Source: Siphonodentalium dalli (lineage: Eukaryota; Mollusca; Scaphopoda; Gadilida; Siphonodentaliidae). Taken from it: 64,000 bases of DNA. The notes below the pieces were generated by a model, which worked only from the letters and a program-made list of their open reading frames with translations, had not been told where the DNA came from and did not search any database. The stretch is from NCBI GenBank assembly GCA_032622095.1, contig CP136069.1:155485043-155549042 (forward strand). The letters run 5' to 3'. This document shows positions 1 to 64,000 of this stretch, piece by piece. The position numbers and the translations under genes are program-made. Within the stretch, counting starts at the first letter, position 1; each line of letters opens with the position of its first letter.

Positions 1-412
1 AGATAATTTCATTTCGTCCGCATCCATATTTCGGACGCATGGGGTCAGTCGTTTAGCCACGTCCATTGGAATCCACTTCCGTATTTCTAACGCATGTGGT
101 GTGTCGTTTAGAAACGACCATATCAATAAAGAGCGTTTATTACTAAAACCTCCGTATAAGGTATAGATAAAGAGTGTTATTGCCTTAACCCCCCCCCCCG
201 CTGTGCCTTTGCGGTGATTTGGGAGTGGATAAAGGGTGCTCATGGCTTCTCGAAAACCATACTACGGCGGTGTCGGTGAGATTTTACACTTACATACGCA
301 ATTTGATCTCAATCTGTACACGCGTTTTGGATTCTATGAAGTACACACATATATACACACACATATATATACGAAGTCTCAAAATATATAGTATAGACTA
401 GCAGGTTAGCCC

Positions 413-2592
413 GCCACTGGCGGCATTCGTCCCATGGCTTTGTTTCAGAAACATGACATTTTTGTAATTATTTTGTTTTTATTTATTTTTGTTTTTTATT
501 TTTTAATTTGAATTTAATGTTTTTTAAATTTAATTTTTTGTTTCTGGCGGAAAAATTTACCCGTAGAAATCGCCCCTTCCTAGGAACGACAGACAACGCA
601 TTCTTTGTTTCGTGAAATCTCTCTACGATAACATTGCATTGAATTGAAATTAAATTTTAAATTGTTTTAATTAAATTTTTTGTTTCTGGCGGAAAAATTT
701 ACCCGTAGAAATCCCCCCTTCCTAGGAACGACAGACAACGCATTCTTTGTTTCGTGAAATCTCTCTACGATAACATTGCATTGAATTTAAAACAAACGCT
801 TCCCGTCGGGAAATCTGTCTTCGGGTCTTTGTTGGCATCACGGCTCCCCGAAAACTCTCACATTGCCGAAAACGTGTATTTAGTAATATCGTTGTTGTTG
901 ATATTTACGGCTTGGGGGCTATTTTCTTATTTAGCAAGTTTGAGCTCAATCGGTTAGAGTCTATAAAGGACACACTCATATATATGACACTTCCCGTAGG
1001 TAGCAAGTTTGAGCTCAATCGGCATTCCCTGGAATTTCCCGTAGATTGGCAGATTCCAGTAGCTTTATAACGGTATATCTGGGGAGAAATCTGATGCTAT
1101 ATTCGTGATTATCTGGGATGATTTCGGTATATACCGAAGGTATATACTGTAAAATCAAAGCGCGCCATCCGTGCTCGCAGGGAATAAATTTCGAGCGATA
1201 ACGTTTGCGTTCCCGTATAACTCTGCAGATGCGAATAACGTTGAATGGGAAACAGACGCTCTTTATAGAGATGCGTCAAAAACAAACGCTCATTAAATAA
1301 TCACTTGATTAACCCCCGCCGTGCCTTTGCGGTGATTTGAGATTGGAGAACCGGTGCTCTGAGCTTCTCTAAACCGCTACCACGGTCGTGTCGGTGGGAT
1401 TTGACACTTACATAGGAAGTTTGATCTCAATCTGTACACGCGTTTTGGATTCTATGAAGTACACACACACACACACATATACGAAGTCTCAAAATATATT
1501 TTGAGACTTCGTATATATGTGTGTGTGTGTGTGTGTACTTCATAGAATCCAAAACGCGTGTACAGATTGAGCTCAAACTTCCTATGTAAGTGTCAAATCC
1601 CACCGACACGACCGTGGTCGCGGTTTAGAGAAGCACAGAGCACCCGTTCTCCAATCTCAAATCACCGTAAAGGCACGGCGTGGGTTAATCAAGTGATTAT
1701 TTAATGAGCGTTTGTTTTTGACGCATCTCTATAAAGAGCGTCTGTTTGCCATTCAACGTTATTTGCATCTGCAGAGAGATATACGGAACATACATTAAAT
1801 TAAAAAAACATTTGTTTCTGACCAACCCTGCGAGCACGGATGGCGCGCTTTGTTTTTACAGTATATAGTTATATACCGAAATCATCCCAGATAATCACGA
1901 ATATAGCATCAGATTTCTCCCCAGATATACCGTTATAAAACTACTGGAATCTGCCAATCTACGGGAAATTCCAGGGAATGCCGATTGAGCTCAAACTTGC
2001 TACCCACGGGAAGTGTCATATATATGAGTGTGTCCTTTATAGACTCGAACCGATTGAGCTCAAACTTGCTAAATAAGAAAATAGCCCCCAAGCCCTAAAC
2101 ATCAACAACAACGATATTACTAAATACACGTTTTCGGCAATGTGAGAGTTTTCGGGGAGCCGTGATGTCAACAACGACCCGAAGCCCTGAATGCCAACAA
2201 CAGATTCAATGCAATGTTATCTATTATGCAGAGAGATTTCGCGACATTACGACGGGTACGGCAGACTCAAAATATTATGCAGACAGATTTCCCGACGGGA
2301 AGCGTTTGTTTTAAATTCAATGCAATGTTATCGTAGAGAGATTTCACGAAACAAAGAATGCATGTCTGTCGTTCCTAGGAAGGGGGGATTTCTACGGGTA
2401 AATTTTTCCGCCAGAAACAAAAAAATTAATTAAAACAATTTACAATTTAATTAAAACAATTTAAAATTAAAAAAAATTAACAATAAAAAAACAATTCAGA
2501 AACAAAATATATTAAATTTAAAAAACATTAAATTCATATTCAAAAATGTCATGTTTCTGAAACAAAGCCATGGGACGAATGCCGCCAGTGGC
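413..2592. repeat. 2.2-kb imperfect palindrome
   Basis: Left arm 413-1496 and right arm 1497-2592 are inverted copies meeting at gtctcaaaatatattttgag with essentially no spacer. The outer ends are gccactggcggc and gccgccagtggc. Small indels and substitutions separate the arms, such as the extra CA repeats near the centre. Confidence 0.88.
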
Positions 2593-2965
2593 GCGCAGCA
2601 CGGGCGTCGCACGGGTTCGGCGACCCGATAACATGTGTACCCGGCGCAAGATACATTCACATAGCAAATTTCAAGTCGATAGCTCCACCCGTTTCCGAGA
2701 TCTCGTCTGCGCATGCGCTGCACGGGCGTCGCAGGGGCTCGGCGGCCCGATAAAATTTGTACCCGGCGCAAGATACATTCACATAGCAAATTTCAATTCG
2801 ATAGCTCCACCCGTTTCCGAGATCTCGTCTGCGCATGCGCTGCACGGGCGTCGCACGGGCTCGCCAATACGACAACGACCACCGCCTGGTCAAACTACAC
2901 ACACGTACCAAGTTTCGTCCCGATCGGTCGAGAATCGTAGATTTGTATGAAGTACAACACACACA
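2592..2965 (+). repeat. GC-rich 122-bp tandem block
   Basis: The motif gcgcatgcgctgcacgggcg recurs 122 bp apart (2709, 2831). Each unit continues through a cacgggctcgg, a cccgataaaatt and a 'aagtcgatagctccacccgt' part. It ends in a tail (ctggtcaaactacac, cgtcccgatcggtcgag) shared with the block at 5420-5700. Confidence 0.8.
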
Positions 2966-3194
2966 CAAACATAAATATATAAGAGAGATATGTAAATTAG
3001 ATAGATTGTATCAAAATATATAGGAGAGATATGTAAATGATCTACACACCATTACTGGTGTTTGTCAAAGTTTAGTGGGGTATATCAATACTCATTCACG
3101 ATCATATCATTGAGGTCCGGAGGGTGTGGGCTATCTCTCGAATACAAGGAGTTCTCAAAATATATAGAAGAGAAGATAGATAGATAGATAGATA

Positions 3195-3857
3195 GACTAG
3201 CAGGTTAGCCCGCCACTGGCGGCATTCGTCCCATGGCTTTGTTCGAAAAAGCAATTGCAACAGGTTCCGAGACACTTGTGCTGCATTTGCAGCAAATTTC
3301 GGCAATAGTCAGAAACATGACAATTTTAATTGAATTTTTTGTTTTTCAATGAGTTAATTATTTGGTTTTTCAATGAGTTAATTGTGCCTTTTTAATTTTT
3401 TAATTTAATTTTTTGTTTTTCAATTTTACCCGATTTTTTGTTGTTTTTCAATGAACTTCCATGACACTTCCCGTATTTAGCAAGTTTGAGCTCAATCGGT
3501 TCGGGTCTATAAAGGACACACACATATATATGACACTTCCCGTAGGTAGCAAGTTTGAGCTCAATCGGCATTCCCTGGAATTTCCCAGTAAATATTTAGC
3601 AAGTTTGAGCTCAATCGGTTCTAGTCTATAAAGGACACACTCATATATATGACACTTCCCGTAGGTAGCAAGTTTGAGCTCAATCGGCATTCCCTGGAAT
3701 TTCCCAGTCACCAACGCGGCGTAATTTTGGTACATATATATAGAGACCAATTGTCCATCGGCTGTCATGTGTAGTAAAGATGTCTTATAAGCCGACATTG
3801 CCGTGGGGATGCCCGTTCCTACACGCGTTTTCGATTCTATGAAGTACCCACATATAT

Positions 3858-3907
<50 letters not shown>

Positions 3908-4621
3908 GGAAGTCTCAAATTATATAGTAGACTAGCAGGTTAGCCCGCCACTGGCGGAATTCGTCCCATGGCTTTATTCGAAAAAGCAATTGCAACAGGT
4001 TCCGAGACACTTGTGCTGCATTTGCAGCAAATTTCGGCAATAGTCAGAAACATGACAATTTTAATTTAATTTTTTGTTTTTCAATGAGTTAATTATTTGG
4101 TTTTTCAATGAGTTAATTGTGCCTTTTTAATTTTTTAATTTAATTTAATTTTTTTGTTTTTCAATTTTACCCGATTTGTTTTTGTTTTTCAATGAACCCG
4201 TCCATGACACTTCCTTATTTAGCAAGTTTGAGCTCAATCGGTTCGAGTCTATAAAGGACACACACATATATATGACACTTCCCGTAGGTAGCAAGTTTGA
4301 GCTCAATCGGCATTCCCTGGAATTTCCCAGTCAATATTTAGCAAGTTTGAGCTCAATCGGTTCGAGTCTATAAAGGACACACTCATATATATGACACTTC
4401 CCGTAGGTAGCAAATTTTAGCTCAATCGGCATTCCCTGGAATTTCCCAGTCACCAACGCGGCGTAATTTTGGTACATATATAGAGACCAATTGTCCATCG
4501 GCTGTCATGTGTAGTAAAGATGTCTTATAAGCCGACATTGCCGTGAGGATGCCCGTTCCTACACGCGTTTTCGATTCTATGAAGTACCCACATATATACA
4601 CACACATACATATATACATAT

Positions 4622-4693
<72 letters not shown>

Positions 4694-4712
4694 GGAAGTC
4701 TCAAATTATATA
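3195..4712 (+). repeat. 735-bp tandem duplication
   Basis: gactagcaggttagcccgcc begins at 3195 and again at 3930. The two units match throughout, including the aaaaagcaattgcaacaggt block and a terminal TA-dinucleotide run of different length in each copy (about 3867-3905 and 4622-4692). Confidence 0.85.
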
Positions 4713-5419
4713 GTAGATTGGCAGATTCCAGTAGCTTTATAACGGTATATCTGGGGAGAAATCTGATGCTATATTCGTGATTATCTGGGATGATTTCGGT
4801 ATATACCGAAAACAAAGCGCGCCATCCGTGCTCGCAGGGAATAAATTTCGAGCGATAACGTTTGCGTAAATACGAAATTGTGAGTGTTGGTTTGTAACCG
4901 GGATTTCTGAGAAGCATTATGCCTATAACTACCCCCCCTAAGCCCTGACCTAAGTGTCATACATACTATAACAATGATGTTGTAAGAGCTCCAATAAATC
5001 TCCCCGCATAGGCAAGCACTCAATGTTCCCGTATATAACTCTGCAGATGCTAATAACGTTGAATGGGAAACAGACGCTCTTTATAGAGATGAGTCAAAAA
5101 CAAACGCTCATTAAATAATCACTTGATTAACCCCCGCCGTGCCTTTGCGGTGATTTTGAGAGTGGAGAACGCGTGCTATGAGCTTCTCCAAAACGCGCGA
5201 CGACGATTCCCGCGGGTTTTTACATTTAGATGGGAAGTTTGAACTCAATCGAGCGAACCGTTTTCGATTCTATGAAGTACATATATATATATATATATAC
5301 GAAGTCTCAAAATATATAGTACTAGCAGGTTAGCCCGCCACTGGCGGCATTCGTCCCATGGCTTTGGTCGATCCATTAATTTAAGTTTTTCAATGTAACC
5401 CCGTACAGGACAGGGCTAC

Positions 5420-5700
5420 TCAAAAACCAAATTTCAAGTCGATAGCTCCACCAGTTTCCGAGATCTGGTCTGCGCATGCGCGAATCTGGCGTCGCACGGG
5501 CTCGGCGACCCGATAAAATTCGTATCCGGGGCAAGATACATTCACATACCAAATTTCAAGTCGATCGCTCCACCCGTTTCCGATATCTCGTCTGCGCATG
5601 CGCTGCACGGGCGTCGCACGGGCTCGCCAATACGACAGCGACGACCACCTGGTCAAACTACACTCACGTACCAAGTTTCGTCCCGATCGGTCGAGGTGTT
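5420..5700 (+). repeat. second GC-rich 122-bp block
   Basis: Two units of the same family as 2592-2965, with gcgcatgcgc at 5472 and 5594 and the same 'ctggtcaaactacac' tail. Confidence 0.8.
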
Positions 5701-6515
5701 GGTATCTGATGCAAAAGACGAAATTGTGAGTGTTGGTCAATAGTCCCCTCCGTGAACCTCATCGTCGCAAAGAGCGGACAGTCAATTAACCCCGTTGTGA
5801 ACCTCAATCACCAACGCGACGTAAACATGTGTTGCGTTCTAAAAATAGGAAAGCACTTTCTCTCTGCATAATTCTGCAGATGCTAATAACGTTGCTCCCC
5901 GTAGGTAGCAATATCGTTGTTGTTGATATTTACGGCTTGGGGGCTATTTTCTTATTTAGCAAGTTTGAGCTCAATCGGTTAGAGTCTATAAAGGACACAC
6001 TCATATATATGACACTTCCCGTAGGTAGCATGTTTGAGCTCAATCGGCATTCCCTGGAATTTCCCGTAGATTGGCAGATTCCAGTAGCTTTATAACGGTA
6101 TATCTGGGGAGAAACTGATGCTATATTCGTAATTATGTGGGATGATTTCGGTATATACTGTAAAAACAAAGCGCACCATTCGTGCTCGCAGGGAATAAAT
6201 TTCGAGCGATAACGTTTGCGTTCCCGTATAACTCTGCAGATGCGAATAACGTTGAATGGGAAACAGACGCTCTTTATAGAGATGCGTCAAAAATAAACGC
6301 TCATTAAATAATCACTTGATTAACCCCCGCCGTGCCTTTGCGGTGATTTGAGATTGGAGAACGGGTGCTCTGAGCTTCTCTAAACCGCGACCACGGTCGT
6401 GTCGGTGGGATTTGACACTTACATAGGAAGTTTGATCTCAATCTTTACACGCGTTTTGGATTCTATGCAGTACATATATACACATATATATACGAAGTCT
6501 CAAAATATATAGTAT

Positions 6516-7365
6516 AGACTAGCCGATGAGCCCGACGTTGTCCGGGCTATTCAAAAAACAAATTTCAAGTCGATAGCTCTACCCAGCCCGACGTTGTCCG
6601 GGCTATTCAAAAACCAAATTTCAAGTCGATAGCTCTACCCGTTTCCGAGATCTGGTCTGCGCATGCGCGAAGCTGTCGTCGCACGGGCTCGGCGACCCGA
6701 TAAAATTCGTATCCGGGGCAATATACATTCACATACCAAATTTCAAGTCGATAGCTCCACCCGTTTCCGAGATCTCGTCTGCGCATGCGCGAAGCTAGCG
6801 TCGCACGGGCTCGGCGACCCGATAAAATTCGTATCCGGGGCAAGATACATTTACATACCAAATTTCAAGTCGATAGCTCCACCCGTTTCCGAGATATCGT
6901 CAATACGACAACGTCCACCGCCTGGTCAAACTACACACACGTCCAAGTTTGGTCCCGATCGGTGAATGTATCTTGCCCCGGATACGAATATTATCGGGTC
7001 GCCGAGCCCGTGCGACGCCAGCTTCGCGCATGCGCAGACCAGATCTCGGAAACGGGTGGAGCTATCGACTTGAAATTTGGTATGTGAATGTATCTTGCCC
7101 CGGGTACGAATTTTATCGGGTCGCCGAGCTCGTGCGACGCCAGCTTCGCACATGCGCAGACGAGATTTCGGAAACCGGTGGAGCTATCGACTTGAAATTT
7201 GGTATGTGAATGTATCTTGCCCCGGATACGAATTTTATCGGGTCGCCGAGCCCGTGCAACGCCAGCTTCGCGCATGCGCAGACCAGATCTCGGAAACGGT
7301 GGAGCTATCGACTTGAAATTTGGTTTTTGAATAGCCCGGACAACGTCGGGCTCATCGGCTAGTCT
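6516..7365. repeat. 0.85-kb palindrome of 122-bp units
   Basis: The outer ends agactagccgatgag (6516) and ctcatcggctagtct (to 7365) are exact complements. About three forward 122-bp units (gcgcatgcgcgaagct) run to about 6905 and are followed by about three inverted ones (agcttcgcgcatgcgc). Confidence 0.85.
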
Positions 7366-8096
7366 ATTATATATTTTGGAAGATATGTCTGTCTGTCTGC
7401 GTGTGTGTGTGTGTTCGCGATGAACTCGAAAACGGCCGACCCGATTTCGATGAAACTTCGTATGTGAAGGTACTATCGGTCGTGAAGTGGCATAGGCATA
7501 TTAATTTTCAGATCCGATGTCAACTTTTCACGTGCCGAGGTCAAATCTGTTTTTACGCTGTGTTACGGGACTTTCATTTGAGTTCGGTGCTTACAAATCG
7601 ATTCGAAACAGCGCGAATAATAAAATGCCAGTCATAATAATGACAATGTGAGAATCTGCCTCAATTATCAAGAAGAAGTGGTACTATCTTCCATCAAGAT
7701 AAAAACAATGCGTAACTTCTATGACGTCGTTAGAGGTCATAATGTTAGATCACGTTAACGCTTAACCGGCCGATGCATTTGACTGTTTCAGACTGTTGGC
7801 GATATCTCGGGCACCGATGGTAATTTATCTTTACGTTGAAACTTGATAATTAATGAGCGTGTGTATATGAGGCGCGTTTATATACTTGAGTGGAAATCAA
7901 ATCGGGTTAAACTGGCGGATTTTTACGGACGAAATTTGATGCATAGGGTATCTCGGTATCCGTTGGGTCGATTTCCCGGTATCCGCTGGGCCGATTTCCA
8001 CCATTTTTGGGGTGTTGGTGTCTGACCCCACCTGACCTTGACCTTCAAAATGGTCAATTCAAGGTCAAAGCCCGGACGAAGTCGGGTCACCTTCTA

Positions 8097-8100
<4 letters not shown>
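7366..8100 (+). mobile_element. dispersed element, family 'tgaccttgaattgacc', copy 1
   Basis: Starts ctattatatattttggaa with a tctgtctgtctg/gt run, contains gatgaactcgaaaacggcc and ends gtcgggtcaccttctagtat before a TA run. An inverted copy with both matching ends is at 36186-36853. Two copies sharing both ends in unrelated surroundings indicate a mobile, non-coding element; its class is unknown. Confidence 0.7.

Positions 8101-8162
<62 letters not shown>
8097..8162. repeat. TA microsatellite
   Basis: About 65 bp of (TA)n with one interruption, at the end of the preceding element. Confidence 0.9.
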
Positions 8163-9073
8163 GACACTCATTGGTGGTGATTATACGGACAATTTGTTAC
8201 TATCATGGGCAAAACAACAAAAGCATAAGTCGCTGTGAAAATTAATATTGAATTTCAAATTAAATCTGTCACGTCGACCCTGGTGGTACGGGGGATTTCA
8301 ACATAAACTGAATTTAATCGCATCATAAATATGTTGCACAAACTGTCTGCTTTTACTAATTTAACTTTTTTGTTATGTGATTGATATTTACTTACCCATC
8401 AGAAGGCGTCATAATTACCCACTGTACTGGGGGCGCTAATTAGCCTGGAGTGACCATGTACACACGAGTAAGCTTGTTTACTAAAATGTCGTCACACGAA
8501 CATTGGCTGAATGGCAGCGTTATTCTCGGCTTAACAGGGGGGGGGGGGTCCGCAAACAAATTCCGTATATATAGGGCCGATGTGGGTGGGTGGTCCAATC
8601 AGTTTATTTCTCATAAACCTATACATACATAGGTATATGGAGATAATAACAGTTAATTTTTTGTGTGGAAACTATATTGAATGGGACAGACTCAATCGTG
8701 TTATAATATATACATGAGCCATTATAATATGCAATCCTCTGACGATTCAAGGTCACTCAGTTTGAATGAATATATGTATCTCTTAAATAGATTGATATAA
8801 ATATACTTTTAATGCTTTCTTCTATGTATCTGTGTTGCTAGATCATTATAGGAATGCCCTGATTTCCATCCCCATATAAATATGACAGTTGAGAAGATAT
8901 AATTGTTCAAGTGACTTAATTCGGTCACAATTTGTCTAGATTGTGAAATTGGAATGCCAAAAACTCCTTAGAACGACATGGAGATGGCCTGGGAGATGAC
9001 TATATATAACTTTGTTGGACATCGGCGAATTGAACAATCTTATAAATGCTAGTGAATCTCCTCTCGCCATCCT
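8163..9073. other. no recognised feature
   Basis: AT-rich sequence with a short poly-G run near 8538-8548. I see no coding, RNA or repeat signal on either strand. Confidence 0.5.
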
Positions 9074-9390
9074 TGACCCAAAACGACCCCAAATGTGATT
9101 TAATTCATCCTATCATTAGAGAAGAATGTGCATGAATTTGGTGGAATCGGTGCTAAATATAATTGTATCAACTTTGGTGCAACTCCCCTCAAGCATGACT
9201 TGAACCGCGCCACTTTTGTCATATTTAAACCACGTCTATTAGACTCATGCATGCATTATATAATGAAGATGATTATATATAAGTTTGGTGTTAATCGGCA
9301 ACTAAACAAATTCTTATTATAGTTATTACCCCCCCCCCCCATCTCTCACCCAAACGGCACCAATTTCGCGTCTTTAAATCACACGTTTAT
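9074..9390 (+). repeat. 147-bp satellite, left part
   Basis: Two monomers (about 9117 and 9265) matching 14090-14400 almost base for base. The array is cut at 9390 by the 901-bp units and resumes at 12834 (attcctcgtatcacgg). Confidence 0.8.
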
Positions 9391-12300
9391 AGCGCCCGCT
9401 CTCCCGCGGCGAAGCCGCGGAAGCGAAGCGACCTAGGGTATAAGTATGTGGATATGAGATATACTAATCGACTTTTTCAGCCCAATCTTAAAATAGGTTG
9501 AAATTACCTAAAATATATAATTTATTCATAACTCAAGGGTCAGCCGAGTGCAAAATTATTGTTGGCGACGGTCGCCATTGTGTATTGATTAATACCACCT
9601 CGAAATGTGCAAAAATTTCCAGGACAAAAATAAAAAAACTTTGTTCAGGCAAATGTTAGCTATACTTCATCATATGTAGGAACAACATGCTCCTAAAGCC
9701 AAAGATATTTAAAAAAATTAATTTAAATTAAACCAAAGCTCTGGTTAACAAAAAAGTGAAATTGCATGAAAAAGTTTTGTTTACATATTTTATAAAATTA
9801 TTAAAAATATTTGCACCAAAAGAGGAATATATGGGCCTTACTGGTCGTTTAGATATTATCTTCCATTTTCTAACGGTATTTTCGCCTAAAAGATTAATGA
9901 ATTATTCTCGAAGTTCAAGGCCGACAAAGTAAAACTACAAGTTCCGATTGAAAGATCGCATAGTCCTTTTAAGATAACTTTTTGGAAAACCAGTAAAGGC
10001 GTCATGACACCAAGACGTGCATCATGACGTCACAACCTACATCGGCGCGCAAAACTCCAGACACAGGACTGCGTCGATGGCCAGACAGCTGAGACACGTG
10101 TTACACGGTCAGGATAAACGACACATCTGCCAAACATTTACGTTATATGTGATTATTTACATTATATATAATTGTCTTGTGTCCCGTTACGGTTTATCAT
10201 CAAATCCTTCTAAAGATAAACAAATATCCGATAATCCCATGAACAGTAACAAACGGGCGCAAATTACGTAAAACTTACGTATGATCATATTAGCGCCCGC
10301 TCTCCCGCGGCGAAGCCGCGGAAGCGAAGCGACCTAGGGTATACGTATGCGGATATGAGATATACTAATCGACTTTTTCAGCCCAATCTTAAAATAGATT
10401 GAACTTACCTAAAATATATAATTTATTCATAACTCAAAGGTCAGCCGAGTCCAAAATTATTTTTGGAGACGGCCGCCATTTTGCATTGATTAATACCACC
10501 TCGAAATGTGTAATTGGGCAAAATGCTCCAGGGCAAAAATAAAAAAAAAAATTCCGGCAAATGTTAGCTATACTTCATCATATGTAGGAACAACATGCTC
10601 CTAAAGCCATAGATATTTAAAAAATTGAATGTAAATTAAACCAAAGCTTTGGTTAACAAAAAAGTGAAATTGCATAAAAAGTTTTGTTTACATATTTTAT
10701 AAAAATATTTGCCACGAAAGAGGAATATAGGGGCCTTACTGGCCGTTTAGATATTATCTTCCATTTTCTAACGGTATTTTCGCCTAAAAGATTGATGAAT
10801 TATTCTCAAAGTTCAAGGCCGACAAACGGAAACTATAAGTTCCGATTGAAAGATCGCAGAGTCATTTTAAGATAACATTTTGGAAAGCCAGTAAAGGCGT
10901 CATGACATCAAGACGTGCATCATGACGTCACAACCTACATCGGCGCGCAAAACTCCAGACACTGAGGACTGCGTCGATGGCCAGACAGCTGAGACACGTA
11001 TTACAATTTACACGGTCAGGATAAACGACACATCTGCCAAACATTTACGTTATATGTGATTATTTAAATACATATGATTGTCTTGTGCCCCGTTACGGTT
11101 TATCATCAAATCCTTCTAAAGATAAAAATTCATCCGATAATCACATGAACAGTAACAAGCGGGCTCAAATTACGTTTACGTATGATCATATTAGCGCCCG
11201 CTCTCCCGCGGAGAAGCCGCGGAAGCGAAGCAACCTAGGGTATACGTATTCGAATATGAGATATACTAATCGACTTTTTCAGCCCACTCTAAAAATAGAT
11301 TAAATTAACTAAAGTAGAATAATTTATTCATAATTCAAAGGTCAGCGGAGTCCAAACATGATTGTTGGCGACGGCCGCCATTTTATATTGATTAATGCCA
11401 CCTCGAAATGTGTAATTGGGCAAAATGCTCCAGGGCAAAAATAAAAAACTTTGATCTAGCAACTGTTAGCTATACTTCATCATATGTAGGAACATCATGC
11501 TCCTAAAGCCAAATATATTTTCAAAAAGTGAATGTAAATTGAACAAAAGCTCTGGTTAACAAAAAAGTTAAATTGCATGAAAAAGTTTTGTTTACATATT
11601 TCATAAAATTATTAAAAACATTTACCCCGAAAGAGGAATCTAGCGACCTTGCTGACCGTTTACATATTATCTTCAATTTTCTAACTGTATTTCCGCCTAA
11701 AAGATTGATGAAATATTCTCAAAGTTCAAGGCCGACAAACGGAAACTTTAAGTTCCGATTGAAAGATCGCAGAGTCATTTTAAGATTGCTTCTTGGAAAA
11801 CCAGTAAAGGCGTCATGACATCAAGACGTACATCATGACGTCACTACCTACACCGGCGCGCAACATTCCAGACAGGACTGCGTCGATGGCCAGACAGCTG
11901 AGACTCGTATTACATGGCAGGCAAAATATCCACATTTACGTTATATGTGATTATTTACATACATTATATATATCATTTTCGTGTGTCCCATTATAAGGGT
12001 GGATACACACATGCATGTAATTTCTGTATGTTATATACATGTATTTTACATGGCCACACCAATAATTGACAACATTAATCACCTGCGCGCGAGCGGTTCA
12101 TTGTTAACAGGCCAGTCAAGTGAGTAGTGCTAAGCGAAGTCAAATTGTCTTCTATCAGTTAATTTAATGCCAGTCCAAAACATGTCTTCTCTTACGGATG
12201 CGGACATTAGTCAAGTCTGTGTGATAGGCCTATCTGGCATTTTATTAATGCACGAACACCAGAAGCCATACGTCTGGCATATACAGGCTTGATGTAGAAC

Positions 12301-12833
12301 ATTTTCAATCATGATGCTTGTTTGGGTGCGGTCTCGAAAGCTTCAAATCGCTAAGGGACTTAGTTGAATGTATCGGTCGGAATAATCTGGGCAAGAAGGT
12401 TACAATATGATATGTTTTAATTATATAGCTCAGAGTTAGCCACCCCCGCCTGGTAGCTTTCGGGGTCATATATAGCCCCTGCATGCGTCGGGGAATTCCT
12501 GATCAACCACTGCTATAAAGAAGAGAGGACTGGTGATTATTTTAAGTGGCCCGGCGACTCGGTCCAAGATAACGGCTTATCTACATTCCGACTTAATTGG
12601 AACTAGAACTCAGTGCGTTCAACACGTAGGCAATGATTGGGTTGTCAGTGGACACATATTACATCGTCTGTATGATCCATGTAAAACGCCAGATACACGA
12701 TAATTACAGAGATGTGTATCCACCCTTAGGGTTTATCATCAAATCCTTCTATAAAAGATAACAATTCAGCCGATAATCCCATGAACAGTAACAAGCGGGC
12801 GCAAATTACGTTTACGTACATGATCATATTATT
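9391..12833 (+). repeat. three tandem 901-bp units
   Basis: agcgcccgctctcccgcgg begins at 9391, 10292 and 11193, spacing 901 and 901. Each unit opens with a GC-rich hairpin (ccgcggcgaagccgcgg) and continues through AT-rich sequence to an end near acgtatgatcatatt. The third unit is split by the element at 11994-12728. Conserved short open frames recur at the same place in each unit but resemble no protein I know. Confidence 0.88.
11994..12728. mobile_element. 735-bp TIR element nested in third 901-bp unit
   Basis: The ends TAAGGGTGGATACACA and TGTGTATCCACCCTTA are exact complements of 16 bp. The flanks rejoin to the sequence of the other units (gtcccrtta, then ggtttatcatcaaatcc), so this is a clean insertion. 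No coding sequence was seen, so it is probably a non-autonomous DNA transposon. The target duplication is ambiguous (TA or TTA). Confidence 0.8.
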
Positions 12834-14806
12834 CCTCGTATCACGGAGAAGAGTAATATATCAATTTGGTCGAAATCTGTGCTAAAAGTAGCCCCCTCCC
12901 TGACACCAACAACGTCACTTTAGAAAATGTTAACAAGCACCATTATCGTACTCGTAAAAAGTTACCCCTGTTAGACCCCCTTGGTGCCATCTCGATTGTA
13001 CCCTTAAAGTTATATATAGAACACAGACAGATATTCGCAAATAATTGATTCATTGTATCATTTGAGAAGAACGTGTATGAGTTTGATGATAATTGGCACT
13101 AAACATATTTTTATAAGTTTTTGGTGACCCCTGTCCCTATTTCGGACTCAAGCGGCATCACTTTTGACATCATTAAACCACACACTTAGACTCATTATAG
13201 AGATTAATATATATATAATATATATATAATTTATGAAAATTGGCGGGTATACAAATTCGTATCAAATTTAGGGCCACCATTGCATATCTCTCACCCAAAA
13301 GGCACCAATTTGGCGCATTTAAACCACACGATTAGATTATTCGTATCACGGAGAAGAATATGTATAAATCAGGTGGAAATCGGCGCTAAACATATTGTTT
13401 ATCAATGTTTGTTTCCCTCTCACCCTCTAGGCACCCCTGACTCGAATGGCCCAACTTTTGACATCTTTAAACCACACAATTACACTCCTGATATCATGGA
13501 GACTATTATTTGTAAGTTTGGTGCTAATCCGCGACTAAACAATTTTTTATCAAATTTAGTGCCCACCCACCCACCCCAATCTTTCACCAAAGCAGCACCA
13601 ATATGACCTCTTTAAAATCACACGATTAGATTCTTAATATCATGGATAAGAATGTGCATCAATTTGGTGGAAATTGGCGCTAAAAATATTTTGTATCAAT
13701 TTTTGTCCCCCTCTCCCTTTCAGTGCACCCCTGACTCGAATGACGCCACTTTTGACAGCTTTAAGCCACACCATTAGACACCTCATACCATGGGGATGAA
13801 TTTGTATAAGTTTCGTGGCAATCGGCGACTAAACCAATTCTGATTAGAATTAGTACCCACCCACCATCCCCCAAATCTCTCATCCCAACGACACCAATTT
13901 GGCGTCTTTAAATCACACAATAAGATTCCTTGTATCATGGAGAGGATCTCATAAGAATTTGCATCAATTTGGTGGAATTCGGCGCTAAAATTATTTTGAT
14001 CAATTTTGGTGCCCCCTCTCCCCTTCCGGGCATCCCTGACGCGAACGGCGCGACTTTTGACATATTTAAACCACACCATCCTTGAGTCCTTGACCCAAAC
14101 GACCAAAAATGTGATTTAATTCATCATATCATTAGAGAAGAACGTGCATGAATTTGGTGGAATCAGTGCTAAATATATTTGTATCAACTTTGGTGCAACT
14201 CCCCTCAAGCATGACTTGAACCGCGCCACTTTTGTTATATTTACACCACGTCTATTAGACTCATGCATGCATTATATAATGGAGATGATTATATATAAGT
14301 TTGGTGTTAATCGGCAACTAAACAAATTCTTATCATAGTTATTACCCCCCCCCCCCCCCCCAACCTCTCACCCAAACGGCACCAATTTCGCGTCTTTAAA
14401 TCACACGATTATATTCCTCGTATCACGGTGAAGAATAATATATCAATTTGGTCGAAATCTGTGCTAAAAATAGCTCTCCCCTGACACCAACAACGTCACT
14501 TTAGAAAATGTTAACCCGCACCATTATCGTACTCGTAAAAGGTTACCCCTGTTAGACCGCCTTGGTGCCACCTCGATTGTACCCTTAAAGTTATATATAG
14601 AACACAGACATATATTCGCAAATATTTGATTCATTGTACCATTTGAGAAGAACGTGTATGAGTTTTATGGTAATTGGCACTAAACATATTTTTATAAGTT
14701 TTTTGTGACCCTCCCGTCCCTATTTCGGACTCAAGCGGCGCCACTTTTGACATCATTAAAGCACACACTTAGACTCATTATTGAGATTAATATATATCAA
14801 ATTTAT
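12834..14806 (+). repeat. 147-bp satellite array
   Basis: The landmark 'tggagaagaa...ggcgctaaa' recurs near 13350, 13497, 13644, 13790 and 13938, spacing 146-148 bp, and again near 14133, 14280 and 14428. Two monomer types alternate: gtgcatcaatttggtgg with ggcgctaaa, and tgtataagtttggtg with cggcgactaaac. Units are separated by C-runs. No genes. Confidence 0.85.
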
Positions 14807-14868
14807 GACGGACGGACGAACGAACGGACAGACGGACGGACAAACGGACGAACGGACGAACGGACGGA
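14807..14868 (+). repeat. GGAC/CGAA tetranucleotide repeat
   Basis: A run of gacg/gacggacgaac units followed by gagcccttttctatagtccccc, an arrangement common at the ends of dispersed invertebrate elements. Confidence 0.8.
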
Positions 14869-14929
14869 GCCCTTTTCTATAGTCCCCCAAAAATAAACTT
14901 TTCGGGGGACAAAAAACGCATGCCGACCT

Positions 14930-15507
14930 ATTCAATAGACGGGGGTAACATTGAAATCGTGGACCATTACAAATACCTCGGAACATGGTTCAATAAATCT
15001 GGCGATTATATGCGAGAAAGGAATATGCGTTGCAAAGATGCAAAAAAAAGAGAGCAATGTATACGTTTACACTCATTAGTATAGAGTAAGGAAATATGAA
15101 ATGACAACTGACAGTATAATTGACATATATGAAAACGTCATAGTGCCTATAATGACCTACGGATCCGAGATTTTGAGATGCGAAAATATTTTATCTTTCG
15201 AGAAACTTGAACTATATGGTTCCTAAAATTCTTACTCGTCCTGAAGAAGTCCACGCCCACACCCTTTCTGTGCGGCGAGTTGGGAATATACTCAATATCG
15301 ATGAAAATAAAACTTAGAACTCTGACGTTTTGGGGTATGATGGTAACGATGGGACCTGAGAGAATCCATTTAAGACTATATAAATGTATGTATCACCCCC
15401 ACTCAGTAAACGGCAAAGCCAATGCATGGTTAAAACATACACAGATATATACTAGATCATTTGGGACTATCATACTACTGGCTCAACCAACGTATAACCT
15501 CTCGTGA
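14930..15507 (+). pseudogene. LINE reverse-transcriptase relic A, first part
   Basis: Frames across this stretch read VDHYKYLGTWFNKSGDY, then VPIMTYGSEIL, then ELGIYSISMKIKLRTLTFWG. These are typical of the thumb and post-RT region of non-LTR retrotransposon ORF2. Stops and frameshifts break it repeatedly. The continuation is found after an intervening block at 16620. Confidence 0.75.
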
Positions 15508-15510
15508 TAA

Positions 15511-16600
15511 TTTTAACGCGCCGGTGAAACGCAGGCTCTCTGAACAGGGCTAGAGGGTATCCATTGTGGGGTGTCCACGTTGGGAATTCCAACTGCACCC
15601 CCCTTAAATCAGAACAAACACAATGTTTTCGGAATTCCATTTGCACCCCCTTGCACTTCAACTGCTCCCTTACAGGTCTGACTGAACGACTGAACATATA
15701 TACAAAATAACCGGTATCAGAACATTTAGAGATTTGAATTTGAAAATTGCACAAATACTAACATTTAGTGGTCTAATTGCAGACAAATTGACATGACCAC
15801 GGGCGAGAGCCCAGGACATAACGGGCCGACCATGGTTCGGCCCGGTCGGTCGGGTCGGTGTGAGAAAATTTTGAAATCTGAACAAGAAAATCGCAAAATC
15901 CTAGCATCTCGACTGGCCTCAAGTTTTCCTAGTGTTGGAAATTTCAAACCTGATACCCCATTAGGTTGGAAAATTCCCAACTAATGACAATTTCAGTCTA
16001 AAATTTTGAAAGCATAAGGCTTTCTCAGTTAAGCTAATTAGCAGTTTTTATTAGCCACTGGGAGAGTTCAGGACACACCGGGCCGACCATGGTTCGGCCC
16101 GGTGTGAGAACATTTTGAAATCTCAACAAAAACATCGCGAAATCCTAGCATCTAGTCTGGCCTCAGGCTTTCCTAGTGTTGGAAATTCCAAACCTCACAC
16201 CCCCACTTAGGTTGTAAAATTTCCAATTGATGACCACATTATTGATCAAATATATGAAAATATTGTTCTCTTAAATAAACTAGCAGTGTTTGACTGGCCA
16301 CGGGGGACAGACCTGGACACAAGCTTTCCAACTGTTGGAAATTTCCAACCTGACAACCCCCCTAAGGTTGGAAAATTTCCAACTGATGGCCATTTCAGTC
16401 CAAAATTTTGACGAAAATTAGGTAGATATGATCATGTTGGTCAGAAACAAAAATTCCCCCTAATAAATCGTTGGAAAAAGACCAATTTCAACCTATCGTT
16501 TGTGTGAAATTTCCAACTAATGTTGTGTCAGGTATGAAATTTCCAACTCTTGAAAGTTTTTATCAAAGTTGGGGGGGGGGGGGGGGGTGAGACACCCAAC
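15511..16600. repeat. ttggaaattcc-rich insertion in LINE relic
   Basis: The stretch between the two LINE halves is filled with recurring ttggaaatttccaac, gacacccccttaggttgg and gggccgaccatggttcggcc blocks. The same family is seen at 39990-40660 and on both sides of the Polinton derivative (55830-55897, 59376-59620). It contains a poly-G run at 16569-16587. Confidence 0.65.
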
Positions 16601-16619
16601 CCCCTGTTGCCACGTCCCT

Positions 16620-17006
16620 GTCTCTGGCGTATACATACAGGAATGGACAGCAAGCATAGCGAATTCAAATGAGATGGCCTTTTGCAGAATAATTAAGCCA
16701 GACTGCGGCACAGAAAAATATCTTTCACACACCAACCATAATGTCGTTTCACGCCTGATGAAATTCCGTACTGGGAATCACCGACTTCTTATCGAGACAA
16801 GCTCCTGGGTTGGACAAGTTTACGAAGATAGAAAGTGTAAATTATGTTACAATGGCCTTGTAGTCGAATATTACGTTATTTTGAAGTGCATCAAACTATT
16901 ATTACACCCGACCCAATGCATTGAAACTTCACAGCCTTTTCAAAACAAGCAATATGAAACCCTTATGAACCTATCGATATTTAGCCGAAGGCCCTCTTTC
17001 AGATAG
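16620..17006 (+). pseudogene. LINE reverse-transcriptase relic A, C-terminal part
   Basis: Reads LMKFRTGNHRLLIETSSW and EDRKCKLCYNG, the C-terminal ORF2 signature (FRxGNHxLPIExGRW, then CxxC) of CR1/jockey-like non-LTR elements. It lies on the same strand as, and in logical order after, the relic at 14930-15507. Confidence 0.75.
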
Positions 17007-17159
17007 GAGCCCCTGATTCCTGAAACTAGAAGTCCCCACCCCATATAGATACAACACCTTGTATAAACGCGACCGAACAATCGCCCACGCAGGAAATACC
17101 CATACATAATAGAATGACCTAATTTGCACTATATATGATTAACAATGTGTATGATTATT

Positions 17160-17520
17160 ATCCATAGCCCCATCCCCATATGTACTTGTTCGGGTGCGTG
17201 AAATTGATAAGTTAGTATCAAGGTGCTATGCCAACTGGAGGAATGTACCATTCCACTAACATCGTCGAAAAATCTGAAGCAAATCGACTCCATAGAAAAC
17301 ATCGTCTGAACTACGCTCAAATGTAAATATTTACTATACGATTCGGGACGCAACTATCGGCGATAAACTAACGAAATAGATTTTCGCCATCGAGAGTCAC
17401 TGCATTTAATTAATATATAAGAATGACGATGTGTGTTGTCAATTTGGATATAATATTTGTAAAAATTACCACTTTGAACAAGATTATTCTCCATTTATAT
17501 TTGATCACCCTACCTGAGTG
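17160..17520. repeat. dispersed repeat, copy 1
   Basis: Matches 18800-19155 through cttgttcgg, gatatgccaactg-type, gattcgggacgcaac and cggcgataaactaacg segments. This second copy interrupts LINE relic B. Confidence 0.75.
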
Positions 17521-17529
17521 TTTCATAGG

Positions 17530-18110
17530 ACATAATCTCTGAATCAACTCCAACATTGAGGAGCTGAGAAATGATCGCGAACTTATTACTATATGATGTA
17601 ATTGTAAGTTTTGTTGAACTTCAGAAACCGTAATCGTAACAACGAATAGGGAAAAACGACAACGAATAGAAAGAACACAAATTCTAGTGACGTAGTACCC
17701 TATTTGTAATAATTATTTGTCGTATTTCATTATGCGAAAGATGTCTAATTATATTTCAACGCGTTGAACAGATGACACCTATATTCACTGCCTATATTTA
17801 CATAAGTAAAACGGAAAACAAAGTGAAAGATTATTTGGGAAAACAGAAAACTAACATCAAATAATTTGACAGCATAACTTCTAGCATAACAACATGACAT
17901 AGCAGAGAAAATAATAAGACAATCCACACAACAACAAAAAATGAATCTAAAGATATAGTTACACTTGATAGAATCGGGGGAAAATATGTGAATAAGAACA
18001 GACCCATACAAATTACTACAAACTCCAATGGAACATGAAAAAACATGATTCAAAATTCCATAAACTATGATAAGAAAAACAAAGCAACAACAAGCAAGCC
18101 CAAGATATAT
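17530..18110. other. AT-rich, no recognised feature
   Basis: No recognised gene. Short AT-rich open frames on the minus strand (17745-18053) have hydrophobic, low-complexity composition and resemble nothing known. Confidence 0.4.
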
Positions 18111-18252
18111 TTCAACAGAGAAATGACAAAAGCAGAATTATTAGAGCAATTCAGACTTCGAGCTAAATAAAAGTCTAAGAAGGAGTCATTCCGGGAACTA
18201 ATATCCATAGAGAGGGAAACAAACTAATACAGGGATGAAGAAAGTCGCCAAG
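18110..18252 (+). pseudogene. possible coding relic upstream of LINE relic B
   Basis: One frame reads NREMTKAELLEQFRLRAK, a stop, then KSKKESFRELISIERETN. Its charged, helical, coding-like composition is unlike the flanks. It may belong to the LINE whose RT follows, but I do not recognise it. Confidence 0.3.
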
Positions 18253-18547
18253 TGAATATAACTACACATACCTTTGGAAAACATTTTATGATCATGACAT
18301 ATGTAACATAATAATATGTAACAGGGGACTACAAGTTCAATCGACTTGTTCCTGAATAAAGATACTGATATATACAAGCGCGCGCTTATATATGGGCAGT
18401 GCAGTTATTGTTGTCGCTGCACTTATATTGTTGATGAAAGAAGTGCAATGAAGGTGTAATTCTATATATATATATAGAAGTTCATCTACTATTGAGTCTG
18501 GGTTAACCGACACTAGGTGAAATATTTTAATTAGTATTGAGACATGC

Positions 18548-18795
18548 ATGGTCACAGTCACTATGTGAAATCGTATTTCTATAGCTGCCGAACGTGGGAT
18601 CACCTCAGTACCATATGTTGTTTATCGATGATCTCATTCGTTCACTTGAAATGTTTAGCTTTGATTTATGCATCGGTCATATTGATTGCTCAGCCCCAAC
18701 TCAGGCCGATGACATGCTGTACAGCTCTCATTATCCGAGGCGGGGATTAAAAGAATGTGTGAAATATGTTTTAACTATAGCGAAATGTGACATTT
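18548..18795 (+). pseudogene. LINE reverse-transcriptase relic B, YADD region
   Basis: Reads LFIDDLIRSLEMF, then a CSAPTQADDML segment: the RT palm with its (Y/Q)ADD catalytic motif as in many invertebrate non-LTR elements. Cut at about 18795 by a copy of the repeat at 17160-17520. Confidence 0.75.
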
Positions 18796-18799
18796 TAAA

Positions 18800-19140
18800 G
18801 ACATATTATGGACTTGTTCGGATGCGTGAATCTGATAATTTAGTATACTCGGGTGATATGCCAACTGTGGGAATGTACCATTCTACTAACATCGCTGAAA
18901 ATCGCAAAGAAATCCACCATGCCACTCCATAGATATCATCGTATGAACTACGCATACTTGTAAATATTTACATCTCGATTCGGGACGCAACAATCGGCGA
19001 TAAACTAACGCAAATGATTTCGCCATCGAGAGTCGTTGCATTAAATTAATATATAAGAATGCCGGTGTGTGTCCTGTAAATTGGGATTAATATTCGTAAA
19101 AATAACTACTTTGAGCAAGATTATTCTCCATTTCTATTTG
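18800..19140. repeat. dispersed repeat, copy 2, inserted in LINE relic B
   Basis: Second copy of the repeat at 17160-17520. It separates the two readable halves of the RT. Confidence 0.7.
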
Positions 19141-19149
19141 ATCACCTAC

Positions 19150-19435
19150 CGGAGTGTTTCATATCACTTTAAATACAACGAATCCAAGACAATGGTAATC
19201 GCATTCAGTGAATCGAAACACCAAAATTACCCAAAATCATCCAGAATCTGGCCTATGGCTAATTCAGAGATAAGTTATTTCGACATCTCACATTAGAATA
19301 CCTGTCTCGAAATTTAATATCAACAAAGAGCTCACATAACACATTGTGCGTAAAACTAGGAGCACATACTTCCAATTAACAAAATGCGGCCTATATATGC
19401 TCTTTGGTTGTGGACTTTTGTGGGGCATTTCTGCC
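19150..19435 (+). pseudogene. LINE reverse-transcriptase relic B, continuation
   Basis: Frames read YHFKYNESKTMVIAFSESK, the post-YADD strand (FxYNxxKS) of a non-LTR RT, then NSEISY and, with shifts, SSHNTLCVKLGAH. Damaged by stops. Confidence 0.7.
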
Positions 19436-19644
19436 TACACATACCTTTGTGAAATTTTTTTATGATTATGACATATGTAACATAATGATATGTAACATGG
19501 GACTACAAGTTTAATTGACTTGTTCCTGAATAAAGATAATGATACATATAAGCGCATGCTTATATATGGGCAGTGCAGTTATAGGTATCGCTGCATTTAT
19601 ATTATTGATGAAAGAAGTGCAATGAAGGGATCAATCTATATTAA

Positions 19645-20036
19645 CCCTTTACCCAACAGAAGGGCCCTGTGCCAATGCATTCTCTTATATATGCGAGTCG
19701 ACCATAGGTCGCCTCGCATATATAAGAGAATGCATTGGCTTAACACATTAAAGATTATAAAATTGTTAAAGAATGTAAGAAAAAATGGTAAAAAGTGTTA
19801 AAAAAAGATTTTTTTTAGGCCAATGCATTCTCTTATATATGCGAGGCGACCTATGGTCGACTCGCATATATAAGAGAATGCATTGGCACAGGGCATAACT
19901 GTAACTATCACAATGTGGTCAAGGAGCCGGTTCCAATGATATCCATATGTGTATGGTTCTATTGAGACAGACCGAAGATATTTTAGGCTGTTGAAGCTTT
20001 ATTTGGCCGGTTTTGGCCGGTTTGTTGGGTAAAGGG
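19645..20036 (-). mobile_element. piggyBac-type MITE, family 1, copy 1
   Basis: 392 bp flanked by TTAA (19641-19644) and TTAT (20037-20040, one base changed). Ends CCCTTTACCCAACA and its complement. It holds two 69-bp hairpins (19671-19739 and 19819-19887), whose arms contain gcattctcttatatatgcga, separated by 79 bp. TTAA targets with CCC...GGG ends are the piggyBac hallmark. No coding sequence. Opposite orientation to copies 2 and 3. Confidence 0.85.
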
Positions 20037-20176
20037 TTATAGAAGTTCACAACCTTTGATCGTGCATCAAAGAGATTACGACATCATGAGTATACTTAGA
20101 TGCTACTAGTGCAGGCTGTTACTTATCGAGTGGTGACGGCTGAATGAAACTCACTATTACTATCACAATTACTTAA

Positions 20177-20568
20177 CCCTTTACCCAACAAACCGGCCAC
20201 AACCGGCCAAATAAAGCTTCAACAGCCTAAAATATCTTCGGTCTGTCTCAATAGAACCATACACATATGGATATCATTGGAACCGGCTCCTTGACCACAT
20301 TGTGATAGTTACAGTTATGCCCTGTGCCAATGCATTCTCTTATATATGCGAGTCGACCATAGGTCGCCTCGCATATATAAGAGAATGCATTGGCCTAAAA
20401 AAAATCTTTTTTTAACACTTTTTACCATTTTTTCTTACATTCTTTAACAATTTTATAATTTTTAATGTGTTAAGCCAATGCATTCTCTTATATATGCGAG
20501 GCGACCTATGGTCGACTCGCATATATAAGATAATGCATTGGCACAGGGCCATTCTGTTGGGTAAAGGG
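20177..20568 (+). mobile_element. piggyBac-type MITE, family 1, copy 2
   Basis: 392 bp with intact TTAA on both sides (20173-20176, 20569-20572). Near-identical to copies 1 and 3, with the same two hairpins. It faces copy 1 across about 140 bp. Confidence 0.88.
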
Positions 20569-20699
20569 TTAACTTGTTCTGAGTCCTGAAATTTCTGGGT
20601 TGGGGCACCTACTATGGAGTCTGTGTTCACTGACACTAGGTGAAATATTTTAATTACCATTGAGTCTGGGTTCACAGACACTAGGTGAAATCGTATTTT

Positions 20700-21215
20700 C
20701 ATGTAAGTAATCCGTATACCAAATTATAAAACAAAATGATAATTCAAACTAAATTAGTTATCACCCTGAAAACAAAATAATCGGCAAATTCTAAATCGAC
20801 AAGGGCCATATAACGTCGGTAACAATTGGGGAACCGAACCCAAATTAAAACTCGACCTGTATTTCATGTGAGTCATCCATTTACCAAATTTGAAAACAAT
20901 CGCTTAACTATAACTAAAGTTGTCACCCAGAAACAAAAATAATCCGCAAATTCTAATTCATCAAGGACGATGATTCCGATTAAATTTGGCGGACTGCACC
21001 CATATTAAAACTTGACCTCTATTAACATAAGTATGCGTAATCCTTATACTAAATTTCAAATCAGTTAGATAAATAAAACTAAAGTTATTAATCGGAATCC
21101 TAAATAATCGGCAAGGAATATAATTCCGGTAAATGGGTGGCGGACCTCACCCATATTCGAACTTGACCTCTATATTTCACGTGAGCAATGTATATAACAA
21201 ATTCTGAAACAAAAA
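20700..21215 (+). repeat. tandem block, about 165-bp period
   Basis: gtaatccrtatac-like starts at 20707, 20872, 21037 and 21184 (spacing 165, 165, 147). Each unit runs through an aaacaaaat / tcggcaaattcta / ttaaaacttgacctctat pattern. Related in wording to the block at 49962-50420 and to 63235-63350. Confidence 0.75.
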
Positions 21216-22080
21216 CATTATTATTATTATTATTAATGCTTTATTTCAGACAATTATGTCCATATTGATGTAAACAGTATTTATTCCATATAATTCAAGA
21301 AACAATGCATTGTACAAAATATGAAGCATGAATATTGGTTGTCAGCAGGGGATCCGACATCATGCATAAAGCTTATGGGGTCGTTTCCGATTACGTGTTA
21401 ATAAGCCCACACTGTGAGAATGATAACATAATATTAGGTAATTGCAAGTGTTCATAATCATTTTTAGAAGATCGTTGTTGGTATATACGTTACTCAGCTA
21501 CTCACAGTGTTGGCTAGATCGATAGATATATCAAAATGAGAATATTTTTTGTCATATGGAGTAACAGGATTGAAAATAGATTTAGTATAGCGGAACTAAG
21601 TATAGAACGGCATTGACAAGAGTGTGAGGTGACATATCAAACGTTTCGGTGAGTCTGATATGCAGTATAGGGAGGGGAGATGGGGAGTGTAAATGATAAG
21701 CTATTGCTTTTAATTATACACTAATTTTGTGTTCTGACCTAGAATTTTTGAATCCGAGCCGACACCACTATCATTTGGATTTGTATAATTATTTAACAAC
21801 ATCAACATTAATATTTTTATTTCTCACGCGATTTTTTGACGATATGAGTCGATTTGGTAACTGTCAGATATTGTCCATATTAATACACAAATGCACAGTA
21901 CAGTACACCGTACATGCACATTAAGCATATATACATTCATAACATATGGGAGGTTCCAACTAAATACAGTACGTATGTAATTAATCCTGCATCAATATCA
22001 CTAGTACATGCACCGGCCTAAACTAAACTAAAGTTATCATCCGGAAACATCTGGGGCGATCACACGCACTCAAGCATGCA
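21216..22080. other. no recognised feature apart from a short ATT run
   Basis: A TTA/ATT microsatellite lies at 21219-21236. The remainder is AT-rich with no supported gene. Confidence 0.45.
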
Positions 22081-22505
22081 AATAGTGTGTCTGCCATTTG
22101 CAGATTGAGGTCCCCAGAGGGTGAGTTTAGTTACGCTATCCCACACAGAGGGCTAGCATCACCAAATTCGCCCCCTGGAAACCTTATTCTGCTTAGGCAT
22201 CAACTGCTATGGGATAAATAGGATCAGATTGAAGTTCGCCAGTTGAAGTTGATGTTCACCCATTAGTCACGTCCATTATGCATATTATCTTCTCAAATTA
22301 GGGGATATAGAATCTTCACAGAAAGAAAAAGTAACTAAAACAATGTTAATTTGAGACTATAGATACTTCCCAGAAAATGAGATGGAGAATAAGCAGAATG
22401 TGGTCCCCAGAGTGTGAACGTGGTGATGCTAGCCCGCTGTGTGGGATAGTATCACTAAATTCACACTCTGGTGACCTCATGCTGCACTATTTACACCATT
22501 TGCAC
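22080..22505. repeat. dispersed repeat with internal inverted halves, copy 1
   Basis: tgccatttgcagattgaggt, the gctagcatcaccaaattc part and the left/right ggtccccagag motifs recur at 48535-48930. Within each copy the two halves are partly inverted to each other. Confidence 0.7.
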
Positions 22506-22922
22506 CTCATTTCAAAGGCATATAACACCCAATTTATGGTGCATTAATCGACTTTGATCACTAGACTAGAGCGAGCATGTACTAAAAATTATGTTCAATC
22601 AAAGGGTCTGATAACTGTGTGAAAATATTATATTCTAGATCTGGTAGATATAACCATGTCATAATGTACAAGAACACCATAGTCAGAAATGGTAACGCGC
22701 TCAATATGATATATTATATACCCATGGCATCCGAATAACAATTGAAATTGAAATTCCCAACTACACCTTTTACCGGACTCGGCCTCCGGGTCGCAGTTCG
22801 ACTTTTAATCCGTCCAAAAAATCCCATTCTATAAATAAAACGCCCATGCGCCCACTGTAATTAAGAAACAGCGAAACATTATACACGCGGAGCGCGGAAT
22901 AACCCCAAATCGGTCCAACTAA

Positions 22923-22990
22923 ACCCGACCGCACCCGACTGCACCCGACAGCACCCGACTGCACCGACCGCACCCGACCACACCCGACCA
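22923..22990 (+). repeat. CACCCGAC minisatellite
   Basis: About seven imperfect units of cgcacccgact-type, locally GC-rich within AT-rich flanks. Confidence 0.85.
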
Positions 22991-23728
22991 GAGGGGTCCG
23001 ATCGAGATGGTTCGGGCACTATCGTGCAGAATAGACCTGTATGTACCAACGTTCCAATCCCAAAGTCGATACATCAAGCGGAAACGGCACTGTTAACCCC
23101 TAACTTGCGGCCGATTCCGCCGGGTACTCAAAATAAAAAATTGCACCGACCGCACCACTCCTATAGCTGTCTGACCACGGAAAGGGACGTCATATCATGC
23201 AGCGAATACCCCTCTGCATTCCACGATCATTTTCTATTTTCATGCTTTTACTCTGCTCGGGCCAAATATATTGTTACTAATGTTATGTTTATTGAAAGAA
23301 AGCACATTTAGTCGGCAATATATTGAACACTGTTTTAAAAAAATGTATTTTTCCTTTTTCATTAGTGATGAGTGCACACACACCACAATTAAGTGACGAG
23401 TTACCACGAACTTGTTCAGAATAGATTTATTAAATAGAGGATACCAAACGAGTCAAATGGCTTACAGATAAATTTACAAAAGGAGATCAGCAAATTAGGT
23501 CTGAACCGTTCATATAGGCAAGGTGCGGGTCTAATTTACTGGAATTTCGCTATAAACTGAGTCGACTTGAAGATTATATATTGCTGTATGGCCCAAGCAA
23601 ACCACCAAACTACGATAGTGTTCAATTGGGGTAATGAATTAAACTGTGTACCCTAGATGTAAAACATGTGGTTTAAAAAGTTATATATATGCTACTGGTG
23701 CTATATATTGGTAACTTTCTTTTTTGGT
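22991..23728. other. no recognised feature
   Basis: No supported gene, RNA or repeat on either strand. Confidence 0.4.
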
Positions 23729-24067
23729 GATAAAGGTACCCAGGTTCTGAAAATTGTGATAAAAGTACCCAGGTTGGGAAAAAGTGTAATATGCTACCCA
23801 GGTTCATCGAATCTCAAATTAAACCGAGAATTAAATATCTTTGCTGGAAATTCGTTTGGTTTTAAGCTGTTGCTTTCAGTTTTTAATTGTTCGAACTGCT
23901 ATAAATCGAAAGAATTTAGTCAACTAATGTATCCCTTGATATGTTTTCCTGCAGTGTAACACAAAAATACCCGTCGACCGCAGATGAACCTGGGTACCTT
24001 TATCACGATTTCTCCCAACCTGGGTACCTAGCTTTATCACAATTTTCAGAACCAGGGTACCTTTATC
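23729..24067. mobile_element. 339-bp MITE with 35-bp TIRs
   Basis: The left end gataaaggtacccaggttct, continuing to gtgataaa, is complementary to the right end over 35 bp with one mismatch. A second, inner motif (tacccaggttgggaaaaa / ttctcccaacctgggtac) repeats the theme inside each end. No coding sequence. Confidence 0.8.
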
Positions 24068-24246
24068 TAAAACAAAACCGATGAGACTGACCAATTCAGC
24101 GCTAGTAATGGTCGTTGGTCACCATTTTATAATGAGTGTAATGACCATAATAAATGATCGACCATAAAATAACACGAAATAATGTCACCAAAATATTCTT
24201 ACTTAGGATTTGTGATTTTATTTTTCAGATGAAATGCCTGAGAACA

Positions 24247-24946
24247 AGTCAGTTGTGTTGTATGGGCCAGTATGGCACCTGTGGCAAGTAGTTTGGGTCG
24301 AAGTCAGGCATCGGTGCCCATACACGTGGCTACAGGAAAGGGGATTTAAGATTTCTGGTTGTTTTTATATTGAATAAAAAGAGAATCTTGTAACATTGTT
24401 TTATTGTTTTGTTAATTGGTCACACCATCATAGTTTGTTTTACATGAAGTGCATATACTGGGTACAATATCTGTAGTCCAGGCACATTAGGCGTGAAAGG
24501 GGAAAAGTAAGGACATAAATTGGGGAAAGCTGATTTTTTTATATTATTTAGGCCATAACATCGAGGATGTGTCACGAAAAGTCCCCTAAAATCAAAAGTC
24601 AGTTGTGTTGTATTGGCCAGTATGGCACCTGTGGCAAGTAGTTTGGGTCGAAGTCAGGCATCGGTGCCCATACACGTGGCTACAGGAAAGGGGATTTAAG
24701 ATTTCTGGTTGTTTTTATATTGAATAAAAAGAGAATCTTGTAACATTGTTTTATTGTTTTGTTAATTGGTCACACCATCATAGTTTGTTTTACATGAAGT
24801 GCATATACTGGGTACAATATATGTAGTCCAGGCACATTAGGCGTGAAAGGGGAAAAGTCAGGACATAAATTGGGGAAAGCTGATTTTTTTATATTATTTA
24901 GGCCATAACATCGAGGATGTGTCACGAAAAGTCCCCTAAAATCGGA
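24247..24946 (+). repeat. near-identical 350-bp tandem duplication
   Basis: agttgtgttg starts at 24251 and 24601. The two 350-bp units differ at only a few positions (for example tatgggcc/tattggcc and agtaagg/agtcagg), so the duplication is recent. Confidence 0.92.
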
Positions 24947-26962
24947 GTTGAGCTTTCGGAGTTAACCACTTTTTTCCATAAAAAAAAACCTTTATATTTT
25001 TCACAATCATAGGAATAATGGGATGATATAAACAAATTTCAGCCAAAACATATACCAAATGTACTTAATATTGTTCAATACAGAATTCTCGAACCAGAGA
25101 TACAAATTCACTAGGGGGATTTGAATGAATTTCGCAGATATGGATATAAAATAACATAATGAACCCAAAAAATGACGATTTTTTCAGACAAACTGTCCTA
25201 TTCGTTGTCAAATTTCTCGGGCTATTCATTACGTAGGCGCAGGCAATTTGTTTTAAAAACTGCACAGACATCACTCCTGCAATATAATAAGCGGGATTAG
25301 CAACTATACCTATGATAAGTTGTCAATACTTGTAAAAACATAACCCTACCCCCTAAACTAGCTCTCGTCACATTTTGCTCTTCCGCTAGTCCAAGTGTTT
25401 GTTGTAGAAAACACACCAACTGTGAAAAGGGTGATAAAAGCATGAAACTTGGCACATATGTTCCTTATACGCTACTGCTCATTTTCACATGTGGCGACAT
25501 TTGCGACAGGCTCTTCTTAGCAATGGTTGCTAGGCAACTACCCGGCATCGGATTAATGCATATGACTGATGTTATATGTGTTATAACAAACTGAACTACG
25601 TCGTGTAGCATTTTTATGGTGAAAATAATTGTTGTTAGTTTTGACCTGATTGACAAATTACCATATTTCTTACTTACAAGGTGGTGACGGTTGCTAGGGA
25701 CACACACACAATCTAAAAATGCACATATGACTGATATTATGGTAGCTTTAACAAACTAAACTACACCTAATAGCACTTTTATGTTGAAAACAATTAGAAT
25801 AGTTGCTTTTAGTGTTGAGCTGGCTGAAAAAATACCATATAATTCTTACTTATATGAGTGGTAACTGTTGCCAGGGTCATACCCGAAATACAAAAATGCA
25901 CATATGACTGATATTATGGTATTATTAACGTTTTTATGGTTAAAACAATTATAAATGTTGTTAGTGTGAGCCTAATCAGAATGTGCTACAAATTTAGTTT
26001 TCATATGGGTACAATTATCCGTTATGCTCCAATAGTTCAGATATCGGGAATTCAAAGTCAGAGTTGAAAAGTTGTTGCTTATATTTAATATGAGGCATGA
26101 CCATAATAGTTATATAATCCATAGACCCACACAGCTAGATGTATGATGTAAGTCACGGACCCACTCTACTATATATGAAGAACATAGGGTCAGCCACCAA
26201 TATGTTAACCATGGGCCTAGCCTACAATAGTTAGGTTAGGACCCAGGCACATATATAGTCACATGACCCATGTCCATACATATAGACTATGGACGTAGGA
26301 TATGTATAGTCCATGAACCAGACCGCTTCATATAAGCCATTGTATATTGGCATACACCATTTAACCGCGATGCTAGGCTGGTTATACCTGGTCATCGAGG
26401 CCGCAATGGAAGGATGCCGTGTTATAGAAATACAGTAGTGTACTCTATGACAATGGACCCAGCCCATTATACATGTATGATATCTATGACCATGACCATG
26501 ATATTGTTACGTGGTGCAAATACCCAAGTGCCCACAGATAGACCATCTACTAAGATACCATGGACCAAGGCCGATATATGCATGCCATATAGCATTGTAC
26601 CCAGGCATAAGCAGGTGTCTGTCTATATGTAGGATATGGACCCACCCCTTATACGTGTTATAACTACACCAAAGACCCATGCAAGTTTAAATAGTGCTAA
26701 TACACAGGTGACTATAATGTTGTATGCATTGGATACAGGTGCCTATATGTAGGACATGGACACAGGTCCCTAAATAAAAGCTACGGAACCGGCCTTATTA
26801 GTCATTTCATAGATTCACATATATGCTGGTAGGCAATGGACTGATCCACATATATAGGAGACACATGGTCCCCATGCCATACGGGTAAGTCATGGACCAA
26901 AATGCCTGTGCATGGATCCACGTCTCTTTACGTACGTCCGATTTCAGCCATTCGACCAACGC

Positions 26963-27848
26963 CCTATAGTAGACCCCGAAGCCACGACAAATAGTTTTCA
27001 TGGCTGGCTCAACCGATTTTCGTGGCTGGTTAGCTAGCTAAGCCGGCTCAGTCACGACGTTCGTGGCTGACGAAATATGGCGGCTCAGCCGGCTGAGATG
27101 TTATCATTCAGCGTATTTTCGTTTCCGAAATGTTCCTAATCCCCTGTTACCGGTTATAGACGCCGGTTTTTTTTAGCGTTTGTGGTGAACACGTAGATTT
27201 CCAGACCACACGTAATCTTTTGATGTTGGGCTTTTCCATTATGGCGAAAATTCACGAAGGACTGGCATGGATATACTATGTAGTTTCCTATTAAATCGGT
27301 ATAAGTTGTTACATTGGGACTTCTGTCGACTTCAGACTGCTATCATCACTGCCATCTTGCGATATATGCATGCATCATTGAATGATGAACCCGATAGTAA
27401 TGATATATAATATTTCAAAGTATTTTCTATTCTTATTTTCTATTCTTATTGACAAATGCCAGTGATGTCTGAGACTGGGTGTTGTCGATATAAACAATTT
27501 ATATTTTAACCCTTTCAATACCGAATGGATGCGCCCATTCAGTTATATGAAAGCATGTATTTGGATAGTCTTCCAAATTAAGGGGCCAGGTGTTCTGATA
27601 ATATAACAACCATGCCGTGCCCATGCGAGTATGCCAATATTAGGCAATGCGGTTTAGTTCTTTGCGATTCACAGTACAGTTGTGCTTGACATATAAGCCC
27701 ATGCACACGGCTCAGCCATTTTACAATTCCGGCGGCGGAGATTTATAAATGTGGCTGGCGTTAGAAATAATATGGCTGGCGGCGGCTTGTGGCCAATATG
27801 GCTGGCGGCGGCGGCGTACGATGGCGGCTTCGGGCTCTACCCTATAGG
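26963..27848. mobile_element. 0.9-kb TIR element with GGCTGGC/GCC-rich subterminal parts
   Basis: The ends cctatagtagaccccgaagc and (complement) cctatagggtagagcccgaa match with a 2-base gap and one mismatch. Inside each end are several cggctcagcc and ggctggcggcgg motifs. No coding sequence. Confidence 0.6.
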
Positions 27849-28167
27849 ATGGAGGTCCCTATCGATTGGCCGTGTGCACCACCATAGCTTGGCTATGGAC
27901 CCAGGCTCATATAGGTAGGAAATTGAGACGGGCCACTATGGACAGCCCATATATCCAGGCTGATTTAGTTATGACCTTATCCAACAGTTATGACCTTGTT
28001 ACCATACATTTATATGTAAGACATGAACCCATCCCATGAATGTACATGTTACATGACTATCTAGGTTATACAACAGCCACACATACGCCATGGACCCATA
28101 TTAACACCACATGTATAGTGCAAATACACAGGTGCCTGTAGTTATGAACGCATGGCATGGGGAACCG

Positions 28168-28627
28168 GTCAAAACGCCACACTGTCAGAACGCCACATTT
28201 TCATTTGGTCAGAACGCCATATTTTTGGACGAAATGCCACTATTTTTTAGTCAAAACGCCACCTAATTTTTGTCAAAATGCCACATTGGTTTTATCAACT
28301 TTCATGTTTGTTAAAATCTAATTTTTTTATAACTTTGCGGATGTTTATATTACGTAACGTATACTTGAATGTTGATGCCTTGGGTATGAGGATTATATGT
28401 GGCTTAATATTTCGTTATACTCGCAAATGCATGTGTTATATAGCATAAACATGGAAGTGATGCGTTCGGTTAACACTACATCAAATCTGACCCTCAATGA
28501 TGTATGTGTGAATATCACGAATGGTAACTCTGATATGCGATGTCAGGTGCAACGCTGGAACGGACTGGTGTATAGATGGTAAGAGGTAGGTTTTTCTCAC
28601 CTTCTATATAAAGTGTGGCGTTATGAC
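28168..28627. mobile_element. 460-bp TIR element with GTCAAAACGCCAC repeats
   Basis: The ends GTCAAAACGCCACACT and AGTGTGGCGTTATGAC are inverted with one mismatch. The left end is followed by four further copies of gtcaraacgccac at 21-32 bp spacing. No coding sequence. Confidence 0.65.
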
Positions 28628-31600
28628 TAGTACCCATGGCATGTACCCAGGTATATACGGCAAATCAATAGAACCAGCCCAAAATAGTATATCATCGGTC
28701 CAGGCCCCTTTCTATGACATGGACACAATAGTTAAGACACGTCATTGGATGCAGTTCCTTAGTAACTATGGGTTGGTAATGGGCCCATGGCTGCCCATTT
28801 AAATTGGAAATGGTCACCGGTTCCAAAGGGTAGTTCATGGTATCCCAGTCTGAAATATATAGGCCACGCTCATGTACGAGCTCCTATATACTTGTAAATG
28901 ACTCATGACCATGTATTGACATAGATGTAGTTATGGCATGGATAGGAAGGAAGCACAGTTAGTTCTTATCGTATAGCAACTAGTATGAGGATGCTACCAC
29001 ACCGTGATAGAGTGTTCGGCATGCCATTGTCAAATGTAGTGCGAATGTCCGATTCCATGGGGGGGGGGGGGGGGTTCAGGTGGTATCGACATAAATGTGG
29101 TTCAATATTTGTACATGTCTCATTAAAATCTATTCCAACAATCGATTGATGGAAGAAACAATAATAAACTCCACACAGTTATGTGATTCTGATAAAACTA
29201 ACTGAATAGTCTGTCAGTTTTAAGAAGATTTGTCAATGGTAGGTGGTTACCTACATGTAGCAACACTGAAACCTCAATACCAATTTGCCACGAGAATCAC
29301 ACGAGAATGCATCAGTACCCAACACAACGACCTTCAGTTATGCATTATTGTCAATATAAGCATAATATATCATATTATGAAACAATTATATCATGTAATT
29401 TCCCGAAACTCATTCCATATTATGAAACAGTTATATCAGTTAAACTCATACATATGGTATGTTTTAAAAGGTGGATATGTCCATAGCAACCATTACACCA
29501 CCCGTTGGGTAACGAATGCGGCAACTGTACTCTCATGTTCACACTAACACCAATTATAATAATTGTTTTCAATATAAAAATGTTACATGACATAGTTTAG
29601 TTTGTTAAAACTACCATAATATCAGTCATGTGTGCATTTTTCGATGTCTGGTATGTCCCTAGCAACCGTTACCAGAAATACATAGTAATTTTTAAAGTCG
29701 AACCCACACTAACAATAACTATTACAATTGTTTCACCATAAAATGATAATGACGTAGTTTATATTAGTTTGTCAAAACTACCATAATATCAGTCAGCTCG
29801 GCATTTTTCGATTTCGGGTATGTCCCTAGCAACCGTTACCACCTCTGTAAGTAAGAACTATGGTAATTTTCCAGCCAGATCCACTCTAACAACAAACAAT
29901 ATTATTTTCACCATAAAATGCTGCATGACGTAGGTTAGATTGTTAAAATTGCCATAATATCAGTCATATTTGTATTTCTTCGATGTGGGATAGTTGCCTA
30001 GCAACCGTTGCCAAGGAAGGACCTGCCACGATGTCTACACATCTGAAAATGATTAATAGTGTATAAGGAACCTATGTGCCAAGTTTCATAGTGTTATCAC
30101 CATTTGCACAATTGTTACGCCAAACTCCAGGACTATTATGTGGTATTTTTGCCTTTCAGACACTCAAAGCCATGGGTACGTTTTACGGGGTAGTGTTATG
30201 TTTCCGGCTATAAAATCTTAAGAATGGTGATGGTTCGATATATCTTATCACTTTCCTTTTCTGAATTAACCACTATTCTAGTATAGTGGTTCATATTTTA
30301 GCTCACTGTCGTCTGAAAATCTTTACTCGCCCTCTTTTGTTAGGAAAAATTTGAATCACCATGTGATTTATATGCTCTCTTCGGCAATAAATGTCATCAC
30401 AATTATAGAATATCAACTGTTAGTAAGCTCTAGCATCAATTACGCATATATATCGACACCTGCTACATGATGGACGGGTATGTGTGAAGATTGAGTCCTT
30501 AAATTAGCCTACATAATACTGCATTCGCATATGGTCTAATGGAATTTCGTCATAATTTGCACCATTATGAAAAATCATGATTATGTAAAATCATGATATC
30601 TCAAAAAGCTAAACTCGGATTCTAGGGGACTTTTGCCAAGTTGTTCACAAACATGTTCTTATTAATCCCTGAAAAATTCAGCTTTCCCCTATTTGTTGCC
30701 GCAGTGAAACCTAATGTGCCTGGACTATTATGCGAATAAGCAGCTTAGAGAAAAATTGAAAACGGGCTAATAATTAAGATATTAATGTTACACGGCATAT
30801 GTATCTATCAGATGCATTGGCACAGGGCCCTTCTTTTGGGTAAAGGGTTAAACACGAAACGTGTCCTACTAAAGTCAGTATTAAATATGGCACCTACTCA
30901 TGCGTGACAAATTCACACTCGATTGTCAACAGTTTATCAATAGACTATAGTTGTTCCACTATTGGCCACGATCTCCCACCACATAACAATAATAGCAACC
31001 ACATGCGCGCCGCATGCGCGCTTGGTTGTTTATACCTTAGGCGCAGGCGAATGGCGTTATATATGTTTTTCTGTTAGCCATCAGTGATATTTCAAAGATC
31101 GCGGGAATGAATTTTGGACAAATTATCACGTGACTTCCGGTTAGCAACTGTGTGGAGATTGCCAAAGCGCGGAATCTGGAATGAACAATCACGATCAAAA
31201 TGAAATTAGCTATATTTCACAACTTACGAAGAATTCCTATTAGTTTCGTGGATTTAGAATAATTTCATTGATTGGCTTAATGAAAACAATCGAAGACGTC
31301 ATGACACAGTTTCTGACGTCATTTACGTCATTTTGGATTTGCGGGCCAGAATCCAGAGAAGATTGCACAATCCACAAGTAGACCTTGACATGTCGTCTCA
31401 GTCGGGATCACTGCATGATGTTACATAAATTATTCTTAGCGTTATGTCGCCGATAAAAGGCAAATTTGAGGCGCAGCATACTGTGTGGTTGCTCAATTAC
31501 GTGTCACGTACGATTCCTAGTAATAATGGTGCTTATATAGCGGGTATCCCCAATGTCAGTTGGGCCCTAAGCACTTCACATTATCGTCCCAGCTGTTGAG

Positions 31601-31861
31601 TACTGCCGAGTCTTATGCCTGCATGCTGCCGTTTTACAGGCGCGTCAGCGCGGCATACACTTACCCAACAACCATGCAGGTCCCGGCCTATTTCTCGTCT
31701 AGGTACGACGAAGCGACCTGGCGCGAAATATGAAACAGCGTGTGGATTTTTTTTCATGGAATTCACACAGCATAGATTCTTATAGTTCATATATTTGTAT
31801 AGATTCATTATTTAGCACACCACACCGCTTAATCCGGCCAAGACACTGTTGCGGAGACGAT

Positions 31862-31945
31862 AGTCCACCGGCGAGGCGCGAACTCACGCCGGTGCGTTAA
31901 CACCATTATAGGTCCGACACTCTAACCACTGGGTTACCACTTCCA
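31862..31945 (-). ncRNA. tRNA-like SINE head, copy A
   Basis: The minus strand reads taacccagtggttagagtg, a pol III A-box-like D-arm, and, about 40 bases on, gagttcgcgcctc, a B-box-like T-arm, as in tRNA-derived SINE heads. No CCA-type gene context is seen and the body is unassigned. The same sequence lies in copy B of the duplication. Confidence 0.45.
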
Positions 31946-32670
31946 TACCCTTTACTCAAGCAATTGAACATCTGATCACCAGATGATATAATCTGATATT
32001 TCTTGCGGGCGATATTAGAAGTTTTCAATCTAAATCTCCTATATATTCTCTGCTCCTGAACACATTTTATTTTGATACCTTACATTGTGTTTACACTTTA
32101 AAGTGGTTTTACATAATGATTCATAATGGCTATCAACCAATGAGCACATTCTTCGCCACATTAATATATTTTCAATCGTTGGCTTGATCCCGAACAACGG
32201 ATGAAACTTAAGATCGACATAATAAATGCGTTCATTGTTGTAAAGTATCGGGTTTTTTTCATGGAATTCACACAGCATTATTTCTTAGATTTATATAGAT
32301 TCATTGAGTTAAGTTATTCAGTAAAGTAAATCAATTATAACAGCCATGTTGTCTAAACAAGTTTCATCACCTCATGGCACAACAATGATATTCCACGTGA
32401 TCCTTATAGATTATACTATAGTGCTGAATTGGTCAAGTTGGCGTGACTCCATTGGTTAGGTACCCAGGATCTTCAAAACGCTTAATATATATAGTATCGC
32501 TCGCGCAATCCGAACACGACATCTATCAAAGTGACTTGAAAACAAGATGGCGGCTATTTTTGAATATATATAGTAGATTGAATTAAACTGAGGTAATGTA
32601 AACAGTAATTAAACTGAAATGGGGAGGGGCGAGTGGGTGAGTTTTTGGAATTACTGGGTACCCCAATTAA

Positions 32671-33140
32671 AGGCCCACTTAATTTTCGAACCCCCAGATT
32701 ACAGTATATAAAATATATGCCATATTATATACCAATTGAAAGAGGAAGCTCCAAAACATTGTATTATCTACTTATCCGGTGTAATAAACTGTGATCGTGT
32801 TGTTTTTGTTGAGTTGCCAACGCGTTTTGTCATCAAGGTTGCAGTAAAAAGCAGTATTATTTTCAGTGCAGGGGGAATAACTCTACGTATTAAAGATAGA
32901 GGTCTTCCCCTTCCGTTGAAAACGTTTGAATTCTGTTGCATTCTGGGAGCCAAAGGGGGGAAGTCATTCTATGATTTCAGCAGTTTTCTATTTCTCTGTG
33001 GGCATATTCTGAGACACAGATGTTTCAAACAGTGATGAACTATAGTATTTTAATCATATTTTATGGCATAGATTTTTATTAAAACCGTATATCAAGTCAC
33101 TATAAAAATATAATCGGCGACTCGAAAATTCAGTGGGCCT
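32671..33140. mobile_element. 470-bp MITE with TTAA duplication
   Basis: The ends AGGCCCACTTAATTTTCGA and a complementary tcgaaaattcagtgggcct are flanked by TTAA at 32667-32670 and 33141-33144. Copy B keeps the empty site with a single TTAA at 44259-44262. An open frame inside (32736-33035) resembles no known protein. Diverged partial copies are near 60193 and 60326. Confidence 0.85.
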
Positions 33141-33739
33141 TTAAAACAAATAACATGCGAATGTGACCAATTCAATAATACTAATTGGGAGAAATTCCTA
33201 ACCGTTTCACCGCAGAGACAGTTTGTGGTAGCGAGTTTCTATAAGAAGCAACAAAACTAGAATAACAGCACATAACGAAATCACATTAACTCAATATACA
33301 AATAACTTTCACGATTTTCGCGTACATGTATACGCAAATTTGTGGCCTGTAGAACTTGTGCATGTATATATAATGGTACATATTACATGACAAAGCCTGC
33401 ACTGAGTTATCCCTTTACAGTCATCGAAATGACAGGTATTGTATAATTCGTTTTCACCTAATCACCGAACACGTTGAGCGCCAAGTGATGTTATACGACG
33501 CGCACCGCAACGATAAACAAGCAATGCCTGGCAATAAGAGAGCCGGAAACCAAAAAAAATCATAATTTTCTCGAAAATAGCGGTCTATGAAAAATTTCCC
33601 CTGATATATATGGTGTATATTTCATCGCCTACAATGAAGTTTAGTTTAAATTTAATAAATGTATTGCCAGGCGTTATATCTTGTCGCCATTTTTCGAGTT
33701 AATTGTGACGTATAGGTGTCCGACCCTCAGCTGAATAAC

Positions 33740-34000
33740 TCTGCATGGCTAGAGCATCCTAAAATGTTGCGAACTGTGTGCCGATTAATGCATTCTCATA
33801 TATATGCGAGTCTCCCGTAGGGAGCCTAGAATATATAAAAGAATACCTTGGATAAACACTATTTATATTGACCTTGTAGGCCAGTGCATTCTCTTATATA
33901 TGCCAGGCACCCTACGGGAGACTCGCATATATAAGAGAATGCGCTAGCACTGAATATCGATTGCTGCACAAGCGCAACTCGCCATGGAAGGGATAACCGT
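33740..34000. mobile_element. hairpin-bearing MITE, family 2, copy in A
   Basis: Contains two hairpins (around 33790-33860 and 33882-33952) with the gcattctcttatatatgc stem but a tctcccgtagggagc loop in place of the gtcgaccata loop of family 1. The outer ends are ctctgcatgg and ccatggaagg-like. Confidence 0.6.
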
Positions 34001-34067
34001 TGTAGTATGGCAGTGCAAATCTGTCGGTTATTAACCTGCCTGATAACGAAAACATCCAATGTGTCAT

Positions 34068-36185
34068 TTCGGCCAATTTGGCCGGTTACTTCATGTGAGT
34101 TTTTCATCTGACGTGTGTGTCGGAATAATGATGTGGAGGATTTATGTAAATGTTAGCCCAAACTACATTTCCAAGTAACGATGGTTTTGTTGTTTATTTT
34201 GAGGAATAATACCGCGTCAGATGAATTCAGCCCAAATATGTTAACAGTTGTCGTGTAAAACATTCGGCAGTAAGTTAGCGTTATTTAGTATTTGTGGATG
34301 TCCTTTAACATGGGGAAAATAGACTACTGCGCTTGAACGAGCATGTGAATTGTCGTTTTTAATGTATAGCAACTTTATAATCAATAACAGAGGCATTCTC
34401 TGTCAAATAAGGTCGCTCTATTTACGATACCAATTGGGGAACTTTGTAAATTAAATTACGCGTAAACTTAACCTGCTGCAAATAGAAAAGGTGTCGGAAT
34501 CGGCGTACTCAGTGGAGTTTATAAAGTGAACATAAAAACATTGAGGTAAGAATCTTTTTAAGGAATTCAACTTTATTTAATGATAATAAACACATAAATT
34601 AAAATAACAAACATGAGACATACATGATTTATAAACTGTTAACAAAAGATATCAAACTCAATACATGACAAAGATGACTCAGTGAAGTTTATAAAGTGAA
34701 CATAAAAATATTAAGGTAAAAATCTTTTTAAGCATTACTAAACCGTTTAGCACAGTCCACTTCACTCATCCGATCATTACTAAACTTCATATTTATCTTG
34801 ATATTGATCTATCAGATGAGAGCTATCAAATCTTTTTTTAATTTTATAGGAAAAAATGGTCGCCAGCGGCCATATTGCATTTACGTTATATGTTATCGCG
34901 TCATGTCGATATCTAGTATTACTTAGAAATTTCACCTTTCCAGATTCATAATTGCTCCATTGACTGTAACAGATGGAATTATTCCCCTCTTCGGATAGAG
35001 TGTCACTGAAACTTTATTTTGTCAGACTGTCTGTATAGTCACTGATTATATATGGCAATAATCTGTAATAAGATGTAGCACTATTTTATTTTATATTTAC
35101 ATGCAGTGCTGTTTTTATACAACAATTCTAATCCCCCCTAGATCATCATGTGATCGACCATACATCGCGCGAGGACCTGGTTGAATTAAGGGGGGTTTTT
35201 ATGGATAACTTCTGTCCTCAAGCTAGATTATACTTATGACATTTAATGGCATGTTTCTAACATGGAGGGTTAGATATGCGTGAGACACCACCACTCTTCA
35301 ATTCACACCAAGTTATCAGCTGTCATATTCGGATATTAGAACCCATAGCCATGATATATGGTTTATTTTGTGTACATGTATACTAGTAATATTGTTATTT
35401 TCAGTACCTTTATATACCAGTACTGTGTATAACAATGCATATACATTAATCCATGTATACATTTGAATCAATTGGGGCGCACCCTGCAGCCAGCTTTTAT
35501 TGGAGAACTTTTTCTCATGTGGATAGTTTGGGTCACCGCTAGATGTGAGCCATGTTTTGTTCTCAAGCTGTCCTTGTGAAGACATCACTGCCAGCGGTGA
35601 TCTTGAATTTTACTATTTTTATGGCTAAATAATTTGGTTGATCCTACAGACGACACCCCTTGTCCGATCGTCACCAGATTCCACAATGATCTTCTGGATA
35701 ACCAGGGGGAGAGTAATCTAATTTTCCCGAATTTCGTTAAAAAACATTACCACAGGCAGCAATTTGGTATCTTACTGTTTGATCCTCTTTTGCGTGACTG
35801 AATTGTTTAGCAACTGTACAGTCATATCCCTCATCTGATAGTCACCACACTTTATATTGATCTTCGGGCTGACAACTAGATGGGAGCTATCGAATGCTCT
35901 GAATTTTTTTGGAAAACATTGTCGCCAGCAGTCATCTTCTATTTTGGTTTTTATATACATGTATATCTCTTCATTCGGATAGCCAGTATTACGTAGGTAC
36001 TTCAACTTTCCGCATTCCTGTCATCATTTGAAATATAAAAATTTACCTGATACCATGCACCCTTCAAAATTTGTTTCGTCGTATCTATTTTAATGACCCG
36101 TATGGTAATATTGATACAGATATATTTGTCAAACATTTCTTTGTACAATATACAGGTATTTAGTTTGTAACTAAATCTAGAAATA
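34068..36185. other. segment unique to copy A, diverged repeats only
   Basis: Holds a short duplicated block (agtttataaagtgaacataa near 34516 and 34685) and three diverged copies of a gtcgccagcrg / catcttctattttgg motif (near 34860, 35590, 35920). No gene recognised. Confidence 0.5.
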
Positions 36186-36853
36186 TATAATAGTAGCTGG
36201 TGGACCCTACTTCGTCCGGGATGTTCCCCTCTGATTTTCGAAGAATTGCGCGATTTAACCTTGAATTGACCATTTTAAAGGTGAACGTCATGTCGGGTCA
36301 CGATTTGACCCGCCCAAAACACTCCCCGGACAAAAGTCACGACAAAAGTACCCGTCGAAATCCGCCCGGCTTTACCCGATTTGACCTTGAATTGACAATT
36401 TTGAATGTCAAGATCAGGTCAGGGTCATAATTTGACCCACCCGAAACACTCCTGGGACAAAAGTTACAGTAGGTATTATATTTCGTTGAAATACTTCGTT
36501 TTACCAGATTTGACCTTGAATTGATCTTTTTGAATGTCAAAGTCAGGTCGGGATCAAGATTTGACCCGTCCAAATAGTCCAGAAACATGCCTACATCAGC
36601 ACGTTCGAGAACATGGTCCCACGTGAAATTGGACCCGTCAATATTGCTCCCGGGATCGAAGTAGTCCTACACACACATTTTTAGTCGGATCGGTCAAGGT
36701 CCAGAAACATGCCTATGAGCGAGGTGAAGTTGACACGTTAAATACCAAATCCGAGTCGGATCAGTCGAGCAGTGTTAGAGTCTATAACACATACACACAT
36801 GCATTCATGCATACACACATACATACAGACAGGTGTTCCAAAATGTATAATCG
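36186..36853 (-). mobile_element. dispersed element, family 'tgaccttgaattgacc', copy 2
   Basis: Inverted relative to 7366-8100. It begins tagctggtggaccctacttc and ends with an acagacaggtgttccaaaat-type end matching the start of copy 1. Internally it has three or four gatttgaccttgaattga units. Confidence 0.7.
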
Positions 36854-39582
36854 ATAGCTACAACAATTCTATGGTAGATAGTTCACGGCCGACCTGATGC
36901 ATGCATCTTAGTTTTCTTGTATATAGTGTTACCCCTCTTATTCTGTTCTGGAGATCTTCGAGAAATAACTTTTATTTTTTTACACTGCTCAAATGTAATT
37001 CACCGAAGTTTGTGTATATATTTACAGGAACTGTATATTCAATGACCCTTTTCAATTATAGATATCTCAATAATTTCACAGAAAAGGTCACACATTTCTG
37101 CAAATTGCTACATGTAATCCCAATGTCCATATGCACAAGTTGTAGTGATAATTATATTATACATGTGTAACGCAGTCAAGTGTGCACATTTACATCAAGC
37201 ATGTTAGGGAAGTCTTAGATCATGTCATGAATATCAACTCTGGCTACGCCCGTAGTTCGTAGCAGAGGTTCATGGCATAATCTAGGGGAATCGGAACGTC
37301 ATTGGACGTAAACGTTAACTGATATATATTATCTGTCGGGATGACATTATACACGAACATATGATGGCTATATACAAAAATATAGTTAAACATATATGTA
37401 AGTACAAAACATTAAATATTTTAATATTTACATGAAAATCTCTGAGTTCACCGTATGTGTTATGTTGGTGTAGACCATGTTATCTCCCCTTGTATCCAGC
37501 CAATGGAACCGGCCGTTACTAGTATATAATGATGATGTGCTAACACAGACCGTATACGCTGCCAGTAGCATGACCGTGGCCACAGTGTCGTTATAGGGCA
37601 CCTTATAATTTCTAATTGCTCCCCATTGACCATTATTTCCTAACTCTATATATGAAACATGGAACCTTCAAATTATAGTTTCAACCAGAGACGTGGTTAC
37701 CGGGGGTTGTTGAGACACGCATGTATACCTGAAAGGAAGCCGTTCTTGGGAGAGGAAACATGGTCTACATGTATATCGTGGCATGATGAATGATGAATAA
37801 ATCTGGACCTGAATCACATATATATACCGCCCGCACGAACATCACAGTAACATATGGCTGGCATGGTTTATCTCTGTTGGTGACGGAGACGGAGATTTTT
37901 CTCTTGATTATACCATGCATACCCAAGGTTAGATGTGTTCATTAAATACCCACCAATCAGGTTTTCATTACAACTTCCATTTTCGAATTACAAGGGTGTA
38001 AACGTAAATATCTGCCATTTCAAGGAGACATTCTGAGCCTATGAATTTGTTTGAGTGGTTCCCTTCCTACATGTATTTTTGAATTCATGACTACCTAGCA
38101 TGACGTCAATTTAAGGTATCTTTGATTAATATGTGTTTGTTGCCTACCAACCTTTGTTTATTTATACAAATGGCAATTTCTTAATATGTTTATCAGCATT
38201 GGCATGCTTAAAAGACTCATCGTCGTAGAATTTCAATAAGCCTCGTGCTAGGAACATACGCAAGGATTACCCACAGTTAATGTCCAAAGCACATTTAAAG
38301 AAAGAAGCAATTCAATTTTCTGCATGCATGAGACCGTGCCACGTATACCTTTAAATATACATACATATTATGTGGTTCGCAACACGCACACAATTTGGTG
38401 CACTATTATGCAGTAATCATGAGAAATATGGGTGATTCAGATCCCAGTTCGAAATGCGTATTTATATGAAATTATCATATGAAAATAACAGTGGCGATAT
38501 ATATGATGCAAATTAGCACCTATAATATAGGAACGTGTTACGCGCGATGAAGCAATAATTAAGAATAATTGAATAGAGTATAAGATAAAGATGGTGTGTC
38601 GCCTCCGTGAATTTTCTGTATTTGTTCAGTATTTCAGAACGGCGCCTACAACACGTATAAAATTAATAATATCTGAGTGAGATAGAAGAGAACAGTCGGC
38701 AGGATCTTCGGTCTGTATGGCACATTTTTTTCAAAGATATTTTCCATAGACTGGGAAGGACATCTATCACTATTTGTTTTTAAATTCATTCACATGCAAT
38801 ATTGTTGATTGGAAATCTATCTTTTGAGACACATATAAGCGAAATTTGTGTGCGTTTTGTGGACTAATATAATACGGCTGTGTCTTAAAAGGAGTTTAAA
38901 AGAAATTGAAATGTATTGTTGGTGAAGTGTTTCCTGAAACCGATAGAGCATCTTTAACACACGTCTATCACTATAATACAATCATAGCACACTAAGATAT
39001 TTAGTGTTATTTCGTTATAATTGCACGTGAAAGATAAAACATGTGTATGCTATTTAATAATAACACGTATTAGCAACGAATCGTGTCTATGAAATGTAAT
39101 ATTCGTTATATGTATGCTTCAACAAGATGATATACATGTATGAATATTCTGATTGGAAGACAATTTCGAGATGAGTTGTCTGTTTCACAACCAGATTAAA
39201 GTCACTAAATTGTGATCGTTTAGTTTTATTTTTGGAAATAAGAGAGAGGTCAAGTGACAATTTCTGAGTGCACAGACGTCCGGAACAAACAAATATATTA
39301 GCGACTTCAAGCACGCGCAGCAGTAATCAGAAATTTAGCTGAATTAGCGTAACTGGATATAGGAGATGCATTATTGTGCAATATAATTCTTTCTCACTTC
39401 GAATTTGTTTCAACGACATATTTATGAAATTACAATTCTTGGACTACTTTTGAAGGGACCCAAGGCACTGGCAGTGGGTAAAATTTCAAAAATATAAGTC
39501 CACATGCATGTGAAAGCAACACCGCTGCATGGGAATGACATGGAGAAATAAATACACTTTGTTCTTATATTCATTATTGACA

Positions 39583-39616
39583 CAGTAATGCCCTAAATAA
39601 TCGACCCCTTAACCAC
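39583..39616. mobile_element. truncated left end of CAGTAATG hairpin MITE
   Basis: cagtaatgccctaaataatc and onward to ccttaaccac, then an abrupt switch to gaggtgtggtcg. The full element is at the equivalent place in copy B (47966), so copy A has lost the rest together with about 1 kb. Confidence 0.75.
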
Positions 39617-39875
39617 GAGGTGTGGTCGTTTAGCGAAGAAGAAAATGGAGGCTCAACTTTTCATTACTCGGATAGCTTCCATCCTGGTATATACGCTTTC
39701 TTGATATTAATGCAGAGCACCGTACCACACATACATCGTGTATCCTCTATTGGCACCATTGCTACGCTTATTTACGAATTATTTCCAAATTCGTTGCCAT
39801 TGTGATCCAAACCGTCAACTTATCAACACCACCATATGTCCGTCCTCTTCCATGGCCTGAGCATTTATATCAGCC

Positions 39876-42055
39876 CTTAGTGATATATCAGCCGACAGAT
39901 GCATCGAAAACGTTGATTGCATATATAATCCCACATTCGGTAATCTATTCCGATTCCAATTGCAATCAGTTGGAAATACCCTAACCATATTAGGCGATAT
40001 GTTGGATATTTCCATTTTTTTTTGTGGAAAGCTCGAGGTGCAGGTTTGTGATATTCCACCCCACGATGGGAGCAATTGCAAAAAAAAATTCATGGTTCTG
40101 GTTCAAGGGGGGGGGGGCACAGTTGGAAATTACAAGATAGACCATCTCCCCTCAACGGAGATCCTCTAGCTATACGCCCCTGCTTGAAGTGCCTGTTGGA
40201 AAATCACAACCTATAAGGTGAGGTGCAAATAGAATCTACCACACTTGGAAAACTTTATCTGATTCATGGGAGTGCTGCATATATGGAAATTCTTTAGACG
40301 AAGGAATTATGGTCTGCTTCGGTGGGGAGGGGTCAATTGGCAATTCCCAGTTAGACATCGCCCGAAATTTTCGCCTACCGAAAATGTGGATCATCAATAA
40401 CATCTTTACTGTTATAACACAGGGGCGTGTAAAAATTCAACAGTTGGAAATTCCATACCCGACACAATTAGGTTTAAACTGTTCTGGTAGTTTGATTTTT
40501 CAGGTAGTTTGATTTTCCAACCAGTATTTAGTGTTAAATTCGTTAATTTTAGGCAAAATATCACATATTTGCCTACTTTATGTCAATTGGATTAAATGAT
40601 ATATGGCTAACTATTAGAACTTTCCAACGTTAGGGGTTGTCAAGTTAGAAAGTTCTAAAGCTGGGATGCCTGCTGAAAAAATGCGGGGTGCATAATTTTA
40701 GGACCCGTTTTGGGTTCATACCCAGTAAACGGCAATTTTGGAGTTTGGGATTATACCCGAGAAGATTTGTAAGGGCTGTCAGCCCTCTCCTACAATCCTA
40801 TCGCGAAAATTCACAAAATAGTTCGTAATTAATTTGTCAAAAACGATTGTAAAAGCTAATAATTGAGAACGCTCGTCATTGTATATCGCTTTTTATGCGC
40901 CGATCTTGTTATAAGAGACGATCGTTGGAATGTTTGCTAGACTGACAAAACTTCTACTTCGGTTCGTGGATATATCTGGCCATCACTGCATGGGCTCGTG
41001 TGACTGATCTGCATCCAAACTCATGCATTGATGCGTATACACCATGGTTAAGTTGTCCTGCTAAATTGGTCTGATATTGGTTGGTCCTGCTGATTGACAT
41101 GATGCGGTTGGGCAAAACTGAATATGTTAAGAGAATCTACCCTTATGTTTTCCAGAGCTAACATTTTCCGATTTTTGCAAATACAAGAAAAAACAACTAG
41201 TTATATGTTCATGAAACATTCATGAACATATAAGTTTTAAAATATTTTCTGCTCAATTGTTTGAAAAACGACAGGGATAGCCATATTGAGTTGTCTGAGT
41301 CTTGGTAAGTGATGGCTGCATGATGTACAACAAAACTAATTGAGTGTCTGTATCTTTAAATTAAATTTTTGGTACAAACCGGTGAAATTGATACCCAATC
41401 CGCTGTGACGGTTACGATATTAAGGCTACAGTTAGAATATGCGCATAATTTGCTGACGTATTACCCTAATCACATGGAGCATATATATGAGCAGACGACA
41501 AATAATACAAGTGCAGAAGGATTCCTATTATCTGGTGGGACATGTTCAGATGAATAAATTCAACAAACCGCCTTGGACATTTCCTAAGGGAACCACTCTT
41601 CAATGAGTATTTAGCGTAGAAAGGGTTAATAAGGGAACTACTCGTCAATGAGTATTTAGCGTAGAAAGGGTTAATAAGGGAACTACTCGTCAATGAGTAT
41701 TTAGCATAGAAAGGATTAATTAGGGAACTACTCGTCAATGCGTATTTAGTACAGAAAGGGTTAAGCTGTCCAGTGGATTACGACCGACCATGACCCGACT
41801 TCTAACAACAAGACAGTAACAACAGCACACTATTAGTTTAAATCATTTATTTGTTAGAAAAAATCAACAAAAGACTGGATTCGATGGCGGATAGATACTA
41901 TATTATCATTTTATCGTTTAATTGGTCCAAAAGTTATGAGTGGACCATCATGTCGATCCTCCATGCAGTGTCATTCAGAATGACATAATTTTTGAAATAG
42001 TAGTGAGATTTAGATTGATGTAACATCTAACTTTGACCGTCCGACATGGCATGTT
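39876..42055. other. intergenic, scattered short repeats
   Basis: Contains ttggaaattcc-family fragments (about 39990-40660) and the 45-bp minisatellite listed separately. No supported gene. Confidence 0.5.
41585..41765. repeat. four 45-bp tandem units
   Basis: gtagaaagggttaat-type starts at 41616, 41661, 41706 and 41751, exactly 45 bp apart. Because 45 is a multiple of three, the minus strand stays open with a 15-residue periodic frame (SSLINPFYAKYS). I treat it as a minisatellite, not a gene. Confidence 0.85.
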
Positions 42056-42059
42056 ATAA

Positions 42060-42277
42060 TTATCTCTAAATAGTCGACTCCATATATAACCACAGCAGAA
42101 TTAATTATGGGTAATTTTTTCAGGATTTAGTCGGAAATATGGCTTGTTGCCATTCATCGGAAAGCTCTCACCGAGGGCTTTCCGATGAATGGCAAAAAGC
42201 CATATTTCCGACTAAATCCTGAAATATTACCCATAATTCTGCTGAGGTTAAAGATTCGATTATTTAGGGCATTACTG
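42060..42277. mobile_element. CAGTAATG hairpin MITE, copy 1
   Basis: Long hairpin: attatgggtaa, a ggatttagtcggaaatatgg arm, a gccattcatcggaaagctct arm, then the complement. The right end attactg is intact; the left end is diverged. Confidence 0.75.
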
Positions 42278-43304
42278 TATAATTATCTGAGCCAGATGTC
42301 TAATCGAAGTCCGTCACCTAACACAGCGATTTCGTTAGAATGATGCCAATTAGATACGAAACGTGTCCTACTAAAGTCAGTAATAAATATGGCACCTACT
42401 CATCCGTGACAAATTCACACTCGGTTGTCAACAGTTTATCAATAGACTATAGTTGTTCCACTATTGGCCAAGATCTCCCACCACATAACAATAATAGCAA
42501 CCACATGCGCGCCGCATGCGCGCTTGGTTGTTTATACCTTAGGCGCAGGCGAATGGCGTTATATATGTTTTTCTGTTAGCCATCAGTGATTTTTCAAAGA
42601 TCGCGGGGATGAATTTTTGACAAATTATCACATGACTTCCGGTTAGCAACTGTGTGGAGATCAAAATGAAATTAGCTATACTTCACAACTTACGAAGAAT
42701 TCCTATTAGTTTCGTGCATTTAGAACAAATTCGTTGATTAGCTTAATGAAAACAAGCGAAGACGTCGTGACACGGTTTCTGACGTCATTTGCGAGTCAGA
42801 ATCCAGACAAGATTGCACAATCCACGACAAGTAGACCTTGTCATGTCGTCTCAGTCGGGATCACTGCATGATGTTACATAAATTATTCTTAGCGTAATGT
42901 CGCCGATAAAAGTCAAATTTGAGGCACAACATACTCCATTACGTGTCACGTACGATTCATATTACTAATGGTGCTTATATAGTGGGTATCCCAAATGTCA
43001 GATGGGCCATAAGCATTTTACATTATTGTCCCAGCTGTTGAGTAATGCCGACCTGCATGCTTCCATTTAACAGGCGCTTCACTAGAGCGGCTTACACTTA
43101 CTCAACAACCAGGTCCCCATTTCTCGTCCAGGTAGACGAAGCGAGCACAGTACAAGTGACCTGGCGCCAGATTTGACACAGCGTGTTAAATGCTTTTCAT
43201 GGAATTCACACAGCATTATTTCTTATATTTTTTATATTTGTATAGATTCATCATATAGCACACACGCCGCTTAATCCGACCAAGCCACTGTTGCGGAAAC
43301 CATA

Positions 43305-43386
43305 GCCCACTGACAGGGCGCGAACTCACGCCGATGCGTTAACACCATTACAAGTCCGACACTCTAACCACTGGGCTCCCACTTCC
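43305..43386 (-). ncRNA. tRNA-like SINE head, copy B
   Basis: Counterpart of the copy at 31862-31945, with agcccagtggttagagtg and gagttcgcgccct. The A-box differs by one base. Present in both duplication copies, so it predates the duplication. Confidence 0.45.
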
Positions 43387-44889
43387 ATACCATTTACTCA
43401 AGCAATTGAACATCGGATCGCCAGATGATATAATCTGATATTTCTTGGTGGGCGATATAAGAAGTTTTCAATCCAAATCTCCAATATATTCTCTGCTCCA
43501 GAACACATTTTATTTTGATATACTTACAATTTGTTTACACTTTAAAGTGGTTTTACATAATGATTCAAAATGGCTATCAATCTATGAGCACATTCTTTGC
43601 CACATTAATACATTTTCAATCGTTGGCTGGATCCCGAACAACTGATGAAAATTAAAATCGACATAATAATTGGCTTCAGAATTGTCACATTTCACAATGA
43701 TATAGTCAAATGTCAGTTATAAGAGACGAATTCAGCATACCTTATGTCTGCGGCCAGACAGCACAGGGACGACATTACTGAATGCGTTCATTGTAGTAAA
43801 GTATCGGGGAATTTGTTTTCGTGGATTTCACACAGAATTATTTCTGATATTTCTTATACGTGTATAGATTCATTGAGTGCATGAAGTCATTAAGAAAAGT
43901 AAATCAATTATAACATATAAATTGTCTTCAACATTTTAGGGAAAACAACAGCCATGTTGTCTAAACAAGTTTCATCACCTCATGGCACAACAATGATATT
44001 CCACGTGATCCTTATAGATTATACTATTGTGCTGAATTGGTCAAGTTGGCATGACTTCATTGGTTAGGTACCCAGGATCTTCAAAACGCTGAATATAGTA
44101 TCGCTCTCCCAATCCGCATACGTCACAGTGACTTGAAAACAAGATGGCGGCTATTTTGGAATATATATTATATTGAATTAAACTGAGGTAATGTAACAGT
44201 AATTAAACTGAATGGGAGGGGTGAGTGGGTGAGTTTTCGGAATTACTGGGTACCCTAATTAAACAAAAATAACATGCGAACTTGACCAATTGAACAATAT
44301 ATATTTACTAATTGGGTCAAACTGGTTTCACTGCAGAGACAGTTTGTGGTAGCGAGTTTCTATAAGAAGCAACAAAACTAGAATAACAGCACATAACGAA
44401 ATCACATTAACTCAATATACATATAACTTTCATAAATTTTCGCGTACATGTATATACGCAAACTTGTGGCCTGTAGATTACAACTTGTGCATGTGTATAT
44501 ATCGGTACATATTACACGAATAAGCCTGCACTGCGTCATCCCTTTACAGTCACCGAAATGGCAGCTATTGTATAATTCTTTTTCACCAATTCACCGAACA
44601 CGTTGAGCGCCAAGTGATGTTATACGATGCGCAATGAATGATATACAAGATATATGCTTGGCAATAAGGGAGTCGGGAACCAAAAAACGTCCTAATTTGC
44701 GTAAAATAGCGGTCTATGAAAAATTCCCCCACATATATATGGTGTATATTTCATCGCCTATATTAGCGACGTTATAAGTTACAATTAAGTTTAGTTTAAA
44801 TTTAATAAATGTATTGCCAGGCGTTATATCTTGTCGCCATTTTTCGAGTTTATTATGACGTATAGGTTCCCGATCCTCAGCTGAATAAC

Positions 44890-45150
44890 TCTGCATGGCT
44901 AGAGCATCCTAAAATGTTGCGTAAACCCTGTGTGCCGATTAATGCATTCTCATATATATGCGAGTCTCCCGTAGGGAGCCTAGAATATATAAAAGAATTC
45001 CTTGGATAAACACTATTTATATTGACCTTGTAGGCCAGTGCATTCTCTTATATATGCCAGGCACCCCACGGGAGACTCGTATATATAAGAGAATGCGCTA
45101 GAACTGAATATTGATTGCCGCACAAGCGCAACTCGCCATGGAAGGGATAA
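44890..45150. mobile_element. hairpin-bearing MITE, family 2, copy in B
   Basis: Duplication counterpart of 33740-34000, with the same paired hairpins and minor substitutions. Confidence 0.6.
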
Positions 45151-46485
45151 CCGTTGTAGCATGGCAGTGCAAATCTGTCGGTTATTAACCTGCCTGATAA
45201 CGAAAACATTCATGTGTCATATATAGAGTTACCCCTCTTATTCTGTTCTGGAGATCGTCGAGAAATAACTTTTATTTTTTTTTACACTGGTCAAATGTAA
45301 TTCACGGAAGTTTGTGTATATATTTACAGGAACTGTATATTCAATGACCCTTTTCAATTATAGATATCTCAATAATTTCACAGAAAATGTCACACATTTT
45401 AGCAAATTTATACATGTAATCCCAATGTCCATATGCACAAGTTGTAGTCATAATTATATTATACATGTGTAACGCAGTCAAGTGTGCACATTTACATCAA
45501 GCATGTTAGGGAAGTCTTAGATCATGTCATGAATATCAACTCTGGCTACGCCCGTAGTTCGTAGCAGAGGTTCATGGCATAATCTAGGGGAATCGGAACG
45601 TCATTGGACGTAAACGCTAACTGATATATATTATCTGTCGGGATGACATTATACACGAACATATGATCGCTATATACAAAAATATAGTTAAACATATATG
45701 TAAGTACAAAACATTAAATATTTTAATATTTACATGAAAATCTCTGAGTTCACCGTATGTGTTATGTTGGTGTAGACCATGTTATCTCCCCTTGTATCCA
45801 GCCAATGGAACCGGCCGTTACTAGTATATAATGATGATGTACTAACAGAGACCGTATACGCTGCCAGTAGCATGACCGTGGCCACAGTGTCGTTATAGGC
45901 ACCTTATAATTTCTAATTGCTCCCCATTGACCATTATTTCCTAACGCTATGAAGCATGTAACCATCAAGTTAGAGTTTCAACCAGAGACGTTGTTGCCGG
46001 GGGTTGTTGAGACACGCCTGTATATACCTGAATTTAACAAGGAAGCCGTTCTTGCATGGGAGAGGAAACAAGGTCTACATGTATATCTTGACATGATGAA
46101 TGATGAATAAAACTGGACCTGAATCACATATACTGCCCGCACGAACATCCCCGTAACATATGGCTGACATGGTTTATCTCTTTTGATGACGGAGACGGAG
46201 ATTTTTCTCTTGATTACCATGCATACCCCATTCGCGTAGGATATAGATGTGTTCATTATCCGCACCAATCAGGTTTTGATTACAACTTCTAATTTCGAAT
46301 TACAAGGGTGGTAAATGTAAATATATACAATTTCAAGGAGACATTCTGAGCCTATGCATTTGTTTGTGTGGTTCCCTTCCTACATGTATTTTTGAATTCA
46401 TGACTACCTAGCATGACGTCAATTTAAGGTATCTTATGTTTGTGTAGCCTACCAACCTTTGTTTATTTATACAAATGGCAATTTC

Positions 46486-46534
<49 letters not shown>
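46486..46534. repeat. TA microsatellite
   Basis: About 48 bp of (TA)n expanded in copy B; the equivalent place in copy A (38185) has almost none. Confidence 0.9.
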
Positions 46535-46537
<3 letters not shown>

Positions 46538-47965
46538 CATTTGCATGCTTTAAAGACTCATCATCGTATCATTTCAATAAGCCTCGTGCTGACTGTCGTG
46601 CTAGGAAAATACGCAAGGATTACCCACAGTTAATGTCCAAAGCACATTTAAAGAAAGAAGCAATTTAATTTTCTGCATGCATGAGACCGTGCCACGTATA
46701 CCTTTAAATATACATACATATTATGTGGTTCGCAACACGCACACAATTTGGTGCAATATTATGCAGTAATCATGAGAAATATGGGTGATTCAGATCCCAG
46801 TTCGAAATGCGTATTTATATGAAATTATCATATGAAAATAACAGTGGCGATATATATGATGCAAATTAGCACCTATAATATAGGAACGTGTTACGCGCGA
46901 TGAAGCAATAATTAAGAATAATTGAATAGAGTATAAGTTAAAGATGGTGTGTCGCCTCCGTGAATTTTCTGTATTTGTTCAGTATTTCAGAACGGCGCCT
47001 ATACAACACGTATAAAATTAATAATATCTGAGTGAGATAGAAGAGAACAGTCGGCAGGATCTTCGGTCTGTATGGCACATTTTTTTCAAAGATATTTTCC
47101 ATAGACTGGGAAGGACATATATAACTATTTGTTTTTAAATTCATTCACATGCAATATTGTTGATTGGAAATCTATCTTTTGAGACACATGTAAGCGAAAT
47201 TTGTGTGCGTTTTGTGGACTAATATAATACGGCTGTGTCTTAAAAGGAGTTTGAAAGAAATTTAAATGTATTGTTGGTGAAGTGCTTCCTGAAACCGATA
47301 GAGCATCTTTAACACACGTCTATCACTATAATACAATCATAGCACACTAAGATATTTAGTGTTATTTCGTTATAATTGCACGTGAAAGATAAAACATGTG
47401 TATGCTATTTAATAATAACACGTATTAGCAACGAATCGTGTCTATGAAATGTAATATTCGTTATATGTATGCTTCAACAAGATGATATACATGTATGAAT
47501 ATTCTGATTGGAAGACAATTTCGAGATGAGTTGTCTGTTTCACAACCAGATTAAAGTCACTAAATTGTGATCGTTTAGTTTTATTTTTGGAAATAAGAGA
47601 GAGGTCAAGTGACAATTTCTGAGTGCACAGACGTCCGGAACAAACAAATATATTAGCGACTTTCTGGCATTTCAAGCACGCGCAGCAGTAATAAGAAATT
47701 TAGCTGAATTAGCGTAACTGGATATAGGAGATGCATTATTGTGCAATATAATTCTTTCTCACTTCGAATTTGTTTCAACGACTTATTTATGAAATTACAA
47801 TTCTTGGACAACTTTTGAAGGGACCCAAGGCACTGGCAGTGGGTAAAATTTCAATTTCAATTTCAATTTCAAAAATATAAATCCACATGCATGTAAAAGC
47901 AACACCGCTGCATGGGAATAACATGGAGAAATAAATACACTTTGTTCTTATATTCATTATTGATA

Positions 47966-48163
47966 CAGTAATGCCCTAAATAATCGACCCCTTAACCACA
48001 TCAGAATTATGGGTAACTTTTCAGGATTTAGTCGGAAATATGGCTTGTTTCTCTCACTGAGAGCTTTCCGATGAATGGCAACAAGACATATTTCCGACTA
48101 AATCCTGAAAAGTTACCCATAATTATGCTGTGATTAAGGAGTCGATTATTTAGGTCATTACTG
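47966..48163. mobile_element. CAGTAATG hairpin MITE, copy 2 (full length)
   Basis: 198 bp from cagtaatgccctaaataatc to a complementary ttatttaggtcattactg, with ATA on both sides as a possible 3-bp target duplication. Nearly the whole length folds into one hairpin. Confidence 0.8.
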
Positions 48164-48534
48164 ATAGTTCTCCATAAACTAAATTTCACGTGTTGAAACC
48201 ATTATTATGTAAACAACACTGTTACAGTGATTTGTCAATGACTTTCGGTAATTGTGTAGTAAGTTCAAATATTTTATTCTGAATACGATGTTCAATGCAT
48301 TGACCTTGTCCAATGTTTACCGTCAAATGTTGTTTAAACTGTAGTTTTTATTTGACTAATTGAACGTTATGGTTAATTCCATTGTAACAGTAATGTTCAC
48401 ATAACTGTGGTTCTGAAATACTCTCATCAGGAGAGTTACTAATAATGAAAATAAGGACGAAGTCAATCCATTGTTTCATGCACTTCTTGATGATATTTGT
48501 TTGATAGACCTTTATAACATGTATACAAGATTGC

Positions 48535-48930
48535 AAATAGTGTGCCTGCCATTAGCAGAATGAGGACACCAGAAGGTGAAGTTAGTGACACAATCCCGCA
48601 CAGCAGGTTAGCGTCACCTAATTCACCCTCTGAGGACCCAATTTTACTTAGGCCTCAACTGCTATTGGAGACCTACGATCAGATTGAAATTCCCCAGTTG
48701 AAGTTGATGATGTTCACCCATTGGTCATCTTGATTATGCATTTTATCTTTTGAACATTATGGAATATAGAAACTGAAGAAGATGGAACTAACACAATGTT
48801 AATTTCAGACTATTGATACTCCCCATAAGATGAGGCATAAGCAGCATAAGGTAATCAGATGGTGAATATGGTGACACTAGCATCACTAAATTCACCCTCC
48901 GGGGACCTCATTCTGCAAATAAAAGACACA
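48535..48930. repeat. dispersed repeat with internal inverted halves, copy 2
   Basis: Matches 22080-22505 (tgcctgccattagcagaatg, the gttagcgtcacctaattcac part, and the closing gacctcattctgc). Lies in the segment present only in duplication copy B. Confidence 0.7.
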
Positions 48931-49590
48931 CTATAAGCAGGCTTGCATGTATCTTAATTCGAACCCACTTCGAAGGCCTTCAGATCCTTTAAAAACTTCA
49001 TTTGAAACTTATGACACCAGAGAGAACATGTATACTATTTTCTGTAGGATGTTCCGTGAATCAATAAATTTTGTGCCGGAGATTCGCAAAGAAATCTCCA
49101 TTCAAAATTGGTCACATGATATCCCCTACCCTTAATACCAACACAAGACTTAACTGAGGTGTGATCGTTTAGCGAAGAAGAAAATGGAGGCTCAACTTTT
49201 CATTACTCGGACAGTTTCCATCCTGGTATATATGCTTTCTTGGTATTAATGTGGAGCACCGTATCACACATAGGTCTTGTATCCTCTATTGGCACCATTG
49301 CTACGCTTCTTTACGAATTATTTCCCCATTCGTTGCCATGGTGATCCAAACCGTCAACTTATCAACACCATCATATATCCGTCCTCTTCCATTGCCTGAC
49401 CATTTACATCAGCCGTCCCAAAAAGGTGTGACACGCACTGGATTCCCTTTCAATGCGATATTGAAATCGCCGCCAGACCATATTCATTTCACCACTCATG
49501 AGTCATGACGTCATGGTATCCATTGTAATATTGCACGTTTGCCCTCGTATAAATACGACGATGTCTATATACACAATGTAGACCTACTTA

Positions 49591-49680
49591 TCACATTATA
49601 TCCCAGGAAAAGCCAGCCTCCTCGTGTCACGTGAATCACATTATATCCCAAGAATAGCCAGCATCCTCGTGTCACGTGAA
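49591..49680 (+). repeat. two 45-bp direct repeats
   Basis: tcacattatatcccaggaaa and tcacattatatcccaagaat start 45 bp apart, both ending cctcgtgtcacgtgaa. Confidence 0.8.
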
Positions 49681-49961
49681 CGTTTTTAGTGTTTCCAGGG
49701 AAACAAGGTAGTCCAAGACAATTTCGTGACAATAATGAAACTGTTCCTGAAATTATAAATACAATAGTATGCAATAAATGAATTGCCTTGGTTGGATTGG
49801 CCATTTACTAAGAGCATTAGATTACCAGGATCTCCCGAAGTGAGCATCACATTTACACAGGGTATCAAAATATTGCCCTATACCACGCGATCTGTCAACA
49901 AGAGCACGCCGTCGGGGCGTGGCATAATACGCCCGTTTCTGGAGTAGAGTGGGGCATGTAA

Positions 49962-50425
49962 ACCCATATTTGAACTTGATCTGTATACAACATTTGGTTC
50001 AGTTCACTCAATTCAATCTAAAAGTTATCATCTGGAAACTGCATATCGTGTAAAATCTAAGTCGAAAAAGGGGCATACCTCATACGGACGAAACCCATAT
50101 TTGAACTTGATCTGTATTTTGGAGTGGTAAACTCATATACCAAATTTGGTTCAGTTCACTTGATTCAATCTAAAGTTATCAACCGCGGAAACCGCAAATC
50201 AGGTAAAATCTAAGTAAAAAAGGGACCTAACTCAGTCAAAATCATGCGGACGAAACCCATATTTGAATTTGATCTGCATGTTGGTGTGGTAAACCAATAT
50301 ACCAAATTTGGTTCAGTTCACTTGATTCAATCTAAAGTTATCATCCGGAAACCGCAAATCAGGTAAAATCTAAGTAAAAAAAGGGACATAACTCAGTCAA
50401 AATCGTGCGGACGAAACCCATATTT
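49962..50425 (+). repeat. tandem block, about 160-bp period
   Basis: acccatatttgaacttgatc-type starts at 49962, 50093, 50255 and 50416 (spacing 131, 162, 161). Units contain aaatttggttcagttcactt and a catccggaaaccgcaaatca part. A single related unit is at 63235-63350. Confidence 0.8.
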
Positions 50426-50705
50426 AGAATTTTCGAATTGTCAAGAAGATTATTAAACAAATATAATATATGACTGTCAAAAACCATTGAAGAGTTCCAA
50501 TCGTTTATATTGAAATTCGTTTTAAATCTGTTAAAATGGGATAAGAAATTAATGGGGAATTTCTTCAGGAAACATTTAAGTCGATTGCAAGATTTTCGGT
50601 CGTAGTCTGTGCACATGAAATTACATGTATGTTGTTGTTTCTGTTGTTTCTGTTGTTGTTGTTTTTAGAGGTTAAGCTTCTTTAAGAATCAGAACTGTTA
50701 CTTAC

Positions 50706-50841
50706 AAAACTATCAATGAGCTGAGGCCGACTGAGCCTCATTTGTTTGATGGCTTGGAAGACGTCCACTTCTTTCTCAAGTACGATTCTCTCGATTATGG
50801 TACTCACTGCCACATACATACCACTCCTACTAGCACCGTTC
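50706..50841 (-). CDS. RPTP exon 10 of window: D2 P-loop exon
   Basis: 136 nt; its first base completes a Met codon, giving [12 protein letters not shown]: the CX5R spacing is kept but the loop residues are unusual. It ends SRPQLIDSF with donor GTAAGT, so at least one more exon (the C-terminal helix of D2) is expected at lower coordinates. I could not identify it. Confidence 0.95.
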
Positions 50842-53800
50842 CTGAAATATCGAAGTAAAGTGTCCGAAAATAATAAGAGGAGTGTCTGAACGTCAAATGG
50901 TGGTCATTTATGTCAAGTAATGGTCCTAAAGAAAACAGTTCTTTTTGAAGATCTGTAATTTTTTCTGAAATAAGTACAGGCTATACATGTTATTAGAAAA
51001 GTATTTATATGTATCCAAGTTAACACTGGAGATTTTCAACGTTTTTTAGTTGTAAAACTGCAAATATTCCTATCCACCCCAGCAGTTTTGCGCATTCAAT
51101 TTACAAGAGAACCCCCATGATTCCAATATCTCCAACTTGACGACAAGTTGCATGTCGAGATTCAATAGTGTGTAAAACTTACATGCAATGAACCGTGATG
51201 GGCGAGTCGCCAGTCTGTTTCTGCCATTTCTCAACCATCTCCCTCAATTCGAGGAATGCAACCTTGGATTCGGGAGTGGCGTTGCCCCGCACCCATCCAT
51301 GATAGTGAAACTGGCGGGCTATTCGAGGCGGTTCATGTGGCTGAAATTATAACGAATGTTTTACTATGTTTGTAGTCTAACTGTACAATAGTTATCAGTT
51401 ATCCTTATACTTGCAAATCTCCCGAGCTGGTGTATTGTAGTAAAACAAATTTATTCCCACGTAACCAAACTGTAGTGGGTGCAAAATAGCCTATGAATTG
51501 TCAATTATGTACGGATCTAAAGAAATGGTTTATAAGACACATTGTCCATTGTTCCTCTTCCATTCCTCCAACAGCAGAGTGATTTACAGTGTAAAGCACT
51601 TTTTCAATAATTTCTGTAATATACTATTTTGGATTACCCTCTCTGGTCCCCGAGTGAACACGATTGCACGTGGGGCATGGACTAAATAATAGAACCACTG
51701 TAGTCACTGCCTGAAGTAGATGTCTTATAAAAGTGGGAGGAGTAATTTGTGAACGTCGTAGTCTGTTTTATGTCTCCGTGTATGACATGATATGACCATA
51801 TCTGTTGATATTAAACCCCAATTTAAGCAATAACTTTGGATTATGCCTGTTATATATAAATATCACTATTGCACAATAATAGTTTACTACAATGGTTCTG
51901 GATCACTTACCACCAGCGTATTTGTAATTGAGAAATCCCTGATGGTAACAGTGGGGTCGGATTTTATTTCAGCAGTAATTTCCACTATGAATGGTCCATG
52001 TTGCTCTCCAGCAAGATCGGAAGACCAATACCTTTCACACGTCTGCATAGAAAAGAAGAATCACATTGAGATATCAGTAAAACACGTTGACCTGAATGAA
52101 AGATGTCACTAGTTTCCCGTGTAACTACATTTAGCGACTCGAGATATTGACATCTAAAGCAACTACACGTCGCAATAAATCAGGATGTGAATTTAGCTGC
52201 AAATTAATTGGTTGCCAATGGAATATATCAATTTTATGTGGTTAAGTGCGTTTAAATCAGTTAATTGTCAACTGTACTTAAGAAAAACGTACATGTACAT
52301 GTACTTTGTTGTTGTTAATATCACAATAGTCATGTTCAAATCAAAAGTAAAGTCAATATATCCACAATAGTGAACACATGTCCTTGAAATAAAATACTAG
52401 TCCTTGTACGATCTACAATTTAGTATATGACCTTAATGACAATGTCCCCCGCAATGCCCCAGTCGGGAACAAAAATAGCATATGACCTTCTAACAGTGTC
52501 TTTCACAATGTTCCAGGCGGGAACAATAACAACATGCGACAAGTGCCCTGCGTTATGTGTATATATTGGAAAGTACTCTTTACTCACGCTATCGTGTTCG
52601 TCGACATCGTTTAGCATGACGATACAGTTTGACTTGTGATCGTATAACAGACGCCAGAAATCGACCACAGTCCCGGGTAATGGCATTTGTGTAACAATGA
52701 AAGCATCTTTGTGTTGGTAACTCTGAAAATAGATAATACCACATGATGGAGACGAGTGATGGGGAATTATAGTTATAAACCAAATTGTTCGGGAGTCATG
52801 ACTGCAATTCCTAGTAAGTCGTAACCGAACATGCGACAACAGTGTCTGTATGACTCGCGACGAAAAATTATGTAACTCAAAGAGTATACATGTACTACTG
52901 CAAATAAGCTTCTGAAACCCAATTTTAATTAACCATTTTTGCACCGTTTCGTTGTGGATTAGGATCGATCAAACATGATCGATTTCATTATTATACTACA
53001 TTTATGAGCGAGCAATAACAGTATGCTGAGAACCACAGCAGCCATTTCATGACAGACCATACTTACGTTTGTGAAAACAGCGTTTACATAGTCGTTGCTT
53101 CCCTCTGATGGTGTGAGCAAGAATGGTCGACATCGGTTTGCTGGAATATAAGTGATATTGATTGATTAATTAATTGATTAATTTATATTGTCAAATTGCA
53201 TATACAGAACATTAGAAGCTAATGTACGTGTAACACCTGTGTTACTTTCCTATAATTGCACCATATTGTCGAAAGATAGGCCTTGTTCAACCTAAACATT
53301 GATCGATAGAGGTCATGATGATCAATATTTGGAAAATTATTGTCGTGACATAACTGAGCTGAGACTGAGAGCAGTGTCGACGTTTGAAGAATACACTTAT
53401 AAATCGTTAAATGAGTTGCAAGGGCGCTCAGTGAGAGACATCTAGGGTGTCTGTAAATGGTGCATACGCACACAAACTCGAATATATGGAAACCGTTTCT
53501 ATGTATGAACTGGGCGCAGGATCCTCAGCTGCACGGTCGTCATAGTTACAAAGGTCGATGTTCATATACAGAATCTCGGCTGCAGCGTTGTTGTGTATAT
53601 ATACTTACGAGGAACGATGTTCCGACACCGGTTTTTCGATATATTGATCGGTTGCAGGGCCGTCGTACTTTCATCTCTTTCGATGGTTGAAGTGATCAGT
53701 CGAAGTAACTACAAACACAGACACGGGAGGTTACTTCAACGGGTGAATATTAACATTATACGGATCTCATGATCCCACGAATATGTTGTATATTGATTTT

Positions 53801-56800
53801 TGTATATTATTGATCGCAATAGAGATCTTTTTGCCATCTTGCAACAACCAGAACAGACACAGTTGAAACATGTTTATTTGGTTGTTACATATTAACCACA
53901 AGTTTAAGAAAAGTTTACCATAAAATGGCAGAATAAAGGCTCGGCCAACAATGCTTCACTGGATAGCTTGGCAGACGTTCAGACGTATACCCGGCGAAAC
54001 TACGTCACTAATGTAATCTCAAAACCGTTGCCTCAGATGTTCAGATACAGTAATGCTCTAAGTAATAGACTTCTTAACCACAGCATAATTATGGGTAACT
54101 TTTCAGGATTTAGTAGGAAATATGGCTTGTTGCCATTCATCTGAAAGCTATCGATGAGAGCTTTCCGATGAATGGCAACAAGCCATATTTCCGACTAAAT
54201 CCTGAAAAGTTACCCATAATTCTGCTGTGGTTAAGAGTTAAGAAGTTAGATATTTGTTACAGGAGTTATTGCAGTGAAAGGGATTATGCGTTTTATGTTC
54301 AACATTTGGGCACAAGCGATACTTATTTTCCTTGTAAATTTCTTTTATAAATATGATTGTTTAAACCGATTTTTGAATATGCATTGTGAACTTCCACAGC
54401 GCATGTACTAGTTTACCCCGTCAGCCAAACGTTTATATATGTGTTAAGCAAATTAGAATTCAAAACCTCTTTGGGTTAGAGACTTGATTCGTGACGAAGG
54501 TTCCTGGTCCCGATACATATTGCGTTCGTGCCACTCGAGGAGTTGGTCCGTTAGCGGCACAATTCACAGGCTCGTAGTGTGTATGTAGAGGAATATTGTC
54601 AGAACTAGCGCAACATCATTGATTACCTCAAATTGATCTTCCAATTTGGTTTTCTGCCCTGTGTGGTCGAAGTTGCACAACCCATCGAATACTTCCGGAT
54701 ATGCATCACAACTGGATGTCGTGTCCCCGCAGATCAGAGCTTCTAACAACACGTCATATACAAATATATACTGCTCCTGGAAAATAATGACACGAAATAT
54801 GCATCTACATACGGTTACTCTGAAACAAGATGCATTTCACAATATAATAGTATATTTGTTCTTTGCCATCTAGTCGTCACAGCGAGAGGCAACACGCACT
54901 GGCCACATCCCGTTGGTGTGGCGTCGTTTCTTATATAGTCCGTACTATAATAAACTCTAGCTTTATGTCGTATCCATTGTCTTCACCATCAAACATAACA
55001 ATAAATTGTGTAAGTTTTAACCGGTTATGCTAATGCATTGGAATCAAAATATTTAACCCATTCATGACGGGAGCTGCGCTGCTGCAGCATTAAAGATCAT
55101 GTGCCAGTGCATTATCTTATATATGCGAGTCTCCCATCATAGGGAGCCTCTCATATATGAAAGAATGCAATGGCTTACACGGTCAAGGTCAATATTATCA
55201 GGCCAATGCATTCTCTTATATATCCGAGGTTCACTATTGGAGACTCGCCTATATAAGAGAATGCATTGGCACATTGTTTTTGCAAAATTTCAGGAAGCTC
55301 CAGTCATGGAAGGTTTAATCAAATAGAAACACATCGGGATTGGACCCCGGCCATGATCTCGGTTCAGGTTTGGAGGAGGTTTACGATATTTTCCATCTTC
55401 AACTCTCCACATATGAACTATAGTAGAAGACAATAATGTCTAACGCTGGTAATTTTTGAACGGACTTCGTCGTTGTGACTTTGATATTAATTTTGATATT
55501 AATAAGTTTAATTTCTTCAAAATTTACTTTGCGAACAATATATGTCACTTTAAATAGCAGTGGCAACATCACAATTGCAAGTCGTCAACTCACCACTGTC
55601 TGCACCATGTTAACCCTCTGTTTCCGCATCTGTAGCACTTTATTATGTACATCGATTATCCCTTCATTCCGGGCTCGACACAACTCTGTATCGATGGCGA
55701 TATATGTTCCGGTCCTTCCAACACCAGCACTGAAACCGGAAAATGAAAGAATAATTGGTTCTGATATTAAATATTAAAATGATGGCGTTCTTCGGAACAA
55801 TATTGTGTGACACACATGGAAGTGGTTAGAGGGTGTCTGTTGCGGATGTCCAACTTGAAATTCCAACTGCACCCACATCGAACCAGTTAAAATTTACCCT
55901 CGCAGTAGTATAGTCTACCCTTTTGGGTAGATGGTTTGACTTGACTTTACTCAGCGCCTGATCCTGAGCTAACAGGGGTTACAGGTTACGAAGCGTGGGT
56001 GTATATGGGTGAAGGTTATCACGAGAATAGCGCCTTAATAACGCGGGTACGTCTAGGTCAAGGACAAACAAAATATTCCCGCAACAAGTCGGCTAAGGTT
56101 ATCACGAGAATAGCGCCTAATTATCGCGGGTACTAAACAATGCGTGTATATCTAAACGATATATCCCGCGCGTTAACCCTACCGCTTATCGCCTATTCAT
56201 GTAATATGAAAGAAAAAATGTACTCGGGTGACTGCTATCAGAGGTATATATTAATCACGAGAATAACTCGCCAGCGTCGCGCGCGGTAGCGATAAACCAG
56301 ATCGCGTGTACTATACACAGTGGTAGATAATATATGTACTGGTTTGAATGCCTAAACCCTAAGCGCCTAATCCTGAGCTATCAGGGTGGGATTATATGTC
56401 ACGCCGCGTGGGTGTATATGAGCGAATGTTATCACGATAATAACGCCTCATCATCGCGGGTACTAAACAATGCGTGTATATCTAAACGATATATCCCGCG
56501 CGTTAACCCTACCGCTTATCGCCTGCGTTTCCGATAAACGATATATCCCTCGCGTTAACCCGAGAGCTTATCGCCTATCAATGTAATATGAAATAAAATA
56601 GGGTGTGTGTACTAGGGATATAGGTTATCCGCAGTATTTGATCAAGGTATATATTAATACGCGGGTATATAATCGTAAGTGTTTGTTTTTTGTCACGGAA
56701 GTAAAAGCAGTATTGAAGACTTCCAATAGACTATATCTGAGAAATTTCTCATGCACAAATTCTATAGTTATAGTTATTATAATAGTGATTATTGTAAGCC

Positions 56801-59800
56801 TAATAAATCTGATAACAGGGATATACTAATGCACTCTACGGTCTGGCAATTCTTTCGCTGGTTCAACAAAGAAACCTCTTCAATATTTATCCGGCACCTC
56901 ATGGGGGGGGGGGGGGTGTTACTTCACCGAGAATCCCTATTACCACACCCAAATATTGATATAGTGGTATGTCTCCACCCACACCCCTATATGTATGTCC
57001 AAATACAATAAATGGAACCCAACACAAACAAATAAACAACTAATGTATCAACATTTGCTTTATTCGACACCAAGAATAACAGGTTTATTTCAGTTAATTA
57101 TCCATATTGTCATCGTCGTCATCTTGCTCAGAGTCTATATGTTTATCGTTTTTGTCCTTACTGTGTTTGCGATTAACCAATCTCTGTACTATAACAAGGA
57201 CCCCACCCAACGGAGAAATTGCCATTACTTGATTCTATTCAACAACCCCATAGATAAAATGCAGGTAATGACTCTAGCTCGTCAAATGTATCCAGAGAAA
57301 ACGCAACACTTTATGTCCCATATCAATAAAGCTACCAATCAACCATTTGGTTATCTCGTAGTTGACTAATACTCCAGAAAGTTTGCGACTGCGCAGTAAT
57401 ATAATGTTGACAAAGGCCAGTATAAAAGAAGAACGCATATTACCAAATAACAGTACTGTTGATGAGTCCGTCGAGGTGATAACGCATCAAACGAAAGATA
57501 ACCTCGGTGAAACGACATACCATAGGCTATTGTCAGAGCAGGAATACGACTCTGAAAGCGAAGACGGTATCATGCCAAGCTGTGGCGATTGTGGTGTCGT
57601 GTTTGAGACCCAGCATGATGTATAAAGGCACATAAAAAATTGGTGTTCTGATAGGAAGAAAAGAGAAGCAAGTGAAGAAGCACCGGTGAATAATAAAAAA
57701 ACAGAAAATTGACACAAAGAAAACAGAATCAATTCCGGACCAGGACAGACAAATATTAACACTTCCGACTGAAAAAGAAAACGACTATTTCGAAGATGTG
57801 TGGTTACAGGCCCTAGATGACAATAAAGCAGAATTAGATGAATTAGTTGAACGCTATATGAAGAAAGGGTTGACGGAAGAAGAGGCTGAAGAAAAATCAA
57901 ATGTGAAGATATGGCCCGAATATGAGAGGCGTTTTTTAAACATATACGCTGCATTTATACAAAATTTACTCGAAGTTAGTGGTGGGAAAACTCATATCAA
58001 AATCATGGATCGTGTGTATAAGATGCTAGATGATAGCTATGATATACTCCCTGCCGTTCGGATTTCTTTGAGGAGATATAAACCCCTCCTGATGGAGTAC
58101 ATGAAGAATAACAGTAAGGATAAAAACGATAAACATATAGACTCTGAGCAAGATGACGACGATGACAATATGGATAATTAACTGAAATAAACCTGTTATT
58201 CTTGGTGTCGAATAAAGCAAATGTTGATACATTAGTTGTTTATTTGTTTGTGTTGGGTTCCATTTATTGTATTTGGACATAAATATAGGGGTGTGGGTGG
58301 AGACATACCACTATATCAATATTTGGGTGTGGTAATAGGGATTCTCGGTGAAGTAACACCCCCCCCCCATGAGGTGCCGGATAAATATTGAAGAGGTTTC
58401 TTTGTTGAACCAGCGAAAGAATTGCCAGACCGTATAGTGCATTAGTATATCCCTGTTATCAGATTTATTAGGCTTACAATAATCACTATTATAATAACTA
58501 TAACTATAGAATTTGTGCGCGAGAAATTTCTCAGAAATAGTCTATTGGAAGTCTTCAATACTGCTTTTACTTCCGTGACAAAAAACAAATACTTACGATT
58601 ATATACCCGCGTATTAATATATACCTTGATCAAATACTGCGGACAACCTATATCCCTAGTACACACACCCTATTTTATTTCATATTACATTGATAGTCGA
58701 TAAGCTCTCGGGTTAACGCGAGGGATATATCGTTTATCGGAAACGCAGGCGATAAGCGGTAGGGTTAACGCGCGGGATATATCGTTTATATATACACGCA
58801 TTGTTTAGTACCCGCGATAACGAGGCGTTATTATCGTGATAACATTCGCCCATATACACCCACGCGGCGTGACATATAACCCCACCCTGATAGCTCAGGA
58901 TTAGGCGCTTAGGGTTTAGGCATTCAAACCAATACATATATTATCTACCACTGTGTATAGTACACGCGATCTGGTTTATCGCTACCGCGCGCGACGCTAG
59001 CGAGTTATTCTCGTGATTAATATATACCTCTGATAGCAGTCACCCGAGTACATTTTTCTTTCATATTACATGAATAGGCGATAAGCGGTAGGGTTAATGC
59101 GCGGGGTATATATATCGTTTAGATATACACGCATTGTTTAGTACCCGCGATAATTAGGCGCTATTCTCGTGATAACCTTAGCCGACTTGTTGCGGGAATA
59201 TTTTGTTTGTCCTTGACCTAGACGTACCCGCGTTATTAAGGCGCTATTCTCGTGATAACCTTCACCCATATACACCCACGCGTCGTGACCCGTAACCCCT
59301 GTTAGCTCAGGATCAGGCGCTGAGCAAAGTCAAGTCAAACCATCTACCCAAAGGGTAGACTATACTACTCCTCGCTCTTGGATTAGAATATGGTAGAACT
59401 TGTAGCCCATGCTGGCCAACTCTAGGCAATATCTAAACTGACAACCCCCCATAAGGTTGGAAATATTCCAAATGATGACAACTGCAGTCCATAACCCTTT
59501 TTTAATATAAAAACAACAAATATCACAATATAAAGACTGCTTGAAAAATCAAAACACGAGAACATTTTCAACCTATATTTTGCACACGTGAAAGTTCCAA
59601 CGCAGAAGCACGTTGGGTGAACGACATCCAAAACTCACATTACATACAATAACGCAGAACAAACGCATACACTCCGGGCAATGTGTCTACAAGAAACCGT
59701 AACGTCGTGGTCATTGTGTTTTTCTGAACTTCTTGTAGGACTTGTAGACACGATTCGTGTTTCTTGTAGACGCGATCATCGATTGATTGTGAGTTGTTCG

Positions 59801-62800
59801 CCTGGTGTCGGGAGAATAATACAAACATGTATATTAAGCTCCATTGGTTTGACGATCTGGAACGGCACAAAACGGAGCGGTGCTTGGATATCCATGGTAG
59901 TAAGTACGTATGAACTGCTTTGTGTTGTGGGCGTTGTTGAAACCAATGATAACTTAAAATAATGTAAATCTTCTGTCCAGAATATTGTAGTACATGAACA
60001 CTTACCTACAATGTATTATCACAGCACCATTGTCAAGGTTATCATATTGCCTTATTTTCTGGCGGAACAGCAGCAGAGAGTTACCGAACCTGGGAACGCC
60101 GTGGTCCGGCCAAGTCGTATAGTGAAACTGTTTTATATATTTGGATATATTATTCTGAAAAGGAAAATCAACAAAACGATGAGTCATTGTTAAAGGCCCA
60201 ATTAATTTTTGGTCCCCGATTATTTCTTTACAGCATCAATGTTATTGACTATTGTTGGCATGAAATAAAACCAAAAATACATATATTACATCACGATATA
60301 GAACAGCCGTGGCCTAGGAGTGTCCATTTAAAGGTCCACTTTATTTTCGAATGCCCATATCACATTATACACAACATATTCCATATTATATACCATTTGG
60401 AAGAGGAACGAAAAAATAATAATATATATTTACATACACCTAATGTCGCTTCCGATTTCCCCATAGCGTTACGGTAGACACGCCCCCTGATTCAATGTGT
60501 TCATAAACCTATAAACGTAAAGCTATAAACGTAAAGTGACGTCAGTTTCAATGTCGTTCATATGTTTATGAACACATTGATCCCGGAAATCACCAGAGAT
60601 TGTCGGACCAGAACGAGTGCTTGACTATTCAGCACGTCCGGATTTGGCAATCAATTTGTGTTGGTCTATAATCAGTGTTGTTTCCCTGCACCTATAAAAC
60701 TCATCTCCTCTGATTACACAACCCACGACCTCAGAAATATATCATTATGGTAGTACGGCGTGTTGTCAATTTCTTATCATCCACAACTGAAACTTAATTG
60801 TTAGTTTAAGATATTATCATTCTTGAAATCAACACGTCTACATTCATTACAAGCTAAACAAGACATTTCGTCATATGTGTATACTTTACTGTGAAATTGC
60901 GTTCTTCCGCTCTCCGTCAACGGATTCTCACAATGTTTGGTTTTCTAAAAGGCGAGGGTTCGAACTGTCCGAACTGAACTCGATGCATGTAAAGTTGAAT
61001 AAATAGTGGGAAACACAGACAATCCTAGTTGATAATGAATTTTTCGGCATCATCATCATTACTGAGCTGCATCCACATTGTTATCATAGTCGTCATATCT
61101 CCGTCGTCTACGTCACCATCGTCATCAGTCCATGACATCATAATTGCGTATACAGGTTGATATTCTCGCCTCAGCCTTGTCGATGTATAACCAGGGTTAC
61201 ACAGCTACTGGACTGGTGTGCCTTAAAAACTATATGAACCAGTAATGGAGATTATCTTCTAACTGTTCCCATTGATCGAGATGGAGATATATAGTTATCA
61301 TATCGCATTGTGACACATGTCATAATTATCGTTCCCACGGGTTCAACAATCCGTAATCGCCGATCAGAATAGAAAAACAGAGTCAGGATTACCGCGTTCT
61401 GAAGTATGGGATCTCGAAAAATCGATAGTATCACGAGATATAGCGTGAAGGATTACATTTCAACTCAGTGTGACAGAGACGTAGTAACAGTCGGATATGG
61501 GGTTGTCTTTCCCAAATGACGGTCCGTTTTTTATGGATACGCGTGGTTTGAGTGACAGTTAGATAGGAGTCACAATTATTTTTATATAAACATGATTCAC
61601 TAATGACCTATTACTTAGGTCTGAGTGTCTGATACGTAATTATATACTCTCCATTGTAGAATCATAGCTGCATTGAATTATAAGCAAGAACTCCCTGAAA
61701 ATGATTTCGTACGTTATACTGTACTGTATCACACCGTGGCTTTTATTTAGTGAAAACAATATTTTATTCTCAAGAACTTGCACATATAAAACATAATATA
61801 AAGACATACACACTTCAACATTAAAGAAAATGATTTGGCAGTAAGCCAAGGGCTCATCATTTATGTTCATCATTTATGTGGCCATTTCTTTGGTATATAT
61901 ATATATTGCATCATGTTTTGATTGCGTTTTAATGATGAATTACCTGTTCCACAAGCACCGCAAGATATCCCGTGCCCAATCACATCTCTGGCATGCATGA
62001 GTATACGAGATCACCATTTTGTATAGTCTTATGGTTCATAACCATATTATGTAAGTTAAATCGTTTAGAATCATCGATGGCTTTTGTTTACTAACAAGGC
62101 GTACGATCTTGACAATAACACGCTATTTATGTGATATTTATGACTGGTATAAGAACAAAACATGTCTATATTTTAATATTATTTCTGTTTATGGCGGTTT
62201 TAACGGGTTTAACCCTTTACCCAACAAAACGGCCAAAACCGACCAAATAAAGCTTCAACAGCCTAAAATATCTTCGGACTGTCTCAATAGAACCATACAA
62301 ATATGGATATCATTGGAACCGGCTCCTTGACCTCATTGTGATAGTTACAGTTATGCCCTGTGCCAATGCATTCTCTTATATATGCGAGTCGACCATAGGT
62401 CGCCTCGCATATATAAGAGAATGCATTGGCCTAAAAAAAATCTTTTTTTAACACTTTTTACCACTTTTTCTTACATTCTTTAACAATTTTATAATTTTTA
62501 ATGTGTTAAGCCAATGCATTCTCTTATATATGCGAGGCGACCTATGGTCGACTCGCATATATAAGAGAATGCATTGGCACAGGGCCCTTCTGTTAGGTAC
62601 AGGGTTAACTTATTTTAACAGCAATGCACACCGCGAAGGCCATCCGTATCTTTAAAAAGCTTTATACAGGCGATCGGGTGATATTATATAATGGAATGGT
62701 ATATAAGCATGAGATAAATATAGAGAATGGTCTGAAATACAGCATCAAACATGCATGATTGTGATATAGATAGCTAACATTCGCAAAAGAGAACAACCAT

Positions 62801-63095
62801 GTTGTAAAATATGAGAACAGCACTGGCTGTCCTTCTTTGATATCCCGTATACATATACCGTATATTGTATAAAGTCGTGGCCACACTGACACGAAAACCT
62901 AAAATACTTGTAAAGATCTGTCCCCTAAAGGCAAGCATTCGACCAATCCATTCTCGCTACAGATATATCCTCACTTACTTTTATTAATCGGAATGTTCTT
63001 ATTGTAAAATCTGGAAGAACTTCAGAGTCGACCAACTGAACGTTGACCCCGCCATAATCATGGCTCTCGTCAGACCAATATTTCTCACATTTTGC
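50706..63095 (-). CDS. receptor-type protein tyrosine phosphatase, R2B (PTPRK/M/T)-like, partial gene (10 exons)
   Basis: Ten minus-strand exons join in frame into 429 codons: 62979-63095, 60006-60154, 55594-55729, 54627-54776, 53609-53708, 53067-53140, 52588-52722, 51911-52042, 51183-51340 and 50706-50841. Each is bounded by AG and GT. They encode the second half of the membrane-proximal phosphatase domain D1, the D1-D2 linker and most of D2. The family removes phosphate from tyrosines of membrane-associated substrates. D1 shows [25 protein letters not shown] and QTVEQYIF, so the visible catalytic parts are intact. D2 shows [30 protein letters not shown] and HCMNGASRSG, wording nearest the R2B subfamily, whose D2 is largely non-catalytic. 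The extracellular, transmembrane and early D1 exons must lie right of the window. The short last D2 exon was not recognised to the left. Introns hold a Polinton derivative and several MITEs. Subfamily placement is from recalled motifs, not an alignment. Confidence 0.93.
51183..51340 (-). CDS. RPTP exon 9 of window: D2, degenerate WPD loop
   Basis: 158 nt, phase 0 in and phase 2 out, acceptor ttcag, donor GTAAGT. It reads [15 protein letters not shown] and ends ITVHC. The WPD loop is replaced by WVRG, so the general-acid Asp is missing. The nucleophile-position Cys of the P-loop is kept. Confidence 0.95.
51911..52042 (-). CDS. RPTP exon 8 of window: D2, CERYW segment
   Basis: 44 codons, phase 0 both ends, acceptor tgcag, donor GTAAGT. 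Starts TCERYWSSD and ends TNTLV. It corresponds to the D1 exon at 62979-63095 but is 15 nt longer. Confidence 0.92.
52588..52722 (-). CDS. RPTP exon 7 of window: D2, FIVTQ-PLP segment
   Basis: 45 codons, phase 0 both ends, acceptor tttcag, donor GTGAGT. It contains [19 protein letters not shown] and IVMLNDVD, both standard for PTP D2 domains. Readable sequence either side is intron read-through; the exon should not be extended to the long open frame at 52420-52944. Confidence 0.95.
53067..53140 (-). CDS. RPTP exon 6 of window: D2, NDYVNA segment
   Basis: 74 nt, 2 bases completing a codon plus 24 codons; acceptor ttccag, donor GTAAGT. It contains [20 protein letters not shown], equivalent to the DYINAS region of PTP domains, and ends VFTN in phase 0. 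Confidence 0.9.
53609..53708 (-). CDS. RPTP exon 5 of window: start of D2 (KNRC)
   Basis: 33 codons plus one base; acceptor ttgtag, donor GTAAGT. It ends [11 protein letters not shown], equivalent to the KNRY motif with Cys replacing Tyr, as in R2B-type D2 domains. The codon for the next Pro is split with the following exon. Confidence 0.85.
54048..54257. mobile_element. CAGTAATG hairpin MITE, copy 3, in phosphatase intron
   Basis: Same hairpin as 47966-48163 with a diverged right end. Lies in the intron between exons 54627 and 53708. Confidence 0.75.
54627..54776 (-). CDS. RPTP exon 4 of window: end of D1 and D1-D2 linker
   Basis: 50 codons, phase 0 both ends, acceptor ttccag, donor GTAATC (weaker than the others). 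It begins [19 protein letters not shown], the typical D1 C-terminal helix, and continues into a linker ending in LEDQFE, as in the segment between tandem PTP domains. Confidence 0.92.
55057..55314. mobile_element. hairpin-bearing MITE, family 2, copy in phosphatase intron
   Basis: TTAA at 55053-55056 and at 55315-55318. The ends CCCATTCATGACGGGAGCT and a complementary agctccagtcatggaagg are imperfect TIRs. Two hairpins inside use the gcattctcttatata stem. It lies in the intron between exons 55594 and 54776. Confidence 0.65.
55594..55729 (-). CDS. RPTP exon 3 of window: D1 P-loop exon
   Basis: 136 nt; the first base completes a Ser codon. Together with the previous exon it gives [16 protein letters not shown], the intact CX5R phosphate-binding loop, then QRVNMVQTV leading to the Q-loop. 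Acceptor ttcag, donor GTGAGT. Same length and phase as the matching D2 exon at 50706-50841. Confidence 0.95.
55904..57164. repeat. left terminal inverted repeat of Polinton derivative
   Basis: Inverted partner of 58111-59369. It contains internal direct repeats: a block around cgatatatcccgcgcgttaa recurs near 56157 and 56487 and, diverged, near 56534, and gttatcacgagaatagcgcc recurs near 56010 and 56098 and, as a variant, near 56427. Open frames here are mirrored in the right arm and are not taken as genes. Confidence 0.88.
57165..57415 (+). pseudogene. Polinton packaging-ATPase C-terminal relic
   Basis: From the inner edge of the left TIR the plus strand reads [25 protein letters not shown] and QPFGYLVVD, then, in a shifted frame after about 57365, [10 protein letters not shown]. 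This is the C-terminal part I associate with the FtsK/HerA-type genome-packaging ATPase of Polintons and adintoviruses. The N-terminal two thirds, with the Walker motifs, are missing, as if an internal deletion had joined the TIR to the gene. A frameshift near 57365 breaks the remainder, so it is non-functional. Identification is from recalled family wording and should be tested by profile search. Confidence 0.65.
57416..58181 (+). pseudogene. broken C2H2 zinc-finger-like gene of Polinton type
   Basis: An acidic stretch ([12 protein letters not shown]) leads into CGDCGVVF, the first half of a C2H2 finger. An in-frame stop at 57623-57625 falls inside the finger, its HIKNWC half follows, and a further stop and frame change come near 57712. 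Downstream the frame is open at 57798-58181: a charged helical segment ([15 protein letters not shown]) ending in a run of Asp. The order finger, charged helical region, acidic tail suggests one ancestral protein of unknown function that follows the ATPase. It is interrupted at least twice here. No function can be given. Confidence 0.5.
58111..59369. repeat. right terminal inverted repeat of Polinton derivative
   Basis: Inverted partner of 55904-57164. Its inner 70 bases also encode the acidic tail of the interior plus-strand reading frame, so that frame's 3' end lies within the TIR. Confidence 0.88.
60006..60154 (-). CDS. RPTP exon 2 of window: D1 WPD-loop exon
   Basis: 149 nt, phase 0 in and phase 2 out; acceptor tttcag, donor GTAAGT. 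It reads from NNISKY through [13 protein letters not shown] to IIHC. It carries the general-acid Asp of the WPD loop and the catalytic Cys, whose loop is completed by the next exon 4.3 kb downstream across the intron holding the Polinton derivative. Confidence 0.95.
62213..62604 (+). mobile_element. piggyBac-type MITE, family 1, copy 3
   Basis: 392 bp with intact TTAA on both sides (62209-62212, 62605-62608), in the phosphatase intron between the exons at 62979 and 60154. Same length as the two copies 42 kb away. Confidence 0.88.
62979..63095 (-). CDS. RPTP exon 1 of window: D1, CEKYW segment
   Basis: 39 codons, phase 0 at both ends, acceptor ttcag and donor GTAAGT. The exon starts AKCEKYW and ends TIRTFRLIK, the conserved D1 stretch after the substrate-recognition region. 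CEKYW matches the CxxYW signature of classical PTPs. It aligns with the D2 exon at 51911-52042 (TCERYW). Confidence 0.92.
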
Positions 63096-63234
63096 CTGAA
63101 ATATAATGAACTGCGTCAAGAATATATACGGTGAAGTATAAACCTTAAACGAAAGAAGGGATTTTCTAGTGGATTGAAACTTCAAAAATTGTTTGAGTTA
63201 TCGCAGCATGCGTGAATTCTTAGTCGAAAAATGA

Positions 63235-63350
63235 CCATAACTCCGTAAATAAAATCGGATCGAATCCATATTCGAACTGGATCTGTATTTTGGGCTGAGA
63301 AACTCATATACAAAATGTTATTCCGATCGGATAGAAAATGTTTGAGTTAT
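63235..63350 (+). repeat. single unit related to the 160-bp tandem block
   Basis: aatccatattcgaactggat, then a ctgtattttgggctgagaaa and an agaaaatgtttgagttatcg part, similar in wording to the units at 49962-50425. Confidence 0.55.
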
Positions 63351-64000
63351 CGCACCATGCGTATACACTATGCGTATCATCCTATGGTATGTGTACATAT
63401 ACACATTATATTGTTGTTGTTGTAATTGTGACCCGGGGAGCTATACAATATTTAAACAAAGGCAATGGCGTTTGCTAATATAACATTCAACTACGACAGC
63501 GGCGATTTCTACTACGTGGGGTACAGCACACACAGTTTAGACTAAGAGAGCTGCAGCGTTTTAACTATATATTTATTGTGGAACTCCAGTTTGGAGAAGA
63601 ATATGTATAGTTCATATAAATATAACAACAATATATACAAAGTGTTTGCGGAGTGGGTCGGCCGTGATATGTTCACTGTCTCATATGGCTCAAATATGCC
63701 CATGTCGATGTGAGATCCGAGGTCGACATTCGAACGTCATATGCATGTGTTAATAACGCGTCCGCGATTCGATAATTATTTTGTCCATGTGTTGTGCTAT
63801 TTCCACCGGGTACTGCATGACGTCGGTGCCGAGAAGAAATGTACCAAGTTATGTATCACTTAACGAGTCTATATACAAAAATCTATGATGACAGCATGTT
63901 TCTGAATATATCTTACAAAGCTAAGCCTCAGATGGATAGTCAACTTAACACTTTGGTAGCTGGTGAAATATTATTTTAAGTGTGAACCTTACATGGCTGT
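63351..64000. other. no recognised feature
   Basis: Presumably intron upstream of the first visible phosphatase exon. No further PTP exon was found on the minus strand. Confidence 0.45.

What the first reader, a model, noticed from the sequence alone, without database searches (positions are those of the whole stretch)
55898..59375. Internally deleted Polinton/Maverick in a phosphatase intron
Seen directly: 1.26-kb inverted arms, AGT/ACT termini and CCTCGC on both sides. Known: Polintons make 6-bp target duplications and have AG-starting long TIRs. Full elements are usually 15-20 kb; this one is 3.5 kb with only a scrap of one core gene. A Polinton-derived MITE-like element with intact ends would show that these giant transposons spawn small non-autonomous riders.
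Basis: partly seen in the sequence, partly recalled or inferred. Interest (0 to 1): 0.82.

Follow-up and report, generated by a model that had tools for sequence, protein, structure and literature searches.

The report
Broken palindromic one-gene Polinton relative
The 3.5-kb element in this intron is a partly deleted copy of a mirror-image, one-gene mobile element that carries the ends of giant virus-like transposons (Polintons) found in the same genome and very probably depends on them to move.

Summary
In detail: 55904-59369 has 1.26-kb inverted arms (1234/1265 identical), AGT...ACT ends and CCTCGC on both sides, inside a tyrosine-phosphatase intron. Integrase-bearing Polintons in the same genome ("A") share its outer ~213 bp at 84-90%. 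Of 27 loci checked, window included, 21 show exact 6-bp duplications. The interpretation changes. It is not a shrunken 15-20-kb Polinton but belongs to family "B": ~5.4-5.9-kb inverted duplications whose two arms carry the same single gene, a zinc-finger packaging ATPase ~33% identical to A's and once under purifying selection (dN/dS ~0.3). None of 110 listed integrase positions lies within 25 kb of 123 listed ATPase-B positions; both lists are capped. B1 copies have A-type ends; the B2 copy L029 has ends 96% identical to a second Polinton, A2. The window copy lost about 2 kb across the palindrome centre, with 2-bp microhomology. Only it spans that junction among 40 scored matches, so nothing shows that this shortened form multiplied. 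Best reading: a dead copy of a copy-back-type, helper-dependent Polinton relative.

The parts
55898..55903 (.). left 6-bp target-site duplication CCTCGC
55904..57164 (+). left inverted arm, truncated at the deletion junction
55904..56116 (+). outer ~213-bp terminal module shared with family A Polintons
   Evidence: 84-90% to A ends over 195-229 bp; alignment
56092..56524 (+). 330-bp-spaced internal repeat of the arm (motif GTTATCACGAGAATAGCGCC and neighbours)
   Evidence: families D1-D3
57094..57164 (-). last codons of the ATPase-B gene in the left-arm copy
57162..57166 (.). deletion junction with 2-bp (GT) microhomology, seen only in this copy
57163..58181 (+). remnant of the ATPase-B gene (about residue 176 to the end; frame changes and a stop), including the second C2H2 finger and the helical tail
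58111..59369 (-). right inverted arm; 59157-59369 is the partner of the left outer module
59370..59375 (.). right 6-bp target-site duplication CCTCGC
60006..60154 (-). host phosphatase exon upstream of the element (ends in ...VIIHC + AG)
   Evidence: borders read by eye
55610..55729 (-). host phosphatase exon downstream of the element (starts with the rest of S, then AGVGRTG); low end approximate
   Evidence: borders read by eye

Best explanation
The window element is a dead, centre-deleted copy of a non-autonomous Polinton family (B1) whose fuller form is a ~5.4-5.9-kb inverted duplication: two ~2.7-2.8-kb arms, each with Polinton terminal sequence outside and one divergently read packaging-ATPase gene (ATPase-B) inside. 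Proposed life cycle: (1) a fold-back ('copy-back') replication error at one end of a protein-primed linear genome made an inverted duplication of that end (inferred). (2) Family A Polintons supply polymerase and integrase, which act on the shared terminal module; the integrase inserts the copy with a 6-bp duplication (shared ends and duplications shown; action in trans inferred). (3) The arms are made alike at each replication round and drift apart after insertion (arm pairs are sisters in the tree, and base differences between the window arms are private to one arm: shown; the replication cause is inferred). (4) At some time the palindrome centre lost about 2 kb by joining at a 2-bp microhomology (structure shown, timing and pathway inferred). 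The window copy has no intact gene.
For: Ends and 6-bp duplications. B1 pairs with A-type ends: P13 (TACAAG), P14 (TATAGG), P18 (GATATA), about 5.57, 5.40 and 5.62 kb by subtraction. B2 palindromes L029 and L030: 99.5% and 99.4% self-complementary over ~5.67 kb, 98.7% identical to each other at different sites. 21 divergent ATPase-B pairs less than 3 kb apart plus one complex locus among 123 listed positions. No INT, polymerase or capsid-like match in the window element and 10 B loci, nor with the family C polymerase, capsid-like and protease queries, nor in L029 and L030. Of 40 A-type ends 16 have INT within 25 kb, 14 ATPase-B, 10 neither, 0 both (paired ends of one element are counted twice). 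Helper genes: INT with chromodomain, A32-like ATPase, PC4, dNK in family A; A2 with the same ends as L029 at 96.3% over 319-321 bp; family C polymerase PF03175 at 7.4e-52. ATPase-B fold: best PDB match STIV B204 packaging NTPase. Constraint: B1 x B2 dN/dS 0.32 against 1.41 and 1.05 in the two wrong frames; four single B1-B2 pairs 0.29-0.35, bootstrap upper limits 0.44-0.53. Arm pairs sisters in 6 of 6 copies.
Against: Action in trans is not shown experimentally. Only best-scoring candidates were scored (121 of 4363 for ATPase-B, 110 of 2650 for INT), so an integrase-bearing ATPase-B Polinton in this genome is not excluded. In three Mya and one Mytilus gene models, and one unnamed, an ATPase-B-type domain is joined to integrase sequence, so elsewhere this ATPase belongs to INT-bearing Polintons, and the constraint could predate the one-gene form. 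Within B1 dN/dS is 0.68, not distinct from one wrong frame (0.69); within B2 it is 0.44 against 1.50 and 0.63. Gap between the two gene starts differs: about 110-113 bp in two B2 pairs, 361 and 516 bp in P14 and P13 (coordinates), so one founding fold-back is not assured. The 17.1-kb relative (L009/L010) does not fit the ~5.6-kb size and its interior was not identified; L025-L028 showed only one end within 10 kb.
Confidence: 0.82

Rival explanations
1. One reading: simple internal deletion of a full-length (15-20 kb) Polinton of family A, leaving both ends and a scrap of a core gene.
For: Shared outer ~213 bp, 6-bp duplication, retained packaging-ATPase fragment.
Against: The retained ATPase is ~33% identical to the family A ATPase; apart from the outer module and its internal repeat, no further match of the window element to the fetched A pieces was seen among the longest matches listed; relatives carry the gene in both arms.
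Confidence: 0.06
2. Deletion of an unsampled autonomous Polinton lineage ('D') in the same genome that carries ATPase-B, INT and pPolB between A-type ends; the palindromes are repeated by-products of it.
For: 240 ATPase-B-type proteins, the named ones mostly from bivalves, and five gene models that join one to integrase sequence; not all candidates were scored.
Against: 0 of 123 listed ATPase-B positions within 25 kb of 110 listed integrase positions; the fetched A and A2 copies, which own the matching ends, have other ATPases; L029 and L030 share the whole palindrome at 98.7%, so the palindrome itself multiplied.
Confidence: 0.22
3. Foldback/Galileo-type element: long inverted repeats grown by unequal exchange, mobilised by an unrelated transposase.
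For: Long, internally repetitive inverted repeats of variable length.
Against: 6-bp duplications, AG...CT ends and sequence similarity to the ends of INT-bearing Polintons.
Confidence: 0.02
4. Assembly artefact: palindromes made by fold-back reads, and the window element a collapsed version.
For: Near-perfect palindromes are a known long-read artefact (recalled, no call).
Against: Exact element ends with duplications at 20 distinct sites, arms differing by private changes, divergent subfamilies. No raw reads were available to check.
Confidence: 0.02

Closest known systems
Polinton/Maverick (polintoviruses); Krupovic et al. 2014, PMC4028283 (passages seen)
   Same: AG...CT ends with long inverted repeats and 6-bp duplications (recalled as Polinton traits), A32/FtsK-type packaging ATPase, ends shared with INT-bearing copies in the same genome
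   Different: 3.5 kb (fuller relatives ~5.6 kb) instead of the 15-20 kb stated there; inverted duplication; one gene only; no INT, pPolB, capsid or protease match
Snap-back / copy-back defective genomes (AAV snapback genomes, PMC8235507, abstract in search listing only; adenovirus palindromic incomplete genomes, recalled)
   Same: one genome end duplicated in inverted orientation, including a gene near that end
   Different: here integrated and multiplied in a genome with 6-bp duplications; the duplicated gene shows past purifying selection
MITEs and other non-autonomous DNA transposons
   Same: ends of an autonomous partner, no transposase gene; the palindromic relatives multiplied
   Different: several kb long, a conserved gene on both arms; the shortened window form is seen once
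Phage satellites that redirect helper packaging (PICI, P4; recalled)
   Same: small dependent element, own gene for a packaging-type function, helper-type ends
   Different: animal genome, integrase-type insertion; redirection of packaging not shown
Foldback/Galileo elements (PMC3573991, search listing only)
   Same: long, internally repetitive inverted repeats
   Different: different ends and partner enzymes

Membership tests
Polinton/Maverick | 6-bp target-site duplication | tested here: met
   CCTCGC at the window copy; 21 of 27 loci exact, window included
Polinton/Maverick | long terminal inverted repeats starting with AG | tested here: met
Polinton/Maverick | retrovirus-type integrase with chromodomain | tested here: not met
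   no match in the window copy, 10 B loci or L029/L030; present in families A, A2, C
Polinton/Maverick | protein-primed family B polymerase | tested here: not met
   no match in B copies. Helper side: family C by PF03175 7.4e-52; A and A2 only by weak similarity to it and motifs read by eye, no Pfam match of the pieces tried
Polinton/Maverick | A32/FtsK-type packaging ATPase | tested here: met
   only a broken C-terminal part in the window copy; full length in L029
Polinton/Maverick | 15-20 kb length | tested here: not met
   3466 bp
MITE | many copies sharing the same shortened internal structure | tested here: not met
   junction of the window copy seen once among 40 scored of 323 candidates; two fetched palindromes share theirs
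MITE | short and without coding sequence | tested here: not met
   relatives have a 516-aa gene on each arm
copy-back defective genome | inverted duplication of one genome end including a gene near it | tested here: met
   the B2 arm also holds a 37-codon piece of a gene near the end of family A. The particular parent genome was not identified
copy-back defective genome | replicates only with a helper and interferes with it | not testable with these tools
   only shared ends and lack of own enzymes are seen
packaging satellite | encodes a function that diverts helper packaging | tested here: inconclusive
   conserved ATPase-B with C2H2 fingers; no functional data

The most novel reading that the evidence does not exclude
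Family B is a true satellite of polintoviruses: a palindromic one-gene element that wears the ends of two different helper Polintons (A and A2), is replicated and inserted by their enzymes, and keeps its own zinc-finger packaging ATPase under selection so that it can load its own DNA into helper particles. That would be a eukaryotic counterpart of packaging-hijacking phage satellites, with terminal modules exchanged between helper and satellite (the outer 213 bp of the B copy L028 differ from a family A end by 1-2 bases).
Probability: 0.32. Interest if true: 0.92.

Novelty: new variant of a known kind. Interest (0 to 1): 0.78.

Why it matters
Whether Polintons still behave as viruses in animals is debated, because particles are hard to find (recalled). 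A family of dependent elements that keeps only a packaging gene would be indirect evidence that packaging matters to them. It also gives a concrete, countable case of giant self-synthesising transposons giving rise to small dependents, through inverted duplication of an end rather than simple internal deletion, and explains gene-bearing 'terminal repeats' of varying length.

Tried and rejected
Rejected: simple deletion of a family A Polinton (different ATPase; similarity confined to the outer module and its repeat among the matches listed). Rejected for lack of support: the window copy as an amplified MITE-like unit. Rejected: the internal frame as an unrelated helical protein; weak Pfam/PHROG matches of the raw frames are below cut-off or near E 0.1, and the frame proved to be the ATPase-B tail. 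My script label ATP_L019 was wrong; that frame matches the finger-bearing frames beside the family A polymerase, not an ATPase. Terminal exchange between A and B: monophyly of B ends is rejected with L028 included (AU p 0.016 with and without the 8-kb ends), but not without L028 (p 0.13 and 0.15), so it rests on one copy. Capsid labels for L024:6930-8036, L073:6406-7797 and L072:1905-3167 are mine, from mutual similarity and recalled sequence features; none had a Pfam match. Not settled: the number of B elements (the candidate counts are loose), the interior of the 17.1-kb copy, one fold-back or two, and the host species (unnamed; the named ATPase-B relatives are mostly bivalves).

Literature: ten library searches were made, eight on Polintons and small derivatives and two on adenovirus-type defective or fold-back genomes. 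I saw listings with abstract starts, and passages of five papers. No paper describing palindromic or packaging-gene-bearing non-autonomous Polintons was seen in these; most subscription papers and Repbase are not held, and the 2006 Polinton paper was not held, so this is no proof of absence.

Odds were changed slightly for this reason (best reading 0.84 to 0.82, novel reading 0.33 to 0.32, rival lineage D 0.20 to 0.22).
Full report
WHAT IS THERE. The window (C9:155485043-155549042 of an unnamed 2.2-Gb genome in 9 contigs) holds an element at 55904-59369 with arms of 1261 and 1259 bp, 1234/1265 identical, ends AGTAGTATAG, and CCTCGC on both sides. It lies in an intron of a tyrosine phosphatase gene read on the minus strand. 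PF00102 matches lie on both sides. By my reading of the splice sites the intron (60005..55730) splits the HC-SAGVGRTG signature, which splicing would rejoin; a further PF00102 segment near 52.6 kb suggests a second phosphatase domain (inference).

RELATIVES IN THE SAME GENOME. A search with the outer 197 bp gave 101 matches from 40 scored of 451 candidates. I fetched ten paired copies and four one-ended copies. They fall into two groups. Group A (L013/14, L017/18, L019/20, L021-23, L024; 8.4-22.6 kb, the largest with a Gypsy-type insertion) carries, in all or some copies, integrase (with chromodomain in L019 and L024), a 225-aa A32-like ATPase (weak Pfam score), PC4-like and deoxynucleoside-kinase genes, polymerase-like frames (motifs read by eye; weak similarity to the PF03175-positive family C polymerase) and a protein similar to a capsid-like protein of family C. 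Group B (the window element, L009-L012, L015, L016, L025-L028) gave no match to the integrase, polymerase and capsid-like queries, but has ATPase-B, about 33% identical to the A ATPase where it is well covered. The window element matches A ends at 84-90% over 195-229 bp; other B copies range from about 79% to 99.5% (L011 left out because an A-type end is nested there). Inside the window element the longest further matches to A are to the internal repeat of that module. One B copy, L028, differs from a family A end by 1-2 of 213 bases.

THE FULLER FORM IS AN INVERTED DUPLICATION. In L015 (5.9 kb) both arms of 2.66 kb hold the ATPase-B gene. A protein search with ATPase-B gave 131 matches (121 candidates scored of 4363). 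Of 123 positions taken from it, 21 divergent pairs lie less than 3 kb apart, besides one complex locus. In one search, 24 matches cover the whole query without a stop and lie in an open frame of at least 530 codons (my count). Two fetched pairs, L029 and L030, are 5.67-kb palindromes, 99.5% and 99.4% self-complementary, at different sites (duplications AATGCA and TATGAA, the second read by hand) and 98.7% identical to each other. Both arms of L029 have intact frames; one arm of L030 has a stop. Apart from ATPase-B, the only matches to the 32 protein queries in L029 and L030 are other ATPase queries and a 37-codon piece of o134, a frame near one end of family A. Ends of ten more pairs were fetched: six exact 6-bp duplications, one ambiguous, three with an end outside the piece. 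Three B1-type pairs (P13, P14, P18) have A-type ends, lengths of 5573, 5399 and 5616 bp by my subtraction, and duplications TACAAG, TATAGG and GATATA.

TWO HELPERS. L029 does not have family A ends. Its outer 319 bp are 96.3% identical to both ends of a 14.1-kb Polinton, A2 (L073/L074, duplication TGGAGA), whose integrase is 70-74% identical to that of family A in its two pieces, with an ATPase 69% identical to A's and ~32% to ATPase-B, and with polymerase-like, capsid-like and protease-like frames (the protease Pfam score is below cut-off and the other frames had no Pfam match). Further short matches link the L029 arm to the interior of A2 and of A. A third Polinton family, C (L071/L072), has an integrase at 37-39%, a 952-aa polymerase (PF03175, 7.4e-52) and again a different ATPase. 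So the ATPase-B module is found behind the ends of two different Polinton families. None of 123 listed ATPase-B positions lies within 25 kb of 110 listed integrase positions; of 40 A-type ends 16 have a listed integrase nearby, 14 a listed ATPase-B match, 10 neither (the window's two ends, both ends of the 17.1-kb copy and L028 among them) and none both. Both lists are capped to best candidates.

HOW THE WINDOW COPY AROSE. In the arm tree the two arms of a copy are sisters in 6 of 6 copies with both arms. At base differences between the window arms, one arm has a state not seen in the other copies; the poly-G length is the exception. So the arms were alike at insertion and have since diverged by 1.67% (21 of 1255 compared bases). 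The left arm stops at ...CCTTACTGT, where relatives go on with TATTC; the remaining right arm begins at GTTTGCG, before which relatives have ATATCCGT in most copies. Two bases (GT) are shared at the join. A search across the join gave 40 scored matches; only the window copy spans it and 39 match one side. Compared with a 5.4-5.6-kb palindrome about 2 kb is missing, taken unequally from the two arms (inference). L012 and L016 show other unequal losses. Asymmetric loss at palindrome centres is a known behaviour of long palindromes (recalled).

THE GENE. ATPase-B in L029 is 516 aa: an N-terminal C2H2 finger, a glutamine-rich stretch, an A32/IVa2-type ATPase domain, a second C2H2 finger and a helical tail. 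The predicted fold (mean pLDDT 77, pTM 0.46) matches the STIV B204 packaging NTPase best in the PDB (E 7.7e-7, TM 0.58 by target length) and viral packaging ATPases, among them an adintovirus FtsK-like protein, in BFVD. 240 relatives were found at E <= 1e-5, 120 listed, the named ones mostly from bivalves. All 120 listed proteins score closer to ATPase-B than to the A or C ATPases; since they were found with ATPase-B this is partly by selection. Three Mya models, one Mytilus model and one unnamed one also contain integrase sequence, so elsewhere this ATPase is part of INT-bearing Polintons. Between B1 and B2 the gene evolved under constraint: mean dN/dS 0.32 over 35 pairs, wrong frames 1.41 and 1.05; four single pairs 0.29-0.35. 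Within B2 it is 0.44 (wrong frames 1.50, 0.63) and within B1 0.68 (0.69, 1.06), so B1 copies look mostly unconstrained since they split.

MECHANISM. Shown: shared ends, 6-bp duplications, palindromic relatives, arms alike at insertion, a central deletion seen once, past constraint on the gene. Inferred: fold-back replication as origin of the inverted duplication, action of A and A2 enzymes in trans, and a packaging role of ATPase-B. The strongest open alternative is an integrase-bearing ATPase-B Polinton among the unscored candidates.

LITERATURE. Krupovic et al. 2014 (PMC4028283, passages) gives the 15-20-kb size, the gene set and the virus reading, and mentions an earlier view of Tlr as a non-autonomous derivative. 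A Hessian-fly survey (PMC8504770, passages) reports Maverick consensus sequences of 600-4500 bp with deletions; the passages seen do not describe ends. A search for phrases such as 'non-autonomous Polinton' returned three papers, all for 'Polinton-derived' (listing only). Passages of PMC2871265, PMC6431247 and PMC2836005 added nothing on small Polintons. Repbase was not available.

Noticed in passing
L018:4394-5068 and 3166-3960; L014:554-1267; L013:9326-9985: Family A Polintons carry a deoxynucleoside kinase (PF01712, 2.9e-55) and a PC4-like protein, genes that I do not recall from the usual Polinton set.
   Followed up: partly
L071, L072 (C1:269742500-269762499): A third Polinton family with 39-40% integrase identity to family A has many integrase matches with full frames and nearly equal scores, which hints at recent activity; the copies were not compared with each other.
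   Followed up: partly
L009/L010 (C1:42986801-43003894): 17.1-kb B relative with a damaged left end and a long interior in which no queried Polinton enzyme was found; not identified.
   Followed up: no
L029 (C5:130.15 Mb) and L031/L032 (C5:132.35 Mb): The two palindromes share the 14 flanking bases seen on each side and the duplication, so one looks like a copy of the other by duplication of host DNA about 2.2 Mb apart.
   Followed up: no
L047/L048 (C6:126.7 Mb): Palindrome P11 is flanked on both sides by ACCATGGT in inverted context; possibly inserted into or recombined with another inverted repeat.
   Followed up: no
L021:5452-8373: Gypsy-type reverse transcriptase/integrase frame inside the 22.6-kb family A copy, a nested retrotransposon.
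   Followed up: no
L029:2090-2200 and 5554-5664: A 37-codon piece of o134, a frame near one end of family A, lies in both arms of the B2 palindrome (73%), a possible trace of the genome end from which the arm came.
   Followed up: partly
C4:277172326-277174448, C5:154271027-154273291, L029: The gap between the two divergent gene starts is 516 and 361 bp in two B1 pairs but about 113 bp in L029 (coordinates), hinting at two fold-back events or a shifted centre.
   Followed up: partly
window 2593-2863, 5418-5679, 6605-6901, 6962-7332: Related ~122-bp tandem repeat arrays, by eye some inverted relative to each other.
   Followed up: no
window 56092-56194 and 56422-56524: 330-bp-spaced repeats inside each arm; by eye A and B sequences part within the same repeated motif, a possible template-switch site.
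   Followed up: partly
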